Origin: Malania oleifera
Lineage: Eukaryota; Streptophyta; Magnoliopsida; Santalales; Ximeniaceae
Length of the DNA: 64,000 bases
Reading direction: 5' to 3'
NCBI RefSeq assembly: GCF_029873635.1
Contig: NC_080425.1
Coordinates: 46,105,678-46,169,677, forward strand
Shown here one piece after another: positions 1 through 64,000 of the stretch (positions within the stretch are counted from its first letter, which is position 1; every line of letters begins with the position of its first letter). The position numbers and the translations under genes were made by a program. The notes beneath the pieces are model-generated. The model searched no databases. It had not been told where the DNA came from and worked only from the letters and a program-made list of their open reading frames with translations.

Positions 1-739
1 TGAAATAAGATACATTTATGTTTTAATATGGAATGTATTATATGTTATCAGAACCCGAATAGCTTAGTTCAGTTTTATGAAGCAAGGTACCGTAGCTACA
101 TGTTTTTGATTATGAATATGTTAGTGTTACCACATATCTTATGTAGAGTATGGGAGATGGCAGTTGATGTGGCTTTATGGGAGTATTGTAGTTCTCCTAG
201 TAGTCCGGCATTAGAGGAACAGGTCCTTCATACTTACACACCTATGTTTGACTTAGCATGGTCGGCCAACCATTGCTAGGTCCCATCTTCGGACCGTACA
301 ACCCGTTCATTTAGGGGGTAAAACATGACAATTGCTAACTAACTATCTATCTTGGATAATAAATCAAGTAAGATATGATTATATAAGATGATTTTCCAAG
401 TATAGAAATTTAGTATGTTAAGTTATATTATGATAAAGCATATTTTATTTAGATACGATACAACTATTTATATCAGTTATGAATTATGTATTGTTTATAT
501 GTATACGACAAAAAATATTTATGTTGTCACACACTGATATTAATTTGTCTCCCTTACTGAGAGGTGTCTCACCCCAACCATACAAACATTTCAGGAAATC
601 CAAGTAGAAGAGCGAATAAAGCTCCGCAACGGTAGGAGTTAGGCGAACTACCCTGTTAGGAGGGTAAGTAGGTGAGATAGGGTCAGATGGGTTTTTGTGA
701 TTATGACCCTAGGATACTTTTTGGGTATTTTGTGGATGA

Positions 740-788
<49 letters not shown>

Positions 789-1001
789 ACAAATTTAGTA
801 GAACTCTGGTATGGTTTCTGGTGTTTTCTGGCATGTATGTAATTTTATGTTTTCCGCTGCTTAGGTGTTAGAGTTGTGTGATGGGTATATCCCTGGTACT
901 CATGGGTCCAAGTTGATTATAACTATGATAGCTTAGCAGGGTCATTATGTATGCTATTATGTGAAAAAAATAATATATGAAAAAATAGGCAAGTCGTTAC
1001 A
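1..1001 (+). repeat. 5' LTR (3' part) of Ty3/gypsy element A
   Basis: The window opens inside this long terminal repeat. It ends with CGTTACA at 1001 and is followed after three bases by a primer binding site, which fixes the boundary. It contains a (TA)n run at 742-783 and the block GGTGTCTCACCCC near 564. The reverse complement of that block recurs in the minus-strand LTRs near 11755, 18942 and 60920, so these LTRs belong to one superfamily. The start lies outside the window and no 3' partner was found. Confidence 0.8.
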
Positions 1002-1004
1002 GTT

Positions 1005-1024
1005 TGGTATTAGAGCCTAGGTTG
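1005..1024 (+). other. Primer binding site of element A
   Basis: TGGTATTAGAGCCTAGG follows the LTR end with a 3-nt gap. It differs by one base from TGGTATCAGAGC, the plant site pairing with the 3' end of initiator methionine tRNA, which primes minus-strand DNA synthesis. Confidence 0.8.
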
Positions 1025-1313
1025 CTAGGTTATGTAGACTCTAAAGTGCAGCGAAAACAATACCAGATTATAGGAAAAAGGATTTGGGGTTTTGTTCCGA
1101 AGTTTAGAGGCAGAACTTCCATGGTGGTTTTTGTGTCTTTCCTGGGGTGACGATTTCAGGAAAGTCATAGTAAACTATTGCCGGGTTGTGTTTTTGAAGT
1201 GTAGAATTGAATCCTGCATTAGGATAGGGATGTCAAGGTAGAGGGATAATATAATTTTTGGTTAGATATGTAAGTTATAAGAATGGGGTCCTTATGTTTA
1301 TTATCTTTATAGG

Positions 1314-2310
1314 ATGGACCCGAGTAGTGGCAATGCTCATGCGAGCGGTAGTGAGGGTGCAGGGCCCTCAGGTGCAGGCGGAGCTGATTCACATGTAGTA
1401 CTACACATTGTAGCTCAAAAGGTCATGGCTAAGATGGCATGGAGCTCCAGGGAGTAGGGAGGGTCGTTGCGAGCCCCGGGTGCACGATAGAGAAATTTAC
1501 CAAGATGAACCCTTCGGCATTTTCAAGAGGAACTGATCCTGCAGTTGCCAAAAACTGGATGCAGGAGATAGAGAAAGTTTTGGTAGTGCTGCAGTGCACG
1601 GAGGAGCAAAGGGTTTTATTTGCCACCTACAAATTAATAGGAGAGGCTAAAAGATGGTGGACTGCAGTAAAATTATTGGAGAAACAGAGGGAAGTGCCTA
1701 TAGCTATGACTTGGTGCCAGTTTAAAGATTTGTTCTTCAATAAATATTTTTCGGCCACTTTCAAGGAGGCCAAAGTGTAGAAGTTCCTTAATTTGAATCA
1801 GGGACAGCAAACAGTCCAACAGTACGTGGCGAGGTTTATAAAGTCGTCCCACTTTGCCCCGTACATTATACCTGATGAGGCAGAAAAGGCAAGATAGTTT
1901 GAAAGAGGTCTGAGGTAAGAAATTTATAAGCAAGTAGCAATGTTGAAAGTGCGATAATTTTCTGAGTTGGTAGACGGAGCAACTGTGGCTGAGGCCGGTG
2001 AGCAGATGGGTGCAGAGGAGCAGGGACAAAAGAAGAGGTCCACACTTTTAAGCTATCAGCAGGGATCTAGTCGGAGCCAGTGGAGGAGAGGTAACTATGG
2101 CAAGGGATAGAGGCAAGAGATAAGAGGTCATGAGAATTGGGGTATGCAAATCTACCCAGCTTGTCAAACATATGGAAAGAGGCATCTGGGGGAGTGTTGA
2201 GCGGGGAGAGGCATCTGCTATCGTTGCGATGTACCGGGACATTTAGTACGAGATTGCCCTACACCACCTAGTACCCTACCTACTCCCAGACTACACTAAG
2301 GATGTTATCA
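1314..2310 (+). pseudogene. gag pseudogene, Tekay-type gypsy element A
   Basis: Capsid/nucleocapsid remnant. The presumed start is the ATG at 1314 (MDPSSGNAHASGSEGAG), matching the start of the related gag of element C. A frame change follows before 1439, where the capsid core reads with the motif TIEKFTKMNPSAFS and a C-terminal RWWTAVKLLEKQ. Stops occur near 1780, 1896, 1917 and 1957, several of which look like CAG, CGA or TGG turned into stop codons. A CCHC zinc knuckle, CYRCDVPGHLVRDC, is read at about 2219-2260. The protein cannot be made as it stands. Assignment to the lineage rests on the linked chromodomain. Confidence 0.8.
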
Positions 2311-2880
2311 GGTGTCTCATGAAGGCCAGCAGAGGAATGTAGCCCCGATGAGGGTTTATGCATTGACATCGAGAGACCTGGAGGCTTCAGATGACGTTAT
2401 GACAGGTACCTTTATTGCTTTATCACATCAAACTATTGTTTTATTTGATACAAGTGCCACCCATTCTTTTATACCTACGGGGTATGTTAAATTAGCTGGT
2501 GATGAGACACAGTTATTACTTGTTGAACTATCAGTAGTAACATCGACAGGGTCAGTGGTGAGGTGTCATAGGGTGTTCAGCGGCTATCCAGTAAAAATTT
2601 AGGGGAGCGTATTACCAGTTGACCTAATTATGCTAAATTTGCATGGATTTGATGTAATACTAGGTATGGACTGGCTAACTACTAACTATGCTAATTTCGA
2701 CTGCCATTTGAAAGAGGTGATTTTCAGACCACCAGGAAAGCCAAAATTTAGATTTGCGGGGTTGCGAGTGCAATCCCCACCTCAGTTAGTGTCAGCCATG
2801 CAGGCGGGAAGAATACTTCTAGATGGATTTCAGGGGTTTATGGCTTATGTAAAGGAGGTGACAAAAAATGAATTGAAGCT
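2311..2880 (+). pseudogene. Protease region of element A (degenerate)
   Basis: Aspartic protease part of the gypsy polyprotein, which would cut Gag and Pol. The active-site triad, normally Asp-Ser/Thr-Gly, reads LFDTSATHSF at about 2441-2470, so the catalytic glycine is serine. The element C copy keeps DSG. A stop at about 2600 splits the domain from the conserved segment GFDVILGMDWL at 2645-2680, typical of this family. The changes imply loss of protease activity. The following stretch (VQSPPQLVSAMQAG) is the usual linker to RT. Confidence 0.8.
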
Positions 2881-2899
2881 TATCAGTACACCAGTGGTT

Positions 2900-3765
2900 A
2901 AGATGTTTCCAAACGTTTTTCTAAGGGAATTACCTGAGTTGCCTCCCGACCGTGAGATAGCTTTTACTATCGACTTACTTCAAGGGACGACACCGATTTC
3001 TAAAGCTCCTTACTGTATGGCTCTAGTAGAATTTGGAGAATTAAAGAATCAGTTGCAAGATTTATTGAATAAAGGGTTTATCAGACCTAGTGTATCACCT
3101 TGGAGAGCTCCAGTGTTATTTTTGAAGAAGAAGTATGAGTCTATGAGGATGTGTATAGATTACAGAGAAATAGAAAAATAACAATTAAGAATAGGTATCC
3201 TCTACCCCATATAGACGCCTTATTTGATCGGCTTCAGGGTACACAGGTCTATTCTAAGATCAACCTCCGGTCAGGTTATCACTAGGTGAAAGTTAAAATT
3301 GAGGACATCTCAAAAATAGCTTTTAGAACCAGGTTTGAGTATTATGAATTTCTAGTTATTCCATTTGGTCTGTGGAATGCTCCTACTATATTCATGGATT
3401 TGATGAATAGAATCTTTCACCCGTATTTAGACCAGTTCATTGTGATTTTCATTGATGACATACTGGTCTACTTGAGGTGTTTTAAGGAGCATGAGATGCA
3501 CCTAAGGCTAGTACTTCAGATGCTCAGGGAAAAGAATTGTATGCCAAGTTTAGCAAATGTGAATTCTGGTTAGAGAAATTCGAGTTTTTGGGGCATGTTA
3601 TATCAGGGGATGGAATTTCAGTAGATCCCAGCAAGATAGAGGTAGTAGTGAATTGGGTCAGGCCAATGAATGTTCAAGAAATCAAGAGTTTCTTAGGACT
3701 GGCAGGATATTACCATCAGTTTGTAAAAGGATTCTCAGCATTATCAGGGCCTATGACATGACTAA
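2900..3765 (+). pseudogene. Reverse transcriptase region of element A (degenerate)
   Basis: The RT domain runs through three frames. Motifs in order: LPELPPDREIAFTIDL, GFIRPSVSPWRAPVLF and MCIDYRE in the first block up to about 3178, then [16 protein letters not shown] and the catalytic box [10 protein letters not shown] at about 3445-3474, then [11 protein letters not shown] and [16 protein letters not shown] in a third frame. Breaks lie near 3178, at 3285 (a stop where CAG is expected in the family) and near 3535. The catalytic aspartate pair is still readable, but the frame damage makes it non-functional. Confidence 0.88.
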
Positions 3766-4240
3766 CCAGAAAGAACGCTAGGTTTGAATGGGACGACAGT
3801 TGTGAGCAGAGCTTCCAGAAATTGAATCAAAGGCTTGTCACTGCACCAGTATTGACTATTCCATTATGATAAGATGGTTACGTGATCTACTGTGACGCGT
3901 CTTTAAGGGGGCTCAAATGTGTATTAATGTAGCAGGGCAGAGGAATAGCATATGCCTCTAGATAACTGAAAGAATATGAAAAGAATTATCCCACTTATAA
4001 TATAGAATTTTCTGCAATAGTTCATGCACTAAAAATTTGGAGGCATTATCTGTACGGAGAGAGATGTGAACTATTTTTAAATCATTAAAGTTTAAAATAC
4101 TTCTTCACGCAAAAGGAGTTGAACATGCGGCAAAGAATATGGTTAAAGCTCATCAAAGATCATGACTGTACTATCAGTTACCATCCAGGTAAAGCTAACG
4201 TGGTGGCTGATGCATTGAGCTGAAAGTCCATGATAGCAAC
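3766..4240 (+). pseudogene. RNase H region of element A (degenerate)
   Basis: This continues the RT palm/connection without a clean frame. The segment YCDASLRGL near 3889 carries the first catalytic aspartate of RNase [16 protein letters not shown] follows near 3967, and [11 protein letters not shown] near 4190 carries the last conserved aspartate of gypsy RNase H. At least five in-frame stops are present. It would have degraded the RNA strand during reverse transcription. It is followed by a spacer to integrase at about 4240-4480. Confidence 0.8.
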
Positions 4241-4479
4241 ATTGTTAGCAGTAGAAAATCAACACTCGATCTAGATGGACTTGGAGAGGCTTGGCATGGA
4301 GTTAGTAGAAAGTGGTTCCTAGTCATTGATTTCAAACCTAGTGGTGCAGCCTACACTATATGAAAAGATTAAAGCAACCCAGAAGAATGACGTAAAGTTG
4401 ACGAAGTTGATAAAGAAGGTGTAGAATGGACAGGGAGAGGAGTTCAGTATTTATGATGACGAAGCTCTGAGGTTCCATA

Positions 4480-5795
4480 CCAGATTATGTGTGCCTACAG
4501 ATGAGAATATCAGAAGGACAATTCTTGAGGAGGCTCACAGGTCCCTGTACACCACAAATCCAAGTAGCACTAAAATGTATATGGATCTTCGAGAGTATTT
4601 CTGGTGGATCGAATGAAGAGAGAAATTGTCAAATTTGTGTAGTAGTGTTTGACGTGCCAGCAAGTAAAGGCTGAGCGCCAGAAGTTGGAGGACCAGCTAC
4701 AGCCACTTTACATCCTGAAACGGAAATGGGATCACATTTCTATGGACTCTGTGATGAGTTTACCACCTGTACGACAGGGCCAGAATGCTATTTGGGTGGT
4801 CGTTGATTGACTGACGAAGACCGCTCACTTTATTCCTATTAAAGTCAACTACTCCATGGACAGACTGGCAAAAATATATATTCAACAAATTATACGATCA
4901 CATGGTGTGTCAATGTCTATAGTATTAGACCAAGACCCATGTTTCATGTCACGATTTTGGAGGAGCTTGCAGAAGGCTTTGGGTTCTTAGTTATCATTCG
5001 GCATAACATTTCATCCTCAGATAGATGGACAATCAGAGAGGATGATTCAGATATTAGAGGATATGCTACGGGCATGTGTGTTGGATTTTGGGAGTAGTTG
5101 GACCCAATATTTTCCGCTGGTAGAGTTTTCATACAATAGCAGTTATCAGACCACCATTAGCATAGCATCTTACGAGGCGTTATATAGTAGGATATGTCGT
5201 TCTCCTCTATACTGGGATGAGGTAGGTGAAAAGCGAGTTGTAAGACTAGAAAATAATGCAGCAAGCATACGACAAAGTCTGACTTATTAGAGAAAGAATC
5301 AGTGTAGCTTAGATTCGGTAGAAAAGCTATGCAGACAATCGCCGCTAGAAATTGGAATTCAAAGTAGGAGATCATGCATTTCTGAAAATAGCGCCATTGA
5401 AAGGTACTATGAGGTTTGGGAGGTAGGGTAAGCTAAGCCCTAGGTTTATTGGCCCTTTTGAGATACTTGAGAGAGTGGGGTCAGTTGCCTGCTGGCTAGC
5501 TTTACCCCTAGTTTTATCCAGAATACAAGACGTGTTTCATGTTTCTATATTAAAGAAATACGTCCCAGATCCCTCCCACGTGGTCAATTATACAGGGATA
5601 GAACTCAGAGATTCATTGGTTTATGAGGAGATACCATTGTAGATGTTAGACAGAAACGAACAGGAATTGCGTAATAAGAGACTTTCATTAGTAAAAGTCT
5701 TGTGGAGGAATCATGTGGTGGAAGAAGTTTCATGGGAGCTTGAGGAAGAAATACGACAGAAATATCCGCATCTATTGATTATGCATCTAAATTAT
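4480..5795 (+). pseudogene. Integrase and chromodomain region of element A (degenerate)
   Basis: DDE-type integrase remnant. Recognisable pieces are WDHISMDSVMSLPP near 4728, TAHFIPIKVNYSMDRLA near 4830, the HGVSMSIVLD strand with a catalytic aspartate near 4903 and FHPQIDGQSER near 5012, which leads to the catalytic glutamate region. A C-terminal segment near 5643-5790 reads LVKVLWRNHVVEEVSWELE and matches the chromodomain-like tail of plant Tekay/Del chromoviruses, which is thought to steer integration to heterochromatin. Several stops and frame changes are present. The expected polypurine tract and 3' LTR are missing: unrelated sequence begins at about 5795. Confidence 0.85.
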
Positions 5796-5799
5796 GTAA

Positions 5800-6665
5800 T
5801 TAGGTGTTTAAAATCATACATTAAAGATTATATTTTTAATTAAATGCTTAATTATGTTCAATAATTTAACATTAAGCTCGAATTACAATATTTGGATCAT
5901 TACTCAAATAATTTACGAATTTTTGGTAACTTATTATTGCATGATAATTTTTGGACATTAAAGCCGAGATTAAAAATGTACGAGCATGTACATGAGCTAG
6001 AGTTCAAATCAAAGTCATGTGCATGAAGCCAAATATCGAAGATCGGACCGTGAGCCACATGCCTGCAAATGATGAGCCATGCACGCAGTTGTTTGAAGCC
6101 GTATACGTGTGTTAAAATTAAAGAATTTGTGCTATGCAATGCAATAATTTTCAAAATAAAGGAGACATAAAAGAGAATCAGGTTCTGTGTGAGAAGACTA
6201 GTGGCTTCATGCACATGAATCCGTGTCATGCAATGAAAAGTGGGCAACAATTCAAGTTCAAAATTCGCTAGGAGACAGCCTAAACGTATTTCAGTATTTT
6301 AATCATAACTCTTTCATCTGATATCGGATTGTGTGATTCAAGTGGCATTGGAAAGCTTACTAAGATATCTAAAATTCATTATGAAATAGCCTTTTGCTAA
6401 TTTGAACATTTACATGGTCAAAATTGGACTTGAATGTGAAGTTGCTGCGTTAGGCCGTGTGCATTGTTTAAGGAAAAAAAAGAGTCTTAGGCCACCAAAA
6501 AAATGGCTTATGCGCCTATCTCAAGAGGAGACACAACTAGGGAAAAATATTAGAGGGGGAATAGGATATTTTACGGAGGAGGAGCGTTTATAGGGGAAAA
6601 GAGGGCAGCAGGAGGTGGTAGTGCGTAGGACAGCATAAGACTCTTAGCCTCTCTTAGATTTTCGA

Positions 6666-6717
<52 letters not shown>

Positions 6718-7416
6718 TTCTTATATCTCTCTTCTTCTCTCTTTTCTTAGTTTAATGTTAGATTTATTTTCATTGTCAAGATTTTATTTTTCTTCAATTT
6801 AAATTTGGGATTATTAATACTTTTAGTTTTTTTTAAAGTTTCTGTTAGAATTTTTATTATTCTCTTCTTCATTGTTGAAGCTTCAATTCTGTTTGGGTTA
6901 TTTTTGAAGTTAGTTCTTAATATCATTATTGGAATTAATTTTGGTTTCTTGATTGTGTCAAGTTTAAATTTAAGTTAGCAGTTAATTAATAAATTTATGG
7001 TTGAATGTTTCACTTGCATAATAAAGTTTTTGTTTTCAGGCTTTTTGTCTGAAATTTCAAATGTAGGTTTTATTCCCTGTATAAATAGTTAGATGTAGAA
7101 TTATTTCTCCGCAGTTAATTTTGTTACCACCTATTTTATTGTTCTTGTTTCTTGTTTCTTTAGTACTTGTTAGGTTCATAAATTAAATTTCACGTTGTTT
7201 TAATTTCATCACAAAATCTCGAAAATTCCAAGAAACTGAATCTGAACTATGTTCAGTAAATTTTTCTTTTCTTAATTTCTTTTGGAATTATACGAGTTTG
7301 GAATTAAAATGCTTTCCCTGAGGAGATGATCCGGCCCTTAGGCTAATTATTATATAACTAAACTCTTATACTTGGGATAGCTTCCAAACTGCTCATTTTT
7401 CGAGTGAGTTAAGTTT
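5800..7416 (+). repeat. Probable 5' LTR of Athila-like element
   Basis: Non-coding, AT-rich sequence between the truncated end of element A and an Athila-type primer site. A (CT)n run lies at 6669-6715. The right boundary is set by the primer site at 7418. The left boundary is only estimated from where the element A chromodomain ends. No second LTR is available for comparison, so part of this stretch could be leader or other DNA. Confidence 0.55.
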
Positions 7417-7417
7417 T

Positions 7418-7437
7418 TGATGCCGTTGCTAGGGAGT
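7418..7437 (+). other. Athila-type primer binding site
   Basis: The sequence TGATGCCGTTGCTAGGGAG resembles TGGCGCCGTTGCCGGGGA, the site seen in Athila and related plant gypsy elements. Two or three positions have changed, mostly C to T or G to A. Confidence 0.6.
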
Positions 7438-7794
7438 ACTAGTTTTAATTTCACTTTTTGTGTTTTTTCAATTATTTTTGATTTTTCATTAATTACAAAA
7501 AAAATTAAAAAAAATAAAAAATAAAACATCAAAAAAATAAAAAAAAAACATAAAAAAAAAATTAAAAATTTTGAAAAACTTGATCATGCTTGTTTGTTGT
7601 TGTGTTAGTGAATTCCGCTGTTTGCATTGATGTTTGATGCCCTGGGTTCGAGATAATTCGAATAGGCCATCCAAAATTTCACCTAGCACCAATTGGGACA
7701 CACAACACAGAATATGACTGTTCTCTTGTTAATTTTACGAGTGATTCTGAAATTGATTTGAGCAATCTGTTTGACCAATTCTTTTAGGAAGTCA

Positions 7795-9340
7795 TGGCTG
7801 CACCTGCACCATGTACACTTTAGGATTTTCTACAGCCTACACGCACATCTACACCTCCATGCATTGTGTTGCCACAAAATGCATCGAAGCATGGTATGTT
7901 ATCTATGATACCCCAATTTCACGGGATGGATTCTGAGAGTCCATACCAACACTTGACAAATTTTGAGTTGGTCTACACCACTTTCATTAATAGGGCTGGA
8001 ATTGATGAATATATCAAAATTCGCTTGTTTCCATTTTCTTTGAAAGATAAGGCAAAATTTTGGTTTAATTCTCTGTGACCTAACTCTATTACTAGTTGGG
8101 CTGAAATGTAATGTGAGTTCTTACATAAGTTCTTTCCTTTTTATAGAACTCAGTACTTGCAGAAGCATATCAGTTAGTTCATGCAAAAAAGGTGATGAGG
8201 CATTCCAAGCTTGCTGGGAGAGATTCAAGGACCTAATGAACATATGTCCGCACCACAGATTTGAATCTTGGAGGTTAGTGAATTATTTTTATACTGCCAT
8301 AATCTATGCATGTAAACAATTTCTCCAAACTATGTGCAACGGAGAGTTCTTCTGCAAGGAACCAGATGAGGCTTTATCATTCTTCGATTATTTAGTTGAG
8401 AGTGCCCAACAATGGAACACGCATCATGAACAGGCACCAATAACAGCACAACCTCTCCAAGCGATCAGTGGCGGAGGCAGATACAAGGTTAAAGAGGAAA
8501 CTAGCTTACAGGATTTTGTTGCTGCATTGTCTAAGAAACTGGAGGTTATGGAATCAGAAAAAGCAAAAGCTGAGGACTGCTCTATATGTGAGACCTTAGA
8601 TCACATACTTCAGGACTGTCAATTACTACCAGTATGGCAAAAGAGTAGATTTGATTGGGTGCCATTGATGAATTGGGTCAATAAAACTCAGAATCAGCCG
8701 TTCTCGAAATTTTATAATCCAGGATGGAGGAATCATTCAAACCTCTCATGGAGGAATGATCGACTCAGTCCATCATCCTCACGGTATTAGCAAGTTCCTC
8801 AATCGTAGTATCAGCCACAACAGATTTCTCAGAGCTACGAACCTCCAGAATTTCAACCAAATTTAGCTCCTATTCCAGCAAAGAAATCTCCTAATGATAG
8901 TATGACACAGATGGCGAACATGTTTTAGTAATTCATGCAGATTCATATCACGACCAACAATCAGAGTAATCAAACCTTCAGTGAATTGAAAGATGCCCTG
9001 AATAGAATAAGTACGCAGCTGAATATCCTGGAAAAAGGGAAATTCCCTACATAGCCTCAGCCTAATCCCTGGGTATATAGACAGTAACAGCAACCGGTGC
9101 ATAATATTTCATGGAATGCTTTCGAGTTAGTTAAGGAAATTATTACCTTGAGAAGCGAAAAAGAAGTTGCCCATCTTACAATGCCCACTGATCAACAAAC
9201 TGTTGCTCCAGCAGCTAAAGTGATAGTTGAGAAAGATGAGGGAAAAGAAAAATCAAATGAAGCCAGCTCAAGTTTAACAAAGTCAGATAATAAGGAGGAT
9301 GAGCCGGTTAAGGAATATCAACCTGTAGTACCCTATCCTT
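7795..9340 (+). pseudogene. gag pseudogene, Athila-like gypsy element
   Basis: The probable start is ATG at 7795 (MAAPAPCTL) followed by an early stop. Capsid motifs typical of Athila are readable: FHGMDSESPYQHL near 7918, IKIRLFPFSLKDKAKFWF near 8015 and LHKFFPF near 8125, then a long open stretch at about 8190-8787 that ends before AAAAC-rich linker sequence. A gag tail with Lys/Glu-rich residues is read at 9097-9342. Stops interrupt the frame near 7821, 8077, 8107 and 8788. A cysteine-rich stretch (CSICETLDHILQDCQLLP, near 8578) fits the family's zinc-knuckle position. No intact protein can be made. Confidence 0.8.
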
Positions 9341-11406
9341 AGTGGTTGACATCTGGTCAAAAGAATAAGTAGCACACTGAGATCTAAAAAATATTCAAAC
9401 AGGTGAAAATCAATATTCCACTTCTAGAGGCCATACAACAAATCCCTACATATGCAAAATTTTTGAAAGACCTATGCACAGTAAAAAGGAAATTGAATGT
9501 GAAGAAAAAGGCTTGCTTGATTGAGCAAGTTAGCGCGTTGATGTTCAGACTCCGTAGAAACTTAGAGACCCTGGTTCTCCCACTATTTTCGGTCATGATT
9601 GGTGAATCTCGTATGAGGAGAGCTCTACTTGATCTGGGGGAGTAGTGTGACCTTACTCCCGTTTTCGACTTATGAACAGTTGGGTTTAGGTGAGCTGAAG
9701 AAAACTACTATGATGCCATAGTTGGCAGACATATTTGTCAAAGCTCTGCGAGGCATTGTTGAGGATGTATTAGTTCAGGTTGACAAATTTTACTACCTCG
9801 TGGATTTCGTTGTTTTGGACATGAAACAGCCTGTTTCCACCACATATCAGCCCCTGTCATTCTTGGGCGACCATTCCTTGCTACTTCTAATGTCCCGAGT
9901 AATTGTCAAAGCAGAGTACTTAAGCTCACGTTTGGGAATATGACATTGGAAATGAACGTATTCAATGCTCACAAGATGTCAAGTCGGAGCAATGATGTAG
10001 AAACACATACAGTTGATATAATAGATAATTTGGATATTTCAGAGCTACTATCGGTACTTGATGTTGATGACGCATTTAAAAATGACTCTTCTGAACAGCT
10101 TGAGGGATTTGATGAAAAAATGCCAAGATTGGAGGGGCAGATTTCAGAGATAGATGGTACCCCTCACATGTTGGATGCAAGTTACACAAGTAGTTGGCGT
10201 AAGCCAACATTTGAGGCCATTTATCTGCCAGAAATTATGAAGCCATATGAAGAAGAAATTCCAACACTCGAACTGAAACCATTGCCTGAATAGCTAAAAT
10301 ATGTCTTCTGGGTCCAGCAGATGGCACATTCCCTGTGGTAATTTCTTCTCACCTTACTCATAAACAAGAAACAGAGCTATTGCAGGTATTAAGGAAGCAT
10401 CGCAGAGCAATAGGATGGACCATTGCAGACATCAAGGGTATCGACCCATCAATTTGCACTCACAACATCATCCTTGAGGGAGACGCTAAACCAGTTCGAG
10501 ATGCATAATGGAGGCTGAATCCAACCATAAAGGAGGTGGTAAATAATGAAGTGCTAAAATTATTAGCTGCCGATATCATCTTCCCGATCTCCAACAGAAA
10601 ATGGGTAAGCCCGACGCAGGTAGTTCCAAAAAAATCTGGTTTAACTATCATTAAAAATGTTAATGGAGAATTGATCCCATCTAGGAAACTAACAGGTTGG
10701 AGAATTTGCATTGATTATCATAAATTAAATTTCGTTAGCTGAAAAGATCACTTCTCATTACCTTTCTTAGATCAAATACTCAAGAAAGCAGCCGGTAATT
10801 CCTTTTACTATTTCTTGGATGGATTTTCTGGTTATTAGAAAATTGTTGTAGCACCCAAGGATCAAAAGAAGACTACCTTCACTTATCCCTTCGGTACCTT
10901 CGCCTTTCGCAGAATGCCATTCAGTTTATGCCATGCACCTGCTACTTTCCAATGCTGTATGATGAGTATTTTCTCTAATATGTTAGATGATATGTGTGAA
11001 ATTTTTATGGATGATTTTTTTGTGTTCAGTAAGTCCTTTGATATTTGTTTGAAAAATTTGACTGCTATTTTGAAAAGATGTAAGGAAAAGAATTTGCTTT
11101 TGAATTGAGAAAAATGTCAATTTATGGTAAGTAGTCGTTTAATACTTGGTCATTTGGTTTCTGAGTGTGGTATAAAGGTTGACAGGGCCAAGGTAGAGCT
11201 GATTTCCCAGTTACCTATCCATAAGACAGTTAGGGATATCCATTCTTTCCTTGGTCATGCTGTCTTCTATAGGCGTTTTATTCAGGGTTTTAGTAGTATC
11301 GCTAAACCATTATGTACTTTATTACAGAATGAGACTATATTTTTGTGGACTAATGAATGTCAACAGGCTTTTGAAATGCTAAAGAAACATTTGACTATTG
11401 CCATAA
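9341..11406 (+). pseudogene. Protease-RT region of Athila-like element, truncated
   Basis: After gag, a segment ending in RRALLDLGE near 9640 matches the family's protease active-site region (LLDLGSS in intact relatives, where it aligns with DxG). RT starts near 10500. Motifs are VVPKKSG (about 10620), TGWRICIDYHKLN (about 10692), MPFSLCHAPATFQ (10914), the catalytic IFMDDFFVFS near 11010 and FLGHAVFYRRFIQGFS near 11250. The frame is broken near 10740 and 11108. The sequence stops abruptly at 11406 within LKKHLTIAIMA, where a gypsy LTR of the opposite orientation begins. RNase H, integrase and the 3' LTR are absent from the window. Confidence 0.82.
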
Positions 11407-13185
11407 TGGCCTGCTTAACTTATTATATAAAAAACATATTTATAAGTCAACCCGAGCCCATGGGTAACCGAGACACATCTAACATTCACAGCGGAAACCT
11501 AAGAAGCAATAAATATAAATCACATTTTCATAACCATAAAATACAAATACCAGAGTCAACTACATTCCCAAATATTTGTGTTTATATACAATCTCCAAAA
11601 ATACAAAATATATACATATCTAGGAACCCACAACATAAATCTATTGTTCCTAGATCAAAATTTACCCTCCTAGCAGGGTAGTACCACACTATCTTAACGG
11701 TGGCCTCGATCCTCCGGTCTTTCTGGGTTTCCTGAAAATTGTTTAATGTTTAGGGGTGAGACACTTCTCAATAAGGGAAAATAAACTAAATGCAGTTGTG
11801 TGGTAACATGAATATTTCATATAATTATACATATACAGTACATTTCATATACCTGAAAACATTCATCATAACATACTGAATAATCATAACTTTCATAATT
11901 TCTAATAATTCATACTAATCATGAAATGTCTAATATAACTGATAATACTAAAATTTACCCATGATGTATAGCTAGCTAATGTCATGTATTATCCCACATG
12001 ACGGGTTGTGCAGCCCGAAGGCGAGACCCGACAATGATCGGTCAACCACTGTCAAGTCAAAAATGTCTGCAAGTATGATGGCCCTACCACACCCTGGTCC
12101 AGACTGTCAGGTGGATATCTACAACTCTACACTAAAAGCCACATTGACTATCCATCTCCCACCTCCTTATGGGGTGGTTAGCACAAGTCTTAACATAATA
12201 TCTAATCTGTATATCTACGGTATCGTGCTCCTGTGACTGAACTGAACTATCATCCTGATTCTGATAATATATAATACATGATAATATACAGTTTAACATA
12301 AATAGATTGATAGCATTTTCTGTAATAACATAATACATACGGACTTACGCTGATTACTTTCATATCTATGGCCTTGCGCCAAAATCATACATAAACATAC
12401 GACCTTGTGCTGAAATCATACATCATACACAGCCTTGCACCGGCTATCAATCACGGCCTTGCACCGGCTATCAATCACGGCCTTGCGCCAACCATTTCAT
12501 ACATATCATTCTGAATAAATAATTCATTTATCATGTATTTTAAAAACCATACTGTACTGCATTATTTCATAATCTCTAAAAAATATACTTATTCATAAAA
12601 TTTTCATATCATAGTACTTTCCACGTAAAACAATAGTCATACCACACATTTTTGTATAAAACCATACATTATATTTTAAAATCATAATTTCTAACATTTC
12701 ATACATATATATATATATATATACATATATTTCAACATAATAGCAGTATTTTCCCAAATATGCATTTTCTCCATAATATACAAATATAATACATGCTTTC
12801 TTGAAAATTATTTTGCTAATGAATAATAGTAATTTGTATGGAAAATAATTGCTTTAGTTTATTGCCTTACCAAAAACTGAAACGAAACCCCCTAAAATGC
12901 ACTCGTCCTGCACCCGCAGGATTCCCCATTCAACATCCTGAAAATGACAACTCTCATAACTAAATTTTAGTATTATTCCGTAATAACATTTCCTATAACT
13001 ACGATAAGACCAAATTTTACATTAAAAGTCTTACCTTAAACCAGAGATGAATTTCAACTCAGTCCCACTAATGATCCGCTCTAGCAGACTTGGATAGAAC
13101 TTCCCCAGGAGCATCGTGGTGGCCTCAGATCGTCGATCCGATGAGAAACAGGACCAGAATTGAAGACAGAAGAGAGAGAAATCGT

Positions 13186-13224
<39 letters not shown>

Positions 13225-13521
13225 TTTTCCTGATTTTTCCTGTGTAAAAACCGAGTTGTAGGCTATTTATACTATGGGTTTAGTCGACGAGCCACGTCAC
13301 CTCGTCGACGAGGTCAAGAGGCAATTCGTTGACGAACTCTCCCCTACGTCGACAAAATTCAGAGTCGCCCAAGACATCCTCTCGGTATCTTCTCGTCGAC
13401 GAAGCACCCCTTTGTCAACGAGCCTATACTGCCATGTTGTCGACGAACGCTGCACCTTCTTTTCTATTCCGTTTTCTTCTCTCTTTATTATTTAAATATC
13501 ATTATTCTTTAGGTCATTACA
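11407..13521 (-). repeat. 3' LTR (left) of gypsy element C, minus strand
   Basis: 2115 bp, bounded by TG at 11407 and CA at 13521 as read on the plus strand. On the minus strand it starts TGTAATGACC next to a polypurine tract. It carries GGGGTGAGACACTTCTC near 11754, a short tandem array with unit GGCCTTGCACCGGCTATCAA near 12420-12495, a (TA)n run at 12705-12722, a (GA)n run at 13190-13220, and seven copies of a CGTCGACGA-like motif at 13274-13445. On the minus strand that motif cluster sits directly upstream of TATAAATAG (about 13264). The other LTR of element C is strongly diverged from this one. Confidence 0.85.
13274..13445 (-). promoter_or_regulatory. CGTCGACGA motif cluster upstream of LTR TATA box
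   Basis: Seven copies of a near-palindrome close to TCGTCGACGA (variants GTTGACGA, GTCAACGA) lie at irregular spacing in 170 bp. On the minus strand they precede TATAAATAG at about 13264. The same arrangement is found in two other gypsy LTRs of the window (34799-35070 and 42245-42490). A role in transcription is inferred from position only. Confidence 0.55.
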
Positions 13522-13534
13522 TTCACCCCTCCTT
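13522..13534 (-). other. Polypurine tract of element C
   Basis: On the minus strand AAGGAGGGGTGAA lies directly against the LTR start TGTAATGACC, preceded by TTTTGAGGACGAAATG, a sequence common before the 3' LTR of this gypsy lineage. It would prime plus-strand DNA synthesis. Confidence 0.75.
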
Positions 13535-13839
13535 ATAACATTTCGTCCTCAAAATTTACTATTCATATAATTCATCATCCCTTAAAGGCAAATGGTCTAC
13601 TTATTTTATTACTTACCCTCACTTAAGGCAGAGGAATACCATGGTTACATTCCAAGTCTTGGGAGATTACATATACAAAATAAATTTTTCCCCAAAACTA
13701 AAATACTACTTACTAACTAAAGTATTACATGTACCTGCAAAAGAAATACTACATATTTATTTATATTTTCTAATTACATCTGAACTTCTTGGAACAATCG
13801 CGGGTATTTTTGTCTTATCTGTTCCTCGAGCTCCTAAGA

Positions 13840-15060
13840 CGCTTCTTCTATTGCATGATTCCTCCATAGAACCTTAACCAAAGGAATCTTCTTATTACGT
13901 AGTTCTTTTTCTCTTCTATCTAGAATCTACACCGGTATCTCCTTATAAACTAGTGAATCACTGAACTCTAATTCACTAAAATTGATTATATGAGAAGGGT
14001 CTAGGGCATATTTCCTTAACATAGAAACGTGGAATATGTCATGCATCCTAGATAACGTAGGTGGTAAAGCTAACCTGTAGGCAATTGGTCCCACCTTCTC
14101 TAAAATTTCAAATAGACGGATAAACCTAGGGTTAAGTTTACCCTTTTTTCCAAACCTCACAACTCCTTTTAACGAAGCTATCTTCAAAAATACATGATCA
14201 CCAGTATCAAATTCTAATTTCCTGTGGCGATTATCAGCATAACTCTTTTGTTGGCTCTGAACTGCACTGATTCTATCTCTGATAAGCCAAACCTTATCGT
14301 ACGCTTGCTGCACAAGCTTTGGTCCTACAACTCGCCGCTCACCCATCTCATCTCAATATAAAGGAAGATGACATCTCCTATCGTATAAAGCCTCAAACGG
14401 TGTTATGCCAATGCTGGTTTGATAACTATTATTATACACGAACTCTACCAGCAGCATGAACTGAGTCCAACTACCCCCAAAATCTAATACATATGCTCGG
14501 AGCATATCTTCTAGTATCTATATCGTCCTTTTAGTCTGCCCGTATGATTAAGGATGGAATGTCATGCTAAACGATAACTACGAACCTAAAGCTTCTTGTA
14601 AGCTTCTCTAGAAACGTGATGTAAAACGCGGGTCTCGATCTAACACAATTGATACTGGCACCCCATGAGAACGAACTATCTCCTGAATGTAAATCTCTGC
14701 TAAACGACAGAGGGGATAACTGATCTTGATAGGGAGAAAATGGGTGGTCTTAGTCAAACGGTCAACAATCACCCAGATGACATTCTGGCCATGTAATGCC
14801 GTCAGCAGTCCTGACACGAAGTCCATAGATAAATGATCCCACTTCCACTTTGGGATAAATAACGGCTGCAACTGCCCTGCCAGCCTATGGTGCTCAGCCT
14901 TTACATGTTGGCATGTCAAACACTGGGCTACATACTCAGCGATCTCTCTCTTCATACCACTCCACCAGTACGACTCTCATAGATCTCTGTACATCTTCGT
15001 ACTACTGGGATGAATTGTATACAAAGATCTGTGAGCCTCCTCTAAAATAGTCTTTCTGAT
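13840..15060 (-). pseudogene. Integrase and chromodomain region of element C
   Basis: Read on the minus strand from about 15060 down. The zinc-binding part keeps the pair CLTCQHVKAEHHRL near 14890, the DDE core starts with WDHLSMDFVSGL near 14840 and continues with RLTKTTHFLPIKISYPL and HGVPVSIVLDRDPRFTS near 14640. The C-terminal domain (FDTGDHVFLKI, RMHDIFHVSML) is open from 14346 to 13927 and ends at a stop. It is followed by a chromodomain-like segment (LVKVLWRNHAIEEAS) with a defect. Integrase would insert the cDNA and the chromodomain would guide target choice. Frame breaks near 14600 and 14350 make it non-functional. Confidence 0.87.
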
Positions 15061-15900
15061 TTCTGTATTAACAGGAACACATAATCTGGAACGGAATCAC
15101 AAAACTCTGTCATTTGCAATACTGAATTCCTCCCCCTGATCATTTTGCACTTTATCCATCACCTCTGTTAATTTTGGGTCTTCCTTTTAAGCGGTTTTAA
15201 TTCTTTCTTACAGAGTAGGTTGTACTACTAGGCTGGAAATACACACTGAAGGATCACTCTCTACCAACTCTAAGCCGAGTCTCTCCAGATCCATCATGAT
15301 CGTATATTAGATCTCCATAGCCGCCAACACTAGTTCCCTGGATTTCCTGTTCAACGCATCAGCTACCACGTTTGCTTTCCCTGGGTGATAACTAATGGTA
15401 CAATCAAAATCCTTAATTAACTCTAACCACCTTCTCTGCTTTATATTTAATTCTTTCTGCGTGAAGAAATACGTGAAGCTCTTGTGATCGGAGAAAATCT
15501 TACACTACTCGCCGTATAGGTAATGCCTCCAAATTTTCAATGCGTATACCACTGCAACCAATTCAAGATCATGTGTAGGGTAATTCTTTTCATATTCTTT
15601 CAACTGCCTGGACGTATACACCACTAACCTGCCATGCTGCATCAATACACAACCAAGTCCCTTCAAGGACGCATCACTGTAAATGACATACCCCTCACCC
15701 CTGATGAGATAACCAATACTGGTGTTATGACTAATCTTTGCTTCAGTTCTTGAAAACTCTGTTCACGGCTATCGTCCCACTCAAATCTAACATTTTTCCT
15801 CGTCAATCGTGTTAAAGGTCCTAACAAAGTTAAGAGTCCCTCAACGAAACGGCGGTAATAGCTAGCTAGCCTTAAGAAACTCCTGATCTCCTAGACACTT
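15061..15900 (-). pseudogene. RNase H and linker region of element C
   Basis: On the minus strand, RNase H landmarks include [20 protein letters not shown] near 15680-15630, [20 protein letters not shown] near 15600, and [11 protein letters not shown] near 15380. Stops interrupt it near 15495 and in the linker to integrase. The order RT, RNase H, integrase confirms a Ty3/gypsy element. Confidence 0.78.
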
Positions 15901-16640
15901 CTCGGTATAGCCCAATTCACTACCGCCTCAATCTTGCTAGGATCAACAGAAATACCGTCTCCAGATACAACATGCCCTAAGAACACGACCTTCTCAAGCC
16001 AAAATTTACATTTACTGAACTTGGCATACAACTTCTTTTCTCGAAGTGTCAGCAAAACCTACCTCAAGTGCGTCTCATGCTCCTCATAGCTCCTCGAATA
16101 GACCAGTACATCATCAATAAAAATAACAACAAACTGGTCTAGGTATTGGTGGAAGACTCTGTTCATCAAGTTCATAAATACCGCAGGAGCATTCGTCAAA
16201 CCAAACGGCATAACAATAAACTCATAATGCCCGTACCTGGTCCTGAAGGTCGTCTTCGAGACGTCTTCTGCTTTCACTTTTACCCGATGGTAGCTGGATC
16301 TGAGGTCAATCTTCAAATACACCCGTGTACCCTGGAGCTGGTCAAACAAATCCTCGATACAAGGTAGAGGATACTTGTTCTTGATTGTCACTTTATTAAT
16401 CTCCCTATAGTCTATACACATCCTCATAGTCCCATCTTTCTTCTTCACAAATAAAATTGGAGCTCCCCACAAAGATGCACTGGGTCGTATGAAGCCCTTA
16501 TCAAACAGATCTTGCAACTAATTCTTCAATTCGGCCAACTCTGCGGGCGCCATCCGGTACGGTACTTTAGAAATCGGTGTTGTACCTGGAAGTAGATCAA
16601 TAGGGAAATCTACCTCACGATTGGGTGGCAAGCCCGGTAA
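15901..16640 (-). pseudogene. Reverse transcriptase region of element C
   Basis: The best preserved domain of this element: 152 codons are open on the minus strand from 16517 to 16059. Motifs are [52 protein letters not shown] and the catalytic [14 protein letters not shown] near 16110. The part carrying [11 protein letters not shown] and SFLRLASYYRRFV continues toward 15850 after a stop near 16058. A stop also separates the N-terminal RT segment near 16518. Compared with element A, fewer conserved residues are lost. Confidence 0.9.
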
Positions 16641-17220
16641 CTTATCTGGGAAAACATCTATAAAATCCTTTACTACAGGCGTGCTAGCAAATATTTTAAT
16701 TCATTCTTTGACATCTCCTTCATAACAGCCACAAACCCATGACAACCACTCAGCAGTAGTCTTCTGGCTTTAATAGCTGAAACTAGCTGAGGCGGGGATT
16801 GCACTCGCGACCCTACAAACTTGAATTCTGCTTCCCCTAGAGATCTGAATATCACTTCTCGTGCTCGGCAATCTACGCTAGAAAAATTAGCTGCTAGCCA
16901 ATCCATGCCAAATATAATATCAAACTCGTGCATGTCTAGCACTATTAGATCAGCAAACAAAGTCTTTCCTTGAATATTAACTGGACAACCTCAGAGTACC
17001 CTACTACACCTCACTGCTGACCTAGTCGGTATAGATACCAACAATTCAACATATAATGATTGTGTTTCAGCCCGACATAATTTAACACACCCCAAAGACA
17101 CGAACGAGTGTGTAGCTCCTGAATCAAACAATGCAATAACTTTAAAATAAAGCATAATAACCATACTTGTCACCACGTCACCTACTATCTCAGCCTCACC
17201 CGGCGTCAGAGTAAACACCC
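16641..17220 (-). pseudogene. Protease region of element C
   Basis: On the minus strand the aspartic protease keeps its active-site triad in VIALFDSGATHSFVSLG near 17130-17090. After a stop near 16990 the conserved FDIIFGMDWLAANFS appears near 16920, followed by VQSPPQLVSA near 16800. The domain order PR then RT and the sequence match element A, so the two elements belong to the same lineage. It is interrupted by at least two stops. Confidence 0.83.
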
Positions 17221-17224
17221 TAAC

Positions 17225-18258
17225 TGGAGTAGTATTCCTCTGCTGGCCCCATGTGGCGCTTGATAACCTTCCGAGTATGGTTTGGGAGCTGGAACTACAT
17301 CTAGTGGGGTAGGGCAGTCTCGCACCATGTGCCCCGATCTACCGCAGTGATAGCACACCACACCACCAGCTCGACACTCTCCCCAATACCTCCTACCACA
17401 AGTTTGACAGACTGGAGGACCCTTCCCTGCCTACACCTCGCGTCCTCTAGTCTCCTGTCTCCACCCTCTGCATTGGTTTCCTCTCCTCCACTGACCCGAT
17501 CTATGACCTGGTTGGTAGCTGGTAGATGCAGATCTCTTCCTCTGTCCCTGCTCCTTTACATCGAGACACTCACCAATATCTGCCAAGGCTATCCTGTCGA
17601 CTAACTCAGCAAAGTACTAGATCCGCAGCACCACCACCTGCCTAAATATGCTCCGCCTCAAGCCTCTCTCAAACTACCTCGCCTTCTTCACTTCATCAGG
17701 AACAATGTACAAGGCGAAACAAGAGAGCTCGGTGAAACGCGCCGCATACTGATGGATGGATAGCTGTCCCTACTTCAGACTCAGGAACTCTTCTACTTTA
17801 GCCTCCCCGACAGTAGTTGGAAAATATCTATCGAAGAACAATTCTTTAAACCGGTCCCATGTCATGGCTATCGAAATCACCCTCTACTGCTTTAATAGTC
17901 TCGCCGTAGTCCACCACCTCTCGGCCTCTCCCGTCAATCTATAGGTGGCGAAGAGAATCCTCTGTTCCTCAGTACATTGCGACACAGCCAAGACTTTCTT
18001 GGTCTCCTGCATCCAGTTCTTAGTGGCTGCAGGATCAACTCCACCTGAGAATGCCGGAGGATTCATCTTAGTAAACTTTTCTATAGTGCACCCATGGCCT
18101 GCAGATGGACCACTCTGCTCCCTCAACCTCCTAGCGATCTCAGCCATAACCTGCTGAGCCATGCTACGTAATACCGCGTCAAAGTTGGTCCCAGCTGCAC
18201 CTGATGGTACTGCTCCATCATTGCCACTCGCATGAGCACTACTTCCTCCTAGATCCAT
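17225..18258 (-). pseudogene. gag pseudogene of element C
   Basis: The preferred start is the internal methionine at 18258 (MDLGGSSAHASGNDGAV), because it aligns with the gag start of element A at 1314. It is open to 17884, covering TIEKFTKMNPPAFSGG and AERWWTTARLL. Stops then appear near 17881, 17800, 17690 and 17615, with readable capsid sequence between them (LFFDRYFPTTVGEAKVEEF). A CCHC zinc knuckle CYHCGRSGHMVRDC lies at about 17354-17313. It is non-functional as it stands. Confidence 0.85.
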
Positions 18259-18540
18259 CTTGGAAACAAAAAACACGACTTAGAAATTTTATCCTTATAA
18301 TTTACCCACCTATCCTCACCACTTATTTCAACATTTCTAACTCATTTCTAATCCCCAGTCCTACATTCTTGGAACACAACCCGACAATAGCTTACTATGG
18401 TTTTCCTAAAATGGTCACCCCAGGAAAAACACAAAAACTACCACAGAAGTCCTGCCTCTAGACTGTAGAACAACCTTAAATCATTTTCTATACTCTAGTA
18501 TTGTTTTCGCTGCATTCTAAAGTCTACAGAACCTAACAAC

Positions 18541-18556
18541 CTAGGCTTTGATACCA
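18541..18556 (-). other. Primer binding site of element C
   Basis: On the minus strand TGGTATCAAAGCCTAG, one base from the methionine-tRNA consensus TGGTATCAGAGC, lies five bases from the LTR end at 18562. Confidence 0.8.
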
Positions 18557-18561
18557 AACTA

Positions 18562-18997
18562 TGACGACCTGTTTAATTTCCACATTTTTTTTTTTATATT
18601 ACAAAATCGCAAAACTCAACTCAGCAGATCATAATTCATCCAGACCCGTGGGTACCAGGGATACATCAGAACACGTAATGGAAGCCTAAGCAGTAGGAAA
18701 CATACAATCACAATATTATAAATACGAAAACATCCATCATATTACCATAAATACCAAAGTCACTATATCCACTGTATTTCAGTATATATATCCCAAAAAC
18801 AAAATCTAGGGACATTTCCCACAAAATTCAACTATCCCTACTAAAACTTACCCTTCAAAGAGGGCAGACAAACAGCACTAGATCAGTAGGGCTTTTCCCG
18901 TTTTCCTATCTGGGGCTCCTAAAAAGTTTATAAAATTTTGGGGTGAGACACCTCTTAGTAAGGGAAATAAACTAATACCAGTGTGTGACAACATGAG
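18562..18997 (-). repeat. 5' LTR (right) of element C, first part
   Basis: Reads TGACGACCTG from 18562 on the plus strand, i.e. the LTR end of a minus-strand element. It carries GGGGTGAGACACCTCTTAG near 18941. It is interrupted at 18997/18998 by the Tat/Ogre-like element and resumes at 33406. The last five bases, ATGAG (18993-18997), are the target site duplicated by that insertion. Confidence 0.87.
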
Positions 18998-19039
18998 TGT
19001 AAACACCCCATTTTTACCCAGGCCCAATATATGTATTAC

Positions 19040-19076
<37 letters not shown>

Positions 19077-19120
19077 TTATTTATTCTTATTATTATTATT
19101 ATTATTAATTTTCACTAATC

Positions 19121-19167
<47 letters not shown>

Positions 19168-19332
19168 TTCTTTATTATTATTATTATTATTTTTCATTAG
19201 TATTATTGATATTACTTTTATTCATTTTTTTTTACGTCTATTTTATTGTTATTATTATTTATTATTTTCATTATTATTTTTAATTTTTATTATCATTATT
19301 ATTAGTATTTTTATTACTATTATTACTATTAT

Positions 19333-19363
<31 letters not shown>

Positions 19364-19552
19364 TTTCATTAGTATTATTATTATTACTTTTATTTTTATT
19401 TCTATTTATATTGTTTATTATTATTATTATTATTATTTATTATTTTCATTATTATTGACATTATTTTTAATTATTATTATTATTAGTATTTTTACCTTTA
19501 TTTATTACTATTATTATTATTATTTTATTTATTTATTTATCTTTGTTATTAC

Positions 19553-19589
<37 letters not shown>

Positions 19590-21522
19590 TCCTTATTTCT
19601 ATAATAGTAGTATATATTATTTCCAAAAAAAAAGAAAAATACCATAAACCCAAAAAAGGAAATGTTTTTAGGGTTTTTTCAAAATTATTTTTATAAGAAG
19701 GGGGAGGGCGCTGCACACACAAGGGAGCCGGGGGGCACACACAGCTAACAGGGGCCTGTTCTTCTTCTTCTTCTTCTTATTCTTCATCTTCTTCTTCTTC
19801 GCCTATACCCAGTCGTAGCCACACCACTCGCCACTCTGCAAGCCTGCTGCCAGCCGGTTGTTCTCTCTCAACAGCTCTCTTCTGCTCCACCACTCTGCAA
19901 CACCCACAAGCAGCCTCCCTCAACTCCGGTCATCCCCATTGTCTCTAGCCAACATCAGATAGCGGCCACAACCTCCCCTGTTCCAGTCACACACCCCACG
20001 GCCACGCTACGTCCTCGCCACCGCAGGACCACGCCATCGCCGCCTCACTCCGGGAGGCCCCATCTTATACCAAGAGCTCCGCAACAACCCCCCAGCAGCA
20101 ACCTGCTACCAACCCGCTGCACCACCACCGTCGTCATCCCCCAAGGCCGTCGCTCCTCAGACTCCGTCATCGTTGCCTCTCGTCACTTGCTCCCGCAGCT
20201 GTCGTCGGCGTCGTTGTCGTCTCCGGTATCCTCCCCTCTTCCAACCACCCGAAGCCACCTTCGTCCTCGGCGGTGAACCCTCTGTAAATCCCCTGCCCTC
20301 CAGCCAGCATCTCACAGAAAACACACACACACACACCCGCTCTCACTACGCATGCACAGTACACACGTGCACGTGTGTTTTATTTTTTATTTTTATTTTT
20401 TTTTTCATTCATTTATTTATTTATTTTTCTGTATCCTTTCTTATTTGGATTCGTTTTAATATTTAAAGCTTAAGGCTTCGTTGTATAGGTATGTATATTA
20501 ATATATTATTTGTCATGATATGTAGTTAATATTCGCATGTAGGCTTTTTATTGTATATAAGTTAAAATTTTAATATTGTGTTTACGATTTCATTTTACGG
20601 CTATGATATTTGTTTAGATTTTTTGTGATAATTATTTTAAATACTAATCGGTTCGTTTTCATTATTGTAGGATTTTGTTTTATTGCGGAGGTACGAGTTC
20701 TATTGTTTGATATTTTTAAGTGTGCCATATTAATGTTATATGTTTAGTGTTTAAGTTTTTTTTTATAGGACCCTATTTAGGCAGTATGATTAATATTTAG
20801 GGTTTTGGTTGTGTCTTTATTCATATTCATTGTTGTGTGTATTTAGGTTTTTTTTGGTTATTATTGCACTCATTTTATGTTTAATATTTGTATAATTAGG
20901 ATTGTGTATTATGGTAACCATACTGAATAAGGTGTATACTATTTTTAAAAATAAATCTTTTTCATAATTTCATTACTTTCTTGGCTTCTCAATGGTTTCC
21001 ATATTATTAACCCGTAAGTTTGATTTGTTTTTTTAGTTAGTGATTTACCAATATATGTAGTGTGCATATCTTTAATTGCATGTTAGTATCAAGGGTAATT
21101 TTTATATTGTCAAGACATGTATATTATTTTTTATTACCGTTATTAATAATATTTGCTATTATTACTATTAATATTATTACTATCATTATTATTTATTATT
21201 ATAATTTATCATTACTATTGTTGCGTTTATCAATGTTACCATTATCGTTACTATTATTCTTATTTATTGTTATTATCACATTTATCATTATTATTAAAAT
21301 TATTGTTACTAATATTATCATCAGCACTATTATCATTATTATTACTATTATTAGTTATTATTATAATTATTCCTTTTTGAGGTATATGTAGATTCAATTG
21401 TGTTATTTTTAATACTTGTATTAATATTATAATATTTTTATTAAATATTTTTGATATTTTATCCCTATGATTTTATTGTGGGGGTATGAGCCTTCGGGCA
21501 TCACGTACCCTAAGCTCTGAGG

Positions 21523-21568
<46 letters not shown>

Positions 21569-21897
21569 TTATTTATTTTTTACATGTATTTATAAATTCA
21601 TAAAAAGGAGTAGTTTAAAGAATTATTAGATTAACTTAGGGATAATTTCAAATTAATTAGGTACCGTTCGTAAGAACGGGCGCGTAGGGGGTGCTCGTAC
21701 CTTCCCCTCGCGTAACCGAACTCCCAGCCCCAACTCTGGTAATGTAGACCGATTCTACCCCTAACGGGGTAGTAATCATGTGTTCTAACCGTACTAAAGG
21801 TTAGTGGCGACTTCGATATTCCATGTTTTTCCTTAAAAATAAAAATAATTTTTAATTTCGCCGCCCGGGGCACATGCGCTCCTGGGACGCCGCGACA
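18998..21897 (+). repeat. 5' LTR of the Tat/Ogre-like element
   Basis: 2900 bp from TGTAAACACC to CGCGACA. In order it holds a (TTA)n-rich block (19031-19610), a GC-rich block (19690-20340) with a candidate TATA position at 20281-20290, an AT-rich 3' half with another TTA-rich block (21140-21370), a (TA)n run (21521-21564), and a GC-rich end. The 3' copy has a 31-bp stretch near 32165 that is missing here after 20710. Confidence 0.92.
20281..20290 (+). promoter_or_regulatory. Altered TATA-like site in the 5' LTR
   Basis: Reads CTGTAAATCC here, while the 3' LTR reads CTATAAATCC at 31734-31742. It lies at the 3' edge of the GC-rich block, about 30 bp before a cytosine-rich stretch, a position that fits a core promoter. 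The A-to-G change may weaken this promoter copy. This is inferred from position and sequence only. Confidence 0.4.
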
Positions 21898-21900
21898 GCT

Positions 21901-21918
21901 TGGCGACTCCGCTGGGGA
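21901..21918 (+). other. Primer binding site of the Tat/Ogre-like element
   Basis: TGGCGACTCCGCTGGGGA begins three bases after the LTR end. Sites starting TGGCGACTCC are found in Tat/Ogre-type elements, for which an arginine tRNA primer has been described. The tRNA identity was not checked here. Confidence 0.7.
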
Positions 21919-23769
21919 ATTAGAGAGTCGAGCCATTAATTAATTGAAAATTATCCCAAGTTTAAATTTAATAAAACTTTTAATTACTCTTTATTTTGTG
22001 AATATTGTAATTTGTAAATAACCTTGATTAATTTTAAATATTTTGCTTCCATAATTTACAAATAACCTTACTTAATTAAAATTATTTTGTTTCCTAATTT
22101 TGTGAATATTAATGGTAGATATTTTGTTTCCAAATATTCTGAATAGAGCATATTAATTGTAAGATATTTTGAATAAGTAGATATTTTGTATACTAATCGT
22201 AAATATTTTGTTTCCATAATTTTTTAAGTAAGCGTATTAGCTAACAATATTTTGTTTCCAAATTTCTTTTTTTGAATAAACATATTAATTGCATATATTG
22301 TGTTTCCTTATTTGTAGATAGTAGATATCTTGTTTTCATATTGTTTATAGCATGTGAATAAATGTGGGGGTAGTGGGATTAGGTTAAAAATTAAATTCAC
22401 ACACTCTCACGCTCTATACCCGAGCTTTCCTTACTAGGACTAGATAGGAGTGTAATAGCGTCAGTCCCTTCGTGGCAGAGCTTGATGGGACCCGCGAACC
22501 ACTCCACTCAGTGCGGGTTTTATCCGGACCCCTATGAGGGAGCATGAAATTCCAAACTCGGAACCTTTTGTCAATAGGGCTAGAACCTACCCGCACATAC
22601 TTGTCTATAGTCTTCCCTAACTAGGATCGTGTCATGACGAACCCTGGATATACATACCTACCCTAGGTTGGGACGTCCTTATCCCCATGCTGTCTATTGT
22701 ATATATGTTATGAAATACTTTGTATTATATCATGCATTTGACATATATTTAGACATACATACTACTTAGTTAGTATTCTGAAAAGCCCAATAATAAGACA
22801 AAGACCCATCCTTTCAAAAATGAAGCACTTGGCCCAAGTATTTTAAAATATGGGTCGGCCCAACCCTTTTCAAATAACTCGGACCCAATTTTTTGAGAAA
22901 TAACAAGTATAGGCCCAACCTTTTCCTACGTAAAAATTTGGCCCAGACCTGATTTTCCAAAAGGGGTCAAACCCAGATTTTCAAAAATGGGCTTCGGCCC
23001 TATTACCCAAAAATCCAAGCCAATATTTTCTAAACAATCCAAACCTAAGTCCTTTTAAAACTAGGGCCTGATCCCATCATGAAATATATTGAAGCCCATA
23101 TTTTAATATACTTGAGGCCCAAGTGCACATTAAAGACCACAAGCCCGTATTGAACGAATCCAGTGGGTTGACCAACCTGGGTCAACCCCAGCCTCAGATC
23201 ATAATTTGACCCTTCATAGAATCTGAGGAACATGGACCATCATCAAGGAGAAGAATGATTAAAGGAAGAATTGAATTGAAATTGTGATTGTCTTAATCTT
23301 GAAGTCTCTCATTAGTGGGACTTTTCCTAGAATGCTGACAAAGTAGTTAGTTAGGTTACATTGCATCCATGCATTCATGCATAATTTCACACATAATCAT
23401 GCATGATAGGTCACATGCATGGTCATATCTCTATTGGTATGTGTAATTGCACTAGTTACATCCATGCACAAAAATTCATTGCATCCATGCATTCATGCAT
23501 AATTTCACACATAATCATGCACGATAGGTCACATGCATGGTCATATCTCTATTTGTATGTGTAATTGCACTAGTTACATCCATGCACAAACATTTATTAC
23601 ATCTCATGGTCATGCATTAGATACTCACACATTCATGCCTTACATAATCATGCATTCAGTTCTAAAAAGGGAAAGTTTTGGTTTGCAGTGCCTAGCCACA
23701 GAATTTTTCTGAGCAAGCAACATTGAGACTGTCACGCATCAATACAATACCAGGAGAAGGGCCAAAGAA
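21919..23769 (+). other. Untranslated leader of the Tat/Ogre-like element
   Basis: No convincing coding frame. A more GC-balanced stretch at 22380-22690 holds the related blocks TTTCCTTACTAGGACTAG and CTTCCCTAACTAGGATCG. The stretch 22780-23130 has about ten GGCCCA or AGCCCA motifs. A 119-bp tandem duplication follows at 23359-23596. Some Ogre elements have an extra reading frame before gag; none is seen here. Confidence 0.7.
23359..23596 (+). repeat. 119-bp direct duplication in the leader
   Basis: Two nearly identical copies start with ATTGCATCCATGCATTCATG at 23359 and 23478. They differ at a few positions, for example GCATGATAGG against GCACGATAGG. The unit is rich in ATGCAT palindromes. 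Confidence 0.85.
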
Positions 23770-25214
23770 ATGAGTGAACAATTGGAAGGTAGAGTCCTGG
23801 GCATAGAACAAGGACAGGAAGAATTGATTGAAAAAATGAGTAAAATTATGGAATTGTTGATGAACAAAGGAAAAGCGGTACAAAATGATTCTGAAACAGA
23901 TATAGACCCTACTCATCCTCCAGGGTTCACTCTAAATCATGGACAAACATCAGCTAGACCGTCGGGCGTCATGGGGGATCCAATGCCAAATATGCCTCCA
24001 TTTATCCCAACTGTGCCAGCACAGGGGTTTCCAGTGGCAGGGACTTCCCCCTTAGCAACTCCTGATATGGGGATAAATAGATCTGATTCTGAGCATCGTT
24101 GTGACATATTGGAAGAGCGCTTGAAAGCAATTGAAGGGTATAATACAATTAACTCCGTTGACCCTAATGACCTTTGCCTAGTACCAAAGGTCACTCTGCC
24201 GCCAAAATTCAAGTTGCCGGATTTTGAAAAATTCGATGGGACCCACTGTCCTCGGACCCACCTGCACCTGTATTGCCAAAAAATGGCTGCACATACTGAT
24301 GATGAGAGGTTAATGATGCATTGCTTTCAAGATAGTTTGACTGGAGCAGCTATCAGATGGTACATTCAGCAAGATCGAGCTCGAATCCGTACTTGGAAAG
24401 ATCTGGCAAATTCATTTATAGCTCAGTACCGCCATGCGATAGAGATGGCACCTAATCGTATGACCCTGCAAAGCATGCAAATGAAACCTAATGAAACATT
24501 CAGAGAATATGCATATAGATGGAGGGATATGTCCATCCAAGTGAGCCCTCCTGTGGAAGATAGGGAGGCTATCTCCCTATTCGTGAATACATTAAAAGAT
24601 CCTTACTTTGGGCATCTCTTAGGGCAACTCCCCATGACTTCATGGATATTGTTTCTACCGGAGAGAGAATCGAAACAGCCATCAAAGTTGGGAAGGCCAG
24701 AAGTAGTGGCGAAGAAACCAATTCAGACAAGAAATGGACAAATAGGAAAAAGGATGATGAAACTCATATGATTCAAGGGCAACAATACCAAAGAGGTCAT
24801 AACCAAGGGTTTAGAAGAAATATTGTTAACCAGATAGCGCATACAGGCACAGGGTCTCAGTTTGTTCCCTATGGGCCTACGCTCACACAGAAAAATGTTC
24901 AGACACAGAGATATGGTCCTAATAGGGTGGAACCAATTCCCATGTCCTATTCGAAATTGCTCCCACAATTGCTCGAAAGAAGACTCATTTCAACAATCCC
25001 TGGAGTAGCCGTACGACACCCCCTACCACAATGGTATGACCCGGATGCTAAGTGCGCGTATCACTCAAATTCGCCGGGTCACACCGTTGACCGCTGTTGG
25101 ACATTTAAACACAAGGTACAGTCGTTGAGGGATGCCGGTTGGTTGGTCTTCGATGATACACAGCCAGGAGTCCATAGTGATCCCCTACCCAATCACGGGG
25201 AAGGAAATGGTTAA
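23770..25214 (+). pseudogene. gag of the Tat/Ogre-like element (one frameshift)
   Basis: Capsid/nucleocapsid protein that would form virus-like particles and package element RNA. The start at 23770 (MSEQLEGRVLGIEQGQ) follows AAAGAA and opens a helical N-terminus typical of Tat-lineage Gag. A Pro-rich stretch follows (about residues 48-105), then the capsid core with LPDFEKFDGTHCPRTHLH, RWYIQQDRARIRTWKDLA and MQMKPNETFREYAYRWRDM. Near 24630 the reading passes from frame 1 to frame 0 by a one-base change inside the segment after PYFGHLLG, and continues as FMDIVSTGERIETAIKVGK to 25214. The C-terminus keeps CAYHSNSPGHTVDRC, a Cys-His box of the form C-x2-H-x5-H-x4-C. About 481 codons are otherwise uninterrupted. 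No pol follows. A programmed shift is unlikely because no slippery site was recognised. Confidence 0.87.
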
Positions 25215-26025
25215 TATGTTGTACGAAAGACTGTGAGCCGAGGTCAGGCAAAAAAATATGTCAAGTTATGGATCCCGGAGTTCTCGTAAGGAGCCCAAAG
25301 GGAGAAAAAGTACACAAGGGGCAAGTTTTTGATTATCCAGTTTGTTTCATGTGATGATGTCATTTTAATTTTCGACAGTCTGTCGACACTATTATCTCAG
25401 CCAATTTCCCTTTCATCAATAAATTGAGTTATGCATTTTCTCATATCACTTGTGTCCTGAGTTCAAGTTGACCGAAAATTTGTTTGCTGATGTTTCGTGT
25501 AAAGATAAGGAAAATAATAATACCAATATTCATAAGCCAGAAAGTGATGTTAATTTTGAAAACCAAACACGGGAGGTGGAATCAGAAGAAGATAAAACGA
25601 TTTTCCTCACCCTATGAAGACAGATGTTGTGAAGAAATAAAGAATCTCGACGGAATTCAGTAAAATATATGTGCTGTGTCAAGAATTTCAAGTCAATTCA
25701 CTATTCATGTTTTGATCAAATGATAGATGACCATCTTTGGCCGATCAGTTATCCCTAAAAAGAACCAAATATTGATTTACCGATTGTTAACCAAGTTGAG
25801 CTTGAATGTTAAACTAGTCTTTTCTTAAAACCCAGTTCACCAAAAAGTTAACCTGGGTTGGGTCTCTTAGTGTTTGGCAAGTCATATGAGACAACAATGA
25901 GCTATCAAAATGATGGTAGGCCATTTTCTGCTACCCAAAAGAAATTCAAAGAAGAAATCTCTTGCAAGCCCTTTTGAGCCTGAAAAATTTATTTATTGAT
26001 TAACCCGTCAAAGGATCACACCCCA
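25215..26025 (+). other. Residue between gag and 3' region; pol missing
   Basis: In complete Tat-lineage elements protease, RT, RNase H and integrase would occupy several kilobases here. Only about 0.8 kb is left, with no catalytic motif. One acidic stretch, VNFENQTREVESEEDKT near 25545-25600, resembles the spacer found between protease and RT in Tat polyproteins; this match is tentative. The remainder has frequent stops in all frames. Confidence 0.6.
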
Positions 26026-27704
26026 CACTGGGGCAGTTTAAGAGAAATCAGTCTCAAATGAAGTCCAAACAAAAATGACAAAATCCCTTCATAGAGAAAA
26101 ACAAAAGGGAGCAGTAAAAGCAAATGGAAAGAGAAAGAAGAAAAGAGAAAGAAAATACGGGACATACTACGTATGTGATCCTTGACCAAATTACCCTTGA
26201 TGAAAATGATGATTTTGAGCCCTATTTAACTCTTTCTTTCTTTAACCTGAAACCCCCAGCCTAAATTACGGTCCAAATGAAGTCCTGACCAGATTGGTAT
26301 ACATCGTTGTCTCTAATGATTTGTCAGACTCAATGACGAGTCTGAACTACGTAATGACCTGATCCTGAAAAGGTACGTAGGCAGCTTGTTTAAATAACAA
26401 GTTCGGTCAACATCTTGCAAAACGTCCCAACTTGAACTGGGGGCGTAAAACATTATTTGGGGTGGTATTTTTGAGTTTTAGTTTCCATTTCATTCTAAAA
26501 ACCTGTATCCCTCAGCCTACGTTTCGTCTTGAGTCTTAAAGACCATCTTGAGATCAAAACATGAGTTGAACTTGACTAAACTAAAGGCAACGTTTAAATA
26601 CGTGAAATTTCTAATGGTTTCACAGTAGGATGAAACAAAAGAAGAGAGATGGCCATCGATAAATCTGGGACAGTCGAAGAAAAGATCAGCCATTCAGTTT
26701 GGTAAATTAACATCAATATCATATGGCTTTTGAATACTGGTATAAATTTTTCTTGTAATAGCATTGGAACATGGTAAAACATCTATTTTTGGGTGGTTGA
26801 CCTTTTGATTTCACAAGTTGATGTCATAATTGCATAATCATTCCTCATTTGAAAAAAAAAAAGGGGATGGATAGTCAAAGAGTTTCGGAACCACTAGTGT
26901 TCTTCTTATAGAGAAGGTCCCCATTAAGGAAATACGATGCACATAGAATCAGTCAATTTAACTGGGGCAAATGTCATGTCAGGCTTTAGAGATCTGCTTA
27001 TTCAAGAAGAATCTAACAACCAGGCCAAGATCCTTGGCAGATAAACTCATTTGGGGCAAGTTTCAGTTTCAGTGGGACTTATTCAAGCATCTTCTTATCA
27101 GATTGGATGAATAGGAAAACAGGGCCAAGAGCAGTTATAAATCCGTTCAACTGGGTAGATTCTGTGATGGAGTTTCATTTGAGCCAAGTTGACCACCTCT
27201 ATTAAGAAAATTGGGCCAAGATCAGTCATGGATCCATTCAGCTGGGGCAAGTTTCGAGGGAACCAAGGCAAAGGCAACATAGTCAAGATTAGAGGCACAT
27301 TGGAAAAAGAAAAGTTCATGCATCGTCATGCATTTCATGTACTACATAGAAAAGTGCATACATATTATACAACATGCTTGCATATCCCCATGTTCCATTG
27401 TCATATCAAACACCTTGCATGCATGTACCCCCACATAGCATCATTCATTCACACCTGTCTTGTCATCCATGTCTAAGTAATCCATGTTTCATCTTAAAAA
27501 AAAAATAAAAAAAAAAACAAACAAAAAGAAAAGGAAGAAGAAGAAAAGGGGTTGGGGCAACTGGCCTAGGTACCAATCGATCCATCTACCCTGAGACTGG
27601 GGCAACTGGCCCAGGTCTTATTCAAGTCTTTCGCTTCCAAACTGGGGCAATCGACCCTAGTCCAAAGTTTAGCATTCATTTTGAAGCTGGGGCTTTTGCT
27701 TTCA
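26026..27704 (+). other. Proximal 3' untranslated region with ACTGGGGCA motifs
   Basis: Non-coding. The motif ACTGGGGCA or a close form occurs near 26026, 26435, 26960, 27048, 27237, 27546, 27594, 27641 and 27683. It resembles the true polypurine tract at 30431. The block GTACGTAGGCAGCTTG near 26374 is of a type seen after pol in Tat elements. A purine-rich stretch lies at 26090-26155 and an A-rich tract at 27497-27550. Confidence 0.6.
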
Positions 27705-28190
27705 GAACCAAATTTGGTCGCATGACTCTTGGGATCCTATACTTGAGTATTCATCATCAATTCAAAATTTGATCCGGTTCTTGGTATCCTATACCTGAGT
27801 ATTCATCATCAAATTGACAATTCATCTAGCTTTAGGGATCCTATACCCGAGCATTCATCATCAATTCAAAATTTGATCCGGTTCTTGGTATCCTATACCT
27901 GAGTATTCATCATCAAATTGACGATTCATCTAGCTCTCGGGATCCTATACCCGAGCATTCATCATCAATTCAAAATTTCATCTGACTCTCGGTATCCCAT
28001 ACCTGAGCATTCATCATCAAATTGACAATTCATCTAGCTCTCGGGATCCTATACCCGAGCATTCATCATCAATTCAAAATTTCATCTGGCTCTTGGTATC
28101 CTATATTCAAGTATTCATCATTAATTCAAAAATTCCCATTGCAAACCGGGATTCTACACCCGAGTTGTCATTAACCATCAGTCCAAAATT
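27705..28190 (+). repeat. Array R1: 104-bp units, two hairpins each
   Basis: Core positions GGGATCCTATAC at 27731, 27835, 27939 and 28043 give an exact 104-bp period over about four copies. Each unit is two 52-bp halves sharing ATTCATCATCAA. One half carries arms CTCGGG and CCCGAG around ATCCTATA. The other carries GGTAT and ATACC around CCT. A bridging copy near 28147 has CGGG and CCCG around ATTCTACA. Confidence 0.9.
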
Positions 28191-28199
28191 CCCATCGAA

Positions 28200-29535
28200 T
28201 AGTTAGCAGACTCTTAGAATCCTACATCTGAGAAATCCTCGAGATCTTACACTCGAGTAATCAACAAACTCTCAGAATCCTACATCTGAGAAGTCCTCGA
28301 GATTCTACACTCGAGCAATTAGCAAACTCTTAGAATCCTACATCTAAGAAGGCCTCGAGATCCTACACTCGAGCAATGAGAAAACTCTCAGAATCCTACA
28401 TCTGAGAAGTCCTCGAGATCCTACACTCGAGCAATCAGAAAACTCTCAGAATCCTGCATCTGAGAAGTCCTCGAGATCCTACACTCGAGCAATCCACAGA
28501 CTCTCCGAATCCTACATCTGAGAAGTCCTCGAGATCCTACACTCGAGCAACTAGAAAACTCTCAGAATCCTACATCTGAGAAGTCCTCGAGATCCTACAC
28601 TCGAGCGATCAACAGACTCTCAGAAACCTACATCTGAGAAATCCTCGAGATCCTACACTCGAGTAATCAACAAACTCTCAGAATCCTACATCTGAGAAGT
28701 CCTCGAGATCCTACACTCGAGCAATTAGCAAACTATTAGAATCCTATATCTAAGAAGGCCTCGAGATCCTACACTCGAGCGATCAACGAACTCTCAGAAT
28801 CCTACATCTGAGGAGTCCTCGAGATCCTACACTCGAGCAATCAGAAAACTCTCAGAATCCTACATCTGAGAAGTCCTCGAGATCCTACACTCGAGCAATC
28901 AGAAAACTCTCAGAATACTACATCTAAGAAGTCCTCGAGATCCTACACTCGAGCAATCCATAGACTCTCCGAATCCTACATCTGAGAAGTCCTCGAGATC
29001 CTACACTCGAGCAACTAGAAAACTCTCGGAATCCTACATCTGAGAAGTCCTCGAGATCCTACACTCGAGCGATCATCAAACTCTCAGAATCCTACATCTG
29101 AGAAGTCCTCGAGATCCTACACTCGAGCAATCAACAGACTCTCAGAATCCTACATCTGAGAAGCCCTCGAGATCCTACACTCAAGCAATCAACAAACTCT
29201 TAGAATCCTACATCTAAGAAGGCCTCGAGATCCTACACTTGAGCAATCATTATACTCTCGGAATCCTACATCTGAGAAGCCCTCGAGATCCTACACTCGA
29301 GCAATCAAAAAACCCTCAGAATCCTACATCTAAGAAAGTCCTCGAGATCCTACACTCGAGCAATTAGGAGACTCTCGGAATCCTACATCTGAGAAGTCCT
29401 TGAGATCCTACACTCGAACAATCAACAAACTCTCAGAATCCTACATCTGAGAAGTCCTCGAGATCCTACGCTCGAGTAATCATTATACTCTCGAAATCCT
29501 ACATCTGAGAAGTTCTCAAGATCCTACGCTTGATG
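28200..29535 (+). repeat. Array R2: about 23 copies of a 58-bp unit
   Basis: CTCTCAG starts at 28385, 28443 and 28501 and CTCTCAG or variants follow every 58 bp. The unit is two diverged 29-bp halves. Half a has arms TCTCAGA and TCTGAGA, half b has CTCGAG and CTCGAG, both around the same 8-nt loop ATCCTACA. Linkers are AGTC and CAATCAACAAA-like. Several copies carry paired arm changes, others unpaired ones. It lies between R1 and R3 with no coding sequence. Confidence 0.93.
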
Positions 29536-29549
29536 CACATCATCCTCAT

Positions 29550-30275
29550 ACTATAGCACGGGTTCCTACACCCGATGCGAGTCTCTTTCCATAAACTATA
29601 GCTCGGGTTCCTACACTCGATGCAAGTCACCCTTAGTGAACTATAGCTAGGGTTCCTACAACCGGTGCAAGTCACCCTTCCGGGAACTATAGCTTGGGTT
29701 CCTACACCCGATGTAAGTCACCCTTCATGAACTATAGCTCGGGTTCCTACACCCGGTGCAAGTCACCCTTCCGTGAACTATAGCTTGGGTTCCTACACCC
29801 GGTGCAAGTCACCCTTCGTGAACTATAGCTCGGGTTCCTACACCCGGCGCAAGTCATCCTCCGTGAACTATAGCTCGGGTTCCTACACCCGGTGCAAGTC
29901 ACCCTTCGTGAACTATAGCTCGGGTTCCTACACCCGGTGCAAGTCATCCTCCGTGAACTATAGCTCGGGTTCCTACACCCGGTGCAAGTCACCTTCCATG
30001 CACTATAGCTCGGGTTCCTACACCCGGTGCAAGTCACCCTTTCGTGAACTATAGCTCGGGTTCCTACACCCGGTGCAAGTCATCCTCCGTGAACTATAGC
30101 TCGGGTTTCTACACCCGGTGCAAGTCACCTTCCGTGCACTATAGCTCGGGTTCCCACACCCGGTGCAAGTCACCCTTTCGTGAATTATAGCTCGGGTTCC
30201 TACACCCGGTGCAAGTCACCCTTCCGTGAACTATCGCTCGGGTTCCTACATCCGACGCAAGTCATTCTCATGTGC
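29550..30275 (+). repeat. Array R3: about 16 copies of a 45/46-bp unit
   Basis: CCTACACCCG recurs at 29701, 29746, 29792, 29837 and onward every 45 or 46 bp. The unit has arms CGGG and CCCG around TTCCTACA, flanked by GAACTATAGCT and GTGCAAGTCACCCTT. The 45-bp period leaves short frames open on both strands, giving repetitive peptides (SSGSYTRCKSP), judged incidental. Confidence 0.93.
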
Positions 30276-30430
30276 TCTCAATCATACATGCAAATCAGTT
30301 TTCACAAATCATTTTGGTCTCTTTTGTTACATTGGGCCCGGTCCAAAATCAGCGTCTTTATCTTTGCAGGCTTGTTGCTACAAATAACGTAGGAGAATTC
30401 CTACTTTCACTTTGAAGCGACAAAGCCTAC

Positions 30431-30443
30431 AAAGAGGGGCAGC
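30431..30443 (+). other. Polypurine tract of the Tat/Ogre-like element
   Basis: AAAGAGGGGCAGC lies directly before the 3' LTR start TGTAAACACC. It is the expected primer for plus-strand synthesis. Confidence 0.8.
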
Positions 30444-30505
30444 TGTAAACACCCCATTTTTACCCAGGCCCAATATATGTATTACTATTATTATTATTAT
30501 TGTTA

Positions 30506-30539
<34 letters not shown>

Positions 30540-30783
30540 TTATTTATTCTTATTATTATTATTATTATTAATTTTCACTAATCTTATTATTATTATTATT
30601 ATTATTATTATTTTCTTTATTATTATTATTATTATTATTTTTCATTAGTATTATTGATATTACTTTTATTTTTTTATTTTTTTTACGTCTATTTTATTGT
30701 TATTATTATTTATTCTTTTCATTATTATTTTTAATTTTTATTATCATAATTATTAGTATTTTTATTACTATTATTACTATTAT

Positions 30784-30823
<40 letters not shown>

Positions 30824-31009
30824 TTTCATTAGTATTATTATTATTACTTTTATTTTTATTTCTATTTATATTGTTTATTATTATTATTATTATTTATTAT
30901 TTTCATTATTATTGACATTATTTATAATTATTATTATTATTAGTATTTTTACCTTTATTTATTACTATTATTATTATTATTTTATTTATTTATTTATCTT
31001 TGTTATTAC

Positions 31010-31046
<37 letters not shown>

Positions 31047-33010
31047 TCTATAATAGTAGTATATATTATTTCCAAAAAAAAAGAAAAATACCATAAACCC
31101 AAAAAAGGAAATGTTTTTAGGGTTTTTTCAAAATTATTTTTATAAGAAGGGGGAGGGCGCTGCACACACAAGGGAGCCGGGGGGAACACACAGCTAACAG
31201 GGGCCTGTTCTTCTTCTTCTTCTTCTTCTTATTCTTCATCTTCTTCTTCTTCGCCTATACCCAGTCGTAGCCACACCACTCGCCACTCTGCAAGCCTGCT
31301 GCCAGCCGGTTGTTCTCTCTCAACAGCTCTCCTCTGCTCCACCACTCTGCAACACCCACAAGCAGCCTCCCTCAACTCCGGTCATCCCCATTGTCTCCGG
31401 CCAACATCAGACAGCGGCCACAACCTCCCCTGTTCCAGTCACACACCCCACGGCCACGCTACGTCCTCTCCACCGCAGGACCACGCCATCGTCGCCTCGC
31501 TCCGGGAGGCCCCATCTCATACCAAGAGCTCCGCAACAACCCCCCAGCAGCAACCTGCTACCAACCCGCTGCACCACCACCGTCGTCATCCCCCAAGGCC
31601 GTCGCTCCTCAGACTCCGTCATCGTTGCCTCTCGTCACTTGCTCCCGCAGCCGTCGCCGACGTCGTTGTCGTCTCCGGTATCCTCCCCTCTTCCAACCAC
31701 CCGAAGCCACCTTCGTCCCCGGCGGTGAACCCTCTATAAATCCCCTGCCCTCCAGCCAGCATCTCACAGAAAACACACACACACACCCGCTCTCACTACG
31801 CATGCACAGTACACACGTGCACGTGTGTTTTATTTTTTATTTTTATTTTTATTTTTCATTCATTTATTTATTTATTTTTCTGTATCCTTTCTTATTTGGA
31901 TTCGTTTTAATATTTAAAGCTTAAGGCTTCGTTGTATAGGTATGTATATTAATATATTATTTGTCATGATATGTAGTTAATATTCGCATGTAGGCTTTTT
32001 ATTGTATATAAGTTAAAATTTTAATATTGTGTTCACAATTTCATTTTACGGCTATGATATTTGTTTAGATTTTTTGTGATAATTATTTTAAATACTAATC
32101 GGTTCGTTTTCATTATTGTAGGATTTTGTTTTATTGCGGAGGTACGAGTTCTATTGTTTGATAGTTAAATGTAACAAGTTTTTATTGTTGAATATTTTTA
32201 AGTGTGCCATATTAATGTTATATGTTTAGTGTTTAAGTTTTTTTTTATAGGACCTTATTTAGGCAGTATGATTAATATTTAGGGTTTTGGTTGTGTCTTT
32301 ATTCATATTCATTGTTGTGTGTATTTAGGTTTTTTTTGGTTATTATTGCACTCATTTTATGTTTAATATTTGTATAATTAGGATTGTGTATTATGGTAAC
32401 CATACTGAATAAGGTGTATACTATTTTTAAAAATAAATCTTTTTCATAATTTCATTACTTTCTTGGCTTCTCAATGGTTTCCATATTATTAACCCGTAAG
32501 TTTGATTTGTTTTTTTAGTTAGTGATTTACCAATATATGTAGTGTGCATATCTTTAATTGCATGTTAGTATCAAGGGTAATTTTTATATTGTCAAGACAT
32601 GTATATTATTTTTTATTACCGTTATTAATAATATTTGCTATTATTACTATTAATATTATTACTATCATTATTATTTATTATTATAATTTATCATTACTAT
32701 TGTTGCGTTTATCAATGTTACCATTATCGTTACTATTATTCTTATTTATTGTTATTATCACATTTATCATTATTATTAAAATTATTGTTACTAATATTAT
32801 CATCAGCACTATTATCATTATTATTATTACTATTATTAGTTATTATTATAATTATTCCTTTTTGAGGTATATGTAGATTCAATTGTGTTATTTTTAATAC
32901 TTGTATTAATATTATAATATTTTTATTAAATATTTTTGATATTTTATCCCTATGATTTTATTGCGGGGGTATGAGCCTTCGGGCATCACGTACCCTAAGC
33001 TCTGAGGGAA

Positions 33011-33041
<31 letters not shown>

Positions 33042-33400
33042 GTATACATATATATATATATATTTATTTATTTATTTATTTTTTACATGTATTTATAAAT
33101 TCATAAAAAGGAGTAGTTTAAAGAATTATTAGATTAACTTAGGGATAATTTCAAATTAATTAGGTACCGTTCGTAAGAACGGGCGCGTAGGGGGTGCTCG
33201 TACCTTCTCCTCGCGTAACCGAACTCCCGGCCCCAACTCTGGTAATGTAGACCGATTCTACCCCTAACGGGGTAGTAATCATGTGTTCTAACCGCACTAA
33301 AGGTTAGTGACGACTTCGATATTCCATGTTTTTCCTTAAAAATAAAAATGATTTTTAATTTCGCCGCCCGGGGCACACGCGCTCCCGGGACGCCGCGACA
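30444..33400 (+). repeat. 3' LTR of the Tat/Ogre-like element
   Basis: 2957 bp, same order of blocks as the 5' copy. It keeps CTATAAATCC at 31734 and has a (TA)n run at 33010-33062 with internal changes. An apparent 204-codon Pro/Ser-rich frame at 31310-31924 covers its GC-rich block and is not considered a gene. Confidence 0.92.
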
Positions 33401-33974
33401 ATGAGTATTCTATGTTATACATATACCATACAGAACATATTCAGTAACTGTTTGTCAAATCCGAGAAAACATATATATCATCAAAACATGGCAGAACATA
33501 CTGCATTTTCATAAACATATATCATCTCATATAATAATAATAATAATACAAAAACATTCATGGTAGGTTAATTAACTGTTGTCATGTATTACTCCCACAT
33601 AACTGGGTTATGTGGCTCGAAGGCAGGACTTGACAATGGTTGGCTGACCACTGCCAAGTCAAAAGTACAGTCTGTAAGTCTGATGGGTCTACCTGACCTG
33701 GTCCTTAGACCAGGGGTGCTCACACTTCTTAAAACCACATCGACCATCCAATCTCACACCACTCCGTACAGCGGCGTTAACACAAATATCATGATCATGA
33801 AGATCATGGACACATAACAACAGTACCGTGTAAGTGCTAGCCTAGACCAAGCCAACTAAGTTCTGATATCATGTAACATATACTAAAATTGTGATACATG
33901 GATATTTCATATCATTAATTATCAAATCATTCATATCATTTTGCATATATACATTTATCATGAAAATTATCGAC

Positions 33975-34190
33975 TCGTACGCTAGTATTACACATTTTAC
34001 ATAGCTCGGTCCGTACGCCGACAAATCATATCTTAGCACAGTCCGTAAGCTGGCAAATCATTTTCATAACTCAGCCCGTATGCTGGCAAACATATCCATA
34101 GCTCAGACTGTACGTTGACAAATCATACACATAGCTCAGCCCATACGCTGGTAAATATATTAAAATCTCAACCCATATGCCGGTTTTTCC
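33975..34190 (-). repeat. Tandem units inside the right LTR of element C
   Basis: About seven units of 28-38 bp built on CTCAGCCCGTACGCTGGCAAAT, strongly diverged. The left LTR of element C has a different array at the corresponding place (12350-12495). Confidence 0.7.
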
Positions 34191-34798
34191 ATTATAAAAA
34201 TCCATAACACATTCCCGTAAAATAGTATTTCATAAAAATTTCTACTTATGCCACACTAATAAGTTTTTTGCATATTCAACATACCATCATTTCCAATAGT
34301 ATTTTCCCAAATATAAATCATATATAAAAAAATTTATTTCCTGAAATCAAATGTTATAACAATATACATATTTTCATAAAATACTAGCTTAGTTTATCCC
34401 TTTACCTGATTCTTGGAAATCCCCTAAGAAAATCTGTCCCGCACCCGCAGGGTTCCCCGTTCAACACCCTGGAAACAACATTCCCCAGAACTAAAATTCA
34501 GTATTTCTACGTGTATATCACTTCCTACAACTATCAATTAACCAAATACTGAGTAGAAAGTCTTATGCTGAATTTGGGATTGTTTCCAACTCAGCCCCAC
34601 CGACGATCCGCCCCGGCAGACTTGCAGAGAACTTTCCCAAGAGCGTCGTGGTGGCTTCAGATCGTCGAACAGGCAGAAATCCCACCCAAAATCGAAGAGA
34701 GAAGGGTGGGGAACCGTATGAGGAGAGAGAGAGGGAGAGATTTAGCGCAGGAAAATGGCTAAAAAATCAAGTTTAACCCTACTTATATTGTGGGATTC

Positions 34799-35070
34799 AT
34801 CGACAAGCCACGTCACCTCGTCGACGAGTCCTGTGAAAAGTTCATTGACGAACTTCAACCCTCATTGACGAATTTTAGCCTTCCAAAAATCCTTTTTCGG
34901 TATCTTCTTGTCGGCGAATCCTATCCTCATCAATGAGTTCCTGTTATACCCTCGTCAATGAATCCCATGTATTCATCGACGAGGAGCTGAAAAATTCCTC
35001 GGGATTATCCTTTCCAAAATGCAAAGTCGTCGACGAATGCAAAGCGTTCGTCTACGAAGTCGACTACCTC
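34799..35070 (-). promoter_or_regulatory. CGTCGACGA motif cluster in right LTR of C
   Basis: Ten copies, from perfect (CTCGTCGACGAG at about 34818) to decayed (CATTGACGAA, CGTCAATGAA), lie upstream, on the minus strand, of a TATAAG-like box near 34790. It corresponds to the cluster at 13274-13445. Confidence 0.5.
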
Positions 35071-35139
35071 CTTCTGTTTCCAGTTTTCATTTCCCTTTCT
35101 TTTTATTATTTAAATACCATTATTCTTCGGGTTGTTACA

Positions 35140-36108
35140 CTACCTATATGTTGATGATCTGATCTTCACTGGCAACAATCTAGAGATGTTTGCCACTTTC
35201 AAAAGGAGCATGGTCAAAGAATTCAAAATGACTGATATTGACCAGATGGCTCACTTCCTTGGCATAAAAGTCGTGCAAAGTGAGAAGAGAATCTTCATCT
35301 CCCAAAGCCACTATGCAAAAGAAGTACTGTAAAAATTTGAAATAGATAAATGCACCCTTGTGACAACTCCAGTTGAAAAGGGATTGGAATTGAGAAAGAA
35401 TGAAGAAGGAGATGTCGACCCCACATATTTCAAGAGTCTAGTTAGAAGCTTGAGGTATTTGACATGCACCAGACCAGATATACTCTATGGAGTTGGACTT
35501 GTCAGTAGGTACATGGAGACCCCTGACCAGTCCCACCTAAATGCAGCGAAAAGGATACTCCGATATATCAAGGGTACCAACACTGATGGTATGTTCTATT
35601 CATCAAGAAGTGATTACAAACTTATTGGCTATTTAGATAGTGATTGGGAAAGAGATCTTGATGAAAGAAAAAACACGACGGGATTCACATTTTTTATAGG
35701 AGATACATCGTTTACATGGTCTTCGAAGAAACAACCCATCATAACGCTATCATCATGTGAAGCTAAGTATGTTGCTGCCAGCTCAGCTGTTTGTCATGGT
35801 ATATGGATTAGGAATGTACCGAAGTATCTGGAATTTCTTTAAGATAACCCCACAGAAGTCTACATCTACAACCGATCAGCGATTGCACTTACAAAAAATC
35901 CAATTTACCATGAAAGAAGCAAACATATTGATACTCTGTATCATTTTATAAGGGAGCATGTCAAGAATAAAGAAGTAGAATTGATATCTTGCAGAACGTA
36001 TGATCAGATTGTTGACATTTTCATGAAACCACTCAGACATGATATTTTTGTAAGACTAAAAACAATGTTCGAAATGACAAAGTTAGGAGAGTCAAGTTTA
36101 TGGGGGGA
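35140..36108 (+). pseudogene. Ty1/copia RT-RNase H, 3' half, truncated
   Basis: Starts abruptly at the catalytic box YVDDLIFTGNN of RT, directly after the LTR end of element C. It continues with MAHFLGIKVVQSEKRIFISQ, a stop at 35330 (TAA), then LVRSLRYLTCTRPDILYGVG, AAKRILRYIKGT and the RNase H part WSSKKQPIITLSSCEAKYVA at about 35710-35770, where the family usually has EAEYVA. A stop follows at 35840, and degraded IALTKNPIYHERSKHID and DIFMKPLRHD segments continue to about 36050. In copia elements RNase H is the last domain, and an LTR follows. Gag, protease, integrase and most of RT are missing. Confidence 0.9.
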
Positions 36109-36446
36109 TGTTGAAATAGTAAACTTCACTAGAGATGGCCGGTAGCCCACCGCTGTTGATTTTTTTTGGAGTCGATAAGCAACCTACTCCACCTACCAAC
36201 CCAACTCTGTTGAAGAGTTACTCCCATAATTGTTGATTATTTGTTTTACAATTTGCTATAAATAGGTATGTTTATGTAATGTATTAATGTGGTGTGTTGA
36301 GAGTGAAAAACCAGTGAGCGTGAGAGTGAGAGTTGTCTTTGAAATTTCTCTGTATTTATTTTTCCGATTGAAATACATTGTTGTTGTATTTATTTTTACT
36401 GAGTTTCAGTTCCAACCAGTGATTGAGCGCTCCTCTCCACCCATCA
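36109..36446 (+). repeat. 3' LTR of the plus-strand copia fragment
   Basis: 338 bp from TGTTGAAATAG to CACCCATCA, preceded by the polypurine tract TTATGGGGGGA at 36098-36108. The LTR contains GCTATAAATAGG at about 36250 as a TATA box. The inverted copia fragment at 39814-40151 has an LTR of the same length with related sequence. Confidence 0.82.
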
Positions 36447-37015
36447 AATATTACTTAGCGAGACTCAAGTTTTCATAAACTCCAGAGATTTAAGAGCTAG
36501 TTTTATCCTATCCAACCTAAATGAAGGGAAAAAACATATATAGATTACTAGCGGATGAGGGAAAGAATGAGAATGTAAAAAAAGAAGAGAGACATGTGCT
36601 ATTTTGAAAATGATTATAGTTAGCCTATTTATAAGTTGCATGGAGAGAGTAACGCCCAGTATTAGTAATTGTAACAGTATGGTATTTGACTATTCAAATA
36701 CTGCTATTTAACATGTAACTATTGCAGGAAATTAAATTTAAAAAATCTGCTGAAATAATATCAGAAAATTGCTACAGAAAAACAAAATGACAAGAAATTT
36801 GAAACACCTTGTGTCGCAAATTTTCACAGCACATAACCAAAACCCAGTGGTTAATCAAACACCCACTTAATTTGACGCATGAATGCATGGATTCTTCAGT
36901 CAAATCATCAATTTCATAATTAATCAACAAATTAAACCCTTTTGCATGATTTTTTTTTTTCTTTCTAGGGAGAGAGAGGTATGAGCTTTTTATCCGCTGC
37001 ATGTATACAATACAA
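36447..37015. other. Intergenic, downstream of the WEB gene
   Basis: AT-rich sequence with no coding frame or recognised transposon. It lies between the copia LTR and the stop codon of the WEB-family gene and should include that gene's 3' untranslated part. Confidence 0.6.
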
Positions 37016-37849
37016 TCAACCAAAGTATGAGCGGGGAGTTGAATAGAAATTACGATTCTGAAGAGTGGTACTGGCTGATGATGAGGAGAGGCCAGCAGGA
37101 CCTGCTTTCTTCCTAGAAAACAAATCCCCGACAAGTGGAATTATGGGCTTCTTCTTCTTCTTCTTCTTCTTCAACATTTTCCTCTCCTTCTCCTTCTTGC
37201 TCCCTTCAAATAATAAGTAACTACCGTCATCCTGATCTTCCCCACTATTAATGCTCAGAATCTGAGCCAAAGTCGGCGACTCCTCCATCCTCACATACAA
37301 CTCCCTCCTCCTCTCGTCCTCGCTTAAACTTATATCCCCATTATTATTATTATTAACATTTCTACTACTCTCCCCCGGAGATCTTGCTGTGGCGGCTGCC
37401 GCCGCCGCCGCTGCGGCCTCCGCCTTGGCCAACTTGGACATGTTCTTGTGAAGCTCGGCATTGAGCGACGCCAGCGCCACCTCCGTCTCAGACTCCCTTT
37501 CTTTCAGCAACTTCACCTCCCTCTTCGTTTCCTCCAGCTCCGCTTCCAGTTTCCTCAGCGTGTTCCTCAGACTATACTGGCCGCCGTCGTCGATGTCGAT
37601 GTCCACGATGACGTCGTCCTTAGGCTTCGCGTGCAGTACGGGAGGACTGGGCGAGAATTTCCATGCTTCTAAATATTGATTATTGGGAGTGGCGACGGTA
37701 GAGTAAGGCCTGGGCAATGAGTAGATTTCACCGGCGAGAACGCGCTCGCCGAATACGGCGACGGCCTCCTTGACGGAGTTGAATGGACGGGAAGTGTCGA
37801 CTTTGGAGTGATAATCTGTAGTGGGAGTGCTGTGGTCGGCGATTTCCAT
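37016..37849 (-). CDS. WEB family protein (DUF827-like), host gene
   Basis: A 277-residue protein in one uninterrupted exon, the only convincing host gene in the window. The start at 37849 has the context AAAATGG and the frame ends in TGA at 37016-37018. Residues 16-44 hold the conserved N-terminal block [20 protein letters not shown], which is typical of short plant WEB-family proteins related to WEB1/PMI2. Residues 94-145 form a predicted coiled coil rich in Leu, Glu and Lys, followed by nine alanines (145-153). Near residues 218-248 is a Lys-rich segment ending in [15 protein letters not shown], the second conserved block of the group. WEB1 and PMI2 affect chloroplast photorelocation, but the role of the short members is not established. 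Codon use and intactness differ clearly from surrounding transposon relics. Confidence in the family is high, in function low. Confidence 0.88.
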
Positions 37850-38130
37850 TTTGGTGGGAATTGAATTGAATTGAATTGAAGGAGCTAGCTAGCATGGTGT
37901 GAATGCAAGCAATGGAGGTAGGGCGAGCAGTACTCATATTAGATAATGGATGGATGGATAAAGGGTAGGTTTGAGTTTTCTTTGCTTTTACTTCAAAGGT
38001 TCCGCGAGAGCGAGAGAGAGAGAGATGCGCTGTGGGGCGGGAAGCAAGTAGTAAGCTGGTAGCAAGGAGGCTGTTGTTTGAAGGCAAAGACAAAGATTAT
38101 AGAGCGTGTGGGGAAGACGAAGCTGACAAC
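37850..38130 (-). promoter_or_regulatory. 5' untranslated and proximal promoter of the WEB gene
   Basis: On the minus strand this contains a CT-rich run (38006-38026), common in plant 5' leaders, and a (TTCAA)n-type microsatellite at 37860-37880. No clear TATA box was fixed. Confidence 0.45.
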
Positions 38131-39813
38131 TGACCTAGCTACTAGTAAAGCCTAGCCTTATGTAAGTTGCTCCCCGGCGCTGGCATGTTGGCGTAATCCC
38201 GACATTAATTAATGCAATGTTCTTAATTAACAGTAAGGGCGAGTACGATCAATATAGAATTCATGGATAAAAAAAAAAATTATATTATAAAATTTTTTTT
38301 ATATTCGAAAACATGAATTTTAGATTTTAAATTTAATTTTCGATAAATTTAAATAAATTTTAATATAATTTTATATGTCACCTTATTTAAATTTAATACA
38401 ATTCCAATTTCAACACATTTTCAAACATAGGATTAATAAATTTTGACAAATGACATATCACTTGTTTTAATATTTATTTCATGATAAAAAGGAAATTTCT
38501 TACAAAATAAGGACAGATGAAGTGAAATGAGCTCCACCAATTAAAGTGATATTGTAACATAAATCCATAACGATTACAGAGTGGGATCTTAATAATCTCC
38601 CTATCAAACCTTCACAATAAATAGTCACTTAAATCCATTTAGTTGTGTAAGGTATGCTTTATTGTTTTTGTTTTTTAAAAAATTAGAAAATATCAAGAAT
38701 CATTTAGCTGTGAAAAAAAGAAATTTATTTTCTATTTTAATTTTCAAAAAAATAAAAAAAAATTAACGAATTTTTTATTTTTAAAATATTTGTATGAAAT
38801 AAATAAATAACAATAAAAAAAGTTTGTACTATTTGCTTGTGAAAATAGTTCTATCTTTTATTTTAAAATTTTCAAATAATTACAAAAGTATTACTTTTTT
38901 TTTCCAAATTACTTTCAAGTTTACATAGAAAAATTTGAAAAATATTTTTTCATTATTTTTCAAAATTTATGACTCTTATTTTGTATATTCGCAACATGGA
39001 ATTTGGGTATCGAATTTTAATGTGTGGACTATATCTATTTAAATTCAAAACTCAAAATCTATGATTTCAAATATCACTTATATAACTTTTGGAAAATTAG
39101 GAAACAAGTTGTCCCTTTTAAAATTTTTAAATCTAAAAATAAAAATAAAAAATAATTTACAAATTTATGAACATTCTTTATTTTCTACTATTTTAAAATG
39201 AACCTCGAGAAATGTAAAAATAAGCTAAAATTTATAACTTTTGAAAAAATAAAAATTTACAAATAAAAAATATATTTTCTACAACTAAGCAGACTTAAAA
39301 ATATTTTTAGTTCTCCAAGATTAGAATAGAGACTTAAAAATATTTTTAAAAGTTGGCATTATTTGTCACTTAAGGAAAATAATTTTATTTCTAAATTTTT
39401 AGTTTTTAAAATGATTACAAGAGTGTCACTTTATTTTTCAATTCAATAAAATTGTATAAAAAAATTGAAAAACATTTTTTATTGTTTTCTACATTCCTAA
39501 GTTTTTATACAAATTTTTCAATTTTAAAAACATAAACGGTATGTTTAGTTATAGAAAACAAGTTTCATTTTATATTTTAATTTTTCAACGAATTACACGC
39601 AAAAAAAAAAAAGTGTTGAAAATTTATGTGAAAATCAATAAAAAGTTCTAGCGCTATTTGCTTATAAAAGAGTTTTATTTTTTTTTTCATTTATAATTTT
39701 TTAAAAAATTATTGTAAAAATGCCACCTTATTTTCCAATATTCTAAAATTATATAAAAATCAAAGTTGAAAAAAAAATATCTTTTAATTGTTTTCAAGAT
39801 TTCTAATTTTTAT
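38131..39813. other. AT-rich intergenic DNA upstream of the WEB gene
   Basis: No coding frame. Degenerate repeats built on TTTAGTTGT/TATTTGCTTGTGAAAA followed by AATTTTCTATTTTAATTTTCAA recur near 38700, 38830, 39280, 39540 and 39655, suggesting local duplication of one AT-rich unit. The transposon type, if any, is unknown. Confidence 0.5.
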
Positions 39814-40151
39814 TAATGGGTAGAGGGGACTTGCTCAATCACTTGTTGTGATTGAACTCAGTGAGGAAACATCAATTGCACACAAACACTTTTTGATTTC
39901 AATAATAATCTAAAAATTACAGAGGACTCTCAAAAATAAACAATTTCTTCTCTCACTAGTTACTTTCCCTCTTCTACACCACATATATTACACACACATC
40001 TCCATATACATAACAATGGATGGGAATGGTACGTGGATATCAAATTCAACAGAGGTGGGCTGGTTGGTGGAGGCGGCTGCTTGCAGCTCAACAATTTCAA
40101 CAAAATGGGCTGGGGTTGTTGGAGGTAGCTGCATTGAGTTTAATATTCACA
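39814..40151 (-). repeat. 3' LTR of minus-strand copia fragment
   Basis: 338 bp, identical in length to the plus-strand copia LTR at 36109-36446. On the minus strand it starts TGTGAATATT after the polypurine tract AAAGGGGAA and ends ACCCATTA. Shared blocks near the end (GAGTTCAATCACAACAAGTGATTGAG against GAGTTTCAGTTCCAACCAGTGATTGAG) support one family. Confidence 0.78.
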
Positions 40152-41235
40152 TTCCCCTTTAAACTTGACTCTTTTGACTTTATCATTTCGAACATTGTCT
40201 TCAATCTTACAAAAAATATCATGCTTGAGTGGCTTTGTGAAAATATTAGCAATTTGATCATATATTTCGCAAGACATCAGTTCTACTTCTTTCTTCTTGA
40301 CATGCCCCTTGATAAAATGATATCGAGTATCAATGTATTTCCTTCTTTCATGGAAGACTAGATTCTTTGCAAGTGCAATCGTTGATTGGTTGTCGATGTA
40401 GACTTCTGTGGGGTCATCTTGAAGAAATCTCAGATATTTCAGTACATTCCTTATCCATATACCATGACAATTAAATAGCTGAGCTGGCAGCAACATAATC
40501 AGCTTCATATGATGACAACGTTAGGATGGGTGCTTCTTTGATGACCATGTAAATGTTGTATCTCCCATGGAAAATGTGAATCCAGTTATGCTTTTTCTTT
40601 CATCAAATTCCCTTTCCCAATCACTATCTAAATAGCCAATAAGTTTGCAATCACCTCTTGATGAATAGAACATACCATCAATGATGGTACCCTTGACATC
40701 TCAAAGTATCATCTTCGATGCATTCAAATGGGACTAGTCAGGAATCTCCATGTACCTACTGACAAGTCTAACTCCATAGAGTATGTCTAGTCCAGTGCAT
40801 ATTAAATACCTCAAGCTTCCAACCAGACTCCTTGTTCATTCTTTTTCAACTCCAATCTTGTTTCAATCGGAGTTGTCACAAGGTTGCAGTTGTCTATCCC
40901 AAATTTCTTCAATATTACTTTTGAATAGTGGCTCTGGGGGATGAAGATTCTCTTCTCGCTTTGTACGACTTCTATGCCAAGGAAATGAGCCATCTAACCA
41001 ATATTTGTCATTTCGAATTCTTTGACCATGTTCCTCTTGAAAATAAAAAACATTTTTGGATTGTTGTCGGTGAAGATCAGATCATCAACATATAGGCAGG
41101 CAATCAACATGCTTCCATCTGTCTCCATCTTCATATATAGCGCATGTTGACTTTTGAGTCTAATCCATGTTTTGTTGATAAGAAAAAACTTGGATCTCAT
41201 CTGTGCATTGAGTGCTTGAACACGTCTATAACTTA
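40152..41235 (-). pseudogene. Ty1/copia RT-RNase H, inverted, truncated
   Basis: On the minus strand from about 41220 down: a stretch aligning to the family's GLKQAPRAW region with changes, then ALYMKMETDGSMLIACLYVD with the catalytic YVDDLIF box near 41083, MAHFLGIEVVQSEKRIFIPQ near 40990, and LRYLICTGLDILYGVRLVSR near 40790. RNase H is read further on, with the tail VYIDNQSTIALAKNLVFHER near 40400 and DQIANIFTKPLKHDIF near 40240. Frames break near 40810, 40690 and 40510. The part upstream of RT is missing: SIRE-like LTR sequence adjoins near 41235. It is a relative of the fragment at 35140, in opposite orientation. Confidence 0.87.
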
Positions 41236-42158
41236 GCACACACATGTGATAAAGGAAATGGAAGCCTGAAAGACCTCAAGACCACCACATTCTGGTGAAT
41301 TCCATGGAGATTCGAAGAGGAAAGAAGAGAAGACATGTGTTTTTAGTTGTATATTCATTTTTTTTGGGTTGTAATAATGTATATCATGCATGATGTGGAT
41401 GTAAACTCAAAATGACCATAGACTAACCATAGGGGACCAACAAACTTTCAAGAAAGTTATTTAGGGTAAAAAATAGGGCCAAAATTAATTTCACAAATAC
41501 GGTCGACCGACGTTGCATTTTTAGGGTTAATTAAAAAGCCTTGGCCAACCATCCCTTAAATGCCTTAACTTAGTCGGTTAATCGGCCTTTGCTTTTTTAC
41601 CTGATGTGCATGCCTCATCCGACCGGCCTCATTAGTTCAAAAAGCCTTCAATCGACCGACCATGAAGAATCGACAAACCGGCCTTAGGCCTCGACCAAAC
41701 AAACGAAGGTTCAGAATTGCCCTTCGCTTAGCCGATCGGCTTCTTCGACGACCAACTAAACCCTGTTTGAAATTCAATATTGTTGTGAGTGTTCAGCCGA
41801 CCGATGCCAGCGCCGATCGACTAAACCTCTCGGGTTTCGGTAATTTCCAGCGCTGAAACGTCATTAATCTTTTAATTAAATAATTTCAAAATGACGAGTG
41901 TGTCCCTCAACGATCATAATTTTCCAGAATCTATATATACCCCTTTCATTTGCTTAATTAGTGACTTTAAGTTACTTTAAATTCCTCTCAATTCTTTTCT
42001 TAATCAAAGTTCCCCCACATTCATTGTTATTTCAAAAATCATTTTGGGGCAAAAATTTAATATTCCTCTCCTTATTTTTGTTTAACAAATATTGTGGAAG
42101 AGAAAAATTTTCCTTTGGGGCATTTATTTAAGTTTGTGCATATCTTTTAAACATTCAC
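41236..42158 (+). repeat. SIRE-like copia 5' LTR, first part (plus strand)
   Basis: Matches the reverse complement of the SIRE-like LTRs at 48021-50101 and 57641-59740 in segments such as GGGTTGTAATAATGTATATCATGCATGAT near 41375. The first 100 bp or so appear missing at the copia junction. Motifs around TCGACCGAC and CCGATCGAC occur at 41504-41825, followed by TATA box CTATATATACCCC at 41931. It is interrupted at 42158 by a solo LTR. Confidence 0.75.
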
Positions 42159-44033
42159 TGTAACAACATGAAGAATAATGGTATTTAAATAATAAAGAGA
42201 GAGGGAAATGGAAACAGAAATAAAAGGAGGCAGCAGCCGAAGCATTCGTCGACGACATTGCACTTTGAATATAATAACTCGAAAATTTTTACACAAGGAC
42301 TCATCGACGAACACCGGGAGTTTGTCGACAAGCGCATAAGTAGGTCTTGTCAATGAAGCCACGCCTCGTCGACGAGAAGATACCGAGAAAGGGTTTTTAG
42401 GCAGTCTGAATTTCGTCGACGAGAAGGTAAGGTTTGTCGATGAAATTACTTAAGGACTCGTCGACGAGGTGACGTTTCTCGTCGACGAATCTAGCTCTAT
42501 AAATAGTGAAAACCCATATTTTTTATGGAAATTTAGCGCAGGAAACCCTCTCTTTCTCTCTCTACGCCCCTTCCTCCTTCCATCTTCCATTCCGGCCCCG
42601 TTTCATGCCGGATCAATGATCTAAAGCCTCCACGACGCTCCTGGCGAAGTTCTCTACAAGTTTGCTAGAGCTGATCATAGGAGAAGTTGGTTTGGAATTC
42701 ATCCCAAATTCAGGGTAAGACATTTTATTTATATTATGTCTTCCTCGTAGGTATAAGAAATGTTGTAGGTAAGAAAATACTGATGTTTTGTTCTAGGGGA
42801 TGTTATTTTTAGGGTATTGAGTGGAGAACCCTACAGGTGTAGGGCTAGAGTTCAGTGAGAGGCTTTTCAGATTTAAGGTAAGGGAAACATGCTATGCTAG
42901 GAGTTTTAAGAATGTTAACAGAGATTTCATAGATACATATATTCTAGTTTGTTATATAGTTTTTACAGAATAAGAGTTTTAATGTCTGTGTGGCCTGAGT
43001 AGATATTTACCTGATGTAGAATTTATACAGTGTTTCAGCATATCATGTTATATAGCATATATATATATATATATATACAGATATTCACAGATATTTAATA
43101 GACAGATTTATATAGATTTTATTCAGTTCAGTATATTATAGTATTTATAGAATATCATGTTTTCATAAATGTCATAACACACAGTTTATATAGACAGTTT
43201 ATGAAAACAATTTATAGTTATAGCATCAAGATTCTACGGTTACTCAGATATTATAGTATTTACAGTACAGAATCATAGCGTTATGGCTATTTTGGAAACA
43301 TGATGAAAATAGCAAATATATATATAAATGTACTTATATAGTATCAGATCCCTGTGGAAATATTACAGACAGATACAGAATACAGAGCACGGTACTGTTG
43401 CTAATACAGATAGAATGCAACCACATATCTTAGATAGTGTGTGGGAACCATCAACCGTGCTCGAAGAGTTTGCAGCTCCCCAGTTCATTGGGTTGAGGGA
43501 GCCGGTTTGACGACGTAGTAGCTAGTCCCGCACCTAGGAGAGTATGCAGTTTGGCTGGGCTGAGGTAGTATAGAGTATAGTGACTTATCTGGAGAGCCGA
43601 CCAGGTTAAGTCTCGCCTAAGGGCCACACAACCCTGTCATGAGGGGTCAAATCATGACATACAGAGTCTTAGGGAAAGAACACGATTATGTATATGTATA
43701 TAGTTTTATAGCATTTGTTAGTATGATATTAGCAGTATAAAAGATGGAAAGTTCAGATGATACAAATGTTTTAAATTACTATAAATGTGTTTTACTGATT
43801 TGCCAAATTTTATGGTTTTAAATATTGTTATTATAGTTTTATGACTCGGTCGCCACACACTAGTAATAGCATATTTCCACTTACTAATCGTCGACTCACC
43901 CCATTACTTTACCATTTTTCAGGTGAGCTAGTTAGGCGAGCAGATCAGGCTCGCGGATAGAGAGTCTTCTTGATTACCCTGGTTGTAGGGTGAGTTTGTG
44001 ACAGAGTTTTTGTATTTTTGGGGTATTTGACAC

Positions 44034-44067
<34 letters not shown>

Positions 44068-44231
44068 TGTTATGTAGCTATGGTTTGAAAATATTGAATT
44101 CTAGTATTGTATATATATGTATATGTGGTTATATAATTTATGTTTTTCGCTGCATAGGGGTGTCCATTACATACAGATATCAGAGTAATTTATTATCATA
44201 AAAAAATGATATAAATTTTAAGGACGTTACA
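42159..44231 (+). repeat. Gypsy solo LTR (plus strand)
   Basis: 2073 bp, TGTAACAACATG to GGACGTTACA, bounded by the perfect 5-bp duplication TTCAC at 42154-42158 and 44232-44236. There is no internal sequence, so it arose by recombination between two LTRs. It has eight CGTCGACGA-like motifs at 42245-42490, a TATA box TCTATAAATAG at 42493, a (TA)n run near 43059-43077, CAGGTGAGCTAGTTAGG near 43920 and a (GA)n run at 44034-44065. Confidence 0.9.
42245..42503 (+). promoter_or_regulatory. CGTCGACGA cluster and TATA box of solo LTR
   Basis: Motif copies include TTCGTCGACGACA near 42246, CTCGTCGACGAGAAG near 42366, TTTCGTCGACGAG near 42412, CTCGTCGACGAGG near 42458 and TCTCGTCGACGAATC near 42477, ending six bases before CTATAAATAG. 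It is the clearest of three such clusters. Confidence 0.6.
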
Positions 44232-44236
44232 TTCAC

Positions 44237-45237
44237 TCTCACTTATACTTTATTGTTGAAAATCATTTTGAGAGTATTCCTCAAAGTTTTTCTCATACAT
44301 TTTATTGATTAATATTTCTTTGGGAAAACTTGTTATTGCTTGTGAAACTTGCACATCCATAGCAAGATTCAAAGGCTCACTTGTGTTTTCTTTGTAAAAA
44401 TCTTTTTGAGCCATAACCCTAGCTTCCCTTGAAAATTATTTGAAAAATTATTTTTGGGGAAATGTCCTAGGGATACTAAAAGGAGAACCCTGAGCATACT
44501 CTTTGCTTGAAAGGTTTCTCATATTTTTGAGAAAATTATTTTTCTTACTCTAGGGTTTTGTTTGAATATAATTTAGAGAGAAAAATCACACATACACGCT
44601 TGAGATTTATTTCATATCATACATGAGTGGTCGAAAGAGGATTGCATTGGTAGAAGCACTTTTTGTTGTACAAATATTAAATCTATGGTACTCCCGATGT
44701 GTGGTAAAGAAAGAAGATTGCATTGGCATGTAACGTGCACTGGATAGACTTAGACCCAATTAAGAAAGTCTTGGATTGGTTCAGACTCGGTTAGGAGAAC
44801 TAGGAGAGCATCATCCTGTAAGGTGTAGTTGTAGATTGGGGTCAACCCTATAATCTGACATGGGGTATTCCTCATCCAGTAAGGAGAGGAGGTTGTAACC
44901 GGTGTCGCTCCACCTATTAAGTGAGTAATTAATGGAATCCTCTTTCTGGCTCGCTTGAGGCAGGGACATAGGTTTGTTTGGCCAAACCTCGATAACAAAT
45001 ATCGTGTTACTCTTTCTCTTCCTTATACTCTTCATTTTCGGCACTTTATTTTTTGTACATGTATGTTTAATTATTTATTGTCTTGATTGTTCTTACATAC
45101 ATTTTTTGAATATTGGGTGTATTGGAATCTGTTTCGAAAAACACTAGGTTGTGATATACTACTTGTGGATTAGAATTTAACCTAGGAATAGTTTTAAATT
45201 TCCAATTTACTCCCCTCTTGGGATTACACCAATTACA
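44237..45237 (+). repeat. SIRE-like copia 5' LTR, second part
   Basis: Continues the LTR after the nested solo LTR. It ends ACACCAATTACA at 45237, five bases before the primer site, as in the SIRE-like element at 48021-59740, whose LTR ends ACACCAATTCCA. Confidence 0.8.
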
Positions 45238-45242
45238 TCAAT

Positions 45243-45260
45243 TGGTATCAGAGCCTCGTA
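45243..45260 (+). other. Primer binding site of plus-strand SIRE-like element
   Basis: TGGTATCAGAGCCTCGTA is a perfect 12-base match to the methionine-tRNA site, five bases after the LTR end. Confidence 0.88.
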
Positions 45261-45294
45261 TCATTATACTTAAACATTTTTGCAAAAGATCGCA

Positions 45295-46420
45295 ATGGCT
45301 CTCATTGGTGTATCCCCATTCGGAGAGGGATAGTCATTTACCAATCCTCCTTTATTTTGTCATGTCAATTACACCACCTAAAAAATTAGAATGAGCATAT
45401 TTATAAAATCAATGGATTGAAGGGTCTAGAAAATGATTGTCAATGGAATTAGTATGCAAACAAATGAAAATGATGTTACTTTAGTGCATGGAATTCAATT
45501 GTCATGGACATGCTATACCATGCTTTAGATAATAATATTTTTCGTCAAATTATGGCATGTAATTGTGTGAGAGAAATATGGGAAGAGCTAGACAGAAGAT
45601 ATGGAGAGGTAAAGAAAGAAGTGACCACCACTCTTGAGGGATCACGATCAAATATTCAGGAAGTGGTAATTCATGAAAAAAGTGCATTAGTCAATGAGGT
45701 AAACGTATCTTATTCTATCATAACTACTAATGGATTTGATGATTATTGTGCTGAATGTTGCTATACACTATATGTTGAATCATCTGACTACCTTAGTGAT
45801 AAATCTGTTAATCATGCATGCAATAATTCATGTGATAGTTGTTGTGATAAATTTTGTGATGAATCTTGCAATGAGTTTAATGATGAAAGCATGCTCTTTA
45901 ACAAAAAGCTAGAAAAAACGTTATTTAAAATGCAGAAGCTTCTAGTTAGGATGCCTAAACATAAAACCTTCCTAAGAGATGAAAATAAAAAGGTGGCAAA
46001 TCATTTAAAAAAATTAAAAGAATATCATGCCACTCTAGAGAGGAAAAAGGTTGAAATAATTTTGAAAAGCATTTGCTTAGAAATGAAAACTGAAGATTAC
46101 TCTAAAATGTTTTTCAAATTCACAAGTGAGGAAGATAACCCGAATAAACCCTTAGGAGTTAAAAGAAACAATATTTTCAAAAAGGGTTCAAAACTATCAA
46201 ATAAATCCCATAATCATTTGTATGCCTCATCGAGGAAAAGTATAATGAATAAGCATAATCACTCACGCATATACAAATCTTGCTAATATTGTAAAAGAAA
46301 ATGGCATATTCAGTTTACTAGTCCATCTAGAAGTGCCAGAGGCATGGATAAGAAAATGCTATGGGTAATTATGAAGGCAATTTCCTTATGACCAAAGGAA
46401 GATTAGATTCCAATAGAAAT
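45295..46420 (+). pseudogene. gag pseudogene of plus-strand SIRE-like element
   Basis: The start at 45295 (MALIGVSPFGEG) is followed at once by stops, with SIRE-type capsid words readable (SFTNPPLF, KIRMSIFIKSMD). From 45504 a frame of 260 codons is open: it carries NNIFRQIMACNCVREIWEEL, a capsid motif of plant copia Gag (UBN2 family), then after a probable internal deletion a Cys/Asn/Asp-rich segment, a coiled-coil-like part with many Lys residues, and ends at 46286 just before a decayed zinc knuckle. Pol is absent. Without protease or RT it is a relic. Confidence 0.8.
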
Positions 46421-48020
46421 CATATAAATATTTAAATTCTTCCTTAAATATTAGGTTTATTATTTAAATCAAAAGGGGTAATGATGACTAAAGGCTAGGA
46501 AGTGGTCCATGCTTAAGTGTCAAATCTTAGTATATGCACCCACTATACAAAATTCTGCATACTAAGAACCTTAGAAAATCAAGCCAACATGGAAATTCAT
46601 GTAATAGATCCAATCCAATAACTTAATGCATGTATATCATAATGATTCGGTAAAATATGAGAAGATTGGCTACCACATGCAAAAATCATCATATCTTGAA
46701 CAATATCTCAAAGACATGCTAAGGTAAAAACCACTTTCAAATGGATAAGGCATCTGTGCATGGTTTATATTTCTTAATGCTTAACTCTTGCTTAAATATG
46801 AATGTCTTAAGTTAAGCTTATTTTGTCCACTGCACAAATTCGAGTTTTAGGGGATCCATCTTGTTATATTTCATTTATCCCTAAACTCATTTCTAAACAT
46901 AAAAGTCTTGATCAAAATGATAGTCGTCACTCTTGGCTTAAGCACTATTAATCATAAACTCCTTATTCTTCTAGTGCTTATTAAAAGTCATCCTTCTTGG
47001 AATTAAAATTAGGGGCATTCACTAAGGGATTCAATTTTTATTGTTAAATCAAAATATTTGCTTTGAACTTTAAATATAAAAATTCTCTATTTTGGTTCAT
47101 CTCCTCCATAAGAAATCTTTACCATAACACAATCACATTAAGTAAAGATTTTACATATTCATTGGATCATATCCTTACTCTAAATCGTGATCATATTTAA
47201 AAAATACCCTCCAGTAATGGCCAACTAGAAATGTCCAAAGAGCAGCATTTAAGAAATTCATATTCTCTCAAATGCTCTTTGACAAAGTAGTTAGGACATA
47301 TTCACTACTACAAAAATATTCTAAATAGTGTCCTGCTTCTCTGAATACTCTTTTGAACTTAATAAGTATTTCGATCTTTAAGAGTATTTAGTCAAATTCT
47401 CTTCACCAACACTCAAATTTTAATCAAATCCTTTAGAGCTTCACATCCTTAAAATGGGTGGAATTTCTAAAATGACTGCACTGGGTTTTAATTCAGATGA
47501 GATTTCCAAGTTCAGAGAAACCTATGCATATGCAGTTAAAATCCAAAGCCATTCGAACTTGCACCTCTCACATATTGAGATTCATTAGAAAAGAGGCAGT
47601 AACAGGCTTATCATAAGCAATATTTACTGTGACTCTTTGGTCCAATAAGCCTAGGTAATCAAAGCCTAGTTTTAACTCACTTAAAATCTAGAGCACTTGG
47701 CTAATATGAAAGTAAGTTTAGTGCATAACTGAGGGGGAGAATTCCTCTTTCATGACTATATACATTAAAATGCACTCACAATCATAATATATATTTATAT
47801 GTCATTATGAATAGCATTGCAGCATACTATCCATATATTGCTGATTAATTAAATTCATTTAATGGATAGTTAGCATATGTTCACTGCATTGAGCTCTCAC
47901 TGCCCATTCTTTGCTTAATGCTTATATTGTCTGATGGATAGTCATTTATGTTCAAATGCCCATGTCTACTAAAATGCATGCCTATATGGAACGCCAACTG
48001 CATTGCTGATATAGTATCTT
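46421..48020 (+). other. Non-coding remainder of the plus-strand SIRE-like element
   Basis: No frame of interest. A purine-rich GAGGGGGAGAATTCC near 47731 resembles motifs found in SIRE 3' regions. It may be the post-pol region of the element, joined by deletion to gag. It is interrupted at 48020 by the insertion bounded by ATCTT and continues at 59746. Confidence 0.45.
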
Positions 48021-50101
48021 TGTTGACTTTAGTGTAATCCCAAAAGATGGGTGAATTGAATATTTAAAATTTTTATTTCCCAGGTTGACTAACCAGCAGC
48101 AGTATTTCACAAACATAGGGTCAATTTAAAGCATATATGAAATAAACCAATAGATACAACTGCAATTAATTTTATCCAAATAAATTAAACAAACAAGCAC
48201 GATATCGTAAAGCGGATAAAATAAAGATGCCACCAAATGTGTTATCGAGGTTCGGAAAATGTGCCTACATCCCCGCCTCTAGCTCACAAGCCCGAGGATT
48301 CCACTAAATCTCACTTCATGAGTGGAGTGACACCGAATACAACACTCTCAACCTTTACAACCAATCCTTATGGTCAATATCAACACCCCCTCAGACCACG
48401 CCATGAATATAATAGATAATCAATTCTATTTTGAGTACAATTTCAATGCTTCTAACACAAGCAAATTTGTACAATATTACAATCTTAAATATATGCACTC
48501 ATATATGATAAGATCTTTTGCTCAATTGAGATTTTCTAAAACAATATTTCAGCTCTCAATAACAGTGTATATGTGCGTGTATACATGAGAGTAATTACCT
48601 TTGATTCAAGACAAATAAAATCAGTATATTATCAAAGGGGCTTTGAATCTCAAAGAGAAAATATCAACACAATATTTTTCAAGTATAAGCCCAAATAAGA
48701 TTAGGTTTCAAGCTTGCTCAAAAGAATTTTATCGAAAATGCAAGCAAGCTTTCGAATCTGGCAATGAAGATGCCAAGACTCAGAAGCTAACAAGAGTTCT
48801 TCTCAAAAAGATATTTATCAATCAAATATATTGAGAAAAAAACCCTAGCTTTACTCTCCAAGAAAAATATCAATCAATACACGAAAATGAGAGTAATGAG
48901 CTTCAAGAACAATTATATGTAGGCACACAGCAAGTGAGAATCAAACTCCCTCTAACTTGCAATTAGTTAGCAAGAAAGGAGTAAGAAATTAATAATCTCT
49001 GGTTTTAAAAAGATTTTTCAAGCAATAATATGAGAGAGTATGAAATATAGGCTTGAAAATATGAAGTATATACAATGGGAGTTCAAGAAAAATCAAAGAG
49101 AATTTTTTTCTAATTATATTGCTAATTGTGTGCTAATCTTGACAAATGAGGGGTGTATAAAGAATTCCCTTAATTTTAGACCGTCAGGGACACGGAGGGA
49201 ATTTCTGACAAGTTTAATTAATAATTAACCCTTATTTCAAACTAATTACCGTGGTAAAAATATGCGAACCCGAGAGGTTCGGTTGCCCGGTGATAAGGGT
49301 CAATCGCCTAAACAGACACAATAAGTTTGAAATAATTTCAAGGTTTGGTAGCGCGAGGACACTAGTCAGCTAAGTGAGCCTGGGTGATTTTCCAACCTTT
49401 TGAGGTTCAATCGCCTAGCCATGAGTTCGATTTTTCGATTTATGGGCTTCGGTTTGTTAAGGCACTTTTGAACTGATCGCTCGGTCGGCTATGGAAGGTG
49501 GGAAAGGACAAGGTCGTGGTTCGGTCGACCATGGACAATGCGTTCAAATATAATTTGGTCAATTGAGTAAGTCAAAAGTTGACTTCTTGGTCATTCAATC
49601 AACCAAGGCATTTATAACGCAAGCAAGTCGGTCACTCGACCCCTTCGAAAAATATATTTCTTTCTTTTGACCTTATTTGATTCAATCCCTATTTTGTGTG
49701 TTTGCGAATAGGCTTAAGGGATTTTTCATGTAGTGCTTAGGAACCTAAGGTCAGTCTATGGGCTTTTGAGTTAAGCCAAAAATCCAACGTCAGTTGACCA
49801 TCCCTAAGGTCAATCTACGGTTTTGAGCATTTAGTCATATCATGCATGTGATGCAGTTATTACAAACCATATTATATTACAAATCCAAATGAATTGAATG
49901 CAATTACAACAATAAAAAGGGTTTTCATTCCTTTTGCTTCTTCAAAAGCCATATAAAGCTTGAACTTTATGGTCCATATGGCTTTCTTGTGCTCCTACCC
50001 TTAGTGCATGCAAAGGATGATCATGTTTAAACAAATCAGTGCACAGGTAAGAACCATTGGATTTGTCATAATCAAAACAGGAGGGACTCATAGAGTCAAC
50101 A
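48021..50101 (-). repeat. 3' LTR (left) of minus-strand SIRE-like element
   Basis: 2081 bp. On the minus strand it starts TGTTGACTCTATGAG. A motif-rich segment at 49260-49640 (for example GGTTCGGTCGACCATGG) precedes a TATA box TTTATAC near 49157 on the minus strand. Confidence 0.9.
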
Positions 50102-50740
50102 TTCTCCCCCTTTTTGATGATGAAAAATACCAATAAGAAAAAGTGGGAAAAATCTAACAGGCTCCCCCTAAGAATATGCATAATAAAAATTTAGAATAAA
50201 GCTCAAGCATATTTGGAAGAAAGATTCAAAAAAAATCATTATGTCATTTTAAATTTTAGTTACCCAGTTTTGCATATTTCTCCCCCTTTTGGCATCAGCA
50301 AAAGGGTCGAGATATAAGCTGATATAAGTATGCAGTGGATAATAATCATTCATATACAAGATATAGCTTTGGGAAGATTTTTAGAAATTTTGGCAGCATG
50401 TCGTTTGAAAGTAGAGCGTTCCCCAAAAAAATTTGTATATCAATGACTTGATTGATTTCAACATATAGTTTACAATATCTGCATCAATCAACTCAAACAG
50501 TCCAGTAGGAATCAAGGTAGTTTATATAATAAGTACATTACTTCCAACATCCACAAGATAGTATACTCATGTAGTGCAATATGGATAACAAAAGTGATCT
50601 CACAAATTATGAATTATATTTATAATTGATGTGAGAAATTATTTATCATTTCAGAGCCATGATTTTCTAAGTTAAGTAGCTCCCCCTCAATTTATGCACT
50701 TAACCATACTTCTAGGTGGCATCTCTACTGTGCAATAGAC
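50102..50740 (-). other. Polypurine tract and 3' untranslated region
   Basis: CAAAAAGGGGGAGAA on the minus strand (50102-50116) abuts the LTR and is the polypurine tract. Further GGGGGAG motifs lie near 50162, 50281 and 50683. No coding frame was found. Confidence 0.75.
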
Positions 50741-51335
50741 CTAATTCACGTCTAATCTATATAAATCTATCCCCTGAAGAGGTTTTGTGAATATGTCAGC
50801 CCTTTGTTCATTAGTGCACACGAACTCAAATGTCACATCCCCCTTTTGCACATGATCATGAATAAAATGATGTCTAATTTCAATGTGTATGGTTCGTGAA
50901 TGTGAGATGGGATTCTTTGAGATATTGATTGCACTAGTGTTATCACATTTGATTGGAACCATGTCATAGTGCAAACCAAATCCATAAGTTGTTGCTTCAT
51001 ATAAAGTGTTTGAGTACAACAACTTCCAACCGCAATATATTCAGCTTCGGCTGTGGATAAGGCAACTGGGTTTTTTTTTTTTTTTTTTTAGAGAACCAAG
51101 AAACCAGAGATTGTCCTAAGTAATGACAAGTGCCGCTAGTGCTTTTTTCGATCTACTTTGCTATCGGGAAAGTCAGCATCCGTGTAACTAACAATCTCAA
51201 ATGAAGTGTTCTTAGTGTACCACAATCCTAATTCAATAGTCCCAACAAGGTACCTAAGTATCCTTCTAAGTGCTAACAAGTGTGACTCTTTAGGTGCAAC
51301 CTAAAATCTAGCACACATGCAAACACATTTAAGTA
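50741..51335 (-). pseudogene. RT/RNase H remnant of minus-strand SIRE-like element
   Basis: On the minus strand from 51335: APKESHLLALRRILRYLVGT, then YTDADFPDSKVDRK and, after frame breaks, the RNase H segment LVPIKCDNTSAINISKNPI-like at 50965-50900, IRHHFIHDHVQKGDV near 50870 and RADIFTKPLQGI near 50785. The reading ends at 50741. A 19-base T run (plus strand, 51071-51089) breaks the segment where SWFSKKQ is expected. Upstream it joins gag directly, so protease, integrase and most of RT are deleted. Confidence 0.83.
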
Positions 51336-52209
51336 ACTGATGCTAGACCCCAAATTTCGTTAGGTCCAAAGGGGTTAGTGCTTGATTCACCTTTAACTCT
51401 CCATACTTTCTTAATTTTCACATTTCTATTTCTAAATGGACAGTTAAATTGAATATGACCTATCTGTTTGCATTTATAACATGTCATTTGTCGGAATGAT
51501 TCTTTAGGTGGGATGTGTGCATTTGATTTACGAGTAAAATGTCCCAAATAAAGATCATTTCGTCTTACGTTTTTAATTACATTAAAGCCAAGAACTTCTT
51601 TACCAAGCAAGTTTCTTTAGGCCCTAAGAAGTTTTTCAAAATTGTTTTGGCGCTCTGCAAATTTATAGATAATTTTGGAGCTATCCTCCAATTTTCTTTC
51701 AAGCTCAGTAATTTTCAAATTTTTTTCTTCTTGCCAAGTAGAGTGAACAGATTTTCCCATTTCAAAAAGCTTTGACCCATTTTTGTATTTATTTTCTAAA
51801 TCAATATTCTTCTTAGTCAAATTTTCAAGTGATTTGCACACACAAATATATTCATGCTACAGTTCTTTATATGTAGGCATGCTATCAGAATCTGAATCAT
51901 CATCAGAATAATAAGAAGATAAAGAGCAAGATGATAGTACCTCATCACTATGTGCCATCAAGCACAAGTTAGCAACCTCAAAGTCACTATAGTCTGTGTC
52001 TGAATCACTACTACAATGTTTGTCCCATGATGTGACGGCTTTCATTTCTTTCTTCTTTTTCCTTGATTCCTTTTTTAGTAATAGGCAGTCTAGTTTGATA
52101 TGCCCAACTTTGTTATAGTTATAACATATGGGAGCATTTGATTTTTCTTTTCTTTTTCTTGATTCTCCCTTTTTAGATACTGAATCCCGAAACCTTCTAT
52201 GTGGTCTAC
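51336..52209 (-). pseudogene. gag C-terminal part, minus-strand SIRE-like element
   Basis: Continues gag beyond the CACTA insertion. Minus-strand reading gives a first zinc knuckle with a lost cysteine (CYNYNKVGHIKLDC, near 52120), a Lys-rich stretch, the SIRE word NLCLMAHSDE near 51970, a Ser/Asp-rich run (SSYYSDDDSDSDS), a coiled-coil stretch, a second zinc knuckle CYKCKQIGHIQFNC near 51487, and NPFGPNEIWGLA near 51350. Frame breaks lie near 51850 and 51615. Confidence 0.85.
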
Positions 52210-52239
52210 TATCACTACAAAAAAAAAAAAAAAAGGTTA

Positions 52240-52690
52240 TTAGTGACGGTTTTGAATTAGTCGCTATATCTGCCGTTACTAATACTTATTAGTGACGAAT
52301 GTTTCAAACCATCACTAATAATAGAGTATTAGTGATGGATTAAAAACGTGACTAAAAAAGCCAAGCCTGTCACTATAAATTCTATGCCGGCTCAATCAAA
52401 AATCGTCACTAAAGCCATAGTATTAGTGACGGTTTTAAATTCGTCACTAATGCTCTATTATTAGTGACGGTTTGAAAATCGTCACTATTGCTCACAGGCA
52501 ACTATTAGTAACGGTTTTCAAACCATCACTAATACTATAAAACAGTCATTAATACTATATTATTAGTGACAGTTTGAAAACATTCACTAAAACTCTTTAA
52601 AAAAAAAAGACAATTATTAGTGACGGTTTTAAAACCTTCACTAATACTTAAATTTGACAATTAGTAGTGACAATTTTAAAATTGCCACTA
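52240..52690. repeat. Left subterminal repeats of the CACTA element
   Basis: About ten inverted pairs of ATTAGTGACGGTTT and AAACCGTCACTAAT with variants. Such repeats bind the TnpA-type protein in characterised CACTA elements. Confidence 0.85.
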
Positions 52691-52929
52691 ATAATTTTAA
52701 ATTAATTTTTTTTTAATTATTAATTCCTGTAAAAATCTGTAATTACATTTTCGTATACGTAACATTAAACCATAATTACTAAAAAATTCATAAATTTTTC
52801 AAAATTCTAATTCAAATTCAAATTTAAATAAAAATAAAAAGATATTATACAAATTCAAATTCAAATACAAATATATTATACAAATTCAAATCTAAATACA
52901 AATACATTATACAAATTCAAATTCAAATT

Positions 52930-55560
52930 CATTATCCTTCCCTTGCTCCTTCGATCTCTACCATAAAAACATCACAAAGCCGACAATCACAGCCACTGAC
53001 GTCATCACAATCACCACCGCCCAGTTGAACTCCATCGACACCCACAGCGCCGCCTAGATTGACCTAAATATATTTTAATTCATTTTAAATAAATAAAATA
53101 TATTTTAATTTAAAATTTATTTTGAACAAAAATCTTATTTCATTAAAGAAGACAATGGAACTTTAGCGTCGAGGATGGATCCACCATGATGGTGATGTGA
53201 GCTTTGAAAGTGAGAGACCATGGCAGCATGGGCGGCTATGGCTTGCTGCAGCGTCATCCTCGAGGGTGAAGTTCTCAAACAATAAGGCTCAATCTGCAAT
53301 CTAGGGCCCAACATCAGAATCCTCGACCTTGATGGTGATGGAGCAGACGACGAGATCATGGAGGGTCATGAAGGACAATGAGGTCATGGATGACAGAAAA
53401 GGACGAAGAGGTCATGGATGGTGGTGGCTGCATCAACGATTCTTTATCTAGTTTACCCGGAGTTTCTTTTCAAAATTGATTTGAAATACGATAAGTTTGC
53501 CCATGTAGACAAAATGAATTTTAGCCTTTCATCTGATAGGTTGTCTCCTATAGTTAACGTATGATTTAAATATTAATTTTATTTCTCTTAAAGGGCATCA
53601 AGATTCAAGAGAAATAAAATTAATATTTAAATCATACCTTAACTATAGGAGACAACCTATCAGATGAAAGGCTAAAATTCATTTTGTTTACATAGGCTGG
53701 CTTATCGCATTTCAAATCAATTTTGAAAAGAAAATTCGAGTAAACTAGATAAAGAATAACCATCCACCCCACTATAAGAGTACTTGAACCTCTCAATTCT
53801 TACCTCCATGTCCATCATAAACTCCAAAGAATGAAGTGGAAGCATCTAGAACATAATATGCAGCATGCTAGAAAATCAAACATTCATAGTCAATAACAAA
53901 ATATTCATACTACATACCCAAACAATTATTATTCAATCAGAGGAATTCAACAAGATGTTTGTTACTATCCAAGTGTGAAAAAAAGATGTCACAAATAAGT
54001 TTAACACATACTAATTCCCACAACTTGTGAAAATATGCACATGAGGAACAGATATTTCATACCTTATGAGCTGACTTGGCAAGTGCTCGCATATCGTAGC
54101 TTGTATGTGCATAAGAAATCAATTTTAACCACATAATGCAAGTGAATAGCATTATGTGACACCAAATAAGACAGCTAAATCCCGAACACATTCATATCTC
54201 ATATATATAAGGCAGTCATTTTTACTTCTACAATGATAAATGATTCTATCCTCCATATTCAGCTCGTTAATTTCAGAATAAAAATCCTTTGACAAGAAAG
54301 AAGCAGCCTTCGGCACATGAAACAGATGAACCAGGTATGTTCCTTCTTACCACCTCCTCTTCAAAATTCTCTTGTTTGTTTGTTTGTTTTTTTTTTTTTC
54401 TTTTTGTTCTTGTAATCGTTTGTAAGTGAAATATATAACTTGAATTTAATTTTTTGTCAACTTAATATAGTTGTATATTGAATTTAATCAAGCATATCTA
54501 TACAAGTCCAACAAGCCTACTCTTGCGTTTCAGCTTCAGTGTTCTGGCCAGGCAACTCCGCATTTTAAACACTAGACAAAATTTTCAAGCCCAGATAAAA
54601 TAGCATTACTGCTTTTTTTTTTTTCTTTTTATCAGTCTACTCAATTATGATTATGTTAACAAAACCACGAACCCAATTCAAACTAGACTGCAAAACACAA
54701 AAATAACTTGAGCAAGCAATGTAATATAAACCCTGTTCTGCATTTTTTTTTTTTTTTTTTGTGTGGAAAAAACACATTTCTCAAAAAATTTATATAATTC
54801 TTCCATACCATGGATCCACATAGGATGGATCTCCATAAAAACACACAAGGCCTGTTTGGACGTGAAAAACGTTTAATGGGAGGAGGGTTTGATGCTTAAT
54901 TGTTTTTGTTGTGTTTCTCAGGGGGAGCAAGAGGGGAGATGCAACATATTTTGCTTGTGCTTTTGGATATGTCTAAACCATGCATGGAACATCCCTTGCT
55001 TGAAATTTCAAATGTGTTCAAAAAAAAAAGGAACCATTTTTGATTTATTTTTTGTTTAAAAGTAAACTTGAATAAGTCCACACATAATTTTCTTTGGTGG
55101 TTCTTTCTTAACTTATCCTGGTGCTGCAAGTGCCTTTGAACTACTAAACTCAAAATTGATTCTTTACGACGTTAACAATGCATCAACGTTGTTCTAATTT
55201 GTTCCCTTGGCTACTAAAAATTGATTCTTTATAACCCCAAACCTCAGATCAAGCGAGAATCCGATGAAATGCGAGACAAAATCTTGAAGCACAAATGTAC
55301 CTGAACATCAATGACAGAGAAGAGCATCCGGCCGTAGATTACAAGCAGAGACTATAGCAGTGGTGAAGCCATTGCCAATCTAGGGTTTACAATCCTCCTC
55401 CTCTCGACGACCTCCGCTCACCAAAACGAACAAGCTTCGTTTAACTTTGAAAAAGGAAATCGAATTGAAATTTGGGGAAAGAAGAGACGGCAGGAGGGAG
55501 AAGGAGGCGGGAGGAGAAAGAATAAATTTGGGAAAGTGGGGGAAATTATGCAGGTAAAAA
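52930..55560 (-). other. CACTA interior with possible captured host-gene pieces
   Basis: On the minus strand, 55550-55290 looks like a plant 5' leader: CT-rich, with AAACCCTAGATTGGCAATGG and a GT after about 100 bp. At 53035 an ATG opens MEFNWAVVIVMTSVAVIVGF, a hydrophobic stretch followed by a stop and charged residues. Capture of gene fragments is known in CACTA elements. Here it is inferred from composition only, with no identified donor. The remaining sequence has no recognised feature. Confidence 0.35.
53441..53755. repeat. Long inverted repeat inside the CACTA element
   Basis: Two 149-bp arms (53441-53589 and 53607-53755) are nearly perfect reverse complements around a 17-base centre. 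A transcript could fold into one long hairpin. No coding content. Confidence 0.92.
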
Positions 55561-55579
55561 AGCGGGGATTTCAGATTTT

Positions 55580-56770
55580 GAGCATCAATGATGGTTTCAA
55601 AACCGTCACTAATACCCCATTATTAGTGACGGTTCTCCCAAACAGTCACTAATACCCTTAAATATTTTTTTTTAATATTTTTTAAATAAAAACACTAGTA
55701 GTGACTGTTTCAAAATCGTCACTAATACCCCCTTATTAGTGACGGTTCTCCCAAACCATCACTAATACCTTTAACTATTTCTTTTTTAAAAATTTTTAAA
55801 TGAAAACACTAGTAGTGACGGTTCCAAAACCATCACTAATACCCCCTTATTAGTGACAGTTCTCCCAAACCGTCACTAATACCCTTAACTATTTCTTTTT
55901 AAAAAATTTTGAAATGAAAACACTACTAGTGACGGTTTCAAAACCGTCACTAATACCCTGTTATTAGTGACGGTTCTCCTAAATCGTCACTAATACCCTT
56001 AACTATTTCTTTTTAAAAAAATTTTAAATGACAACACTAGTAGTGACGGTTTCAAAACCATCACTAATACCCTTAACTATTTCTTTTTTAAAATTTTTTA
56101 AATGAAAACACTAGTAGTGACGGTTTCAAAACCGTCACTAATACCCCCTTATTAGTGACGGTTCTCCCAAACTGTCACTAATACCCTTAACTATTTCTTT
56201 TTTAATATTTTTTTAATAAAAACACTAGTAGTGACGGTTTCAAAAGCATCACAAATACCCTTAACTATTTCTTTTTAAAAAAATTTTAAATGAAAACACT
56301 AATAGTGATGATTTCAAAACCGTCACTAATACCCCCTTATTAGTGACGGTTCTCCCAAACTGTCACTAATACCTTTTAACTATTTCTTTTTTAATATTTT
56401 TTAAATAAAAACACTAGTTGTGACGGTTCAAAACTGTCACTAATACCCTTAACCATTTATTTTTTAATATTTTTTAAATAAAAATACTAGTAGTGACAGT
56501 TTCAAAATCGTCACTAATACCCTAGAATCGTCACTAATATTTTCCCGAAAAAATTTTCGCGTGGAAATTGTTTACCGCCATGTTTATAGTGACAAAAGTG
56601 TTAGTAACGGTTTTAAATCGTCACTAATAGTGTCGTATTAGTGACAGCTACTAAAATCGTCACTAATGCTTAGACTATTAGTGACGGTTCTTAAAAACCG
56701 TCACTAATACCAACTTTTAGTGGCGAAATTGAATTCGTCACTAATACTTTCGTCACAAAAAACCAGTTTT
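55580..56770. repeat. Right subterminal repeats of the CACTA element
   Basis: About ten units of 60-120 bp, each with a TAGTGACGGTTTC and GAAACCGTCACTA-type hairpin followed by CTTAACTATTTCTTTTT. It is longer and more regular than the left side. Confidence 0.9.
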
Positions 56771-56783
56771 TTTTGTAGTGTAT

Positions 56784-57510
56784 TCTTTCTGAAGAATTTA
56801 CTGAATTTCTTGGTAAGCATAGTCATATCATCTCCGAATTCTGGTTCACTACATTTACTAGAGCTGTTAGCAGTTATCCTCAAGGTAGTCACCTTCTTTG
56901 CTCAACTTTGTTCATTCAATCTCTCATTAATAGTTGTCTTGTATATGATGAGTAACCATATTAGTTCATCTAGAGACATTGCCTTTAAGTCTCTACCCTC
57001 AGCTATAGCAGTAGCCTTTGCTTCCCAAACAGGTGGCAATCCCCTAAGAATCTTTCTAATCATTTCATATGTGGGATATGTTTTGCCTAATGCATGTAAT
57101 GAGTTAATGATGTGATTCAAACAAGTGTACATGCTCTGTATGGATTCACTAGTGTTCATCCTAAATGTTTCGTATTCACTAGTCAACATGTCAGTTCTGC
57201 TATCCTTAACATCTCTAGTACCCTCATAATTAACCTCTAATTCATCCCATATTTCCTCAGCAGTTGTGCATGTAATAACCCTATTGAATTCATTTACATC
57301 AAGTCCATAATATAAATTATTCGTAGCAGTTGTGTTTATACTTACAACTTTTATATCATTATTAGTGTGTTCATCCTCAGTCTTAGGTACTCTAACCTCC
57401 TCTACAGTTTTCATGGGAGCATAATTTCCTTTAGAGACGATTCTCCACACCTTCCAATCAATATTTTGAAGGTAAATACGCATCCTTTGTTTCCAAAAGG
57501 TGTAGTTCAC
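56784..57510 (-). pseudogene. gag N-terminal part, minus-strand SIRE-like element
   Basis: Open on the minus strand from 57510 to 56902 (202 codons) and readable to the CACTA insertion at 56781. Motifs: NYTFWKQRMRIYLQNID, FNRVITCTTAEEIWDELEV and ILRGLPPVWEAKATAIAEG, all typical of copia Gag of the UBN2 type. The start shown (MNYTFWKQ) is internal: the full gag would begin closer to the primer site at 57616. After a stop at 56902 the sequence continues with FGDDMTMLTKKFSKFF up to the insertion. Confidence 0.87.
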
Positions 57511-57615
57511 ACCACTAAAATAGGAGGATGTGTGGACGAGGGTCCCTCAAGAAAAGGGGTTACAGTGTTATGAGTCATTATGATTTTTTTTTTGTAGAAA
57601 AACGATTAAGTCTAA

Positions 57616-57635
57616 GCAACTAGGCTCTGATACCA
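57616..57635 (-). other. Primer binding site of minus-strand SIRE-like element
   Basis: On the minus strand TGGTATCAGAGCCTAGTTGC, a perfect methionine-tRNA type site, five bases from the LTR end at 57641. Confidence 0.88.
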
Positions 57636-57640
57636 ATTAT

Positions 57641-59740
57641 TGGAATTGGTGTATTCCCAAGAGGGGGGTGAATTGGATATTTAAAATTTTTCTTTCCTAG
57701 GTTGACTAACCAATAGCAGTATTTCACAAACCTAGGGTCAATCTAGAGCATATATGAAATAAACCAATTGATACAACTGCAAATAATTTTCTCCAAATAA
57801 ATTAAACAAATAAGCACGATATAGTAAAGTGGATAAAATAAATATGACACCAGATGTGTTATCAAGGTTTAGCAAATGTGCCGACGTCCCCACCTCTAGC
57901 TCACAAGCCTAAGGATTCCACTAAAGCTCACTTCACGGGTGGAGCGACACCAAATACAACACCAGGTCAAATTACCAGTGCTAACCTCAACCTTTTCAAC
58001 CAATCCATACTGACTAGATCAACACCCCCTCAGGTCATGCCTGGAATACAACAGATAATCAATACTATTTTGTGTATAATTTTAATGCTTCTAACAAAAG
58101 CATATTTGTACAATATTACAATCTAAAATATATTCACTCGCAGATGATAAGATCTTATGCTCACGTGAGATTTTCAAAATAAAATTTTAGCTCTCAATAA
58201 TAGTGTATATATGTGTGTATACGTGAGAGTAATTACCTTTGATTCAAGAAAAATAAAATCAGCATATTATCTAAGGAACTTTGAATCTCAAAAAGAAAAT
58301 CTCAACACAATATTTTTCAAGTATAAGCACAAACAAGATTAGGGTTCAATCTTGCTCAAAAGAATTTTATCTAAAATGCAAGCAAGCTTTCGAATCTGGA
58401 AATGAAGATGTCAAGACTCATAAGCTAACAAGAGTTCTTCTCAAAAAAATATTTATCAATCAAATATATTAAGAAAAAAACTCTAGCTTTACTCTCCAAG
58501 AAAAATATCAATCAATACACGAAAATGAAAGTAATGAGCTTCAAGAACAAATATATGTAGGCACACAACAAGTGAGAATCAAACTCCCTCTAACTTGCAA
58601 TTAGTTTGCAAGAAAGGAGTAAGCAAAGAATACTCTCTGGTTTTAAAAAGATTTTTCAAGCAAGAATATGAGAGAGTATGAAATATAGGCTTTAAAATAT
58701 GAAGTATATGATGTGGGAGTTCAAGAAAAATCAAAGAGAATTTTTTTTCTAATTATATTGCTAATTGTGTGCTAATCTGGACAAATGAGAGGTATATATA
58801 GAATTCCCTTTATTTTAGACCGTTAGGGACACGAGGGAATTTCTGAAAAGTTTAATTAGTAATTACCCCTGTTTTAAGCTAATCACCCCGATAAAAATAT
58901 GCGAACTCAAGAGGTTCAATCACCCCATGATAAGGGCCGGTTGCCCGAACAGACACAATAAGTTTGAAATAATTTCAGGGTTCGGTAGCCTAGGGACACT
59001 GATCGACTAACTGAGCTAGGGAGATTTTCCAACCCTTCGAGGTCCGATCACCCTACCATGGGTTCAATTTGCCGGTTCATGGGCTTCGTCGAGGCACTTT
59101 TGAACTGATTGTTCGGTCGGCCGTGGAAGGAGGGAAAGAACAAGGTCAGGGTTCGGTTAATCGTGGAAAATGCGTTCAAATAAGATTCGATCAATTGAGC
59201 AAGTAAAATGCTGACTTCTTGGTCGTTGGGTCAACCAAGGCGTTTATAACGCCAATGAGTCGGTCGCCTGACCCCTTTGAAAAATATATTTCTTTCTTTT
59301 GACCTTATTTGATTCAATTCCTATTTTGTGTGTTTGCAAATTGGCTTAAGGGATTTTTCATGTAGGGCATAGGAACCTAAGGTCAGTCTATGGACTTTTG
59401 AATTAAGCCAAAAATCTAACGTCGGTCAACCATCCCTAAGGTTAATCTATGGCCTTGAGCATTTAGTCCTATCATGCATGTGATGCAGTTATTACAAACC
59501 ATATTATATTTCAAACCCAAATGAATTGAATGTTATTACAACAATAAAAAGGGTCTTAATTCCTTTTTCTTCTTCAAGAGAGCCATATAAAGCTTGAACT
59601 TTATGCTCTCTATGACTTCCTTGTGTTCCTACCCTTTGTGCATGCAAAGAATGATCTTGTTCAAACAACTTAGTTTAGTGCACAGGTAAGAACCATTGGA
59701 TTTGTCATAATCAAAACAAGTGGGACTCATAGAGTCAACA
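57641..59740 (-). repeat. 5' LTR (right) of minus-strand SIRE-like element
   Basis: 2100 bp, collinear with the left LTR. A region with motifs such as GTTCGGTCGGCCGTGG lies at 58900-59280, and CTATATATACC (minus strand, near 58795) is the TATA box. Poly-purine and CAAGC-rich blocks at 58260-58660 match 48630-49020. Confidence 0.9.
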
Positions 59741-59745
59741 ATCTT

Positions 59746-60614
59746 GTGTTTTGCATGCTAGTAGTGGATATAAGTTCTTCCATGCTTGAACTAAATGATA
59801 TCTGCATAAAGTAGATTATTATAAATTACTTGCTTGAATCTATCAGGTACAGATTTTATGGGAAAATATCCAATTTACATACGGTATGCCTGCAAAATTT
59901 CAAAAATTTCCCAAAATAAAACCGTATACAACAATGATTATGATGAAATGAATGTTAAAATATTTTACAATGATGATTATGATAAAATGAATGTTAAAAT
60001 ATATTTTAAAGGGTGAGTAAAAATTTATTGAATATTAAACGTCATCCTTACATAATCATCAAATATTTAGGGGAGCTAAGCCCTATTCTTAGGAAAAAAG
60101 CATAAAGGACTCACATGCATCACTTCGCTTTTTGAATATTGAGGCTCTTCTAAAAAACCTTGAACATCATATCCAGCTCTTAAAGCATTATGATTAGATA
60201 TGGATTGTTCTATGTTATGAGCACTATTGCAATGCCTTAATATATATTCTCTGATGCATTTGTAGTCTATAAGGTGACTATACTGATCAAGTGATAAAGA
60301 TAGCATTAATTAATACTCAATATTGTTGCTCTTTTGGAAATAGCTTATACTGCTAGGCATAGTGAAATTAGTATCTAACTAGTATAAGCAATTTATTTCA
60401 TCTAAGCTTGGACTCAAATTGAAAGGGGGAGATTTTAAATAAACCCTAATTCTATTGCTAAAGCACAGCTTAGAACCATAGATTACTATGGCCCGTATGT
60501 TTGGTAAAATGAATTTCACCCATAATAAATCTCTAACCCATTGCATCTAGGCTCGCCTTAAAATTCATAGGGGGAGCTCATGAAAAATAAATTCATATTT
60601 TGTTATGCTCACCA
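59746..60614 (+). other. Continuation of plus-strand SIRE-like 3' region
   Basis: Follows the ATCTT duplication and continues the sequence interrupted at 48020. Purine motifs AAAGGGGGAGA at 60422 and AGGGGGAG at 60569 fit a SIRE 3' region. No coding frame supported. Confidence 0.45.
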
Positions 60615-61281
60615 TGTCACGCCCCGAACCCACTAAGTAGGGCTCAGGTGTGAAGAGACCATTCACATGTCTCTGATACCATATCTAACATTCACGCACT
60701 GGAAATAATTAAACATTCTCCATTGTAATACCATAGTTTTATACTATACATCCCAAAAGTGTATCCCTTCACTTTATATTACAAAACCAGGAAAAAATAA
60801 AGACATCAACTTAAAAGTTCGAATATCTACATCCACTCACAATCATAAAACTAAACCTTGCCCTTGGAGCTTTCTAAGCTCAATCACCTGAAGGACCTAA
60901 AAAGATAATAATCCGTTGGGGTGAGGCACCTCTTAGTAAGGAAGAAATAAACTATAGCATTGTGTGAAAGAAGAGTTTCAATATATATAAAATATAGCCA
61001 TTTCTTAATTCACCACAATAGAGCATACACATACATATCCAAGCACACAAACATAAATATTTATCGATGAAAGTTCTCGAGGATAGGGAAGATTACACGC
61101 TCATACATTTACCTTCCCTCTGCTCTGATACCATTTGAAACTGTACCCTTTGATTTGGGTGTGGCTACAATTGATACCAATCAGGGCACTCACCTTTCAC
61201 AGTAAGCCCCCGGGTGGAGAGATTAACTTTGCCATAAATATTCTCATACCAGTATTCACACATATTCACATCAATAATCTC
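60615..61281 (-). repeat. Gypsy LTR (minus strand), first part
   Basis: Starts TGTCACGCCCCGAACCC at 60615 and contains GGGGTGAGGCACCTCTTAGTAAGG near 60919, the family block of the other gypsy LTRs. It is interrupted by a SIRE-like solo LTR at 61282 and continues at 63358. CACCA at 60610-60614 would be its target duplication if the other end, outside the window, agrees. Confidence 0.75.
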
Positions 61282-62101
61282 TGTTGATTTAGGTGTAATC
61301 CTAAGAGGGGGGGGGGGTGAATTGGGTATTTTAAAAATTCTTTCAAACTTATTTACCAATTAATCCCTATGTCTAAGATTTAACCAATTACTTATCAAGT
61401 TTGTGAGAAATCATTCAACAAACATGCATGCAAGCTGGATATTTAAATGCAATGCGGAAAATAAAGAGATAAGGGAAGAGAGAATGCAAACACGATTTTT
61501 ATGAGATTCAGCCAACTCGGCCTACGTCCTCGCCTTGAGCAACCCACTCAAAAATTCCACTATAATCCCTGCTCCTTAAATTGGGACGGTGCTTCCCTTA
61601 CAATCCGCCGCTTACAAGAGGTACAGCTCCCTCCTACTCTGGTGCTTACAAGAGATACACCTCTCTCATCAAACCTGGTTCACACACCGAACCATGAATG
61701 TAATGTAATCTGTAAAACACTCAAAATTGTTTCCAAACAAAGCTAGTAAGTACAATTCAAATTTCTAATACATTACCATATGATGAAATTTGAAGCTCAG
61801 AATGTATGAAACGATACAATCGTTTATTAATGATATGCTTCAACACATAAATCCCTTTTTATCAAATCTCCCAAAAATATTTACATAACTCAATGCTTTG
61901 GAGAAATCTTTGAATACAAACGCAAATTTGAAGATTGCAAAGATTTTAAACACACTTTGCCAAAAACAATATTTCTCTCAAGATTTCAATCTCAATGTGA
62001 TCTTGGTATTATTTGACTTAATGTATATATATAAGTATATCTATATGATGAGAATACCAATGATCAACAAACTTAATATATGATTTTCAGAAAATATCCT
62101 T

Positions 62102-62171
<70 letters not shown>

Positions 62172-63352
62172 TTATGCACTTCTAAGGATATCTAACCAAA
62201 TAGTTTAGAAATATTCAAACATCAAGTCTTTAGCTAAGAACACACTTGAATGTTACTCTCTAATCAATGGCCTAATAAAAACTTTCTCAAATATTGAACT
62301 TGTCAAAAACAATCTTTATATGAATGTGAAAACTCAATATCAAACTTCTCTAAAGATATTTAAACAAGTGATGAGATTAGAAGCTTTTGAAAATATTAAC
62401 TTGAATCACCAAACCTCAACACCAAGATGAGATCAAAATGTATACATGAGGTCCCTTTTAGTTTTATGAACATATTTGCCGAAGGAAAATGAATATAGGA
62501 TGGAGTGCAGGCAAACGTGTAGCAATCAGCTCAAGTTTCTCACTTTTCTTTCAAAAATATGTTCTCTTCTCTTCACGTTGATCTTAGCTAACGTACTAGG
62601 GTTTAGATATTCAGTATATATAGTTATCTTGACCTTAGAATAGATCTTGACTGTTGGATCAAAAGATAGCTCGTGTGTTTGCACATTAAAAGATTAGATT
62701 TTTAAGTTTTCCCGTAGGTTCAGGCGACTGAAATGGAGTTGAGGCTCCTGAAGTGGTGAGTTTAGGCGCCTGAAATGCCAAGTTCAAGCGACCGAAGTGC
62801 CTCGACCAGATTCTGTTTTTCACCTTAATTCTTCAAGCGACTGAGCTTAATCTTCAAGCTCTTGAAGAAATACTTCAAACGACTGAGGTTGATTTCAGGC
62901 TACCGAAGTTCCCATTTTTTGAATTTTTCTTCTCTAATTTAAAATTATGTTTTGCTCTCTTTCTTGGATCTTTTATAAAAAAATTTTCTAGGGTTTTAAG
63001 AATATTTCTAAGTTTATGAATGTTCCCTAATGATGTTCATGAAATGCATGAGTCCTAAAGTCATTCTAGGGTATATGCTGAGCCTCATACTAAATCATAT
63101 GAAAATGTAAATACATGAGTTCTAAGTACCCATTCTCATGACGGTCTTGAAATTTTCCACTTGCATCTTGATTCTTGTACTCTTTGAGTTCCATGGATCT
63201 TGCCAAGATATGTATGCTTTACTTTATGTCTTCCATGACTCATTATCCTTCCGTGTATGCTTAATATAGCTCATGTTCACAAACTCAATGCATAGATCAA
63301 ATACCAAATGATTTGTCATTATCAAAACCAGATTGGACTCGTAGAGTTAACA
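61282..63352 (-). repeat. SIRE-like solo LTR (minus strand)
   Basis: 2071 bp bounded by the perfect duplication ATCTC at 61277-61281 and 63353-63357. Ends TGTTGATTTAGG and AGAGTTAACA match the SIRE-like LTR ends. It has a (TA)n run at 62104-62168, eight motifs close to AGGCGACTGAA at 62715-62910 and a TATA box ACTATATATACTG on the minus strand near 62618. Confidence 0.88.
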
Positions 63353-63357
63353 ATCTC

Positions 63358-64000
63358 ATATAGTCTACAAACATATACACCATAGTTCATCCACGCAAGA
63401 AAACAATACATACATTTGATCTCGGTACGTGGCCTATATAGGACTACTGCGTACTACACAGTATGTGGCCCATATAGGACTATTGCGTACTACCCAATAC
63501 GTGATCCACATAGGACTACTGCATATAACACAGTACATGGCCTAAATAGAGCAACTATATACTACCCAATACGTTGCCCACATAGGACTACTGCGTATGA
63601 CACAGTACGCGACCCACATAAAGCTATTGCATATAGCATAGTACGTGGTCACAGTACGTGACACACATAGGGCAACTGCGTACTTCACTATACGTGGCCC
63701 GACGTAGGGTAGCTACGTACTTCACTACACATTTACAGTCACAACAAACAGTATTCACAACCAACCAATATTCACCACCAAACAATGTTCACAGCCAAGT
63801 AGTATTCACAAATAAACTACATTACCAAACAGGCAGTATTCACAAGCAAATTGTATTCACAACCGAACAGTATTACAACCAGTTAATTATGAAAGGTTAT
63901 TCTCATGCCACACGATTTCTTTTTCCCCAAATATGATTTTTAATAAAAAAAAATTATTATTTTCAATTGCTTAAACCATTCAGAAAATCATACTAAAATT
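63358..64000 (-). repeat. Gypsy LTR (minus strand), second part, to window end
   Basis: Resumes after the solo LTR. It is dominated by a tandem array (63421-63725) and then by short repeats of CAGTATTCACAACCAA (63735-63875). The LTR end is outside the window. Confidence 0.7.
63421..63725. repeat. 36-bp tandem array in gypsy LTR
   Basis: About eight units built on TACGTGGCCCACATAGGACT and ACTGCGTACTACACAG, with a 36-bp spacing between the first copies at 63426 and 63462. They are diverged toward the end. Confidence 0.82.

Follow-up and report, generated by a model that had tools for sequence, protein, structure and literature searches.

Introduction

The Tat lineage of LTR retrotransposons (Ogre/Tat/Retand) is defined by reverse transcriptase (RT) phylogeny together with a second, archaeal-type RNase H. 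Macas (2009) reportedly described tandem arrays in the 3' region of two groups of this lineage, Ogre and Retand. TR-GAG elements have LTRs, primer-binding-site-like and polypurine-tract-like sites and gag, and have no pol frame. In the iron-responsive element, the MS2 operator and retroviral packaging hairpins, the loop is fixed and the letters of the stem are free as long as they pair.

A survey of Retand elements (Vicient 2025; PMC11963269) gives LTR lengths of 315-1194 bp and an antisense TRP28 ORF, and describes tandem arrays of such elements as known, with their function unknown. In another article these arrays are hypothesised to arise via abnormal strand transfer (PMC7004042). The words hairpin, secondary structure and stem are absent from the main text of both articles. 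The RNA of BARE2, which cannot make Gag, is packaged in BARE1 particles and has conserved packaging signals according to PMC3735527, in which the term 'stem-loop' does not occur.

Here we describe hairpin arrays in the window, a 64,000-base stretch of Malania oleifera DNA, and compare them with other copies in the genome.

Results

Three hairpin arrays in a young gag-only retrotransposon

The window contains an LTR retrotransposon with the following features.

18993-18997 and 33401-33405: target duplication ATGAG, 5-bp, at the flanks of the retrotransposon
18998..33400, + strand: gag-only LTR retrotransposon (from LTR alignment, flanks and TG...CA ends)
18998..21897, + strand: 5' LTR, 2900 bp (from LTR alignment and TG...CA ends)
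21900..21917, + strand: primer-binding-site-like stretch TTGGCGACTCCGCTGGGG, read from the sequence
23713..25211, + strand: gag in two frames, stop-free at 23713-24768 and 24564-25211
27726..28135, + strand: array R1 (TRF), 52/104 bp, loop ATCCTATA, 8 hairpins
28144..28165, + strand: single linker hairpin AACCGGG-ATTCTACA-CCCGAGT between R1 and R2, loop at 28151
28210..29527, + strand: array R2 (TRF), 58 bp, loop ATCCTACA, two hairpins per unit, 23+23
29550..30264, + strand: array R3 (TRF), 45 bp, TCGGG-TTCCTACA-CCCGG, 16 hairpins
30389..30404, + strand: hairpin GTAGGA-GAAT-TCCTAC, shortly 5' of the polypurine tract
30431..30439, + strand: polypurine-tract-like AAAGAGGGG, close to the 3' LTR, with an identical or very similar tract in 37 loci
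30444..33400, + strand: 3' LTR, 2957 bp (from LTR alignment and TG...CA ends)

The element has the two LTRs, TG...CA ends and short target duplication of an LTR retrotransposon. Its LTRs differ by a K2P distance of 0.0123 over 2872 aligned sites. At a rate of 1.3e-8 this distance corresponds to an age of about 0.5 My, and the element is young. The stretch TTGGCGACTCCGCTGGGG resembles what we take to be the complement of a tRNA-Arg 3' end. A profile search matched PF03732 in the first gag frame (E=3.6e-11) and found no domain match in the second (24564-25211). Apart from both gag frames, the internal region has no stop-free frame longer than 129 aa, and its longest antisense stop-free frame is 129 aa. 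Judged from stop-free frames, gag is present and pol absent, as in TR-GAG elements, and the element itself has no RT. A search of Rfam gave no match above the gathering score in the 64,000 bases.

The initial annotation described R1, R2 and R3 as sharing one hairpin design, and the loops, arms and changed pairs that it quoted are present where it placed them. Most of these hairpins have a 4-8 bp stem and an 8-nt loop of the form (A/T)TCCTA(C/T)A. In R1 a good stem (CTCGGG/CCCGAG) alternates with a weaker one, such as CTTGGT/CCTGAG; the R2 unit has the arms TCTCAGA/TCTGAGA and CTCGAG/CTCGAG; and the R3 stem consists of four Watson-Crick (WC) pairs plus a U.G. Loop-matching hairpins in the window number 71 (8 in R1, 1 in the linker, 23+23 in R2 and 16 in R3), not the approximately 46 counted earlier. 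Within R1-R3 all 34 stems of at least 6 WC pairs enclose an 8-nt loop, and only 8 of 102 such stems do so in the LTRs, leader plus gag, and gag-to-R1 pieces. We rejected the reading of the arrays as coding repeats because neither period, 58 or 52 bp, is divisible by three.

The hairpin at 30389-30404 is perfect in 15 loci with the loop GAGT and in 4 with the loop GAAT, and imperfect in some others. The core of the array loops, TCCTAC, is complementary to the 5' arm of this hairpin. Pairing of the loop with the LTR was considered as a possibility: the exact complement of the R2 loop, TGTAGGAT, occurs once per LTR (20666 and 32117) and nowhere else in the element, with about 0.2 occurrences expected by chance by our estimate; eight further pieces were fetched and gave no BLAST match to this place. 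Kissing through self-complementary loops was rejected, as the loop is not a palindrome. A link to viral contigs was also rejected: an exact 17-mer found in 4 loci is, by our estimate, probably a chance match. Outside the element there are hairpin-unit arrays of TAGTGACGGTTT...AAACCGTCACTA inverted repeats at 52399-52652 and 55589-56709, and short arrays with dyad-like units at 33993-34180 and 63425-63648. No stem of 6 WC pairs was found in 33993-34180 or 63425-63650.

Loops of R1-R3 vary less than linkers and keep one orientation

A search of the genome for other copies, which the initial annotation had proposed, yielded 38 further R2 loci. Together with ten 3.5-kb gag-placed pieces and three relatives these formed our comparison set. 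Of 4051 candidates for gag 150 were scored, and of 443 for R2 39 were scored, with 72 matches; such counts are lower bounds, and the family is large.

Scanning 85,565 bases, from the first hairpin to the polypurine tract, without regard to the loop, we found 1130 stems of at least 6 WC pairs. The loop was 8 nt long in 1018 of these, and 964 of the 1018 had CCTA, CTTA or TCTA. After shuffling (one shuffle per locus), 34 of 326 stems had an 8-nt loop. Orientation was counted separately, in stems of at least 5 WC pairs with an 8-nt loop: 1130 of 1179 (a figure distinct from the 1130 stems of the loop-blind scan) had the sense loop, none had it inverted and 49 had another loop. Uninterrupted stems end at 8 bp.

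For loop and linker variation we chose units by everything except the loop (942 from R2, 142 from R1 and 175 from R3). Variation per site in R2, R1 and R3 was 2.5, 2.1 and 1.9% in loops versus 14.9, 10.9 and 15.6% in linkers; at A/T sites alone it was 1.7, 1.6 and 0.7% versus 10.0, 9.0 and 10.5%. The expectation that loops would vary less than linkers was borne out in R1, R2 and R3 (1.9-2.5 vs 10.9-15.6%) and reversed in a 66-bp array found in two relatives (7.5 vs 4.5%; 20 units at 2 loci), where loops are not more conserved than linkers.

These data bear on the possibility that the hairpins are a by-product of array growth without selection, in which hairpins stall reverse transcriptase and strand switching makes arrays and copies arm onto arm. 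We consider this unlikely. It agrees with the finding that several different arrays are centred on a hairpin, but templated copying of arms should sometimes invert the loop, and 0 of the 1179 stems with an 8-nt loop are inverted. It also leaves unexplained why R1-R3 loops are 5-8 fold less variable than linkers, and gives no account of uninterrupted stems stopping at 8 bp.

Another possibility is a site read in DNA, that is, a cruciform or a dyad bound by a host protein, with a role in chromatin, insulation or recombination. A protein that recognised the dyad would be expected to hold the arms constant and let the spacer vary, whereas here the spacer is fixed, the arms vary and the loop had the sense orientation throughout. 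Perfect dyads such as CTCGAG-N8-CTCGAG are in keeping with such a site, as is the satellite-like form of R2 in one locus, L037 (G000:C11:18197000-18206999), which has 118 units over 6.9 kb and is an apparent step from retrotransposon array to satellite. On this evidence we regard a DNA-level site as very improbable.

Arm changes inside R2 do not exceed shared history

The repeated T-A changes that had been reported inside R2 are at the positions given, with loops at 28335, 28741 and 29205. The linker AAGGCC is common to all three units, which in this element therefore appear to go back to a single event instead of three. Among 738 distinct R2 units the same pair was CG in 482, TA in 104, TG in 81, CA in 43 and other combinations in 28. 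We tested covariation on a FastTree tree with a null in which columns evolve independently. This pair (A4), the best of the R2 stem, ranked first of 1653 column pairs with E=5.7. None of the other 13 stem pairs ranked above 91st, and counts of mutations along the tree showed no consistent excess of compensation. The argument from changes inside R2 therefore fails a tree-based test, and we rejected covariation within R2 as a proof of structure, since it is not above shared history.

R2 stem variants are mostly C>T or G>A, and many of them fall at CG and CHG sites, the pattern that decay of silenced copies should leave. A third explanation builds on this: a single ancestral hairpin was inherited by all copies, and methyl-cytosine decay at CG/CHG sites in both arms gave matched C>T and G>A changes by chance. 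It is in line with the prevalence of these variants, with tree events that are not consistently compensatory, and with the single changes in R2B, where among the four commonest forms 104 hairpins have gained U.G and 85 have gained A.C. The A/T sites of the loop, however, are immune to such decay and are far more conserved than linker A/T sites. Between hairpin types, moreover, exchanging the arms lowers pairing and the double changes include transversions, as described below, and we judge shared ancestry with decay to be quite unlikely.

R2 haplotypes present in at least two copies (82 of 738) had 42 U.G versus 12 A.C and singletons had 537 versus 349 (P=0.014), in counts where units were picked by loop match and haplotypes are not independent. 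Within R2 it is only the shared haplotypes that hint at selection on the sense strand.

Arms covary between hairpin types

We then compared types of hairpin rather than copies of one type. Sites were located by loop and position, not by pairing, and types were grouped by flank; if arms were merely inherited, own and other-type arms should pair equally well. Of 87 clusters, 40 were loop-consistent and 30 were kept by position and a stricter loop rule. In these 30 types own arms formed 4.50 and exchanged arms 3.55 WC pairs of 7, a difference reached in 0 of 100,000 permutations, although P values of this test, here and below, are optimistic because the types are not fully independent. The 18 types found in at least two loci gave 4.94 versus 3.99 of 7 (P=4e-5) and, with G.U allowed, a weaker 5.50 versus 5.11 (P=0.014).

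A non-redundant set, with one type per similar flank, began with 32 types (the 30, X27 and a minus-strand type from L051), of which 16 were dropped as redundant, including X27. The remaining 16 gave 4.75 versus 3.63 (P=1e-5), a figure that includes the L051 type, added by hand after its pairing was seen. This type is absent from the 11 non-redundant types in at least two loci, which gave 5.09 versus 3.99 (P=0.0011; with G.U, P=0.085). When the partner was shifted by one or two bases, pairing at positions 3-6 fell from 2.9 to 0.9-1.3. Identity between types averaged 0.82 in loops (partly by selection of sites), 0.57 in arms and 0.29 in flanks. At positions 1-7 of the 16 types there were 9 U.G versus 6 A.C departures, so the choice of strand rests on the R2 haplotype counts and loop orientation.

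Some arm changes are transversional in both partners. The hairpin ATCGGG-ATCTTACA-CCCGAT, found as a single hairpin in 6 loci, has ATCGGG/CCCGAT versus CTCGGG/CCCGAG, and another such double change, CTCATG/CATGAG, occurs in L053, where the single hairpin is CTCTCATG-ATCCTACG-CATGAGTA. In the minus-strand R3-like array of L051, 2 of 6 listed units have GGA/TCC and 2 have GGA/TTC; window R3 has GGG/CCC. Arm covariation is real between hairpin types whose flanks no longer align. The general proposal of the initial annotation, that a steady loop with covarying arms marks a structured element, is thus supported by comparing hairpin types across many copies.

Further arrays and relatives

The same hairpin forms further arrays, with periods of 44 bp in L033, 66 bp in L035 and L036, and 44 bp in L051 (R3-like, on the minus strand). 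Two of the ten gag-placed 3.5-kb pieces (L058 and L060) had no such hairpin, and L055, also gag-placed, had degenerate hairpins only. A pol-bearing relative, L061, has RVT_1, RT_RNaseH, RVT_3 and integrase domains, with RT and two RNase H types. The gag of L061 shares 78-81% identity with P0012 and P0008, and these two in turn share 49 and 53% with the window gag. No such hairpins were found in the 9.9 kb of L061 from within gag onward, or in 6 kb after gag in L071, a closer kin of P0008. The relative has a 1108-aa open frame and six listed copies (e.g. G000 C3:3139374, C1:40599829 and C152:3392), one of which is L061.

In a sister gag family that looks gag-only, nine copies are listed; their frame of 511 aa has 63% identity to P0008. 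Copies include G000 C12:909500 and C496:8588, and 6 kb of one were read as L070. The polypurine tract of L070 is as in the window element and its LTR start is nearly the same. It has a 66-bp array with the loop TTCTTACA and a 46-bp array with an R3-like linker and the unit CTCGGG-TTCTCAAA-CCCAGTGC. The 46-bp array keeps GGG/CCC and has the loop TTCTCAAA in all 17 units listed. From these sequences, the place of the hairpin seems to have seeded another array in L070, with a different loop. The loop that had been called constant is nearly so in R1-R3 and is replaced in this sister family, which limits the use of the word 'constant'.

Predicted folding of the RNA

The sense RNA of 871 bases of R2 folded mostly as beads on a string, with z=-11.05 relative to shuffles versus z=-2.22 for the antisense RNA, a contrast due in part to the scarcity of G in the sense strand, which makes its shuffles fold less well. 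Short pieces gave mixed results: one R1 unit had z=-3.09 and two R2 units -3.73 and -3.05, and values were weaker for a second R1 unit (-0.35), one unit of R3 (-1.05), the hairpin in the linker (-1.87) and the opening 145 bases of R1 (-0.26). In L070 the 66-bp array folded no better than shuffles (z=-0.02), and two units of the 46-bp array folded best across units, not as local hairpins.

Discussion

On balance we favour the explanation that R1-R3 repeat a single stem-loop module, which belongs to a Tat-related LTR retrotransposon with gag only and was under selection in the following way. Each module in the sense RNA would form a short stem (4-8 bp) and an 8-nt loop with the core UCCUAY, with poorly folded linkers between modules. 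While the family was active, selection would have preserved the loop and the ability to pair, not the letters of the arms. Local tandem duplication would repeatedly have amplified whichever hairpin was at hand, leading to arrays of differing period and linker: R1, R2 and R3 here, and the 44-, 46- and 66-bp arrays in relatives. This explanation draws on direct observations, namely the hairpins, the loop conservation in R1-R3, the arm covariation between types, the single orientation and the further hairpin-centred arrays. Strict constancy is contradicted by the other loop of L070, the 66-bp array without loop conservation and the pol-bearing relative without hairpins.

Selection appears to act on RNA rather than DNA. 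A fixed loop, arms that are free but paired, free linkers and one orientation are what would be expected of a loop-reading RNA-binding partner, and we infer a loop-reading protein bound many times over. Our first guess for this reader would be the Gag/nucleocapsid particle that has to take up this RNA, which lacks pol; a factor for RNA export or stability would come next, and a host RNA-binding protein might also be named. With gag and without pol, the RNA of the element must enter particles together with the pol of another element, and many hairpin handles could help it to do so. That the hairpins serve packaging in particular is a tentative suggestion. Similarly speculative is the broader idea that dozens of loop-read stem-loops may act as a multivalent handle by which gag-only RNA is drawn into the particles or the export path of a partner. 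On this idea selection for handle number may build the arrays of Tat-type 3' regions, and through them the satellites. Finding different arrays with one covarying hairpin makes a cis-acting RNA role testable, and hairpin-centred amplification is a possible reason why arrays keep arising at this place.

The hairpins would work like the iron-responsive element, the MS2 operator and retroviral packaging hairpins, an analogy in which no relation of sequence is claimed. Like TR-GAG elements, the window element has LTRs, primer-binding-site-like and polypurine-tract-like sites, and gag without a pol frame. Unlike them, it has hairpin arrays filling the region before the 3' LTR. It resembles BARE2, as described in PMC3735527, in being a retrotransposon short of some of its own proteins; BARE2 has no Gag, whereas the window element has no pol.

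In literature searches covering papers open without subscription, covarying hairpins in arrays of this kind did not come up. As in Tat-lineage elements (Ogre, Retand), for which Vondrak 2020 and Vicient 2025 describe family-specific, hypervariable arrays between the coding region and the 3' LTR, the window element has tandem arrays in this position. According to the same papers, Tat-lineage arrays can expand into satellite DNA, with which L037 may be compared. The window element differs in that unrelated arrays share a loop-conserved hairpin, and in its LTRs of 2.9 kb (2900 and 2957 bp), which are outside the 315-1194 bp given for Retand by Vicient 2025. The arrays are already known in Tat-lineage elements, and the hairpin design seems to be new.
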